From assembly GCF_000400485.1 (NCBI RefSeq), contig NZ_ASHR01000046.1:1-48197 (forward strand): 48,197 nucleotides of DNA, given 5' to 3'. Position numbers and translations under genes: made by a program. This document shows, piece after piece, positions 1 to 48,197 of the stretch. Each line of letters opens with the position of its first letter. Position 1 is the first letter of the stretch. A model generated the notes under the pieces. That model was given only the letters and a program-made list of their open reading frames with translations, was not told the DNA's origin and did no database searches. Source of the stretch: Agrococcus pavilionensis RW1. GTDB lineage: Bacteria; Actinomycetota; Actinomycetes; Actinomycetales; Microbacteriaceae.

Positions 1-1
1 C

Positions 2-412
2 GCGCACCACACGGTCGAGGACACCGCGATCGCGCTCGGCCTCGCGCTCGGCGAGGCGCTCGGCGACAAGCGGGGCGTGCGCCGCTACGGCGACGCGACC
101 GTGCCGCTCGACGAGGCGCTCGCCCGCGCGGTCGTCGACCTCTCGGGCCGGCCGTTCCTCGTGCACTCCGGCGAGCCCGCGGGCTTCGAGCTGCACCGCA
201 TCGGCGGCCACTTCACGGGATCGCTCGTGCGCCACGCGTTCGAGGCCATCGCGCTCAACGCTCGCCTCACCGCGCACGTCGAGGTGCTCGCGGGCCGTGA
301 CCCGCACCACATCGCCGAGGCGGAGTTCAAGGCCTTCGCGCGCGCGATGCGCGTCGCGGTCGAGCCTGACCCGCGCGTGACCGGTGTGCCGTCGACGAAG
401 GGTGCCCTGTGA
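2..412 (+). CDS. hisB: imidazoleglycerol-phosphate dehydratase, C-terminal part (start outside window)
   Basis: This is the 3' part of hisB, open to the left edge. The enzyme dehydrates imidazole glycerol phosphate to imidazole acetol phosphate in cytosolic histidine synthesis. The first visible residues read [13 protein letters not shown], the second metal-binding HHxxED motif of the family, followed by the conserved RYG segment, the FxxHxGxxxGF-like stretch and [15 protein letters not shown] near the end. About 136 residues remain of a usual ~200. Its TGA overlaps the GTG of hisH by four bases, so the two are translationally coupled. The identity is supported by the sequence and by hisH and hisA downstream. 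Confidence 0.95.
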
Positions 413-1047
413 CCGCCCAGCGCAAGCGCGTCGCGCTGCTCGACTACGGGCTCGGCAACGTCCACTCGGCCGCGAAGGCGCTCGAGGCGGCCGGCGCCGA
501 CGTGCGCCTGACGGCCGACCGCACCGCGATCATGGAGGCCGACGGCCTCGTCGTGCCCGGCGTCGGCTCGATGGCCGCGTGCATGGAGGGCATCCAGGCG
601 ATCCACGGCGGCGAGCTCATCGGCCGGCGGCTCGCGGGCAGCCGGCCCGTGCTCGGCATCTGCGTCGGCATGCAGGTGCTGTTCTCCTCGGGCGAGGAGG
701 GCGGCGGCGACACGCGCGGGCTCGACGAGTGGCCCGGTACGGTGCGCCGCCTGCAGGCGGACGTGCTGCCGCACATGGGCTGGGCGCAGGTCGAGGCGCC
801 GGAGCACTCGCAGCTCTTCGCGGGCCTCGCCGACGAGCGCTTCTACTTCGTCCACTCCTACGGCGTGACCGAGTGGGGCCTCGACCCCGACCCGCGCATG
901 CGCCAGCCCGCCGTCACGTGGGCCGAGCACGGCGAGCGGTTCATCGCCGCCGTCGAGAACGGCCCGCTCGCGGCGACGCAGTTCCACCCCGAGAAGTCGG
1001 GCGAGGCGGGCGTGCGCCTGCTCGAGAACTGGGTCCGCGGGCTCTGA
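409..1047 (+). CDS. hisH: imidazole glycerol phosphate synthase, glutamine amidotransferase subunit
   Basis: HisH hydrolyses glutamine and passes ammonia to HisF during imidazole ring closure. The 212-residue length fits the family. Visible motifs are [10 protein letters not shown] at the N-terminus, the nucleophile elbow GICVGMQ with Cys85, FVHSYG, and TQFHPEKS with the catalytic His and Glu near the C-terminus. The GTG start lies inside the hisB stop (GTGA), the usual coupling arrangement. hisF is not in the window, so the partner is presumably further downstream elsewhere or outside. Confidence 0.95.
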
Positions 1048-1106
1048 CCCATCCCGGCCGCGCGCGCGACCGCGCCGTGGCCACCGTCCGGAAGGCAACG
1101 CATCCC

Positions 1107-1856
1107 ATGACCGACTTCAACCAGTCGCCCAAGCTGCAGCTGCTGCCCGCGATCGATGTCGCCGGCGGCAAGGCGGTGCGGCTCACGCAGGGCAAGGCGG
1201 GCACCGAGACCTCGTTCGGGAGCCCCGTCGACGCCGCGGAGGACTGGATCCGGCAGGGTGCGGAGTGGCTGCACCTCGTCGACCTCGACGCGGCGTTCGG
1301 TCGCGGCGACAACCGCGCCGTGATCCGCAAGGTCATCAAGGCCGCGAAGGGCCGCGTCAACGTCGAGCTCTCGGGCGGCATCCGCGACGAGGCCTCGCTC
1401 GAGGCCGCTCTCGCGACCGGCGTCAAGCGCATCAACCTCGGCACGGCGGCGCTCGAGAACCCCGAGTGGACCGCATCCGTCATCGCCGAGTACGGCGACC
1501 AGATCGCCGTCGGGCTCGACGTGCGCGGCACGACGCTCGCCGCGCGCGGCTGGACCGAGGACGGCGGCGACCTGTGGCACGTGCTCGACCGGCTCGAGGC
1601 CGCCGGCTGCAGCCGCTACGTCGTGACCGACGTCACGAAGGACGGCACGCTCAAGGGGCCGAACCTCGAGCTGCTGCGGCAGGTCGGCGAGCGCACGCAG
1701 AAGCCGATCGTCGCCTCGGGCGGCGTCGCGAGCCTCGACGACATCGCGGCGCTGCGCGAGCTCGTGCCGCACGGCGTCGAGGGCGCGATCGTCGGCAAGG
1801 CGCTCTACGCCGGCGCGTTCACGCTCGCCGCAGCGCTCGACGTCGCGGGGCAGTAG
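1107..1856 (+). CDS. hisA: HisA / PriA-type phosphoribosyl isomerase
   Basis: A 249-residue (beta-alpha)8 isomerase that converts ProFAR to PRFAR in histidine synthesis. The N-terminal [18 protein letters not shown] carries the first catalytic Asp; [20 protein letters not shown] and the second catalytic Asp in [15 protein letters not shown] are all present. In actinobacteria this gene often encodes the bifunctional PriA enzyme that also does the TrpF reaction of tryptophan synthesis; that extra role is an inference here, resting on taxonomy. The ATG at 1107 is preceded by GGAAGG. A reading frame opening at 384 extends upstream but only antisense to good sense, so I use 1107. Confidence 0.93.
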
Positions 1857-1859
1857 GCG

Positions 1860-2693
1860 ATGCCGGGCCCGACGCCCGGCCGCGACGCCGACTCGGCCGG
1901 CCGGCCCTGGGCGGGGCGCTCGTTCCACCACCACGACTCGACGTACGCGGGCGACGACGGCTCGGCTCCGGTCGGCTACCTCGAGGCGGTGCGCGCGCTC
2001 GCCGAGCGCGGCGCGGGCCGCGGCGCGGTCGTCGAGGCGCTGCGCGGCGAGCGGGTGCTCGTGCCGCTGCTCGCGGCGGCGGGGGAGACCGGCGTCGACG
2101 AGCGCGGTCGCACGATCGACAAGACGCAGGAGCTCTCGATCGTGACGGTGCAGGGCCCGGACGGCGCGCCGATCCTGCCGATGTTCTCGCACGTGCAGGC
2201 GATGCAGGCGTGGAACGCGGCCGCGCGGCCGGTGCCCTCGAGCGTGCAGCGAGCGGCGGCGGCCGCGCTCGACGGGCCGGCCCGCATCGTGCTCGACCCG
2301 GGCTCGGCGAGCGAGTTCGTGCTCGGCCGCACGATGCTCGAGGCGATGCTCGCGGATGCGCCGTGGTCGTGGGGCGCGGAGGACCCGCACGTGCACGAGG
2401 CCGTCCTCGACGCGCTCTTCGCGCAGCCTGCGGTGCAGGGCGTCGTGCTCGCGACCGGGGACCCGCTCTGCCGGCTCGCGGGCGCCGATCTCGAGGTGCA
2501 CGCGCTCGTCGACGGCTCGCCGGATGCCGCCGAGCAGGTGGGTCGCGCGGCGCGCGCGCTCGGCGAGGCCGAGGTGCTGCGCGCGCGCGTCGAGAGCCTC
2601 GCGCTGCGCGTGCACCGCTGGGACGGCGGAGCCTCGCGGCTGCCGCTCTCGGCGCCGCCGCTCGCGGCCGTCACCCGAGCCGAGCGGCGCTGA
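1860..2693 (+). CDS. SseB family protein
   Basis: A 277-residue soluble protein of the SseB family (named after enhanced serine sensitivity in E. coli; molecular function unknown). Support comes from the family layout: FHHHDSTYAGDDG near the N-terminus, then a core with RVLVPLLAAAGE, DKTQELSIVTVQGPDG, ILPMFSHVQAMQAWN and IVLDPGSASEFVLGR. A similar gene follows hisA in other actinobacteria. It begins three bases after the hisA stop and is convergent with the DUF1844 gene, only nine bases away, with no visible terminator between them. Confidence 0.8.
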   Translation: MPGPTPGRDADSAGRPWAGRSFHHHDSTYAGDDGSAPVGYLEAVRALAERGAGRGAVVEALRGERVLVPLLAAAGETGVDERGRTIDKTQELSIVTVQGPDGAPILPMFSHVQAMQAWNAAARPVPSSVQRAAAAALDGPARIVLDPGSASEFVLGRTMLEAMLADAPWSWGAEDPHVHEAVLDALFAQPAVQGVVLATGDPLCRLAGADLEVHALVDGSPDAAEQVGRAARALGEAEVLRARVESLALRVHRWDGGASRLPLSAPPLAAVTRAERR

Positions 2694-2702
2694 GGCGAGT
2701 CG

Positions 2703-3062
2703 CTAGACGACCGAGCCGGTGTACTTCTCGCCGGGGCCCTTGCCGGGCGCGTCGGGGATCGCGCTCGCCTCGCGGAACGCGAGCTGCACCGAGCGCAGCC
2801 CGTCGCGCAGCGGCGCGGCGTGCACGCTCCCGACCTCCGGCGCGGCGGCCGTGACGAGGCCCGCGAGCGCGTTGATGAGCTTCCGCGCCTCGTCGAGGTC
2901 GATCTGCTGCTCGGGGTCGTCGGCGAGGCCGACCTTGACCGCCGCGGCGCTCAGCAGGTGGATGGCGACGGTGTTGATGAGCTCCACCGCCGGGACGTCG
3001 GCGATGTCGCGCACCTCGGCGAGGCTGTCGTCGTCGTGGTCGTGCTCGATCGCGTCGGTCAT
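2703..3062 (-). CDS. DUF1844 domain protein
   Basis: A 119-residue cytosolic protein of unknown function. The core VAxVELINTVAIHLLSAAAVKVGL followed by IDLDEARKLINALAGLV matches the DUF1844 pattern common in actinobacteria, where the gene usually sits next to infC. The N-terminus is acidic (EHDHDDDSLAE). The ATG at 3062 has AGGAG about nine bases upstream on the - strand. A longer reading frame to 3272 exists, but it would run through the infC leader and add atypical sequence, so I prefer the short form. It is transcribed divergently from the infC operon. Confidence 0.85.
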   Translation of the reverse strand: MTDAIEHDHDDDSLAEVRDIADVPAVELINTVAIHLLSAAAVKVGLADDPEQQIDLDEARKLINALAGLVTAAAPEVGSVHAAPLRDGLRSVQLAFREASAIPDAPGKGPGEKYTGSVV

Positions 3063-3092
3063 CGCGCTCTTCTCCTGAAGGCTGGTCTCTGG

Positions 3093-3098
3093 TAGAGT
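3093..3098 (+). promoter_or_regulatory. candidate -10 (TAGAGT) for the infC operon
   Basis: TAGAGT lies about 200 bases upstream of infC, just after the divergent DUF1844 start. No convincing -35 is visible. It would produce a long structured leader that includes the hairpins at 3110-3123 and 3146-3172. Confidence 0.35.
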
Positions 3099-3109
3099 TC
3101 TGCAGGTTT

Positions 3110-3172
3110 CGGGCTCTCGCCCGGAGGTGAAAGAGGAGCAATCCCACCCGCAGCCGTTCAAGGCTAACGGGT
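3110..3172 (+). promoter_or_regulatory. structured 5' leader of infC (two hairpins)
   Basis: Two stem-loops can be drawn. The first is CGGGC-TCTC-GCCCG at 3110-3123. The second is a composite stem: ACCCG (3146-3150) pairs with CGGGT (3168-3172) and AGCC (3152-3155) pairs with GGCT (3162-3165) around the loop GTTCAA. infC-rpmI-rplT operons are autoregulated by IF3 or L20 in E. coli and Bacillus; a similar role here is inference. Confidence 0.4.
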
Positions 3173-3298
3173 CAGCGGCACGGCGGCGCGCGTCACTCGA
3201 TGCGCAGCGGCTCGTGCTGAGCCACGCGGCACATCGCGCGTAGTCGGCTCCTCGTTCGCCGTGCACCAGCACACAGCAGCAACGAGAAGGAGCCCGCG

Positions 3299-4363
<1,065 letters not shown>

Positions 4364-4372
4364 GAGAGAAGA

Positions 4373-4567
4373 ATGCCCAAGCAGAAGACGCACTCCGGTG
4401 CCAAGAAGCGCTTCAAGGTGACGGGGACCGGCAAGATCCGCAAGCAGCAGGCCGGCATGCGCCACAACCTCGAGGTCAAGTCGTCGGTCCAGACGCGCCG
4501 CCTCAACAAGGACAAGGTGCTCGCGCCCGCCGACGCCAAGACCATCAAGAAGCTGCTCGCCCGCTGA
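4373..4567 (+). CDS. rpmI: 50S ribosomal protein L35
   Basis: A 64-residue basic protein of the large ribosomal subunit. The start [22 protein letters not shown] is diagnostic of L35, as are the internal basic stretches [21 protein letters not shown]. It follows infC by nine bases, with AGGAG overlapping the infC stop region as ribosome binding site. Order infC-rpmI-rplT is the classic operon. Confidence 0.98.
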
Positions 4568-4606
4568 CGCGCGCGACGAAGTAGAGACGAAGAGAGAGAA
4601 CCACTC

Positions 4607-4993
4607 ATGGCACGTGTCAAGAGGGCCGTCAACGCCGCCAAGAAGCGCCGCGTCATCCTCGAGCAGGCCGAGGGCTACCGCGGGCAGCGCTCGCGGCTGT
4701 ACCGCAAGGCGAAGGAGCAGCTGCTCCACTCGCACGTCTACGCGTTCCGCGACCGCAAGGCGAAGAAGGGCGACTTCCGCCGCCTGTGGATCCAGCGCAT
4801 CAACGCCGCGTCGCGCGCGAACGGACTGACGTACAACCGCCTCATCCAGGGCCTCGGCCTCGCGGGCATCGAGGTCGACCGCCGCATGCTCGCCGAGCTC
4901 GCGGTCAACGAGCCGGCGACCTTCGCCGCGCTCGTCGAGTCGGCCAAGGCCGCCCTGCCCGCCGACACGTCGGCTCCGCAGAACGCGGCCTGA
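4607..4993 (+). CDS. rplT: 50S ribosomal protein L20
   Basis: L20 binds 23S rRNA early in 50S assembly and in several bacteria represses its own operon. The product is 128 residues, close to the family norm, starting [20 protein letters not shown] with the conserved AKGYxGxRSRxYR-like stretch (here [18 protein letters not shown]) and [23 protein letters not shown]. It sits 39 bases after rpmI with a purine-rich GAGAGAG element before the ATG. Confidence 0.98.
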
Positions 4994-4994
4994 C

Positions 4995-5804
4995 GTGCTC
5001 GACAGCCCCCGCGCGCCTCGCGTGCGAGCGGCTGCCAAGCTCCAGCAGCGAACAGCCCGGTCCGAGACCGGGCTGTTCCTGTTGGAGGGACCGGCGGCGC
5101 TCGACGAGGCGCTGCGCTTCGCGCCGGCGTCGCTCGTCGAGGTCTTCGCGACCGATGCGGCGCGCGAGCGCCACGCCGAGCTGCTGGATCGCGTCGACGC
5201 GCGGCAGCTCACCGCGGTCTCCGACCGCGCCCTCAAGGCGATGACCGACACCGTGCGGCCGCAGGGCATCGTCGCGGTCGCGAAGCAGTCGCCCGTCTCG
5301 CTCGAGGCCGCGATCGAGCGAGCCGCGGCCGGGGAGCACCCGCTCGTCGCGATCCTCCACGAGGTGCGCGACCCCGGCAACCTCGGCACGATCCTCCGCG
5401 CCGCCGACGCGGCAGGCGCATCCGCCGTCGTCGTCACCGCGAACTCCGTCGACCCCTTCTCGCCCAAGGTCGTGCGCTCGACGACCGGCTCCCTCTTCCA
5501 CCTCGACGTCTCGGTCGGCGCATCGACCGAGGATGCCGTCGCCGCCGCGCAGGCCGCGGGACTGACCGTGCTCGCCGCCGACGTCTCGGGCGACGACCTC
5601 GTCGCGCTCCAGGGCGAGGGGATGCTGACGGGCCCGACCGCGTGGCTGTTCGGCAACGAGGCGCGCGGCCTCGACGAGGCGACGCTCGCGCTCGCCGATC
5701 GCGCCGCCCGGCTGCCGATCTACGGCCGCGCGGAGTCGCTCAACCTCGCGACCGCGGCCTCGGTGTGCCTCTACCAGAGCGCCTTCGCCCAGCGCAGCGT
5801 GTAA
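4995..5804 (+). CDS. TrmH/SpoU-family RNA 2'-O-methyltransferase
   Basis: A 269-residue SPOUT-class methyltransferase. It has an N-terminal substrate-binding domain (residues ~1-105), then the three SpoU motifs: DPGNLGTILRAADAAGA (motif 1), FGNEARGLD (motif 2) and LPIYGRAESLNLATAASV (motif 3, knot and SAM site). The target nucleotide cannot be read from the sequence; relatives at this locus in other actinobacteria are called TsnR or rRNA methyltransferases. The GTG start is one base after the rplT stop, so it is the last gene of the infC operon. Confidence 0.9.
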   Translation: MLDSPRAPRVRAAAKLQQRTARSETGLFLLEGPAALDEALRFAPASLVEVFATDAARERHAELLDRVDARQLTAVSDRALKAMTDTVRPQGIVAVAKQSPVSLEAAIERAAAGEHPLVAILHEVRDPGNLGTILRAADAAGASAVVVTANSVDPFSPKVVRSTTGSLFHLDVSVGASTEDAVAAAQAAGLTVLAADVSGDDLVALQGEGMLTGPTAWLFGNEARGLDEATLALADRAARLPIYGRAESLNLATAASVCLYQSAFAQRSV

Positions 5805-5856
5805 CCATTCCATTGCGATCCGGCGCCGCCGGACGGATCGACGTCGCGCGCCGTGC

Positions 5857-5862
5857 TTTGAT
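5857..5862 (+). promoter_or_regulatory. possible leaderless -10 (TTTGAT) of gluA
   Basis: TTTGAT ends six bases before the gluA ATG, the same spacing seen at pheS, argC and tyrS. The match to TATAAT is 4 of 6. There is no good Shine-Dalgarno before this ATG. Confidence 0.4.
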
Positions 5863-5868
5863 GAGCGC

Positions 5869-6606
5869 ATGCAGCCCCTCGTCGAGCTCGACCACGTCAA
5901 CAAGTACTACGGCGACCTCCACGTCCTGAACGACATCGACGTCTCCATCCCGAAGGGCCAGGTCGTCGTCGTCATCGGCCCCTCGGGCTCCGGCAAGTCG
6001 ACCTTCTGCCGCGCGATCAACCGGCTCGAGACGATCGACTCCGGCGAGATCCGCATCGACGGCGTGCCGCTGCCCTCCGAGGGCAAGGCGCTCGCGCAGC
6101 TGCGCGCCGACGTCGGCATGGTGTTCCAGTCGTTCAACCTCTTCTCGCACAAGTCGATCCTCGAGAACGTCACGCTCGGCCCCATCAAGGTGCGCGGCCT
6201 GAAGCGCAAGGACGCCGAGGAGCGCGCGATGCACCTGCTCGAGCGCGTCGGCATCGCCAACCAGGCGCACAAGATGCCCGCCCAGCTCTCCGGCGGCCAG
6301 CAGCAGCGCGTCGCGATCGCCCGATCGCTCGCGATGGAGCCCAAGCTCATGCTCTTCGACGAGCCCACGAGCGCGCTCGACCCCGAGATGATCAACGAGG
6401 TGCTCGACGTCATGGTCGAGCTCGCCCACGGCGGCATGACGATGATCACGGTCACGCACGAGATGGGCTTCGCCCGCAAGGCCGCCGATCGCGTGCTGTT
6501 CATGGCCGACGGGAAGGTCGTCGAGGACTCGACGCCCGAGTCGTTCTTCTCGAACCCCCAGTCGGCGCGCGCGAAGGACTTCCTCTCGAAGATCCTCACG
6601 CACTGA
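5869..6606 (+). CDS. gluA: amino-acid ABC transporter ATP-binding protein (glutamate type)
   Basis: The ATPase of a polar amino-acid importer, 245 residues, peripheral on the inner face of the membrane. Walker A is GPSGSGKS at residues 37-44, the Q-loop is VFQSFNLFSH, the signature is LSGGQQQR, Walker B is LMLFDEPTSALDPE, and the switch His is in TVTHEMGFA. This fits the HisP/GlnQ/GluA subfamily closely. It heads a four-gene cluster with binding protein and two permeases. The symbol follows the Corynebacterium gluABCD system by gene order and homology class; the substrate is inferred. Confidence 0.92.
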   Translation: MQPLVELDHVNKYYGDLHVLNDIDVSIPKGQVVVVIGPSGSGKSTFCRAINRLETIDSGEIRIDGVPLPSEGKALAQLRADVGMVFQSFNLFSHKSILENVTLGPIKVRGLKRKDAEERAMHLLERVGIANQAHKMPAQLSGGQQQRVAIARSLAMEPKLMLFDEPTSALDPEMINEVLDVMVELAHGGMTMITVTHEMGFARKAADRVLFMADGKVVEDSTPESFFSNPQSARAKDFLSKILTH

Positions 6607-6642
6607 CCCGCAAGTCCCAGAACCCGAAGAAGGAGAAGCACC

Positions 6643-7572
6643 ATGCGCAGCAAGCTCACGCTCGGCGTGGCCGCGTTCGCGGTCCTCGCGCTCACCGCGT
6701 GCGGCGGCCCCGCCGGCACGACCTCGTCCGAGGCGCCGGAGGAGCCGACCGACACGGGCTCGGCCACCTCGAGCGACCACCCCTACGGCCTCGAGGTCGC
6801 GGAGTCGCCCGAGTTCGAGGCGGGCACGACCATGGCCGAGTTCGCCGAGGCCGGCACGATCACGATCGGCACGAAGTTCGACCAGCCGCTGTTCGGCCTC
6901 GTCGGCCCCGACGGTGCTCCCGAGGGCTTCGACGTCGCGGTCGGCTCGCTCATCGCAGCCGAGCTCGGCATCGCGTTCGAGGACATCCGGTGGGAGGAGA
7001 CGGTCTCCGCCAACCGCGAGACGTTCATCGAGAACGGCACCGTCGACCTCGTCGTCGCGACCTACACGATCAACGACGCTCGCAAGGAGAAGGTCGACTT
7101 CGCCGGGCCGTACTACGAGGCCGGCCAGGCGCTCATGGTGCAGGCGGGCAACCCCGAGGGCATCACGGGCCCCGACGACGTCGCGGGCCTGTCGGTCTGC
7201 TCGGTCGAGGGCTCGACGCCCGCGGCCCGCATCGTCGACGAGTACGGCGCCAACCTGCAGGCGACCGACACCTACTCGAACTGCCTCGACCCGCTCCGCA
7301 ACGGCCAGGTCGTCGCGGTGACGACGGACAACGTCATCCTCGCGGGCTTCGTCGACCAGAACGCGGGCGAGTTCGAGCTCGTGAACGAGGGCGAGACCTT
7401 CACGTCCGAGCCCTACGGCATCGGCCTCACCAAGGGCGACGACGCGTTCCGCGACTGGATCAACGACGTCCTCGAGGAGGCCCAGGCCGACGGCACGATG
7501 GACTCGCTGTGGGAGCAGACGGCTGGTGCAGTCCTGCCCACGCCCGAGTTCCCGGCAGTCGACCGCTACTGA
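6643..7572 (+). CDS. gluB: glutamate-type ABC transporter substrate-binding lipoprotein
   Basis: A 309-residue extracellular solute-binding protein of family 3. Residues 1-20 form a lipoprotein signal ending in LTAC with Cys20 as the lipidated residue. A low-complexity Ser/Thr/Glu linker follows, then the ligand-binding domain: TITIGTKFDQPLFGL, PEGFDVAVGSLIAAELG, ENGTVDLVVATYTI, R-K-E-K-VDFAGPYY. AAGGAG precedes the ATG. It lies between the ATPase and the permeases and is followed by a strong hairpin that could let it be expressed above the permeases. The exact ligand (glutamate, glutamine, aspartate) is inferred. Confidence 0.9.
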   Translation: MRSKLTLGVAAFAVLALTACGGPAGTTSSEAPEEPTDTGSATSSDHPYGLEVAESPEFEAGTTMAEFAEAGTITIGTKFDQPLFGLVGPDGAPEGFDVAVGSLIAAELGIAFEDIRWEETVSANRETFIENGTVDLVVATYTINDARKEKVDFAGPYYEAGQALMVQAGNPEGITGPDDVAGLSVCSVEGSTPAARIVDEYGANLQATDTYSNCLDPLRNGQVVAVTTDNVILAGFVDQNAGEFELVNEGETFTSEPYGIGLTKGDDAFRDWINDVLEEAQADGTMDSLWEQTAGAVLPTPEFPAVDRY

Positions 7573-7584
7573 TCGATCCACGGC

Positions 7585-7618
7585 GCCGGGTGCGGGAGGT
7601 CCTCCTCCCGCACCCGGC
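7585..7618 (+). terminator. 15-bp hairpin between gluB and gluC
   Basis: GCCGGGTGCGGGAGG (7585-7599) pairs perfectly with 7604-7618 around a TCCT loop. No T-run follows, so it is more likely a 3'-end stabiliser or partial attenuator than a full terminator, since the permease genes downstream complete the transporter. Confidence 0.7.
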
Positions 7619-7635
7619 GATCGGATGAGGGACTG

Positions 7636-8283
7636 ATGCAAGCACTACTCGAGAACTGGCCGCTGTGGCTGCAGGGCATGTGGATGACCCTGCTGCTCAC
7701 CGGCGCCACCACGCTGTTCGGGCTGCCGATCGGCATCCTGCTCGCCGGCATGCGCGTCTCGCCCGTCGCGGCGCTGCGCGTGGTCGCGACGGTGTGGACG
7801 GAGGTCGCGCGGAACACGCCGCTCACGCTCGTGTTCTTCTTCACGGCCTTCGTGCTCCCGAAGCTCGGCATCATCCTCGACTTCCAGCTCGGCGCGATCA
7901 TCGCGCTGACGTACTACACGAGCGCGTTCTTCGCCGAAGCGGTGCGCTCGGGCATCAACTCGGTGCCGATCGGCCAGGCCGAGGCCTCGCGCTCGATCGG
8001 CCTCACCTTCAGCCAGACGATGGGCCTCGTCGTGCTGCCGCAAGCGTTCCGCAGCGTGCTGCCGCCGCTCATCAACGTCGTGATCGCCCTCATCAAGAAC
8101 TCGTCCGTCGCGATGGGCTTCTTCGTCTTCGTGCTCGTCTCGGTCGCGCACCGCCTCTCGAACACGTACGGCGACCAGGCGCTGCAGATCTTCCTCGGCA
8201 TCGCCCTCAGCTACCTGATCCTCACGGTGCCGCTCGGCCAGCTGGTCGACCACCTCGAGCGCAAGTGGAGCGTGCAGCGATGA
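7636..8283 (+). CDS. gluC: amino-acid ABC transporter permease 1
   Basis: A 215-residue membrane permease of the HisM/GlnP type with about five hydrophobic segments. The EAA-loop region that contacts the ATPase is visible as GQAEASRSIGLTFSQTMGLVVLPQAFRS. The family feature NTPLTLVFFF follows the first cytoplasmic loop. It overlaps gluD by four bases (ATGA), as expected for two permease subunits made in equal amounts. Confidence 0.92.
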   Translation: MQALLENWPLWLQGMWMTLLLTGATTLFGLPIGILLAGMRVSPVAALRVVATVWTEVARNTPLTLVFFFTAFVLPKLGIILDFQLGAIIALTYYTSAFFAEAVRSGINSVPIGQAEASRSIGLTFSQTMGLVVLPQAFRSVLPPLINVVIALIKNSSVAMGFFVFVLVSVAHRLSNTYGDQALQIFLGIALSYLILTVPLGQLVDHLERKWSVQR

Positions 8284-9218
8284 GCGGCTCCGTCCTCTTC
8301 GACGCCCCGGGGCCGAACGCCATCCGGCGCTCGCGCATCCTCTCGATCGTCTTCGCCGTAGTCGCGGTCGCGGCACTGGCGCTCGCCGCCTACCAGCTCT
8401 GGCTCGGCGGCGCCTTCTACCAGGACCGCTGGGACATCTTCCAGTCGCCCGACCTGTGGTTCGGTGCGCGCGGCCTCATGGTCGGCCTCCGCACGACCCT
8501 CACGATCGCCGCGATCGCCGCGGTCGGCGCGCTCATCCTGGGTGTCGTCTTCTCGATCCTGCGCAGCGCGCCCTCGAAGTGGGTGCGGGTGCCGGTCACG
8601 ATCGTGCTCGAGTTCTTCCGCGGCATGCCCGTGCTGCTGATGATGCTCTTCATCCTCATCGTCTTCTCGACCGGCGCCTACTGGGCCGTCGTGTGGGCGC
8701 TCGTCGTCTACAACGGGGCGATCATCGGCGAGGCGCTCCGCGCCGGCATGAAGTCGCTCCCGAAGGGGCAGCGCGAGAGCGGCCTGGCGATCGGCCTCAC
8801 GCCGCTGCGCACGACGCTCGAGATCGAGCTGCCGCAGGCCTTCCGCATCATGCTGCCGATCATCCTCGCGCAGCTGATCGTGCTGCTGAAGGACACCTCG
8901 CTCGGCTACATCGTCGGCTCGCCCGAGATCATCCGCATCGGCCGGCAGCTCGTCGACTTCTACGACCGCCAGGGCGGCCCGTACGCGCTCTCGATGTTCT
9001 TCGTCATGCTCGCGATCTTCCTCGCGATCAACATCACGCTCTCGTGGCTCGTCCGCGTGCTCGCGCGACGGATGGCGCAGCCGCGCCGCGGCGGTCCCAA
9101 CCTCGACGGCTCGAAGACCGAGGCGATCCCGCTCTCGACGCAGGCGATGCGCGAGGTCAAGGATCCGCAGGCCGAGATCACGCGGCTTCCCGGAGCGGGC
9201 ATGGGCGGGCAGGGCTAG
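8280..9218 (+). CDS. gluD: amino-acid ABC transporter permease 2
   Basis: The second permease, 312 residues, longer than gluC because of an extra N-terminal membrane segment (residues ~20-45) and a polar C-terminal tail of about 45 residues. The EAA loop reads GQRESGLAIGLTPLRTTLEIELPQAFRI. FFRGMPVLLMMLFIL and SWLVRVLARRM support five or six membrane passes. The ATG at 8280 lies within the gluC stop. It is the last gene of the transporter cluster; a GC-rich dyad sits directly after it, before pheS. Confidence 0.92.
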   Translation: MSGSVLFDAPGPNAIRRSRILSIVFAVVAVAALALAAYQLWLGGAFYQDRWDIFQSPDLWFGARGLMVGLRTTLTIAAIAAVGALILGVVFSILRSAPSKWVRVPVTIVLEFFRGMPVLLMMLFILIVFSTGAYWAVVWALVVYNGAIIGEALRAGMKSLPKGQRESGLAIGLTPLRTTLEIELPQAFRIMLPIILAQLIVLLKDTSLGYIVGSPEIIRIGRQLVDFYDRQGGPYALSMFFVMLAIFLAINITLSWLVRVLARRMAQPRRGGPNLDGSKTEAIPLSTQAMREVKDPQAEITRLPGAGMGGQG

Positions 9219-9226
9219 AGCGCGGC

Positions 9227-9249
9227 CCGGCGCGCCCCGAGCGCGCCGG
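9227..9249. promoter_or_regulatory. 9-bp GC dyad between gluD and the pheS -10
   Basis: CCGGCGCGC (9227-9235) is complementary to 9241-9249 with a five-base loop. It touches the TAGGAT hexamer of pheS. It could end gluD transcripts or be an operator covering the pheS -35 zone; there is no T-run. Confidence 0.45.
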
Positions 9250-9255
9250 TAGGAT
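9250..9255 (+). promoter_or_regulatory. leaderless -10 (TAGGAT) of pheS
   Basis: TAGGAT followed by six bases and the GTG start. No Shine-Dalgarno is visible, so the mRNA probably begins at or next to the start codon. Confidence 0.6.
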
Positions 9256-9261
9256 CGTCCG

Positions 9262-10308
9262 GTGCCCCAACCCGACGCATCCCCTGAACTGAGCGCGCGC
9301 GTCGACGCGGCCGTGGAGGCCGCGCTCGCGGCGATCGACGCCGCCTCGACGACCGCCGAGCTGCAGGCCGCGAAGTCCGCCCACAACGGGCAGGGCTCCG
9401 AGCTCGCCGGCCTCAACGCATCCCTCCGCGACATCGCGCCCGAGGAGCGCAAGGCCGCGGGGCAGACGATCGGCGCGGGCCGCGCGCGCGTCGCCGAGGC
9501 GATCGCCGCGCGCCAGGGCGAGCTCGCCGCGGCCGAGGAGGCCGCGCAGCTCGAGGCCGAGCGCGTCGACGTCACCGCGCTCCCGCGCCTGCGCGCGCCG
9601 GGCGGCCGGCACCCGCTCTCGATGCTCGCGGACGAGATGACGGATGTCTTCGTCGGCATGGGCTGGGAGGTCGCGGAGGGCCCCGAGCTCGAGCACGAGT
9701 GGTACAACTTCGACGCCCTCAACGTCGACCCCGACCACCCCGCGCGCAGCGAGTCCGACACCTTCTACGTCGCGCCCGCCGAGCGGCACCTCGTGCTGCG
9801 CACGCAGACGAGCCCCGTGCAGGCGCGCTCGATGCTGACGCGCGAGCTGCCGATCTACATCGTCGCGCCGGGCCGGGTCTACCGCACCGACGACATCGAC
9901 GCGACCCACCTGCCGGTCTTCACGCAGATGGAGGGGCTCGCGATCGACAAGGGCCTCACGATGGCCCACCTCCGCGGCACGCTCGAGCACCTCGCCCGCA
10001 TCATGTTCGGCGAGGAGGCGAAGATCCGCCTGCGCCCCAACTACTTCCCCTTCACCGAGCCGAGCGCCGAGATGGACGTCTGGCACCCCGGCATGCGCGG
10101 CGGACCGCGCTGGGTCGAGTGGGGCGGCTGCGGCATGGTCAACCCCAACGTGCTGCGCGCGACGGGCGTCGACCCGGAGGTCTACTCGGGCTTCGCGTTC
10201 GGCATGGGCGTCGAGCGCACCCTCCAGTTCCGGTACCAGCTCGACGACATGCGCGACATGATCGAGGGCGACGTGCGCTTCACCGAGCAGTTCGGGATGG
10301 TGATCTGA
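9262..10308 (+). CDS. pheS: phenylalanyl-tRNA synthetase alpha subunit
   Basis: The catalytic alpha subunit of the class II (alpha-beta)2 enzyme that charges tRNA-Phe. Residues 1-85 form the N-terminal coiled-coil arm; the catalytic domain starts near GGRHPLSMLADEM. Class II motif 2 is GRVYRTDDIDATHLPVFTQ, and motif 3 is GFAFGMGVERTLQFRYQ at the C-terminus. The length of 348 is typical. The GTG start is set by the N-terminal arm and by the leaderless promoter spacing. The stop overlaps the pheT ATG by one base. Confidence 0.97.
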   Translation: MPQPDASPELSARVDAAVEAALAAIDAASTTAELQAAKSAHNGQGSELAGLNASLRDIAPEERKAAGQTIGAGRARVAEAIAARQGELAAAEEAAQLEAERVDVTALPRLRAPGGRHPLSMLADEMTDVFVGMGWEVAEGPELEHEWYNFDALNVDPDHPARSESDTFYVAPAERHLVLRTQTSPVQARSMLTRELPIYIVAPGRVYRTDDIDATHLPVFTQMEGLAIDKGLTMAHLRGTLEHLARIMFGEEAKIRLRPNYFPFTEPSAEMDVWHPGMRGGPRWVEWGGCGMVNPNVLRATGVDPEVYSGFAFGMGVERTLQFRYQLDDMRDMIEGDVRFTEQFGMVI

Positions 10309-12791
10309 TGCGGATTCCGCTGTCATGGCTCGCGGAGCACGTCGAGCTGCCCGCCGAGGGCGCTGCCGAGTGGCTGCACGCGACGCTCGTGCGCGTCGGC
10401 TTCGAGGAGGAGGCGGTGCACGGCGGCGAGCTGCGCGGCCCGATCGTCGTCGGCCGCGTGCTCTCGATCGAGGAGGAGCCGCAGAAGAACGGCAAGACCA
10501 TCCGCTGGTGCCAGGTCGACGTCGGCGAGGCGAACGGCGGCGTGCGCGGCATCGTCTGCGGCGCGCTCAACTTCGTCGAGGGCGACCGGGTCGTCGTGAC
10601 CCTGCCGGGCTCGGCGCTGCCGGGCGGCTTCGAGATCGCCGCGCGCAAGACCTACGGCCACGTCTCCGACGGCATGATCGCCTCCGAGCGCGAGCTCGGG
10701 CTCGGCGACGACCACGACGGCATCATGCGCCTCGATCAGCTCGGCATCGAGGGCGAGGTCGGGGCGGATGCGCTGGCGATCCTCGGCCTGGACGACCAGG
10801 CGGTCGAGATCAACGTCACGCCCGACCGCGGCTACGCGCTCTCGCTGCGCGGCATCGCGCGCGAGGTCGCCGCCGCGACCGGCCAGGCGTTCACCGACCC
10901 CGCCGAGACCGCGCGCGCCCGCGACGCCGGGCCGAAGGCATCCGGCTTCTCCGTCTCGCTCGACGACGACGCGCCCATCCGCGGCCGCGCCGGCTGCTCG
11001 CGCTTCGTCGTGCGGGTCGTGCGCGGCATCGACCCGTCGCGCCCGAGCCCCGCGTGGCTCGCCTCGCGGCTGCGGCTCGCGGGCATCCGCTCGATCTCGC
11101 TGCCCGTCGACATCACGAACTACGTCATGCTCGAGCTCGGCCAGCCGATCCATGGCTACGACCTCGCGAAGCTGCGCGGCGGCATCGTCGTGCGCCGCGC
11201 TGAGCCGGGGGAGACGCTCGTCACCCTCGACGACGTCGAGCGGAAGCTCGACCCCGAGGACCTCCTCATCACCGACGACCGCGGCGCGATCGGCCTCGCG
11301 GGCGTCATGGGCGGCGCGGAGACCGAGATGGATGCGTCGACGACCGACGTGCTCATCGAGGCCGCGACGTTCGACCCCGTCTCGATCAGCCGCACCGCCC
11401 GCCGGCACAAGCTCTTCTCGGAGGCGTCGAAGCGCTACGAGCGGGGCGTCGACCCAGCCGTCGCCGACGCCGCGGCGGCGCGCGTCGCCCAGCTGCTCGT
11501 CGAGCTCGCGGGCGGCACGCTCGACGAGCTCGGCACCGAGGTCGGCGAGGTCGCCGCGATGCAGCCGATCTCGATCCCGGTCGGCTACTGGAGCGCGCTG
11601 CTCGGCGGCGACTACGCCGACGACGAGGCGCGCGCCGCGCTCGAGAGCGTGGGCGCGACGATCGACGAGGGCCCGGTCGCGTGGACGGTCACCCCGCCGA
11701 CGTGGCGTCGCGACCTGACCGATCGCGAGGGCCTCGTCGAGGAGATCGCCCGCGTCGTCGGCTTCGACCGCATCCCCTCGGTGCTGCCGGTCGCGCCGCC
11801 GGGGCGCGGCTACTCGCGCGCGCAGCGGCTGCGCCGCAAGGTCGCCGACGCGCTCGCCGCGAGCGGCCACACCGAGGTGCTCGTCGCGCCGTTCGTCACC
11901 GAGCGCCAGGCGCGGCTGACCGGGCACGCGCCCGTGCGGCTCGAGAACCCGCTCGACGGCGAGCGCCCGTGCCTGCGCACCGCGCTCGTGCCGGGCCTCG
12001 TCGACACCGCGCACCGCAACCTCGGCCGTGGGCTCACCGACCTCGCGCTCTTCGAGCTCGGCCGTGTCTTCCGCGCCGTCGACGGGCAGGGCACCGACGA
12101 GCTGCCGGGCGCCGAGTCGCGGCCCGCCGACGACGTGCTCGCCGATCTCGACCGCCTGCCCGAGCAGCCGCTGCACGCCGCGGTGCTGCTCGTGGGGGAG
12201 CGGGTGCGCAAGCAGCCCGGTCGCGCCGCCGAGCGCTTCGGCCTCGCCGACGCGATCGAGGCGGCCGAGCGCATCGCTCGCACCGTCGGGCTCGAGCTCG
12301 AGCTTCGGCAGGCCGAGCGGTCGTGGCTGCACCCCGGCCGCACCGCCGAGCTGCTGCTCGGCGAGACGGTCGTGGGCGTCGCAGGCGAGCTGCTGCCGCA
12401 GGTCGCGGCCGACGCCGACCTGCCGCGCGGCGTCGCGGTCGCCGAGCTCGACCTCGACGCGCTCATCGAGCGCGCGCGCGTGCGGCTCGACACCCGGGTG
12501 ATCGCACCGGTGCCCGCCGCGACGCAAGACCTCTCGGTCGTCGTGCCCGTCGCGGTGCCGGCAGGCGACGTGCAGCACGCCGTCCGCGACGGCGCGGGAG
12601 CGCTGCTCGAGCACATCGCGCTCGTCGACGACTACCGCGGCACCGGCCTCGGCGACTGCGAGAAGTCGCTCACGTTCGCGCTCCGCTTCCGTGCGCCCGA
12701 TCGCACGCTCACGGCGGCCGAGGCGAGCGAGGCGAAGCTCGCGGGCCTCCGCGTCGCGACCGAGCGGCACGGCGCGCGGCTGCGGGAGTAG
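10308..12791 (+). CDS. pheT: phenylalanyl-tRNA synthetase beta subunit
   Basis: The 827-residue beta subunit, which binds tRNA and edits mischarged tyrosine. It starts MRIPLSWLAEHVELP, followed by the EMAP/tRNA-binding domain (residues ~40-150, GRVLSIEEEPQ...WCQVDVG), the B3/4 editing domain with FVVRVVRGI, DITNYVMLELGQPIHGYD, then B5, the core pseudo-catalytic domain and a C-terminal anticodon-binding (FDX-ACB) domain ending AEASEAKLAGLRV. Length fits the actinobacterial form. Its TAG stop is also the first half of the -10 for the next gene. Confidence 0.97.
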   Translation: MRIPLSWLAEHVELPAEGAAEWLHATLVRVGFEEEAVHGGELRGPIVVGRVLSIEEEPQKNGKTIRWCQVDVGEANGGVRGIVCGALNFVEGDRVVVTLPGSALPGGFEIAARKTYGHVSDGMIASERELGLGDDHDGIMRLDQLGIEGEVGADALAILGLDDQAVEINVTPDRGYALSLRGIAREVAAATGQAFTDPAETARARDAGPKASGFSVSLDDDAPIRGRAGCSRFVVRVVRGIDPSRPSPAWLASRLRLAGIRSISLPVDITNYVMLELGQPIHGYDLAKLRGGIVVRRAEPGETLVTLDDVERKLDPEDLLITDDRGAIGLAGVMGGAETEMDASTTDVLIEAATFDPVSISRTARRHKLFSEASKRYERGVDPAVADAAAARVAQLLVELAGGTLDELGTEVGEVAAMQPISIPVGYWSALLGGDYADDEARAALESVGATIDEGPVAWTVTPPTWRRDLTDREGLVEEIARVVGFDRIPSVLPVAPPGRGYSRAQRLRRKVADALAASGHTEVLVAPFVTERQARLTGHAPVRLENPLDGERPCLRTALVPGLVDTAHRNLGRGLTDLALFELGRVFRAVDGQGTDELPGAESRPADDVLADLDRLPEQPLHAAVLLVGERVRKQPGRAAERFGLADAIEAAERIARTVGLELELRQAERSWLHPGRTAELLLGETVVGVAGELLPQVAADADLPRGVAVAELDLDALIERARVRLDTRVIAPVPAATQDLSVVVPVAVPAGDVQHAVRDGAGALLEHIALVDDYRGTGLGDCEKSLTFALRFRAPDRTLTAAEASEAKLAGLRVATERHGARLRE

Positions 12792-12794
12792 CAT
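12789..12794 (+). promoter_or_regulatory. leaderless -10 (TAGCAT) built on the pheT stop codon
   Basis: TAGCAT begins with the pheT TAG stop and is followed by six bases and the GTG of the SIMPL gene. Confidence 0.45.
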
Positions 12795-12800
12795 CCGGTC

Positions 12801-13451
12801 GTGGTCGAGATCCTGGTGCGCGGCGAGGCCGCGCTGCGCGCCGCCGCCGAGCGCGCGACCGTGACGGTGCACTCCCGCTGGCAGGCCGACGCGCCCGACG
12901 CGGCGATGACCGCGGTGACGACGGCGCACGCGGCCGCGGTCGAGCGAGCGCGAGCGCTCGCCGCCGCGGGCGCGATCGAGTCGTGGCACGCTGACCGCGC
13001 GTGGGTCTCGCACCACCGCGAGTGGGTCGGCGAGGGGCTGCCGCAGCGCCTCGTCTTCACCGCATCCGCCGCCCTCACCGCGACGTTCGTCGACGTCGAC
13101 GCGCTCGGCGCCTGGATCGGCGAGCTGGGCAGCGCGCCCGAGCACGAGGTCGGCGGCGTGACGTGGTCGCTCGCCGAGGAGACCGAGCGACGGCTCTCGA
13201 GCCGCGCGCGCGAGCTCGCGGTCGAGGACGCCCGCGCTCGAGCCGCCGACTACGCGCGCGCCGCGGCGCTCGACGAGCCCGCGATCACGGCCATCCGGGA
13301 GCCGGACCCCGCGCCGGCGCGACCCTTCGGCAAGGCGCGCGGCGGCGCCGAGGCAGCGATGCTCGCGAGCGCCGACGGCAGCGCGCCCGTCGCGCTCTCG
13401 GCCGGCGAGATCGAGGTCGAGGCCGCCGTCGAGGTCGCCTTCCGGGCGTAG
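12801..13451 (+). CDS. SIMPL domain (DUF541) protein
   Basis: A 216-residue protein I assign to the SIMPL/DUF541 family from its pattern: an N-terminal beta segment VRGEAALRAAAERATVTV, a helical repeat with THAAAVERARALAA, a middle beta-rich section, then the family's C-terminal helix RARELAVEDARARAADYARAA. Function is unknown; most relatives are exported or periplasmic, but no signal peptide is visible here, so this one looks cytosolic. It lies between pheT and argC with its own likely leaderless promoter. Confidence in the family is moderate. Confidence 0.7.
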   Translation: MVEILVRGEAALRAAAERATVTVHSRWQADAPDAAMTAVTTAHAAAVERARALAAAGAIESWHADRAWVSHHREWVGEGLPQRLVFTASAALTATFVDVDALGAWIGELGSAPEHEVGGVTWSLAEETERRLSSRARELAVEDARARAADYARAAALDEPAITAIREPDPAPARPFGKARGGAEAAMLASADGSAPVALSAGEIEVEAAVEVAFRA

Positions 13452-13469
13452 CGGCATCCGAGGGGCCGA

Positions 13470-13475
13470 TAGCCT
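13470..13475 (+). promoter_or_regulatory. leaderless -10 (TAGCCT) of argC
   Basis: TAGCCT, then six bases, then ATG of argC. I see no ARG-box-like AT-rich palindrome nearby. Confidence 0.6.
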
Positions 13476-13481
13476 GAGAGC

Positions 13482-14528
13482 ATGAGCCTCTCCGTCGCCG
13501 TCGCAGGCGCGAGCGGATACGCGGGCGGCGAGCTGCTGCGGCTGCTCGCGCAGCACCCCGAGCTGGAGGTGCGCACCGTCACCGCGCACGCCAACGCCGG
13601 GCAGCCCCTCGTGTCCGTGCACCCGAACCTGCGCTCCCTCGCCACGCTGACCTCCCAGGAGACCACCCGCGAGGTGCTCGCCGGCCACGACGTCGTCTTC
13701 CTCGCGCTGCCGCACGGGCACTCCGCCGGGATCGCCGCCGAGCTCCCCGACGAGACGCTCGTCGTCGACGCCGGCGCCGACCACCGGCTGCTCGACGCGG
13801 CCGAGTGGACGCGCTACTACGGCACCGAGCACGCCGGCACCTGGCCGTACGGCATGCCCGAGCTCATGCTCGCCGACGGCGGCCGCCAGCGGCGCGAGCT
13901 GCGCGCCGCCCGCCGCATCGCCGTGCCGGGCTGCAACGCGACCGCCGTGACGCTCGCGGCCGCACCCGGCATCGCGGCCGGGCTCATCGACCCGACGGGG
14001 CTCACGTCCGCGCTCGCCGTCGGCTCCTCCGGCGCGGGCCGTGGCGCGAAGACCCACCTGCTCGCGAGCGAGCTCACGGGCAGCGCGACGCCCTACGGCG
14101 TCGGCGGCACGCACCGCCACCTGCCGGAGATCGCGCAGAACCTCCGGATGGTGGGCGCGACCGAGGTGCGGCACTCCTTCACGCCGGTGCTCGTGCCGAT
14201 GTCGCGCGGCATCCTCGCGACCGTGACGGCGCCGCTCGTGGGCGACGCGAGCGCCGACGAGCTGCGCGGCGCGTGGCTCTCGGCCTACGCCGACGAGCGC
14301 TTCGTGCACGTGCTCCCCGCAGGGCACTACCCGCGCACCGCCGACGTCATCGGCTCGAACTCGGTGCACATCGGCGTCGGCCTCGACCAGGACGCCGGTC
14401 GCGTCGTGATGATCGCCGCGCTCGACAACCTCGGCAAGGGCACCGCGGGCGCCGCGATCCAGTCGGCGAACATCGCGCTCGGCCTCGACGAGCAGCTCGG
14501 GCTGCCGATCGACGGGGTGGCGCCGTGA
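13482..14528 (+). CDS. argC: N-acetyl-gamma-glutamyl-phosphate reductase
   Basis: Third step of arginine synthesis: NADPH-dependent reduction of N-acetylglutamyl phosphate. The NADP-binding start is [18 protein letters not shown], the catalytic Cys151 is in VPGCNATA, and [12 protein letters not shown] and [12 protein letters not shown] match the family. 348 residues is normal. It opens a tightly packed arg cluster; its TGA overlaps the argJ GTG. Confidence 0.97.
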
Positions 14529-15677
14529 GCGTGACCGCGGCCGCGGGCTTCCGGGCAGCGGGCGTCGCCGCGGGCGTGAAGTCGAGCGGGGGCGCCGACG
14601 TCGCGCTCGTCGTCAACGACGGCCCGATCGATGCGGCAGCCGGTGTCTTCACCGCCAACCGCGCGAAGGCCAACCCGGTGCTGTGGAGCCAGCAGGCGCT
14701 CGCCGACGGCACCGCTCGCGCGGTGATCCTCAACTCCGGCGGCGCGAACTGCTTCACGGGCGCCTTCGGCTTCCAGACCACGCACCAGACGGCCGAGCGG
14801 GTCGCCGAGCGACTCGGCATCGGCGCCGTCGAGGTGCAGGTGTGCTCGACGGGGCTCATCGGCGTCGGCGACGAGGCCTTCCGCCAGGCGGTGCTCCGCG
14901 GCGTCGACCTCGCGGTCGACGCGCTCGGCGACGACGAGGCGGCCGGGCTCGCGGCGGCGCGGGCGATCATGACGACCGACTCGGTGCCGAAGCAGGCGAT
15001 CGACAGCCGGGGCGGCTACACGGTCGGCGGCATGGCGAAGGGCGCGGGCATGCTCGCGCCGGGGCTCGCCACGATGCTCGTCGTGCTCACGACCGATGCG
15101 GTCGCCGACGCCGCCATGCTCGACCGCGCGCTCCGCGCCGCGACGCGCGTGACCTTCGACCGGCTCGACTCCGACGGCTGCATGTCGACGAACGACACCG
15201 TGCTGCTGCTCGCGTCCGGCGCCTCGGGGCAGCGCGCCAGCGAGGCCGAGCTCACCGCGGCCGTCACCGCGGTGTGCGACGACCTCGCGCGGCAGCTGCA
15301 GGCCGACGCCGAGGGCGCGAGCCACGACATCGCGATCGAGGTGCTCGGCGCCGCGAGCGAGGACGACGCGGTCTCCGTCGGCCGCTCGGTCGCGCGCTCC
15401 AACCTCTTCAAGGCCGCGATCTTCGGCAACGACCCGAACTGGGGCCGCGTGCTCGCGGCGATCGGCACGACGGATGCGTCGTTCGACCCCTTCGAGGTCG
15501 ACGTCGCCTTCAACGGCGTGCGGGTGTGCCACGCCGGCGAGCCCGACCGCCCGCGCGAGGAGGTCGACCTCACCCCGCGCGAGACGCGCATCCGCATCGA
15601 CCTGCACGCGGGCGAGCACGCGGCGACGATCCGCACGAACGACCTCACCCACGAGTACGTCCACGAGAACTCCGCGT

Positions 15678-15688
<11 letters not shown>
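14525..15688 (+). CDS. argJ: glutamate N-acetyltransferase / amino-acid acetyltransferase
   Basis: ArgJ recycles the acetyl group from N-acetylornithine to glutamate (and may also use acetyl-CoA). It is an Ntn-type enzyme that cleaves itself before a Thr; here the site is [13 protein letters not shown] with Thr183 as nucleophile. Other matches are [25 protein letters not shown], and the C-terminal ENSAYAS. 387 residues. GTG start inside the argC stop. Whether it is mono- or bifunctional cannot be read here; no separate argA is in the window. Confidence 0.96.
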
Positions 15689-18957
<3,269 letters not shown>

Positions 18958-18964
18958 CGTTCGG

Positions 18965-18970
18965 TAGATT
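18965..18970 (+). promoter_or_regulatory. leaderless -10 (TAGATT) of tyrS
   Basis: TAGATT followed by six bases and GTG. The segment shows no T-box leader, which fits a leaderless message. Confidence 0.6.
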
Positions 18971-18976
18971 CGAACC

Positions 18977-20275
18977 GTGATCGACCTCGCCCCCATCCAG
19001 CTCGACCCCGCCTTCGCCAACGTGTGGGACGAGCTGCAGTACCGCGGGAGCGTGCACGTCTCGACCGACCCGGAGGCGCTGCGCGCGCTGCTCGGCGGCG
19101 ACCCGATCACGTACTACTGCGGATTCGACCCGACCGCCCCGAGCCTGCACCTCGGCAACCTCGCGCAGCTCATCATCATGCGCCGGCTGCAGCTGGCCGG
19201 CCACCGGCCGCTCGCCCTCGTCGGCGGCTCGACCGGCCTCATCGGCGACCCGAAGCCGACGGCCGAGCGGCAGCTCAACGAGCGGGAGACCGTGGCGGAG
19301 TGGGTCACGTACCTCGGCGAGCAGATGCTGCGCTTCCTCTCCGACGAGGGCGACAACGCCGTGCGGCTCGTGAACAACCTCGACTGGACCGAGCCGCTCT
19401 CGACCGTCGACTTCCTGCGCGAGGTCGGCAAGCACTTCCGGGTCGGGACGATGCTCCGCAAGGACGTGGTCGCATCCCGCATGGAGTCGGACGAGGGCAT
19501 CTCCTACGCGGAGTTCAGCTACCAGGTGCTCCAGGGACTCGACTTCCGCGAGCTCTTCCTCCGCTACGGCTGCATCATGCAGCTCGGCGGCAGCGACCAG
19601 TGGGGCAACCTCACCGCAGGGACCGAGCTCATCCGCAAGGCCGAGGGCGTCCACGCCCACGCCCTCGGGTCGCCGCTCATCACCGATGCCGACGGCCGCA
19701 AGTTCGGCAAGAGCGAGGGCAACGCCGTCTGGCTCGACCCGAACCTGACGACGCCCTACGCGATGTACCAGTTCTGGCTCAACCAGGACGACGCGATCGT
19801 CGTGCAGCTGCTGAAGTCGTTCACATTCCTGCCGTCGGCTCGCATCGCCGAGCTCGAGCGCGCGACGGCCGAGGCCCCGTTCCGCCGCGAGGCGCAGCGC
19901 GAGCTCGCGCTGCAGGCGACCGCCTTCATCCACGGTCGCGCCGCGACGGAGCAGGCGATCGCCGCATCGGAGGCGCTCTTCGGTGCCGGGGATCTCGCGG
20001 CGCTCGACGCCGGCACCCTCGCCGCCGCGGTTGGCTCGCTCGACCGCCAGGCGACGGCGACGGATGACGCGCCGGTCCTGCAGCTGCTGCAGGAGACGGG
20101 ACTCGTCGACTCCCTCTCCGAGGGGCGGCGCGCGATCGCGCAAGGCGGCGTCTCGGTCAACAACCAGCGCATCGACGACCCGGCGGCGACGCTCGAGGGC
20201 CGCTTGCTGCACGGCCGCTTCGCGGTGCTCCGCCGCGGCAAGAAGACGCTCGCGGGCGTCGACGCCGGCGCCTGA
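18977..20275 (+). CDS. tyrS: tyrosyl-tRNA synthetase
   Basis: Class I synthetase charging tRNA-Tyr. The HIGH motif appears as HLGN with His58 and the KMSKS motif as KFGKS at residues 242-246. The tyrosine pocket segments YYCGFDPTAPSLHLGN and QLGGSDQWGN are present. The C-terminal S4 RNA-binding domain ends with EGRRAIAQGGVSVNNQRI. 432 residues. The gene precedes the rRNA operon. A weak six-base-pair hairpin directly after the stop (20276-20294) has no T-run. Confidence 0.97.
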   Translation: MIDLAPIQLDPAFANVWDELQYRGSVHVSTDPEALRALLGGDPITYYCGFDPTAPSLHLGNLAQLIIMRRLQLAGHRPLALVGGSTGLIGDPKPTAERQLNERETVAEWVTYLGEQMLRFLSDEGDNAVRLVNNLDWTEPLSTVDFLREVGKHFRVGTMLRKDVVASRMESDEGISYAEFSYQVLQGLDFRELFLRYGCIMQLGGSDQWGNLTAGTELIRKAEGVHAHALGSPLITDADGRKFGKSEGNAVWLDPNLTTPYAMYQFWLNQDDAIVVQLLKSFTFLPSARIAELERATAEAPFRREAQRELALQATAFIHGRAATEQAIAASEALFGAGDLAALDAGTLAAAVGSLDRQATATDDAPVLQLLQETGLVDSLSEGRRAIAQGGVSVNNQRIDDPAATLEGRLLHGRFAVLRRGKKTLAGVDAGA

Positions 20276-20528
20276 CGCCGCCGGGGGAGCGGCGCGACAC
20301 GCCCGGGATGCACGCAGTTTGCGGCCCGCGTCCCCGAGCCGTGTAACGTATCCACTCGTCACCCCAAAGACGCCGAGCCGGACAGGCCAGCGGATCAAGA
20401 GGGACCACCCCCAGCAGAACGGCCACGCTTTCGCGTGCTTGCCGAGACGCGGGTGCGGTGACAGACCACTTCAACGATGAATGTGCGGAGAGCACGGTCG
20501 GCAGCTGCCGACCGAGCGAGACACCGAC
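20276..20528. other. tyrS to rRNA-promoter spacer
   Basis: No gene is visible. A weak promoter-like TTTGCG at 20318 and TAACGT at 20344 has a 20-bp spacer and is probably not strong. A perfect 20-bp palindrome is at 20495-20514, just upstream of the first rRNA promoter. Confidence 0.6.
20495..20514. promoter_or_regulatory. 20-bp perfect palindrome upstream of rRNA P1
   Basis: Each half-site is CGGTCGGCAG or its complement, with no loop. It ends 14 bases before the TTGACA of the first tandem promoter, a position suited to an operator or activator site. No regulator can be named. Confidence 0.5.
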
Positions 20529-20556
20529 TTGACAGTCGCTCCGGAGCGTGTAACCT
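20529..20556 (+). promoter_or_regulatory. rRNA promoter P1
   Basis: TTGACA (20529-20534), 16-bp spacer, TAACCT (20551-20556). The -35 is perfect; the -10 keeps T1, A2 and T6. Start expected near 20563. Confidence 0.75.
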
Positions 20557-20610
20557 AGACAGGTTGCCACGAGCCGGGCCGAATGCGAGCCCGGTGCAGC
20601 AGGAGCCGAT

Positions 20611-20638
20611 TTGACAGTCGCTCCGGAGCGTGTAACCT
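20611..20638 (+). promoter_or_regulatory. rRNA promoter P2
   Basis: TTGACA (20611-20616), 16-bp spacer holding CGCTCCGGAGCG, TAACCT (20633-20638). Confidence 0.75.
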
Positions 20639-20691
20639 GAACAGGTTGCCACGAGCCGGATCGATCGAGACCGGCTCTCGCAGATGCCGAC

Positions 20692-20719
20692 TTGACAGTC
20701 GCTCTGGAGCGTGTAACCT
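20692..20719 (+). promoter_or_regulatory. rRNA promoter P3
   Basis: TTGACA (20692-20697), 16-bp spacer with CGCTCTGGAGCG (one change breaks the palindrome), TAACCT (20714-20719). Confidence 0.75.
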
Positions 20720-20773
20720 GAACGGGTTGCCACGAGCCAGGCCGAGTGTGAGCCGGCTCTCGCAGACGCCGAC

Positions 20774-20801
20774 TTGACAGTCGCTCTGGAGCGTGTAACC
20801 T
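20774..20801 (+). promoter_or_regulatory. rRNA promoter P4
   Basis: TTGACA (20774-20779), 16-bp spacer identical to P3, TAACCT (20796-20801). Confidence 0.75.
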
Positions 20802-20856
20802 GAACGGGTTGCCACGAGCCAGGCCGAACAGCGAGCCGGCTCCAGCCGACGCCGAC

Positions 20857-20884
20857 TTGACAGTCGCTCCGGAGCGTGTAGCCT
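20857..20884 (+). promoter_or_regulatory. rRNA promoter P5
   Basis: TTGACA (20857-20862), 16-bp spacer with the intact palindrome, TAGCCT (20879-20884). The A-to-G change in the -10 is matched by a T-to-C change in the partner arm at 20892. Confidence 0.75.
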
Positions 20885-20946
20885 GAACGGGCTGCCACGA
20901 GCCGGTCGATGTCCGGCGCCAGCGAAGCTCCGCACGGCGTGTCGAT

Positions 20947-20974
20947 TTGACACGGACCGGGAAGTGGCTAACAT
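20947..20974 (+). promoter_or_regulatory. rRNA promoter P6 (diverged, nearest to 16S)
   Basis: TTGACA (20947-20952), 16-bp spacer of unrelated sequence, TAACAT (20969-20974), the best -10 of the set. It lacks the CGCTCCGGAGCG palindrome but keeps GTTGCC downstream, so it may be the ancestral core promoter. Confidence 0.8.
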
Positions 20975-21191
20975 AGAGAAGTTGCCTCGGCGCAGACCCC
21001 CACGGGGAATGCACGAGAGCGTCTGATCCTTGAGAACTCAACAGCGTGCACAATGTCAAATGCCAAAAATTACTCGTAGTGCCTTCGGGCACACGATTCC
21101 TTTGGATGAGACGGATTGTCAGTAGACAGTCCATTTTGTCAGCATCAAACTCGCTGCCGCCCGGCTTTCCCCGAGCGGTACGCAACATTTC
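20975..21191 (+). other. rRNA leader with boxA-like element
   Basis: About 210 bases of 16S leader. TTGAGAACT at 21030-21038 recurs in the 16S-23S spacer (22988-22996) and resembles actinobacterial boxA antitermination elements. GTGCC-TTCG-GGCAC forms a hairpin near 21079-21092. AATGTCAA near 21052 is complementary to TTGACATT near 22795 in the spacer, possibly part of the 16S processing stem. No gene. Confidence 0.6.
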
Positions 21192-26226
<5,035 letters not shown>

Positions 26227-26335
26227 ATATACATGAGCTTGCTGCTCGCGTCCACTTTGTGGTTCTCGATGTACGGTCGAGGACTGCAGCCCTTCGCTTC
26301 ATGCGAAGAGCTGTGCGAACTGAAACATCAATAGT
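26227..26335 (+). other. 23S-5S spacer
   Basis: About 110 bases. 26241-26268 is complementary over 24 of 28 positions (more with G:U) to 22989-23016 in the 16S-23S spacer, forming the expected RNase III stem that frames the 23S. A GCTTC-ATGC-GAAG-type hairpin lies near 26295-26308. Confidence 0.7.
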
Positions 26336-26454
26336 GTTTCGGCGGCCATAGCGAGAGGGAAACGCCCGGTCACATTCCGAACCCGGAAGCTAAGGCTCTC
26401 AGCGCCGATGGTACTGCAGGGGGGACCCTGTGGGAGAGTAGGACACCGCCGGAC
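26336..26454 (+). rRNA. rrf: 5S ribosomal RNA
   Basis: About 119 nt. It starts GTTTCGGCGGCCATAGCG and closes with ACACCGCCGGAC, which pairs with the 5' end. The conserved CCCGGTCACATTCCGAACCC and GAGAGTAGGACACCGCC segments are present. Confidence 0.96.
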
Positions 26455-26463
26455 TTCTTTTGG

Positions 26464-26497
26464 AAAGGGGCCCCAGATTCGTCTGGGGCCCCTTTTT
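26464..26497 (+). terminator. rRNA operon terminator
   Basis: A 14-bp stem (26464-26477 with 26482-26495) closed by a TTCG loop and followed by T residues, directly after 5S. A textbook intrinsic terminator. Confidence 0.93.
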
Positions 26498-26514
26498 CCG
26501 TTTCTGGACCCGGA

Positions 26515-26520
26515 TGGAAT
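26515..26520 (+). promoter_or_regulatory. possible leaderless -10 (TGGAAT) of the TPR-like gene
   Basis: TGGAAT six bases before the GTG, the same hexamer and spacing as at 29362. It sits just after the rRNA terminator, so this gene needs its own promoter. Confidence 0.45.
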
Positions 26521-26526
26521 GGTGCC

Positions 26527-28281
26527 GTGAACGACAAGGCAGATCGCAGCTCGCGCGACGGCGACCGCCGGCGCGACGCAGGAGACCGTCGACCCCAGCG
26601 TGACGGTGACCGTCGCTACGGCGATGGCCGGCCCGCGCGGGACGGATCGCGTTCGAGCGACCGCGGGCAGTCGCGCGACGCAGACCGCAAGCCGCTGCGC
26701 CCCGGCGACACCGGTTACCGCGCCGGGGGCGACTCGCGTCCCCAGCGGGAGAACGACCGTCGTCCGCAGCGCGATGGCGAGCGCCGGTTCGGCGACGCCC
26801 GTCCGCAGCGCGACGGGGATCGTCGTCCCCAGCGCGACGGTGGGCGCCGGTTCGATCGCGACTCGCGTCCGCAGCGTGATGGCGACCGTCGTCCCCAGCG
26901 CGATGGTGAGCGCCGCTTCGACCGGGACTCGCGTCCGCAGCGTGACGGTGACCGTCGGCCGCAGCGCGATGGTGAGCGCCGCTTCGACCGGGACTCGCGT
27001 CCGCAGCGTGACGGTGACCGTCGGCCGCAGCGCGGCGGTGAGCGCCGCTTCGACCGGGACTCGCGTCCGCAGCGCGATGGGGACCGCCGTCCGCAGCGCG
27101 ATGGCGACCGCTTCGGTCGCAAGGACCAGCAGCGGCGCGACGATCAGCGCTCGAGGAACTCCGGCCCGCAGCGGGATGCCGCGCGGCCGGGCCGCGACTT
27201 CGAGCGTCGCGGCGACGGCACGGGCGAGAGCTTCAAGCAGGTGCGCGACGACGGCTTCGTGCCGCCGCACCTGCCCGATGATGTCGCACCGGAGGATCTC
27301 GACATCGGCGCTCGCGCGCAGCTCAAGACGCTGACGAAGGAGAACGCCGAGCTCGTCGCGAAGCACATGGCGATGGCGTCGCGGCTCATCGACGAGGACC
27401 CTGAGCTCGCGCACCAGCACGCGCTCGCGGCGTCGCGGCGCGCGGGCCGCATCGGCGTCGTCCGGGAGACGCTCGCGATCACCGCCTACCAGCTCGGCGA
27501 CTTCACCCTCGCGCTCCGCGAGCTGCGCACCTACCGCCGCATCACCGGGCGCGATGACCAGCTGCCGCTCATGGCCGATTGCGAGCGCGGACTCGGACGC
27601 CCCGAGAAGGCGCTCGAGCTCGCCCGCTCGGTCGACGCATCCACGCTCGAGACGCCCGTGCGCGTCGAGCTCGCGATCGTGAAGTCCGGAGCGCGCCTCG
27701 ACCTCGGGCAGAAGGAGGCAGCGCTCGAGGAGCTCCGCATCCCGGAGCTCCGGAAGGACAAGGCGTTCGAGTACAGCCCCGCGCTGTTCGCGAGCTTCGG
27801 AGCCGTGCTCGAGGAGCTCGGCCGCGACGAGGAGGCGGCCGAGTGGTTCGAGCTCGCCGATCGCGCGATCGACGCGCTCGAGGACGCGCTGCGACCGGGG
27901 GAGCTCGAGGAGATCGTGATCACCACGGAGCGGCTCGAGTCGCCGATCGCCGAGGACGCCGACGAGGTGCAGGACGCCGACCAGGTGCACGGCGTCGACG
28001 AGGCGCCTGCCGCCGGCTCGGTCGACGTCCCGCTCGATGGCGAGGCCGAGGAGTCCGCAGCGGAGGAGGCGTCGAGCGAGGTCGCCGCGGACGTCGAGAC
28101 CGATGCGCCGGTGGTTCAGGAACCGATCGACGAGGGCGAGCCGCAGGGCGAGGCCGTCGGATCGGAGGGAGTGGAGTCGGAGGCCGGCATGTCGGTCGCG
28201 GGCGACGACGCGCTCTTCGGTGACGCGCTCTTCGGCGACGACCTCATCGAGGGCGAGGAGCGCCCCGAGGGCACGCGCTGA
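26527..28281 (+). CDS. TPR-like protein with N-terminal mixed-charge Arg/Asp repeats
   Basis: A 584-residue protein in three parts. Residues 1-250 are disordered and almost only R, D, G, Q, P: residues 70-200 hold about six copies of a 22-residue unit (SRPQRDGDRRPQRDGERRFDRD class). Residues ~255-450 form helical TPR-like repeats (KHMAMASRLIDEDPELAHQHALAASRR, AYQLGDFTLALRELRTY, GAVLEELGRDEEAAEWFELADRA). Residues 450-584 are strongly acidic and end with the short repeat DALFGDALFGDDL. Its place upstream of the HAD phosphatase and tlyA matches the TPR gene (Rv1691 position) of Mycobacterium. Function unknown; the Arg-rich domain could bind RNA or form condensates, which is inference. Confidence 0.85.
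   Translation: MNDKADRSSRDGDRRRDAGDRRPQRDGDRRYGDGRPARDGSRSSDRGQSRDADRKPLRPGDTGYRAGGDSRPQRENDRRPQRDGERRFGDARPQRDGDRRPQRDGGRRFDRDSRPQRDGDRRPQRDGERRFDRDSRPQRDGDRRPQRDGERRFDRDSRPQRDGDRRPQRGGERRFDRDSRPQRDGDRRPQRDGDRFGRKDQQRRDDQRSRNSGPQRDAARPGRDFERRGDGTGESFKQVRDDGFVPPHLPDDVAPEDLDIGARAQLKTLTKENAELVAKHMAMASRLIDEDPELAHQHALAASRRAGRIGVVRETLAITAYQLGDFTLALRELRTYRRITGRDDQLPLMADCERGLGRPEKALELARSVDASTLETPVRVELAIVKSGARLDLGQKEAALEELRIPELRKDKAFEYSPALFASFGAVLEELGRDEEAAEWFELADRAIDALEDALRPGELEEIVITTERLESPIAEDADEVQDADQVHGVDEAPAAGSVDVPLDGEAEESAAEEASSEVAADVETDAPVVQEPIDEGEPQGEAVGSEGVESEAGMSVAGDDALFGDALFGDDLIEGEERPEGTR
26734..27126 (+). repeat. in-frame tandem repeat of 66 bp within the TPR-like gene
   Basis: Units begin at 26734 (66 bp), 26800 (63 bp), 26863, 26929, 26995 and 27061 (66 bp each; the last decays after ~45 bp). 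Units 3 to 5 are nearly identical at DNA level. Confidence 0.9.
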
Positions 28282-29321
28282 TGGGCCTGTTCCGGAAGGC
28301 GCAGCCGGCGCCGGAGCCGACCCCGATCGACGGAGCCGACTTCCTCTACCTCGACCTCGACGGCGTCGTCTACAAGGGCCCGCACGCGATCCCGCACGCC
28401 GTCGAGAGCATCGTCGCGACCGGTCTGCCGACCGCGTTCCTCACGAACAACGCATCCCGCACCGACGCCGAGGTGGCGGAGCACCTGCGCTCGTTCGGCC
28501 TGCCGGTCGAGCCCGGCGACGTCGTGACGAGCCCGCAGGCTGCGATGCTGCTGCTCGAGCGGCACCTGCAGCCGGGAGACCCCGTGCTCGTCGTCGGCGG
28601 CGCCGGCATCGTGGTCGAGATCGAGGCCCGCGGGTGGCGCGTCGTGCGCACCGCGGCAGAGCAGCCGAAGGCGGTCGTGCAGGGCTTCCACCCGACCGTC
28701 GGCTGGAACGACCTCGCCGAGGCGTCGTTCGCGCTCGCGCGCAAGCCCGAGCACGGCGGCATCCCGTGGATCGCGACGAACGGCGACTGGACGATCCCCG
28801 TGGCCGGCGGCATCGCGCCGGGCAACGGCACCCTCGTCTCCGCCGTGCACACGGCCGTCGGCAGGCTCGCGGAGTTCGCGGGCAAGCCCGAGACACCGAT
28901 GTTCGACGTCGCGGCGGCGCGCTTCGGCGCTCGGTCGCCCGTCATGATCGGCGACCGCCTCGACACCGACATCCTCGGCGCGAGGCGGGCGGGCATCCGC
29001 TCGATCGCGGTGCTCACGGGCATCGACCGGGGCGCGAGCCTCATCGGCGCCGATCCGTCGATGCGGCCAGACCACGTGATCGAGGACCTGCGCGACCTCC
29101 AGCAGCCGATCCTCCCGGTGCGCGAGACGCTGGAGACGTCGACGCGCGCGATGTACTTCGAGGTCGGTCGCGCAGCGGTGCGGCGCTCGGGGATCGACAT
29201 CACGCTCGCGCGCGCCGGCGATCGACCCGTCGACACGATCCGCGCCGCGTGCGCTGCGGTGTGGAGCGCCGATCGCCCGGTGCTGGGCCTGCGCGTCGCC
29301 GACGAGCTGCTCGCCCTCTGA
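28281..29321 (+). CDS. HAD-superfamily (class IIA) phosphatase
   Basis: A 346-residue NagD-like phosphatase. The nucleophile motif DLDG is at residues 25-28 in YLDLDGVVYKG, motif II is FLTNNASR, and the acidic motif is MIGDRLDTDILGARRAG. The ATG overlaps the previous stop by one base. The position between the TPR gene and tlyA equals that of the mycobacterial glycerol-3-phosphate phosphatase (Rv1692), so a phosphoglycerol or phosphoglycolate substrate is plausible but not shown. About 60 residues after the catalytic core are less conserved. Confidence 0.88.
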   Translation: MGLFRKAQPAPEPTPIDGADFLYLDLDGVVYKGPHAIPHAVESIVATGLPTAFLTNNASRTDAEVAEHLRSFGLPVEPGDVVTSPQAAMLLLERHLQPGDPVLVVGGAGIVVEIEARGWRVVRTAAEQPKAVVQGFHPTVGWNDLAEASFALARKPEHGGIPWIATNGDWTIPVAGGIAPGNGTLVSAVHTAVGRLAEFAGKPETPMFDVAAARFGARSPVMIGDRLDTDILGARRAGIRSIAVLTGIDRGASLIGADPSMRPDHVIEDLRDLQQPILPVRETLETSTRAMYFEVGRAAVRRSGIDITLARAGDRPVDTIRAACAAVWSADRPVLGLRVADELLAL

Positions 29322-29323
29322 GG

Positions 29324-29351
29324 CTGGACGTTCGCCCGGTGCGCCGTCCAG
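29324..29351. terminator. possible hairpin after the HAD gene
   Basis: CTGGACG (29324-29330) pairs with CGTCCAG (29345-29351). No T-run; weak terminator or chance. Confidence 0.35.
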
Positions 29352-29361
29352 GTCGGCGCGC

Positions 29362-29367
29362 TGGAAT
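29362..29367 (+). promoter_or_regulatory. possible leaderless -10 (TGGAAT) of the MBL gene
   Basis: TGGAAT plus six bases plus ATG, identical in hexamer and spacing to 26515. Confidence 0.4.
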
Positions 29368-29373
29368 GGGGGC

Positions 29374-30183
29374 ATGCTTCCCTCCACGACCGAGTCCGAC
29401 AGCGGGTGCCGCACGGGCGCCGTCCGCCGACGCCGTCAGGCGGTGCTCGAGCGCGACGTCGCCCCGGGCATCCACCGCCTCCAGCACGCGTCGACGAACG
29501 CCTACCTGATCGAGGACGGGGGAGCGGTCATCCTCGTCGACTCACTCTTCCCGCGCAGCCGGCCGCACCTCGACACGGCCCTGGCGACGATCGGGCGCTC
29601 GATCGCCGACGTGCGGGCGCTCGTGCTCACGCACGCGCACTTCGACCACCTCGGCATGGCGGAGGGGCTGCAGCGCGAGGGCGTGCCGCTGTGGCTGCAC
29701 CAGGGCGACGCGCGCATCGCGCGGCACCCCTACCGCTACCGCACCGCGAACTCGCGGCTCTGGTACCCCTTCCGCTATCCCGGCTCGCTGCCGATCTTCG
29801 CCGCGATGACCTCCGTCGGCGCGCTCAGCGTCGACGGCGTGCGCGGCACGGTGCCGATCGAGGCCGACGCGGTGCTCGACCTGCCGGGCAGCCCGCGCGT
29901 CGTCGCGACACCGGGCCACACCGACGGGCACGTGGCGCTGCACCTGCCCGACCGCGGTGCGGTCATCAGCGGCGACGCCCTCGTGACGCTCGACCCCTAC
30001 ACGACCCGCACCGGCCCGCGGGTCGTCGCGGGCGCCGCGACCGTCAAGCCCGAGCTCGCGCTCCGCTCGCTCGACGCGCTCGAGGAGACCGACGCGACGA
30101 TCGTGCTGCCGGGGCACGGCGAGGTGTGGCGCGAGGGCGTGCGCGCAGCCGCGCGGGCGGCGCGCGCCGCCGGCATCGACTGA
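29374..30183 (+). CDS. MBL-fold metallo-hydrolase
   Basis: A 269-residue metallo-beta-lactamase-fold hydrolase. The metal motif HAHFDH spans residues 87-92; further ligands are the His in TPGHTDGH, the Asp in ISGDALVT and the His in LPGHGEVW. No signal peptide is seen, so it is a cytosolic enzyme; the substrate is unknown (glyoxalase II-like or lactonase are both possible). It is convergent with the APH-like gene, ten bases apart, and interrupts the usual HAD-tlyA order. Confidence 0.85.
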   Translation: MLPSTTESDSGCRTGAVRRRRQAVLERDVAPGIHRLQHASTNAYLIEDGGAVILVDSLFPRSRPHLDTALATIGRSIADVRALVLTHAHFDHLGMAEGLQREGVPLWLHQGDARIARHPYRYRTANSRLWYPFRYPGSLPIFAAMTSVGALSVDGVRGTVPIEADAVLDLPGSPRVVATPGHTDGHVALHLPDRGAVISGDALVTLDPYTTRTGPRVVAGAATVKPELALRSLDALEETDATIVLPGHGEVWREGVRAAARAARAAGID

Positions 30184-30193
30184 GCCGAGCCGC

Positions 30194-30898
30194 TCACGCG
30201 GGCGGCGGCTCCCACAGCGCGCGCCACCGCGCCATGCGCGACTCGTCGCGAGCTCGCCCGTAGGCGCGCCAGAAGGCGGACTCGGCCGTCGCGAGGCCGT
30301 TCCACTCGAGCGACCACGACGCGATCGCCAGGTCCGCCCAGCGATCCGACACACCCACGCGCCCGAGGTCGACGAGCCCGGCGAACGCGCCGCTCGCGAT
30401 GAGCGTGTTCGGCGCGCACGGGTCGCCGTGGCAGACGACCGGCTCGTCGACCGGCTCGCGCGCCGTCCAGTCCGGCGCCGGGAAGGGGCACGACGCCACG
30501 TCGATCGCGTGCAGCGCTCGCAGCCCCGCGCCGAGCGCGGCCGCGGCCGCCGCCGGGGAGCGGCGCCCGGCCGGCGAGACGATCGAGACAGCCGGGATCG
30601 CGGCGGTCACGAGCAGCTCGCCCGCAGCGACCGAGCGCTCGGCGAGCACGCGCGGCACCGGCACCGACCCCACCCGGGCGAGCCAGCGCATCCGCTCGGC
30701 CTCGGCGCGCAGCGACTCGATGCTGCCGGCCGGGTTCCACTTCGCGAAGACCGCGCCGCCGGGCCGCTCGATGCGCGCGGTCACGCCGCCCTGCTCGTTG
30801 CGCCAGACGAGCTCGAGCGGGGCGTCGCCGGCGACTGCGGCGATCGCGGCCGGCACTCGCGTGCTGGGCGGCGGCACGTCGGCGGCTCCGGTGGTCAC
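30194..30898 (-). CDS. aminoglycoside phosphotransferase (APH)-family kinase
   Basis: A 234-residue small-molecule kinase of the APH/choline kinase fold. The catalytic loop is VVCHGDPCAPNTLI (HGDxxxxN) and the metal-binding motif is GLVDLGRVGVSDRWADLAI. The N-terminal lobe has VFAKWNP as the nucleotide-binding Lys. The layout resembles APH(3')-like enzymes, but the real substrate is unknown and drug resistance should not be assumed. Start is GTG 30898, only 22 bases from the divergent epimerase gene. Confidence 0.82.
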   Translation of the reverse strand: MTTGAADVPPPSTRVPAAIAAVAGDAPLELVWRNEQGGVTARIERPGGAVFAKWNPAGSIESLRAEAERMRWLARVGSVPVPRVLAERSVAAGELLVTAAIPAVSIVSPAGRRSPAAAAAALGAGLRALHAIDVASCPFPAPDWTAREPVDEPVVCHGDPCAPNTLIASGAFAGLVDLGRVGVSDRWADLAIASWSLEWNGLATAESAFWRAYGRARDESRMARWRALWEPPPA

Positions 30899-30908
30899 GC
30901 CGTGACGC

Positions 30909-30914
30909 TAGCGT
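30909..30914 (+). promoter_or_regulatory. leaderless -10 (TAGCGT) of the epimerase gene
   Basis: TAGCGT followed by six bases and ATG, in the 22-bp gap between two divergent genes, so the two promoters must overlap. Confidence 0.55.
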
Positions 30915-30920
30915 GGCGCC

Positions 30921-31910
30921 ATGAGCGAGACGACCCCGCGGCGGGTGCTCGTGCTGGGCGGCACGCAGTGGCTCGGCCGCGCGGTCGCGCAGGGTCACGT
31001 CGAGCGCGGCGCCGAGGTCACGTGCCTCGCGCGCGGCGAAGCGGGCGCTGCCCCCGATGACGCTCGGCTCGAGCGGGCCGACCGAGATGCGGCGGATGCG
31101 TACGACGCGCTCTCCGGGGAGTGGGACGAGGTCGTCGACGTCACCCGCATCCCGCGCCACGCGCGCGGCGCGCTCGACGCGCTCGCGGATCACGCAGCGC
31201 ACTGGACGTTCGTCTCGTCGGTCTCGGCGCAGCGGCTCGAGGCGCCCGTCGGCGCCGACGAGGACGACGAGCTCGTGCCCGAGTCCGAGTCGGAGGGGGA
31301 CTACGGCGGCGCGAAGGCGTGGATCGAGCGCGCCCTGCGCGAGCGGCTCGGCGCGCGGCTCCTCGTCGTGCGCCCCGGGCTCATCGGCGGCCCGGGCGAC
31401 GCCAGCGACCGCTTCGGCCACTGGGTCGCGCGGCTCGCGCTCGCGGCCGACGGCCCCGTGCTCGTGCCCGCGCGAGACCAGGCGACCCAGACGATCGACG
31501 TGCGCGACCTCGCGACCTTCCTCGTCGTCCGGGCACCCGCGATCGACGGCGTCGTGAACGCCGTCGGCGCCGAGCGGCGGCTGCACGCGCTCATCGAGAC
31601 CGCCCGCGGCATCGCGGGCCACACGGGCGAGCTCGTGCTCGCGACCGACGCGCAGCTCGAGGCGGCCGACGTCGGCCACTGGGCAGGGCCGCGGGCGCTG
31701 CCGCTCACGCTGCCCGCCGCACTCGAGCCGCACGCGCAGCGCTCGAGCGCGCGCTACCGCGCCGCGGGCGGCGAGCACCGCCCGCTCGAGGGCATGCTCG
31801 TCGACGTACTGGCCGACGAGCAGGGGCGCGGCCTCGACCGCCCGAGCGCCAACAGGCTCTCGCGCGCCGACGAGCTCCGCGTCATCGATTCGCTAGCCTC
31901 GACGTCATGA
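30921..31910 (+). CDS. NAD(P)-dependent epimerase/dehydratase-like protein
   Basis: A 329-residue extended-SDR-like protein. The Rossmann motif is VLVLGGTQWLGRAVAQ at residues ~10-25; WDEVVDVTRIP, FVSSVSAQRL, GGAKAWIERALRE (YGxxK-like region with Gly in place of Tyr motif) and VVRPGLIGGPGD match the reductase/epimerase group often annotated as NAD-dependent epimerase in actinobacteria. The classical YxxxK is present only as YGGAK. The substrate is unknown. Its stop overlaps the next small gene (ATGA). Confidence 0.85.
   Translation: MSETTPRRVLVLGGTQWLGRAVAQGHVERGAEVTCLARGEAGAAPDDARLERADRDAADAYDALSGEWDEVVDVTRIPRHARGALDALADHAAHWTFVSSVSAQRLEAPVGADEDDELVPESESEGDYGGAKAWIERALRERLGARLLVVRPGLIGGPGDASDRFGHWVARLALAADGPVLVPARDQATQTIDVRDLATFLVVRAPAIDGVVNAVGAERRLHALIETARGIAGHTGELVLATDAQLEAADVGHWAGPRALPLTLPAALEPHAQRSSARYRAAGGEHRPLEGMLVDVLADEQGRGLDRPSANRLSRADELRVIDSLASTS
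31894..31899 (+). promoter_or_regulatory. possible leaderless -10 (TAGCCT) of the 41-aa gene
   Basis: TAGCCT with seven bases to the ATG, located inside the end of the epimerase gene. It would give the tlyA-nadK-recN set its own promoter. Confidence 0.5.
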
Positions 31911-32032
31911 CGGAAGAGCACCTCCTCGACGAGCTCGAGCTGCTCGAGCAGCAGCCGCTCGAGGAGCGCGCGGACCAGCTGGCCCGCATCCACGACCGGC
32001 TGCAGGCCGAGCTCGGGGCAGTCCGTGGTTGA
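31907..32032 (+). CDS. small conserved-position protein (41 aa)
   Basis: A 41-residue, highly charged, all-helical product: MTEEHLLDELELLEQQPLEE then RADQLARIHDRLQAELG. It overlaps the epimerase stop (ATGA) and ends just before tlyA. Mycobacterium has a short hypothetical gene (Rv1693) at the same place between the phosphatase and tlyA, so I take it as real. The pattern of Leu and Glu spaced by three to four suggests a coiled coil or amphipathic helix. Function unknown. Confidence 0.75.
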   Translation: MTEEHLLDELELLEQQPLEERADQLARIHDRLQAELGAVRG

Positions 32033-32037
32033 TCCGC

Positions 32038-32826
32038 GTGGCTGACGCCATCCGGCTCGATCAGGCGCTCGTCGAGCGCGGCCTCGCGCGCAGCCGCAGC
32101 CAGGCGCAGCAGCGCATCGCCGCCGGCCTCGTCTCGGTCGACGGGCGCGGCGTCGTGAAGGCGAGCCACAAGGTGCCGGTCGGCGCCGAGATCGCGGTCT
32201 CGGGCACCGACGCGTGGGTCTCGCGCGCGGCGCACAAGCTCATCGCCGCGCTCGACGCGTTCCGGGTGGATGCGTCGGGTCGCGACGCGCTCGACGCGGG
32301 CGCGTCGACTGGCGGCTTCACCCAGGTGCTGCTCGCGCGCGGCGCGCGGCATGTGACTGCGCTCGACGTCGGGCACGGCCAGTTCCAGCTCGACGTGTCG
32401 ACGCATCCCATCACCCTGCTCGAGGGGCGCAACGTGCGCGACCTCGAGCCCGGCTCGATCGAGCCCGCGCCGACGCTCGTCACGGCCGACCTCTCGTTCA
32501 TCTCGCTCGCGCTCGCGATCGGGCCGCTCGTCGGCGTCGCCGCGCCCGGCGCCGATCTCGTCGTGCTCATCAAGCCGCAGTTCGAGGTGGGCCGCACGGG
32601 GGTGCGCGAGGGCATCGTCACCGACCCGGCGCTCCGCGCGCAGGCGATCGAGCGCGTGCTGTGGGCGGCGTGGGACGCGGGGCTCGGCACCGCCGGCCTC
32701 ATCGGCAGCCCGATCGTCGGCGCGCGCGGCAACCTCGAGTACCTCGCCCACCTCTCGGCGACCGCAGGGTCGAATCCGACAGAATGGCTGGACGAGTGCG
32801 AGCGGCTGTCGAAGGAGGCGCGGTGA
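32038..32826 (+). CDS. tlyA: TlyA-family rRNA 2'-O-methyltransferase / hemolysin-like protein
   Basis: 262 residues: an N-terminal S4 RNA-binding domain (RLDQALVERGLARSRSQAQQRIAAGLVSVDG) and an FtsJ-like methyltransferase domain with SAM motif DAGASTGGFTQVLLARGA, LVTADLSFISLALA and LIKPQFEVG. In mycobacteria TlyA methylates C1409 of 16S and C1920 of 23S rRNA and confers capreomycin susceptibility; the same role is likely here. I chose GTG 32038; an in-frame TTG at 32029 overlapping the previous stop is the alternative. It is coupled to nadK by GTGA. Confidence 0.92.
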   Translation: MADAIRLDQALVERGLARSRSQAQQRIAAGLVSVDGRGVVKASHKVPVGAEIAVSGTDAWVSRAAHKLIAALDAFRVDASGRDALDAGASTGGFTQVLLARGARHVTALDVGHGQFQLDVSTHPITLLEGRNVRDLEPGSIEPAPTLVTADLSFISLALAIGPLVGVAAPGADLVVLIKPQFEVGRTGVREGIVTDPALRAQAIERVLWAAWDAGLGTAGLIGSPIVGARGNLEYLAHLSATAGSNPTEWLDECERLSKEAR

Positions 32827-33743
32827 ACGAGGCGGGAGACGTCGCGGAGCGCCGCTTCCTGCTCGCGTTCCACCCCGGCCGCGCCGAGGCGGTCGAGAGC
32901 GCGGTCACGATCGCGCGGCGGCTGCTCGCTGCGAGCGTGACGCCCGTCGTGCTCACCGACGACCGGCCCGTGCTGCTCGAGGCCGAGCCCGCCCTCACCG
33001 CCGTCGAGGGCTGGGACCGCTCCGGGCCCATCGAGGTCGAGCTCATCATGACGCTCGGCGGCGACGGCACGATCCTGCGCGCGGCCGAGCTGCAGCGCGA
33101 GCTCGACGCGCCGCTGCTCGGCATCAACCTCGGCCACGTCGGCTTCCTCGCCGAGGCGGAGGTCGCCGAGTCGGCCGAGGTCGTCGAGCGCGCGCTCCTG
33201 CGCGACTACGAGGTCGAGCAGCGGCTGACGCTGTGCGTGCGGGTGTTCCGCGGCGACGAGCTCGTGCACGAGACGTGGGCGGTCAACGAGGCCGCGATCG
33301 AGAAGTCGGGCTCGGGCCGCATGATCACGACCCTGCTCGAGATCGACAGCCGCGCGGTCTCGTCGTTCGGCACCGACGCCGTGCTGCTGTCGACGCCCAC
33401 CGGCTCGACCGCCTACTCCTTCTCCGCCGGCGGCCCGATCGTCTGGCCGACCGCCGAGGTGCTGCTGCTCGTGCCGCTCGGCGCGCACGCGCTCTTCACG
33501 CGCCCGCTCGTCGTCGCGCCGACCTCGACCATGGCGGTCACGATCGCCGAGGACTCGACGCACCCCGCGGTGCTGTGGTGCGACTCCCGCCGCTCGTTCG
33601 ACCTGCCGCAGGGCTCGCGCGTCGAGGCGACGCGCGACGCGAAGCCGCTGCGCCTCGCTCGGCTGTCGAAGGCGCCGTTCGCCGACCGGCTCGTCGCGAA
33701 GTTCCACCTGCCGGTGGAGGGATTCCGGCGGAAGCGGCTGTGA
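32823..33743 (+). CDS. nadK: NAD kinase
   Basis: Phosphorylates NAD to NADP. The GGDGT motif is at residues 79-83 with the catalytic Asp81, followed by [12 protein letters not shown], the [16 protein letters not shown] (NE) motif and the glycine-rich [17 protein letters not shown]. 306 residues, normal. The GTG start lies in the tlyA stop and the gene is itself coupled to recN. In actinobacteria this enzyme usually prefers polyphosphate or ATP; the sequence does not decide which. Confidence 0.96.
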
Positions 33744-35434
33744 CGCGCCTCGACGAGCTGACGATCCGCTCGCTCGGCGTCATCGACGACGCGCGCGTGC
33801 CGATCGGACCGGGCTTCACCGCGATCACCGGAGAGACGGGCGCGGGCAAGACGATGGTCGTGCAGGCGCTCGCGCTCCTGCGCGGCGAGCGCGCCGACGC
33901 GGGCGTCATCCGCTCGGGCGAGGAGCGCGCCGCGGTGCAGGGCGTGTGGATCGTCGACGACGCGGATGCGGTGGGTCTCGTCGAGGACGCGGGCGGCACG
34001 GTCGACGACGGCGAGCTCATCCTCGGCCGGGCGCTCACGCGCACGCCCGAGGCGACCGCCCGCTCGCGCGCCCAGGCCGGGGGCGCAGCCGTGCCCGCCG
34101 GGCTGCTGCGCGAGCTCGCCGACCGGCTCGTCGCCGTGCACGGGCAGTCCGACCAGCAGCGGCTGCGCTCGGCGGAAGCGCAGGCCGCGGCGCTCGACCG
34201 CGCGGCCGGCGCGGCGCTGCAGGAGCTGCTCGCCGAGTACCGCGCCGCGCACGCGGCCTGGACCGACACGCGCGAGACGGCCGAGCGCATCCGCGCCGAG
34301 CACGACGCCCGCGCAGCCGAGGCCGCGCGCATCCGCGAGGAGCTCGAGGAGCTCGAGGCCCTCGACCCGCAGCCGGGCGAGCAGGACGAGCTCGCGGCGC
34401 TCGCGCACCGGCTCGAGCACTCGGAGTCGCTGCGCGCCGACCTCGGCGAGGCCCACCAGGCGCTCTCGAACGACGACGACGCGCCCGACGCGGTGACGCT
34501 CGCCGGTCAGGCGCGCCGGCTCGTCGAGCGCGCCGCGGGCGACGACGCGGCGCTCGCGGAGGCGCTCGAGCTGCTCGTGCAGGCCGATGCGCTGCTGCAG
34601 GAGGCGTCGGCCTCGATCGTGACGGCGCTCGACGACCTCGAGCGGCCCGAGCGCAGCCTCGACGAGGTGCAGCAGCGGCGCGCCGAGCTCTCCGCGCTCG
34701 AGCGGCGGCTCGGCCGGCCGCTCGACGAGGCGCTCGACGCGGCGCCGGCCGCGGCGCTGCGGCTCGCCGAGCTCGAGGGCGACGAGGCGGAGCTCGAGCG
34801 GCTCGAGGCCGAGCAGGAGCGGCACCTCGAGGCGGCGACCGCGCTCGCCGACCGGCTGAGCGTGCTCCGGCGCGAGGCGGCGACGCGGCTCGAGGCCGCG
34901 GTCGGGGAGGAGCTCCGGGCGCTCGCGATGCCGAACGCGCGGCTCGTCGTCGAGGTCGCGCAGGCCGAGGCGCTCGGCGCGACCGGCCGCGACCGCGTGA
35001 CGATGCTGCTCGCGCCGCACCCGGGCGCCGAGCCGCGCCCCATCCAGCGGGGCGCGTCGGGCGGCGAGCTCAGTCGCATCATGCTCGCGATCGAGGTCGC
35101 GCTCGCCGACGAGAGCGTGCCGACGATGGTCTTCGACGAGGTCGACGCGGGCGTCGGCGGCGCCGCCGCGACCGAGATCGGGCGGCGGCTCGCGCGGCTC
35201 GCGCAGCACTGCCAGGTGATCGTCGTCACCCACCTCGCGCAGGTCGCGGCGTTCGCCGAGCACCACGTGCGGGTCGAGAAGGGCACCGACGGCCGCATCA
35301 CGGCCTCCCAGGTCGCCGCGGTCGAGGGGGAGGAGCGCCTGGCCGAGCTCGCCCGCATGCTCTCGGGCACCGCATCCGAGACCGCGCTCGCCCACGCCCG
35401 CGAGTTGCTCGAAGACTCGGGCGCGGTGGGTTAG
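33740..35434 (+). CDS. recN: DNA repair protein RecN
   Basis: An SMC-like ATPase for double-strand break repair. Walker A is GETGAGKT at residues 31-38; the central ~300 residues are coiled coil, very rich in Glu, Arg, Ala and Leu; the C-terminal lobe has the signature [17 protein letters not shown] and Walker [14 protein letters not shown], with the His-switch [12 protein letters not shown]. 564 residues. GTG start within the nadK stop. Its TAG stop is reused as the start of the pyrG -10. Confidence 0.95.
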
Positions 35435-35437
35435 GCT
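35432..35437 (+). promoter_or_regulatory. -10 (TAGGCT) of pyrG built on the recN stop codon
   Basis: TAGGCT starts with the recN TAG and lies eight bases before the pyrG GTG. There is no Shine-Dalgarno. Confidence 0.55.
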
Positions 35438-35445
35438 CGAAGCCC

Positions 35446-37146
35446 GTGGACCTCAGTGCGAACGGGACCGACACGTCGGCCAAGGTGACCAAGCAGATCT
35501 TCGTCACGGGCGGTGTCGTCTCCTCGCTCGGCAAGGGACTCACCGCCGCGTCGCTCGGCAACCTGCTGACCGCGCGCGGCCTGCACGTCGTGATGCAGAA
35601 GCTCGACCCCTACCTCAACGTCGACCCTGGCACGATGAACCCGTTCCAGCACGGCGAGGTCTTCGTCACCGACGACGGCGCCGAGACCGACCTCGACATC
35701 GGCCACTACGAGCGCTTCCTCGACGTCGACCTCTCGCAGGCGGCGAACGTCACGACCGGCCAGATCTACTCGCGCGTCATCGAGCGCGAGCGCCGCGGCG
35801 AGTACCTCGGCGACACGGTGCAGGTCATCCCGCACATCTCCGACGAGATCAAGCGCCGCATGCGCCTGCAGTCCGAGCAGGACCCGCAGCCCGACGTCAT
35901 CATCACCGAGATCGGCGGCACCGTCGGCGACATCGAGTCGCAGCCGTTCATCGAGTCGGCGCGCCAGATCCGCCACGAGCTCGGTCGCCAGAACGTCTTC
36001 TTCGTGCACGTCTCGCTCGTGCCGTTCCTCGGCGCCTCCGGCGAGCAGAAGACGAAGCCGACGCAGCACTCGGTCGCGACCCTCCGCTCGATCGGCATCC
36101 AGCCCGACGCGCTCGTGCTGCGCAGCGACCGGCCGGTGAGCGAGTCGAACCGCAAGAAGATCGCGCTCATGTGCGACGTCGAGGAGCGCGCGGTCGTCAA
36201 CGCGATCGACAAGCCCTCGATCTACGACATCCCGAGCATGCTCACCGAGCAGGGCCTCGACGCGTACATCATCGAGCAGCTCGGCCTCACGGCGGGCGAG
36301 ATCGACTGGTCGCGCTGGCAGCCCGTGCTCGACGGCGTGCACAACCCCAAGCACGAGGTCACGATCGGCCTCGTCGGCAAGTACATCGACCTCCCGGATG
36401 CGTACCTGTCGGTGACCGAGGCGGTCAAGGCCGGCGGCTTCGCGAACCAGACGAAGGTCAACCTCCGCTGGATCCGCTCCGACGACTGCGAGACGCCCGA
36501 GGGCGCGGCCGCCCAGCTCGGCGAGCTCGACGGCATCGTCGTGCCCGGCGGCTTCGGCATCCGCGGCATCGAGGGCAAGCTCGGCGCGCTGCGGTTCACG
36601 CGCGAGAACGAGATCCCCACGCTCGGCATCTGCCTCGGCCTGCAGTGCATGGTGATCGAGGCCGCGCGGAACCTCGCGGGCATCGAGGGCGCCTCCTCGA
36701 CCGAGTTCGACGTCGACACCCCGGCGCCCGTCATCGCGACGATGGCCGAGCAGGAGCAGCACATCCACGGCGGCGACCTCGGCGGCACGATGCGGCTCGG
36801 CATCTACGAGGCGAAGCTCGCCGAGGGCTCGCTCGCCGCGCAGCTCTACGGCGCCGACTCCGCCGAGGAGCGCCACCGCCACCGCTACGAGGTCAACAAC
36901 GCCTACCGCGAGCAGATCGCCGAGGCGGGGCTGTGGTTCAGCGGCACCTCGCCCGACGGCCACCTCGTCGAGTACGTCGAGCTGCCCGGCCACCCGTTCT
37001 ACATCGCCACGCAGGCGCACCCGGAGCTCCGCAGCCGGCCCAACCGCGCGCATCCGCTCTTCCGCGGCCTCGTCGCGGCCGCCCTCGACCGGCAGCGCGC
37101 CTCGAAGCTCTTCGACGAGACCGACGAGCCGATCGAGACCGCCTGA
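35446..37146 (+). CDS. pyrG: CTP synthase
   Basis: Makes CTP from UTP with glutamine. The N-terminal synthetase domain has [20 protein letters not shown] and [20 protein letters not shown]; the C-terminal glutaminase has GICLGLQCM with Cys396 and a His in [10 protein letters not shown]. 566 residues, standard. The GTG start gives the N-terminal extension [13 protein letters not shown] typical of actinobacterial PyrG. In Mycobacterium two genes (steA and mctB homologues) lie between recN and pyrG; here they are absent. Confidence 0.97.
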
Positions 37147-37760
37147 TGCTCGCCGATGCGCTCGGGCGGCAGCCGGTGCTCGAGAGCGAGCGGCTGTTCT
37201 CCGGACGCATCTGGGACGTCGAGCGGCACGAGCTCGAGCTCGACGGCGAGCGGATCGTGCGCGAGGTCATCGTGCACCCCGGTGCCGTCGCGGTGGTCGC
37301 CATGAACGAGCGGGACGAGGTCATGCTCGTGCACCAGTACCGCCACCCCGCCGGCGGCACGCTGTGGGAGCTGCCCGCCGGCCTGCTCGACGTCGACGGC
37401 GAGGACCCGCTCGCCGCCGCGCAGCGCGAGCTCGCCGAGGAGACCGACCTCGAGGCCGGCTCGTGGCGCACGCTCCTCGACCTCTCGCCGACCGGCGGCG
37501 GCTCGACCGAGATCATCCGCGTCTACCTCGCGACCGACGTGCGCGAGCTCCCGGATGCGTTCGCGCGCGTCCACGAGGAGGCCGCGATGGAGCGCCGCTG
37601 GGTGCCGCTCGACGAGGTCGTCGAGGCGGCGCTCGCGATGCGCCTGCACAACGCGACGCTGCTGTCGGCCGTGCTCGCGCTGCACGCGATGCGCGCGCGG
37701 GGCATCGCCGCCCACCCGGCCGACGCGCCGTTCGACTGGCACCCCGCGCACCGGCCGTGA
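37146..37760 (+). CDS. Nudix hydrolase, ADP-ribose pyrophosphatase type
   Basis: A 204-residue Nudix enzyme, most like ADP-ribose diphosphatase, which clears free ADP-ribose. The upstream [20 protein letters not shown] and AEETDLEA form the Nudix box; the usual EExG glycine is Asp here. [20 protein letters not shown] is the class-specific strand. The start codon overlaps the pyrG stop by one base, and the same pyrG-Nudix-xerD order is seen in Mycobacterium (Rv1699-1701), which supports the call. Confidence 0.9.
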
Positions 37761-37764
37761 CGCC

Positions 37765-38667
37765 GTGACCACGTCGCCGGCGGTCGCGGTCGAGCGGCTG
37801 CTGCGCCAGCTCGCGGTCGAGCGAGGGCTCTCGGCGCACACGATCGCCGCCTACCGGCGCGACCTCGCCGGCTACGTCGCGGTGCTCGAGGCGCGCGGGG
37901 TGACGGATGCGTCGGCGATCGCGCGCGAGGACGTCGCCGCCTTCCGCGCGGCGCTCGCGGACCGCGGGCTCGCCGCCTCCTCCGTCGCCCGCCACCTCTC
38001 GGCGGTCAAGGCGCTGCACCGCTGGCTCGTCGACGAGCGGGTCGCGAGCGAGGACGTCACGCGCGACGAGCGGCCGCCGAAGCTGCCGCAGCGGCTGCCG
38101 AAGGGCATCTCGGTCTCGCAGATGCAGCGGCTGCTCGAGACCCCGAGCGGCGACGACCCCGCGGGCCTCCGCGATCGGGCGCTGCTCGAGCTCCTCTACG
38201 CGACCGGCGCGCGCATCTCGGAGGTGCTCGGGCTCGACGTCGACGACCTCGAGAGCGAGCACGGGCTCGTGCGCGTGACGGGCAAGGGCGCGAAGCAGCG
38301 GCTCGTGCCGGTCGGCTCGTTCGCGCGCGCGGCGGTCGACGCGTGGCTCGTGCGCGGCAGGCCCGCGCTCGCGGCGAAGGGGCGCGGGGGACCGGCCCTG
38401 CTGCTCGGCGCGCGCGGCGGGCGGCTCAGCCGCCAGGCGGCGTGGGAGATCATCCAGCGCGTCGCCGAGGAGGCGGGGGTCGAGCACGTCTCGCCGCACA
38501 CGTTCCGCCACTCGTTCGCGACCCACTTGCTCGAAGGCGGTGCCGACGTGCGCGTCGTGCAGGAGCTGCTCGGCCACGCCTCGGTCGCGACGACGCAGAT
38601 CTACACGCACGTGACCGCCGACACGCTCCGCGACATGTACACGACCGCGCATCCGCGCGCCCGCTGA
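37765..38667 (+). CDS. xerD: tyrosine recombinase XerD
   Basis: Resolves chromosome dimers at dif with XerC. An N-terminal SAM-like DNA-binding domain ([23 protein letters not shown]) is followed by the catalytic domain with R150 ([11 protein letters not shown]), K174, H245 and R248 ([10 protein letters not shown]), H271 and the nucleophile Y280 (QIYTHV). 300 residues and no phage context, so this is the housekeeping enzyme. Start GTG 37765 lies five bases after the Nudix stop. The end is convergent with a GNAT gene, four bases away. Confidence 0.94.
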
Positions 38668-38682
38668 GCGGCTACCGCTCGG
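38664..38682. terminator. short stem-loop across both convergent stop codons
   Basis: CTGAGCGG pairs with CCGCTCGG around CTA (the GNAT stop). Eight pairs including one G:T. It could stop transcription from both sides, although no T-run is seen. Confidence 0.45.
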
Positions 38683-39142
38683 GGATCGCGCCGTCGGCGT
38701 AGAGCGACCGCGGGTTGGCGCGGAAGCCGGCCCGCTCGTAGACGGGGATCGCCTCGACGCTCGAGTGCACCGTCACGTGCTCGAGGCCGCGCCGCCGAGC
38801 CTCGTCGAGCACGGCCTCGGCGAGCCGGCGGCCGAGGCCCGCGCCGCGGTGCTCGGGCACGACGTAGCAGCTCTGCAGGTCGCCCGAGCGGCGCTCGAGC
38901 GCGCGCGGCGAGGGCACGCGCGACTGGATCGCGAGCCACGCCATGCCGACGACCTCGCCGTCCGCGACGGCGACGAGCGGCACGTGCGAGTCGCCGTGCG
39001 CGCGAGCCCACGCGGCCGCCTCCGCGGCGTACGCGCTCCGCTCGGGCAGCGGCTCGTCGCTCGACTCCCGCACCCACCGCCACCGCAGGTCCGCGACCGC
39101 CTCGAGCTCCGCATCCGCCGCCTGCCGCACCACCACGTCCAT
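38672..39142 (-). CDS. GNAT-family N-acetyltransferase
   Basis: A 156-residue acetyltransferase. The acetyl-CoA loop is VPEHRGAGLGRRLAEAVLDEA, the earlier beta strands LVAVADGEVVGMAWLAIQSR are typical, and the last strand SVEAIPVYERAGF is the usual C-terminal motif. The substrate is unknown. Start ATG 39142. It is antiparallel to xerD and divergent from parA, with a 233-bp gap holding inverted repeats. Confidence 0.88.
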   Translation of the reverse strand: MDVVVRQAADAELEAVADLRWRWVRESSDEPLPERSAYAAEAAAWARAHGDSHVPLVAVADGEVVGMAWLAIQSRVPSPRALERRSGDLQSCYVVPEHRGAGLGRRLAEAVLDEARRRGLEHVTVHSSVEAIPVYERAGFRANPRSLYADGAIPER

Positions 39143-39192
39143 GCCTGCATCGTCCCACTCGCGGCGCGTGCTGCCCTCGGCATCCGTCGCCC

Positions 39193-39250
39193 GGTGCGCC
39201 TCCGCCCGACAGGGGCCGGCACGCCCGCCCCTGTCGGGCGGAAGCGCACC
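39193..39250. repeat. long inverted repeat (23-base arms, 12-base loop)
   Basis: Arms share 22 of 23 paired positions; the inner 15 (TCCGCCCGACAGGGG) are perfect. It lies between divergent genes, so it is not a terminator of either. It looks like an intergenic palindromic element. Confidence 0.75.
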
Positions 39251-39301
39251 TGTCGAGGGGGCGTCTGTGCATGGCTGCCGCTTCGATCCGGCGCGCTGAG
39301 C

Positions 39302-39318
39302 CTCAACCAGAGGTTGAG
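39302..39318. promoter_or_regulatory. CTCAACC-N3-GGTTGAG dyad, operator-like
   Basis: Perfect seven-base arms around AGA. The form resembles SoxR/MerR-type operators. It is 44 bases upstream of the parA -10. Confidence 0.4.
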
Positions 39319-39362
39319 ATACACGCCGTCCGCGCCTGCGGGGCGGAGGCGCGCCGCGTTCC

Positions 39363-39368
39363 TAGACT
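39363..39368 (+). promoter_or_regulatory. leaderless -10 (TAGACT) of parA
   Basis: TAGACT with seven bases to the ATG. No Shine-Dalgarno. Confidence 0.55.
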
Positions 39369-39375
39369 CGAAGCC

Positions 39376-40254
39376 ATGAGCACGAGCAGCGAGACCCTGA
39401 CCGGCCTGGAGGCGCCCGCGCTCGGGCCGACCGGGCGTCCCGCGCGCGACTTCGCGGTGCCGGCGCCGCTGCCGAGCCACGGCCCGGCGCGCATCATCAC
39501 GATGTGCAACCAGAAGGGCGGCGTCGGCAAGACGACGACGTCGATCAACCTCGGTGCCGCGGTCGCCGAGTACGGCCGCCGCGTGCTCGCGGTCGACTTC
39601 GACCCGCAGGGCGCGCTCTCGGCGGGCCTCGGCGTCGACAACCACGACGCGACGACGATCTACGACCTGCTGCTGAACTCCAGGCTCGACCCGCGCGAGG
39701 CGATCCAGCAGACGAGCACGCCCGGGCTCGACGTCATCCCCGCGAACATCGACCTCTCGGCCGCCGAGGTGCACCTCGTCAACGAGGTCGCCCGCGAGCA
39801 GATCCTCGCGCGCGTGCTGCGCAAGGTCGCCGACGACTACGACCTCATCCTCATCGACTGCCAGCCCTCGCTCGGCCTGCTGACCGTCAACGCGCTCACC
39901 GCCGCGCACGGCGTGCTCATCCCGCTCGAGAGCGAGTTCTTCGCGCTCCGCGGCGTCGCGCTCCTCAAGGAGACGATCGACAAGGTGCAGGACCGCCTCA
40001 ACCCCGCCCTGCAGCTCGACGGCATCCTCGTCACGATGTACGACGCCCGCACGCTGCACGCGCGCGAGGTCATGGAGCGGGTCGTGGATGCGTTCGGCGA
40101 GACCGTGCTCGAGACCGTCGTGCGCCGCACGGTGAAGTTCCCCGACGCATCCGTCGCCGGGGTGCCGGTGACGCAGTTCGCGCCCGACCACAGCGCCGCG
40201 GAGGTCTACCGACAGCTCGCCCGCGAGCTGATCCACCGTGGCGCCATCGCCTGA
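39376..40254 (+). CDS. ParA-family ATPase
   Basis: A 292-residue ATPase with deviant Walker A KGGVGKT starting at residue 47, Walker B-like DYDLILIDCQPSLG, and the family motif VLAVDFDPQGALSAGLG. About 40 residues precede the domain. There is no ParB downstream; instead it overlaps scpA by 17 bases, the order known from Mycobacterium (Rv1708-1710). It is therefore a Soj-like protein tied to the SMC-ScpAB system, a likely but unproven link. I use ATG 39376 rather than longer upstream starts because the upstream reading runs through palindromic spacer. Confidence 0.88.
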   Translation: MSTSSETLTGLEAPALGPTGRPARDFAVPAPLPSHGPARIITMCNQKGGVGKTTTSINLGAAVAEYGRRVLAVDFDPQGALSAGLGVDNHDATTIYDLLLNSRLDPREAIQQTSTPGLDVIPANIDLSAAEVHLVNEVAREQILARVLRKVADDYDLILIDCQPSLGLLTVNALTAAHGVLIPLESEFFALRGVALLKETIDKVQDRLNPALQLDGILVTMYDARTLHAREVMERVVDAFGETVLETVVRRTVKFPDASVAGVPVTQFAPDHSAAEVYRQLARELIHRGAIA

Positions 40255-41083
40255 GCCCGTCGCGCCCGAGGCGGGGGAGTCGGCCGCCGAGGAGGAGCGC
40301 CGCGGCTTCCGCCTCGCGCTCGACAACTTCGACGGCCCCTTCGACCTGCTGCTGACGCTCATCGGCAACCGCTCGATGGACGTCACCGAGATCGCGCTCT
40401 CGCGCGTGACGGATGAGTTCATCGCCTACGTCCGCACGCTCGACACGCACGAGGAGCTCGAGCAGGCGAGCGAGTTCATCGTCGTCGCCGCGACGCTGCT
40501 CGACCTCAAGATCGCCTCGCTGCTGCCGGCGGGCGACGTCGTCGACAGCGAGGACGTCGCGCTGCTCGAGGCGCGCGACCTGCTCTTCGCCCGGCTGCTG
40601 CAGTACCGCGCCTTCAAGCAGGCCGCGGCGTGGATGGCGGAGCGCATCGCCGCCGAGAGCGGCCGCCACGCGCGCTCGGTGCGGCTCGAGGAGCGCTTCC
40701 GGCAGCGCGTGCCCGAGCTCAAGTGGACGCTCTCGCCCGACGACTTCGCGGCGCTCGCGCTCCTCGCGCTCACGCCGAAGGAGATCCCGACCGTCGGGCT
40801 CGGGCACCTGCACGCGCCGCTCGTGTCGATCCGCGAGCAGGCCGCGCACATCGTCGCGACGCTCCGCACCGCGGGCACGACCACCTTCCGCGAGCTCATC
40901 GCGGGGGAGGCGACGCGCGGCGTCATCGTCGCGCGCTTCCTCGCGGTGCTCGAGCTCTACCGCCACGCGGCGATCACCTTCGAGCAGGTGGAGCCGCTCG
41001 GCGAGCTCTCGATCAGCTGGACCGGCCACGACTTCCGCGACGAGGACCTCGTCGCACTGGGGGCAGACTATGACCATGCCTGA
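40238..41083 (+). CDS. scpA: segregation and condensation protein A
   Basis: The kleisin subunit of the SMC condensin complex. FRLALDNFDGPFDLLLTLIGNRSMDVTEIALSRVTDEF is the conserved N-terminal SMC-binding region; DLLFARLLQYRAFKQAAAWM and the C-terminal winged helix (HAAITFEQVEPLGELSISW) follow. 281 residues. GTG start at 40238 within the parA end; scpB follows with a 14-base overlap. No smc gene is in the window. Confidence 0.93.
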   Translation: MAPSPEPVAPEAGESAAEEERRGFRLALDNFDGPFDLLLTLIGNRSMDVTEIALSRVTDEFIAYVRTLDTHEELEQASEFIVVAATLLDLKIASLLPAGDVVDSEDVALLEARDLLFARLLQYRAFKQAAAWMAERIAAESGRHARSVRLEERFRQRVPELKWTLSPDDFAALALLALTPKEIPTVGLGHLHAPLVSIREQAAHIVATLRTAGTTTFRELIAGEATRGVIVARFLAVLELYRHAAITFEQVEPLGELSISWTGHDFRDEDLVALGADYDHA

Positions 41084-41687
41084 GACGGATGCGGTGGTGG
41101 ACGACGCGCGCGCAGCCGACCGCTCGCACGTCCCGCTCGAGCGCCGCATCGAGGCGATCCTCATGGTCGCCGACGAGCCGCAGGGCGCGGTGCACCTCGC
41201 GACCGCGCTGCAGGCGCCCGTGAAGGCGGTCAAGGCGGCGATCGAGGCGCTCCGCGCGGACTACGACGGCGAGCCTGTCGGGGATCGTCCGGCCGGCCCC
41301 GAGCGCGGCTTCGAGCTGCGCGAGGTCGGCGGCGGCTGGCGCATCTACGTGCGCGAGGCGTACGACGCCGACGCGGCCGACTTCGTGCTCACCCAGACGC
41401 CCACGCGGCTCTCGCAAGCGGCGCTCGAGACGCTCGCGGTCATCGCCTACAAGCAGCCGATCACGCGCGGCGCCGTCGCCGCGATCCGCGCCGTCAACGT
41501 CGACTCGGTCGTGCGCACGCTGCTCGGCCGCGGCCTCATCCGCGAGGCGTTCGCCGACTCCGAGACCGGCGCGATCCACTACGAGACGACCGAGCTGCTG
41601 CTGACGCAGCTCGGCCTCAACTCGCTCGACGAGCTGCCCCCGATCAGCCCGCTGCTGCCCGACGGCGAGGAGGACGTGCTCGCATGA
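41070..41687 (+). CDS. scpB: segregation and condensation protein B
   Basis: The dimeric winged-helix partner of ScpA in the SMC complex. PLERRIEAILMVADEPQGAVHLATAL opens the first winged helix; TPTRLSQAALETLAVIAYKQPITRGAVAAIRAVNVDSVVRTLLGRGLI is the most conserved part. 205 residues. ATG 41070 is preceded by GGGGG; a second ATG at 41076 is possible. The stop overlaps the rluB ATG. Confidence 0.93.
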   Translation: MTMPETDAVVDDARAADRSHVPLERRIEAILMVADEPQGAVHLATALQAPVKAVKAAIEALRADYDGEPVGDRPAGPERGFELREVGGGWRIYVREAYDADAADFVLTQTPTRLSQAALETLAVIAYKQPITRGAVAAIRAVNVDSVVRTLLGRGLIREAFADSETGAIHYETTELLLTQLGLNSLDELPPISPLLPDGEEDVLA

Positions 41688-42436
41688 CCGATCCCACCAC
41701 GCAGCCCGAGGGCGAGCGCCTGCAGAAGGTGCTCGCCGCCGCGGGCGTCGCGAGCCGCCGCGTCGTCGAGGACATGATCGTCGCCGGCCGCATCGAGGTC
41801 GACGGGAGCGTCGTCACCGAGCTCGGCACGCGCATCCGCCCCGACGCCCGGGTGACGGTCGACGGCACCGCCGTGCAGCTCGACGTCACGAAGCGCTACC
41901 TCATGCTCAACAAGCCCACGGGCGTCGTCTCGACGATGCGCGACGAGCAGGGCCGGCGCGACCTGCGCGAGTTCACCGACGAGGTGGGGGAGCGCGTCTA
42001 CAACGTCGGCCGGCTCGACGCCGACACGTCGGGTCTGCTGCTGCTCACGAACGACGGCGAGCTCGCGCACGTGCTCGCGCACCCCTCCTTCGGGGTCGAG
42101 AAGACGTACGTCGCGAAGGTGCGCGGCGCGGTCGACCAGCGCGTCATCCGCCGGCTGCTCGACGGCTTCGAGCTCGACGACGGCGAGATCCACGCCGACG
42201 CCGCGCGGCTCGTCGGCCGCCCTTCGCAGGGCCACTCGATGGTCGAGCTCACCCTCCACTCGGGCCGCAACCGCATCGTGCGGCGCATGCTCGACCACGT
42301 CGGCCACCCGGTCGTCGAGCTCGTGCGGCGCTCCTTCGGGCCGCTCCACCTCGGCACCCTCCGGTCGGGCCGCGTGCGCGAACTCACTAGCATGGAGCGA
42401 GGCGCCATCCTCACCCTCGCGAGGTCCGAGCGCTGA
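41684..42436 (+). CDS. rluB: ribosomal large-subunit pseudouridine synthase B family
   Basis: Makes pseudouridine in 23S rRNA, near position 2605 in E. coli numbering for RluB. N-terminal S4 domain (RLQKVLAAAGVASRRVVEDMIVAGRIEVDG), catalytic Asp112 in GRLDADTSGLLLLTNDG, and the typical VEKTYVAKVRG and GRNRIVRRMLDHVGHPV. 250 residues. Coupled to scpB by ATGA; it lies between scpAB and tyrA-cmk-der, the conserved order. Confidence 0.92.
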   Translation: MTDPTTQPEGERLQKVLAAAGVASRRVVEDMIVAGRIEVDGSVVTELGTRIRPDARVTVDGTAVQLDVTKRYLMLNKPTGVVSTMRDEQGRRDLREFTDEVGERVYNVGRLDADTSGLLLLTNDGELAHVLAHPSFGVEKTYVAKVRGAVDQRVIRRLLDGFELDDGEIHADAARLVGRPSQGHSMVELTLHSGRNRIVRRMLDHVGHPVVELVRRSFGPLHLGTLRSGRVRELTSMERGAILTLARSER

Positions 42437-42482
42437 ACCGCCGCCCAGCGCGGCCCCCGACACCATCCCTGGAGGAGCGTCC

Positions 42483-43562
42483 GTGACCCACCGACTGCGC
42501 GGTCCCGTGCGCATCGTCGGCACCGGGCTCCTCGGCACCTCGATCGGCCTCGGCCTCTCGGCGCGTGGCGTCGAGGTGCAGCTGCGCGACGCGAGCCCCA
42601 CCGCCGAGCGGCTCGCCGCCGACTTCGGCGCCGGGCGGCTCGCGCGGCCGGGCGACCGGCCCGAGCTCATCGTCGTCGCCGTGCCGCCGGACGTCACGGC
42701 GCGCGTCGTCGCGGCCGAGCTCGAGGCGTTCCCGGATGCGGTGGTCACCGACGTCGCGTCGGTCAAGGCCGTGCCGCTCGCCGAGCTCCGCGAGCTCGGC
42801 GCCGACGTCAGTCGCTACCTCGGCTCCCACCCGATGGCCGGCCGGGAGCGCTCGGGCGCGCTCGCCGGCTCGGGCGACCTCTTCGTCGGCCGCCCGTGGG
42901 TCATCGCGGGCCACGACGACATCTCCTACGAGCGCGGCAGCCTCGTCGACGACCTCATCCTCGACCTGGGCGCCGTGCCGATCGAGTCGACGCCCGAGGA
43001 GCACGACCGCGCCGTCGCGATCGTGAGCCACGTGCCGCAGCTCGTCTCGTCGCTCATGGCCGCCCGGCTCGCCGACGCGCCCGACGAGGCGCTGCGGCTC
43101 GCGGGCGGCGGCGTGCGCGACGTCACGCGCGTCGCGGCGTCCGACCCCGCGCTGTGGATCCAGATCCTGGGCGCGAACGCCCCCGCCGTCGTCGAGCAGC
43201 TGCGCGCGATGCAGGCCGACCTCGCGAGCCTCGTCGACGCGCTCGACGCGCTCGACGCATCCGGGAGCCGGAGGACGGTGGCGGATGCGCTGCGCGCGGG
43301 CAACGAGGGCGTTGCGCGCCTGCCGGGCAAGCACGGCACGCACGCGCGCTTCACGCGCGTGCAGGTGCGCATCGACGACCGCCCGGGGCAGCTCGCGCGG
43401 CTGCTCGCCGACATCGGCGACGCCGACGTCAACCTCGAGGACGTGCGCATCGAGCACGCCGAGGGCGCGCAGTTCGGCGTCGTCGAGATCACCGTGCTGC
43501 CCGATGCGCTGCAGCCGCTGCACGAGGCGCTCGAGCAGCTCGGCTGGCAGGTGGTCGCATGA
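42483..43562 (+). CDS. tyrA: prephenate dehydrogenase with C-terminal ACT domain
   Basis: Produces 4-hydroxyphenylpyruvate from prephenate for tyrosine. The NAD site is RIVGTGLLGTSIGLGLSARG (residues ~9-28), the active-site region is LGSHPMAGRERSG with the His, and VSHVPQLVSSLMA and GGGVRDVTRVAASDPALW are family hallmarks. Residues ~280-359 form an ACT domain (DDRPGQLARLLADIGDADVNLEDV) that probably gives tyrosine feedback. 359 residues. GTG start with GGAGGAG five bases upstream. cmk overlaps by four bases. Confidence 0.93.
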   Translation: MTHRLRGPVRIVGTGLLGTSIGLGLSARGVEVQLRDASPTAERLAADFGAGRLARPGDRPELIVVAVPPDVTARVVAAELEAFPDAVVTDVASVKAVPLAELRELGADVSRYLGSHPMAGRERSGALAGSGDLFVGRPWVIAGHDDISYERGSLVDDLILDLGAVPIESTPEEHDRAVAIVSHVPQLVSSLMAARLADAPDEALRLAGGGVRDVTRVAASDPALWIQILGANAPAVVEQLRAMQADLASLVDALDALDASGSRRTVADALRAGNEGVARLPGKHGTHARFTRVQVRIDDRPGQLARLLADIGDADVNLEDVRIEHAEGAQFGVVEITVLPDALQPLHEALEQLGWQVVA

Positions 43563-44239
43563 CCGCCGGCGCACAGGCGGCGACCGTCGTCGCGATCGAC
43601 GGACCCGCGGGCAGCGGCAAGTCGTCGGTCGCGCGCGCGGTCGCGCGCGAGCTCGGCTTCCAGTTCCTCGACACCGGCGCCGCCTACCGCGCGCTCGCGT
43701 GGCTCATCCTCGAGCGGGGCGGCGACACCGACGACCCCGCGACCGTCATCGGCGCGCTCGACTCGCTCGACTCGCTCGAGCTCACCGTCGACGCGAGCGG
43801 TCAGCGCGTCGCGATCGCCGGCCACGACGTGACCGAGGCGATCCGCAGCGAGCGCATCTCGGCCGCCGTGTCGGGCGTCGCCCGCACGCTGCCGGCGCGC
43901 GAGGCGGTCAACGTGCGGTTCCGGGCGATCATCGCCGAGGCTCGGCCCGGCATCGTGGCCGAGGGGCGCGACATCACGACCGTCGTCGCGCCCGACGCCG
44001 ACGTGCGCGTGCTGCTGACCGCCGACGAGGCCGTGCGCATCCGCCGCCGCTTCGGCGACGTGGGCGGTGACGAGCGGCAGGTGGGTGCCCGCCTGGCCGC
44101 GCGCGACGCATCCGACGCCAAGGTCGTCGACTTCCTGAGCGCAGCCGAGGGCGTGACGGTCGTCGACTCGACCGACCTGACATTCGACGAGACCGTGGAG
44201 GCCATCGTGCGCCTCGTGACCGAGGAGAGCCATGACTGA
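43559..44239 (+). CDS. cmk: cytidylate kinase
   Basis: Phosphorylates CMP and dCMP. The P-loop is [11 protein letters not shown] at residues ~13-23, followed by [12 protein letters not shown] and [21 protein letters not shown]. 226 residues, normal. It overlaps tyrA by ATGA and der by eight bases, the usual actinobacterial cmk-der pair. Confidence 0.95.
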
Positions 44240-45731
44240 CGAGACGCGGGGCGACGAGCGGGAGCTCGAGCCCGACTTCGAGGCCGAGGTCGAGACCGAC
44301 GAGGCGCGGGTCTCCGCGCTGCGCGCGGGCCTCGCCGACTACGAGCTCGACGAGGAGGACGCCGCGCTGCTCGAGGCGGGCGAGGACGACGAGGACGCCT
44401 ACCGGCTCGAGCCGGCGCTGCCTGTGCTCGCGATCGTCGGCCGCCCGAACGTGGGCAAGTCGGCGCTCGTGAACCGCATCCTCGGCCGTCGCGAGGCGGT
44501 CGTCGAGGACACGCCGGGCGTCACGCGCGACCGGGTCTCGTACAAGGCGGAGTGGAACGGGCGCCGCTTCACGCTCGTCGACACGGGCGGCTGGGAGCCT
44601 GACGCGCGCGGCATCGACCGCTCGGTCGCGCAGCAGGCCGAGATCGCCGTCGAGCTCGCCGACGCCGTGCTGTTCGTCGTCGACGTCAACGTCGGCCCCA
44701 CCTCGACCGACGAGCACGTCGTGCGGATGCTGCGGCAGTCGCAGCGGCCCGTGCTGCTCGTCGCCAACAAGTCGGACGACTCGCGACGCGACCTCGAGGC
44801 CGCGTCGCTGTGGAGCCTCGGGCTCGGCGAGCCCTACCCCGTCTCGGCGCTGCACGGCCGCGGCGTCGCCGACCTGCTCGACCTCGCGATCAAGGCGCTG
44901 CCGGAGGTCTCGGCGGTCGCGAAGGAGGAGTTCGGCGGGCCGCGTCGCGTCGCGCTGCTCGGCCGCCCGAACGTCGGCAAGTCGAGCCTGCTCAACAAGG
45001 CCGCCGGCGAGGAGCGCGTCGTCGTCAACGACATGGCGGGCACGACGCGCGACCCGGTGGACGAGCAGATCGAGCTCGGCGGCCGCGTGTGGCGCTTCGT
45101 CGACACGGCCGGCATCCGCCGCCGTGTGCACCTGCAGCAGGGCGCCGACTTCTACGCGACGCTGCGCACACAGGCCGCGCTCGAGAAGGCGGAGGTCGCG
45201 GTCGTGCTGCTCGACGTCACCGAGGCGCTCTCGGAGCAGGACGTGCGCATCATCGACCTCGTGCTCGAGTCGGGGCGCGCGCTCGTGCTCGCGTTCAACA
45301 AGTGGGACCAGCTCGACGACGAGCGCCGCCGCTACCTCGAGCGCGAGATCGAGCAGGACCTCGCGCACGTCGCGTGGGCGCCGCGCGTCAACATCTCGGC
45401 CCGCACGGGCCGCCACCTCGAGAAGCTCGTGCCGGCGCTCGAGACGGCGCTCGAGTCGTGGGACAAGCGCATCCCCACCGGCAAGCTCAACGCCTTCATC
45501 GCCGATCTCGTCGCCGCGCATCCGCACCCGCTGCGGGGCGGCAAGCAGCCGCGCATCCTGTTCGCAACGCAGGCTGGCACGCGGCCGCCGACCTTCGTGC
45601 TGTTCACGACCGGCTTCCTCGACCCGCAGTACCGGCGCTTCATCGAGCGCCGCCTGCGCGAGGACTACGGCTTCGAGGGCACCCCCATCGTGGTGAACAT
45701 GCGCGTCCGGGAGAAGAGAGAGCGCCGATAG
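44232..45731 (+). CDS. der: GTPase Der (EngA)
   Basis: Tandem GTPase needed for 50S subunit assembly. The first G1 motif GRPNVGKS is at residues 70-77 with DTGGWE (G3) and NKSD (G4); the second is at residues 244-251 with DTAGIRR and NKWD. A KH-like domain ends the protein ([16 protein letters not shown]). 499 residues. The first ~65 residues are an acidic extension ([21 protein letters not shown]) longer than in E. coli but common in actinobacteria. The last codons are part of a 27-bp direct repeat (45709-45735 and 45798-45824). Confidence 0.95.
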
Positions 45732-45739
45732 GCGCTCTC
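45718..45739 (+). terminator. hairpin over the der stop codon
   Basis: GAGAGCGCC (45718-45726) pairs with GGCGCTCTC (45731-45739) around GATA. Confidence 0.5.
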
Positions 45740-45765
45740 CTCGGAGGCCCTTTCGGGCCTCCGAG
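45740..45765 (+). terminator. second hairpin after der
   Basis: CTCGGAGGCCC pairs with GGGCCTCCGAG around TTTC. Eleven perfect pairs; no T-run. With the previous hairpin it makes a plausible transcript end. Confidence 0.65.
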
Positions 45766-45835
45766 CCGGACGCGCCGAAGCCCTCTGGGCCGAGGGCGGG
45801 AGAAGAGAGAGCGCCGATAGGCGCCCGCACCCCCG

Positions 45836-45950
45836 TTCGTCGAGTAGCGGCCGCAGGCCGCGTATCGAGACGCGTCTCGGTCGTCTCGACACGGCCCTGC
45901 GGGCCTCCTCGACGAGCGGGGTGGCACGTGCCTCCTCGACGAGCGGGGTG
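45836..45950. repeat. REP/BIME-like palindromic element with a short tandem duplication
   Basis: An imperfect inverted pair: the left unit (45836-45872) holds GCGGCC-GCA-GGCCGC, the right unit (45882-45918) holds GGCCC-TGC-GGGCC, and the centre has the 14-bp palindrome CGAGACGCGTCTCG (45866-45879). The 21-base tail GCCTCCTCGACGAGCGGGGT(G) at 45903-45923 is repeated at 45930-45950. No coding sequence. Confidence 0.75.
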
Positions 45951-45970
45951 ATCTGCCGAGCGGGTGGCGC

Positions 45971-46822
45971 TCAGCGCACCTGGCGTGCCTCGAACTGCAT
46001 GCGCGGGTGCGCGAACGCATCCTGCGCCTGCACGATCCGCAGCTCGCGCTCGCCCGAGTCGAGCGTCACCTGCAGCAGGTCGAAGACGCTCGAGGCCGTG
46101 CGCTCGAGCGCGACCTTCGCCGAGCCGCTCTCGCGGTAGTGCGCGGTGAAGAGCGCGCTCGTGACGTCGCCCGAGCCGTTGGCCTTGAACGGCAGGTGCG
46201 GAGTCTGGAGGATCCACGCGCCCTCGCCGTCGACCGCGAGCATCTCGATCGTGTCGGGCTCGCGGTCGGGGCGCAGCACGCTCGTGACGAGCACCGTGTC
46301 GGGGCCGAGGTCGCGCGCGCGGTCGACCGACTCGAGCGTCGAATCGATCGTGTCCGGGTCGGTGCCGGTCATGAAGCCGAGCTCGAACTGGTTGGGCGTG
46401 ATGATGTCGGCGACCGGCAGCGCTCGCTCCCGGATGAGCGGCGGGATCGTGGGCGCGACGAAGCAGCCCGACTTCGCGTTGCCCATCACGGGATCGCACG
46501 TGTAGGTCGCCTGCGGGTTCGCGGCCTTCACGCGCGCCACCGCGTCGAGCACGACCTCGACGATCGCCTCCCCGCCGAGGTAGCCCGAGAGCACGCCGTC
46601 GACCGTGCCGAGCACCCCGCGGTCCTCGATGCCCGCCACCACGGCGCGCACGTCGTCGGCGGGGATGAGCGGCCCGCCCCACGCGCCGTAGCCGGTGTGG
46701 TTCGAGAAGTTGACGGTGAGCACCGGCCACACCTCGTGCCCCGCGCGCTGCAGGGGGAAGACGGCCGCGGAGTTGCCGACGTGCCCGTAGGCGACGTGCG
46801 ACTGGATCGACAGGAACCTCAT
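45971..46822 (-). CDS. pdxY: pyridoxal kinase (PdxY-type)
   Basis: A 283-residue ribokinase-fold kinase that phosphorylates pyridoxal in the vitamin B6 salvage route. SIQSHVAYGHVGNSAAVFPLQR is the diagnostic N-terminus; YTCDPVMGN, ITPNQFELGFMTG and the anion-hole/catalytic region FKANGSGDVTSALFTAHY (catalytic Asp in GSGD) are present. Start ATG 46822, with GAGAAT six bases upstream. The gene runs toward der. Confidence 0.92.
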   Translation of the reverse strand: MRFLSIQSHVAYGHVGNSAAVFPLQRAGHEVWPVLTVNFSNHTGYGAWGGPLIPADDVRAVVAGIEDRGVLGTVDGVLSGYLGGEAIVEVVLDAVARVKAANPQATYTCDPVMGNAKSGCFVAPTIPPLIRERALPVADIITPNQFELGFMTGTDPDTIDSTLESVDRARDLGPDTVLVTSVLRPDREPDTIEMLAVDGEGAWILQTPHLPFKANGSGDVTSALFTAHYRESGSAKVALERTASSVFDLLQVTLDSGERELRIVQAQDAFAHPRMQFEARQVR

Positions 46823-46828
46823 CCGTCG

Positions 46829-46834
46829 ATTCTC
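46829..46834 (-). promoter_or_regulatory. possible leaderless -10 (GAGAAT) of the pyridoxal kinase gene
   Basis: On the - strand GAGAAT is followed by CGACGG and the ATG, the same six-base spacing as the + strand cases. Confidence 0.45.
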
Positions 46835-46860
46835 GCACTGCCCGCCGGGCGTGCCGTGCG

Positions 46861-48123
46861 TCAGCGGTCGACGACCTCGATGCCGGCAGTGGTGGGCCCG
46901 AGCACGGTCGCGACGACGTGGTGCGTCGCGGTGTCGGGCTGGCGGTCGATCGCGAGGCTCCAGATCGCGATGAGGAAGCCGGCGCCGGCGAGCGCGACGC
47001 CGATCCAGGCGGGCGCGAGGTAGCCGAGCCCGGCCGCGATGACCGCGCCGCCGAGGGCCGCCCCGATCGCATTGCCGACGTTGAAGGCCGCGTGGTTCGT
47101 CGCCGCCCCGAGCAGCTCGGCGTCGCCCGCGATGCTCATGATGCGCGCCTGGATCGCCGGGTTGAGCACCGAGCCGGCGCCGCCGACCATGAACGCGAGC
47201 GCGAAGAGCGCGACCGGCTGCCACCCGAGCAGCCCGAAGAGCGCGAGCGACGCGATGAGCACCGGGAAGCCGATCAGGATCGATCGGCGGATGCTGCGGT
47301 CGCTCGCCCAGCCGCCGATCGCGTTGCCGATCGTCATGCCCACGCCGACCGTCGCGAGCAGCCACGCGATCGCCGGTTCCGGCAGGCCCGCGACGCGGGT
47401 GACGATCTCGGCCGCGTACGAGTAGACGGCGAAGAATCCGCCGAAGCCGATGCAGCCGACGGCGATCATGAGCCACAGCCGGGGGTTCTGGAACGCCGCG
47501 ATCTCGCGCCGAGCGCTCCGCGTCGCGTCGCCGGGCTGCCTCGGGAGCGCGATCGCGGCGAGCACGAGCGTGACGAGGAAGATGACGGCGACGGCCGCGT
47601 ACGTCCAGCGCCAGCCGGCCGCCTGACCGAGCCACGTGCCGAGCGGCACGCCGATGATGTTCGCGATCGTGAGCCCCGACAGGGCGAGCGCGACGCCGGC
47701 GCCCTGCCGCCCCGGCCCCATGATGCGCGCGGCGAGCAGCGCCGCGACGCCGAAGTACGCGCCGTGGGGGAGACCGGCGACGAAGCGCGCGGCGACCGTG
47801 AGCTCGAACGTCGGCATGAGGCCGCTCGCGAGGTTCGCGACCGCGAACGCGGCCGCGAGCAGCAGCACGAGGGTCTTCTGCGACATCCGAGCCGCCCAGA
47901 CCGACACGAGCGGCGCGCCGACGACGACGCCGAGCGCGTAGGCGGTGATGAGCCACCCGGCGTGCGCGATGCCGCCCTCGGGGTCGGCGTCGAACGCGGG
48001 CACGAGGTCGCTCGCGGCGAGGGGGAGGATGCCCATCGTCGCGAACTCGGTCGTGCCGATCCCGAATCCGCCGAGCGCGAGGGTGAAGAGCGCGAGGGAC
48101 CGTCGCGCGGGCGTCAGCTGCAT
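46861..48123 (-). CDS. MFS transporter of the DHA1/AraJ-like type
   Basis: A 420-residue membrane protein with about twelve hydrophobic segments. The N-terminal GGFGIGTTEFATMGILP is the hallmark of the AraJ/CmlA-like (DHA1) efflux subfamily, and ARFVAGLPHGAYFGVAALLAARIMGP matches its loop 4-5 region. RSARREIAAFQNP lies in the central cytoplasmic loop. It most likely exports a sugar or a drug; the substrate cannot be read. Start ATG 48123; TAGCAT lies ten bases upstream on the - strand. Confidence 0.9.
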   Translation of the reverse strand: MQLTPARRSLALFTLALGGFGIGTTEFATMGILPLAASDLVPAFDADPEGGIAHAGWLITAYALGVVVGAPLVSVWAARMSQKTLVLLLAAAFAVANLASGLMPTFELTVAARFVAGLPHGAYFGVAALLAARIMGPGRQGAGVALALSGLTIANIIGVPLGTWLGQAAGWRWTYAAVAVIFLVTLVLAAIALPRQPGDATRSARREIAAFQNPRLWLMIAVGCIGFGGFFAVYSYAAEIVTRVAGLPEPAIAWLLATVGVGMTIGNAIGGWASDRSIRRSILIGFPVLIASLALFGLLGWQPVALFALAFMVGGAGSVLNPAIQARIMSIAGDAELLGAATNHAAFNVGNAIGAALGGAVIAAGLGYLAPAWIGVALAGAGFLIAIWSLAIDRQPDTATHHVVATVLGPTTAGIEVVDR

Positions 48124-48197
48124 GCTGCTGTCGATGCTACGCGCCGGGCACCCGGGCGGATGCGCTCCGACGTGCCTCAGCTTCTTTGAGCGCGGGG
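48124..48197. other. window end, upstream of the MFS gene
   Basis: 74 bases with no gene visible. The - strand TAGCAT at about 48134-48139 may be part of the MFS promoter. Confidence 0.5.

Follow-up and report, generated by a model that had tools for sequence, protein, structure and literature searches.

A recently amplified array of rRNA promoters before the one detected rrn operon of an Agrococcus genome

The window analysed here is a stretch of 48,197 nucleotides from an Agrococcus species. It carries an rrn operon with tyrS upstream, and this is the one rrn operon detected in the host; a single rrn operon is used here to mean one 16S match per genome, with the operon lying inside a contig. 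The TyrS protein encoded in the window is 97% identical to that of Agrococcus lahaulensis. A set of argC-J-B-F-H-like genes, named by eye, also falls within the window, and genes for a CarD-type protein and for RbpA were found in the host genome. The features of the locus are as follows.

18977..20275, + strand: tyrS (tyrosyl-tRNA synthetase), named by eye, preceding the rrn operon
20295..20311, + strand: CGACACGCCCGGGATGC, a conserved motif 5' of the distal promoter
20318..20349, + strand: P0, putative distal promoter, TTTGCG ... TAACGT, with the -10 at 20344-20349, placed by family alignment and consensus
20356..20409, + strand: P0 RNA element at the predicted 5' end of the P0 transcript (R1 model match, 37.9 bits)
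20492..20517, + strand: inverted repeat of 13 nt, 92% complementary, without a loop, immediately 5' of P1
20529..20563, + strand: P1, -35 at 20529-20534, -10 at 20551-20556, predicted +1 a G at 20563
20611..20645, + strand: P2, -35 at 20611-20616, -10 at 20633-20638, predicted +1 at 20645
20692..20726, + strand: P3, -35 at 20692-20697, -10 at 20714-20719, predicted +1 at 20726
20774..20808, + strand: P4, -35 at 20774-20779, -10 at 20796-20801, predicted +1 at 20808
20857..20891, + strand: P5, -35 at 20857-20862, altered -10 TAGCCT at 20879-20884, start region GCTGCC
20947..20981, + strand: P6, core rRNA promoter of the family type, -35 at 20947-20952, -10 at 20969-20974, predicted +1 at 20981
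21032..21044, + strand: GAGAACTCAACAG, boxC-like, in the leader 3' of all six promoters P1 to P6
21192..22712, + strand: 16S rRNA
23114..26226, + strand: 23S rRNA
26338..26454, + strand: 5S rRNA

The array of six promoters stacked before the host's only detected rrn operon is confirmed. A first-pass annotation made from the letters of the sequence had described six pairs of TTGACA and a -10 box with 16-bp spacers before the rRNA operon, and every one was recovered at its coordinates. The -10 boxes all follow TANNNT, being TAACCT in P1 to P4, TAGCCT in P5 and TAACAT in P6, and the GTTGCC start typical of the family is present in five of the six promoters. A repeat search returns P1 to P5 as five copies with 80-100% identity over 71 nt, and their spacing of 82, 81, 82 and 83 bp bears out the five near-identical modules of about 82 bp in that description. 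P6, 90 bp beyond P5, is no copy of the module and has its own spacer and its own -10. P5 has lost one A of the -10 (TAACCT to TAGCCT) and has GCTGCC in place of GTTGCC; judging by these bases, it is probably a weak promoter. The annotation was correct about the six promoters but missed what lies further upstream, at about 20295-20409, a promoter and an RNA element that are both conserved. Further into the leader, GAGAACTCAACAG resembles the actinobacterial boxC element, which binds NusA.

The promoters were compared with a background drawn from other genera of the Microbacteriaceae, using the regions upstream of 80 rrn operons as the reference set. The core promoter of the family consists of TTGACA, 16-17 bp, a TAAGTT-like -10, five bases and then (A/G)GTTGC. 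The -10 box followed by (A/G)GTTGC lies 200-420 nt 5' of 16S in 54 of 79 operons (L163, with only 269 nt of upstream DNA, was left out), while 100 base shuffles give a mean of 0.27 and a maximum of 2. A position model was trained on 33 rRNA promoters, none from Agrococcus, which had been selected by a pattern that already required (A/G)GTTGC. On the + strand of the 48-kb window, the top six distinct sites of this model are exactly the six promoters of the array, with scores of 30.2 for P6, 24.4 for each of P1 to P4 and 14.5 for P5; the next distinct site on that strand scores 9.0 at 21707. The maximum in a shuffled control was 12.1 among 41,669 positions. The - strand yields scores of up to 14.1, followed by 13.5, both within rRNA genes, so that P5 is hardly above the best background. 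Applied to the 80 family operons, the model finds no promoter in 26, one in 37, two in 15 and three in 2; since so many operons are without a match (L163 among them), zero counts may represent missed promoters.

The distal promoter and its RNA element are shared widely in the family. A profile of 20300-20480 detects related DNA in many family rrn upstream regions (after one iteration, 92 rows were aligned, those of Agrococcus among them), and the family consensus of this region is made up of the CGACACGCCCGGGATGC motif, a promoter with TTTGC and GTAATGT, and then an element predicted to be transcribed. The spacing of 20 in the putative P0 is longer than that of the family consensus. The first nine bases of the upstream motif occur on the + strand of 57/80 family rrn upstream regions. 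Genome G022 has seven exact copies of the motif, one of them before rrn, and from its sequence it looks like a putative binding site. The possibility that it is an activator site for rRNA only was dropped, the motif also preceding genes that by eye encode a secreted-type protein and an ECF-like sigma factor; no tRNA was found near its copies in 18 stretches checked.

The P0 RNA element is a structured RNA whose pairs covary beyond the controls. Five divergent copies fold alike as single sequences, and the structure assessed in the alignments was taken from these folds. In an alignment made from sequence only, of 23 rows that were chosen for easy alignment and so favour well-behaved members, 7 of 17 pairs show double changes and 93.3% of the cells pair; none of 500 shuffles and no slid version of this alignment reaches 7/17. 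With 59 distinct rows, double changes appear in 13/17 pairs, this alignment being fitted to the structure and hence lenient, and RNAalifold predicted no pairs for the element on a looser alignment of 51 sequences. Rfam gave no match to the element at the gathering score, nor at E<=5 across 20276-21191.

The element also appears to keep to a single genomic setting. The R1 model matches 71/99 tested sources, and 69 of the 70 matches checked precede 16S on the same strand; the locus of the 70th (L135) ends before 16S. In searches with strict filters, the element was found in 88 of 120 family genomes and 59 of 76 genera, for 142 matches. Eighty of these lie 263-783 nt 5' of a 16S gene in the same orientation; another 34 point off the start of a contig within 1 kb, and the remaining 28 point off the end of a contig within about 550 nt. 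Positions at contig ends are expected because repeated rrn operons break assemblies, and none of the 142 copies lies in a place that contradicts linkage to rrn. Under the same kind of filter, none was found in 23 genomes from other families of the order, and a class sample yielded 5/197 genomes, two in Microbacteriaceae and three weak ones outside. Searches of open-licence literature turned up no paper on Agrococcus rRNA promoters and, among the papers listed, none on structured RNA upstream of rrn in Microbacteriaceae. The conserved P0 RNA is thus apparently unreported and, being linked to rrn and having no Rfam match, is a candidate for a new element in the control of rRNA synthesis. From its position, where the longest rRNA precursor is predicted to begin, our guess is that it acts in antitermination or modifies the polymerase.

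The genus sample comprised 24 Agrococcus genomes. Five modules are present in the window, five in G017 and at least nine in G015 (A. lahaulensis), where nine are visible and one of these, the second, is cut by a run of N. The arrays of G017 and the window are 95% identical. In G015, the inner modules alternate between two forms, so that a 166-bp unit of two modules appears three times, otherwise identical. At both ends of the array, the outermost module has a linker of its own that is retained in all three species of this clade; it was therefore the interior of the array that expanded. The modules are thus neither absent nor random in close relatives, either of which the first-pass annotation had named as counting against its reading, and the count of modules per rrn operon that it proposed shows a shared module with a copy number that varies, as by expansion within one clade.

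Outside this clade, the number of promoters is smaller. Twenty Agrococcus operons with tyrS in the upstream DNA were examined, the window included, and the model finds from 0 to at least 10 promoters in each, the number varying between species. Upstream of the core promoter there are one or two promoters in 12 of these operons, three in one (G013) and none in four (G001b, G007c3, G010 and G022b). Modules also precede two operons without tyrS in the upstream DNA examined (G012 and G007c1). In G007, the core promoter is the only one at the operon linked to tyrS, whereas the two modules precede a different operon, not behind tyrS; a strict tie between the modules and tyrS was dropped for that reason. 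Neighbouring promoters of the Agrococcus modules and core are 74-98 bp apart. Helical phasing was considered and rejected: distances of 81-83 and 93 bp fit whole turns, but relatives also show 74, 79 and 98 bp, which match no whole number of turns.

A strict search pattern that requires three consecutive promoters, and so misses looser arrays, is matched in 3/349 family genomes, namely those of the window, G015 and G017, all of them Agrococcus. In a phylum sample, the same strict pattern is matched in 1/396 genomes, the window's own. The sample included 8 of the 24 Agrococcus genomes, and G013 was not among them. G013 (an A. casei record; L131) has four promoters 83 bp apart in the last 500 bases before 16S, in sequence unlike the modules of the window. 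By sequence, this row is perhaps an independent amplification of promoters within the genus.

The modules do not diverge evenly along their length. Taking the first 47 bases of a module as the promoter part and the rest as linker, the pairwise difference among the five window modules is 0.060 in promoter parts (28/470) versus 0.405 in linkers (140/346), with p 1e-4 in a column permutation test. A module-by-module comparison of the window with G017 finds 6 of 235 promoter sites changed and 15 changes across the five linkers. The promoter parts look selected because they are about sevenfold less different than the linkers, and selection on each promoter would be the simplest reason for the contrast. 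The same figures bear on the possibility of neutral tandem-repeat expansion, in which slippage or unequal crossing-over copied one useful upstream promoter and the additional copies contribute little. Tandem repeats expand easily, and the copy number that differs between close species and the recent two-module expansion in A. lahaulensis are both what such a process would leave behind. Speaking against it are promoter parts that are nearly fixed while the linkers drift and the 0-3 promoters per operon that the model finds in the rest of the family, and we consider it rather unlikely.

Each module contains potential for base pairing in three places, and two of these bear on a role for RNA. The stem downstream of the promoter folds in all five modules of the window, as the first-pass annotation had claimed, and in all modules of the clade; in relatives it is not uniform, being weak or different in several. 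The dyad over the -10 and start has 5/5 pairs in P1 and P2. In P3 to P5, it has 4/5, so the dyad seen earlier in every module is complete in two of them. It mostly arises because two promoter parts, TAACCT and AGGTTGCC, are each conserved in their own right, the dyad joining TAACCT with AGGTT. A compensated change is present in P5, where TAGCCT goes with GGGCT (20879-20901), and it is also found in L108 and L109, so in three species. It would represent one event by descent and is the sole hint that the -10 dyad itself matters. The changes in the P5 dyad should weaken the promoter, yet they have been maintained in three species.

The transcripts of P0 to P4 might, on these grounds, form a string of hairpins whose effect would be to delay, process or protect the long leader. 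A 378-nt stretch folds with z -6.4 against plain shuffles, a score that is untrusted for a repeat, and a repeat-aware control was made instead. Four tandem copies of P2 fold at -171.2 kcal/mol versus a mean of -120.6 (sd 12.5) for fourfold repeats of shuffled P2, giving z -4.0 with 0/100 as low. Since the repeated module folds better than repeated shuffled modules, read-through RNA may be structured, and to that extent the earlier suggestion of a hairpin chain may stand, but the downstream stem varies among relatives. Palindromic repeats pair with each other automatically, moreover, and modules folded one at a time mostly give ordinary values (five z-scores, -0.3 to -2.75). Even with the compensated P5 dyad in its favor, we judge a role of this kind for the RNA to be very unlikely.

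The third dyad is a palindrome in the spacer, between -35 and -10. It had been described for every spacer, and it is perfect in P1, P2 and P5 (CGCTCCGGAGCG), whereas P3 and P4 carry CGCTCTGGAGCG, with one pair mismatched. All 18 clade modules counted have it perfect or one pair short. The mean number of pairs, out of 6, is 5.6 in clade modules (n=18) and 4.0 in modules elsewhere (n=21), with controls of 1.6 for core promoters and 1.7 for shuffled spacers. Outside the clade, it is perfect in 1/21 modules. Changes on both sides that keep a pair occur in 4 of these 21, all strongly diverged (one in G007 and three in G013), and in none of the remaining 17; an operator dyad conserved or compensated across relatives is thus not what was found. 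The proposal that a regulator binds every spacer palindrome cooperatively and controls all promoters jointly draws on the position and near-perfection of the palindrome in the clade and on the excess of pairs over shuffled spacers elsewhere, but is not supported, because perfection is so rare outside the clade and descent explains the remaining similarity, and it is the least likely of the readings weighed here.

We also compared the number of promoters with the number of rrn operons. Among Agrococcus genomes, there are 3.7 promoters per operon where one rrn operon was detected (13 genomes) versus 1.0 where there are more (5 genomes), with one-sided p 0.0007, or p 0.02 when the best operon of each multi-rrn genome is used; these and the following statistics ignore relatedness, and drafts may hide operons. 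In other genera of the family, the figures are 1.24 promoters with a single rrn operon (n 21) versus 0.83 with more (n 25), p 0.023. Six of the 24 Agrococcus genomes were excluded as fragmented (G003, G005, G009, G010, G014 and G016), the count for G015 was set to 10, and weak -60 matches in G007 were dropped. The trend is favored by the method because multi-rrn genomes with non-model promoters count as zero (G022 and G063 are examples).

Among known systems, the closest is the hypervariable multiple promoter region (HMPR) of the mycobacterial rrnA and rrnB operons, which like the window has tandem promoters before an actinobacterial rrn operon in a number that varies by species. In a region of the HMPR type, the promoters lie between 16S and a conserved gene, murA or tyrS. 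The window likewise has six model promoters between a conserved gene, tyrS (18977-20275), and 16S (21192), and promoter number varies between Agrococcus species. As excerpted, PMC10218544 gives two rrnA promoters in M. tuberculosis and five in M. chelonae, and it places mycobacterial rrnB, with a single promoter, behind tyrS, the position of the operon in the window. An excerpt of PMC6418233 gives M. chelonae one rRNA operon; on the strength of these excerpts, it parallels the array-bearing Agrococcus in joining many promoters to one rRNA operon. The difference is that the extra Agrococcus promoters are near-identical 82-bp tandem copies whose number differs between close species. Operons with two promoters, such as those of E. 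coli (P1/P2), B. subtilis and Propionibacterium acnes, also have them in tandem upstream of 16S. The excerpted part of PMC3848588 describes two start sites in each of three P. acnes operons, and likewise in E. coli and B. subtilis; they differ from the window in having two promoters versus six, and that part mentions no tandem-repeat structure for them.

A further comparison is with the boxB-boxA-boxC leaders of rrn antitermination. An excerpt of PMC6614801 treats the role of boxC in M. tuberculosis. The window leader has a boxC-like GAGAACTCAACAG 3' of P6. With that position downstream of P6, transcripts of all the promoters would carry it. The P0 RNA element has a different structure from these leaders, is absent from Rfam and lies at the distal promoter; its link to antitermination is a guess. 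On an M. tuberculosis rRNA promoter, CarD activates on linear DNA and represses on supercoiled DNA, according to the portion of PMC10232725 available. The Agrococcus promoters may use CarD and RbpA as well.

The best reading of the array is as an extreme form of the mycobacterial multiple-promoter region. The array of rRNA promoters is genuine, its amplification is recent, and it is a striking variant within a known type. We think it probable, with room for doubt, that it serves as the multiple-promoter region of a single detected rrn operon, in which one clade's module was amplified, and that it likely brings more initiations into the operon and so increases the output of ribosomes. The older parts would be the distal promoter P0 with its structured RNA, one upstream module and the core promoter P6. 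The module would then have been amplified in tandem, recently and in one Agrococcus clade, to the five, five and at least nine copies observed. Each copy would be an rRNA promoter for the housekeeping sigma factor, beginning a little above the -35 and running as far as the conserved start region GTTGCC, with initiation presumably by GTP. Because the copies span the whole rRNA promoter, the array would multiply one growth-regulated promoter and add no new regulation.

The spacing is compatible with this multiplication of initiation. A polymerase footprint is such that promoter distances of 74-98 bp leave space for one polymerase each, and the roughly 82 bp between promoters would give room for neighboring polymerases side by side. 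More initiations per unit time could then enter the one rrn operon, and the outcome would be the dosage that other bacteria get from extra rrn copies. Not every module need fire, since P5, without the -10 A and GTTGCC, is kept in all three species, and output need not rise with promoter number because upstream polymerases can block downstream ones. How a bacterium with only one rrn operon attains a high output of rRNA is an open question, and operon number often serves as a guide to growth rate. In Agrococcus, species with 2, 3, 6 and at least 10 promoters, each with one rrn operon detected, form a natural series on which promoter dosage can be tested directly.

A more elaborate version joins the array to the P0 RNA. 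Promoter number would be an evolvable, length-variable gear, with expansion taking the place of operon duplication, and the P0 RNA, as a new structured leader found across the family and exclusive to rrn, would modify polymerases starting far upstream for passage through the promoter-packed region and the long leader, as a cis-acting form of antitermination. In phages, put-type RNAs act as cis-acting antitermination elements. This combined scheme strikes us as a long shot, though one worth stating.

Two smaller observations concern the DNA between P0 and P1. At about 20420-20460, relatives have a promoter-like pair seen by eye, TTGCGT, 17 bp and TACGGT, the last being TGCGGT in the window. The inverted repeat at 20492-20517 is a near-perfect palindrome of 26 bp, and in other Agrococcus (G008 and G007) related dyads with compensated changes can be seen by eye in the same place.
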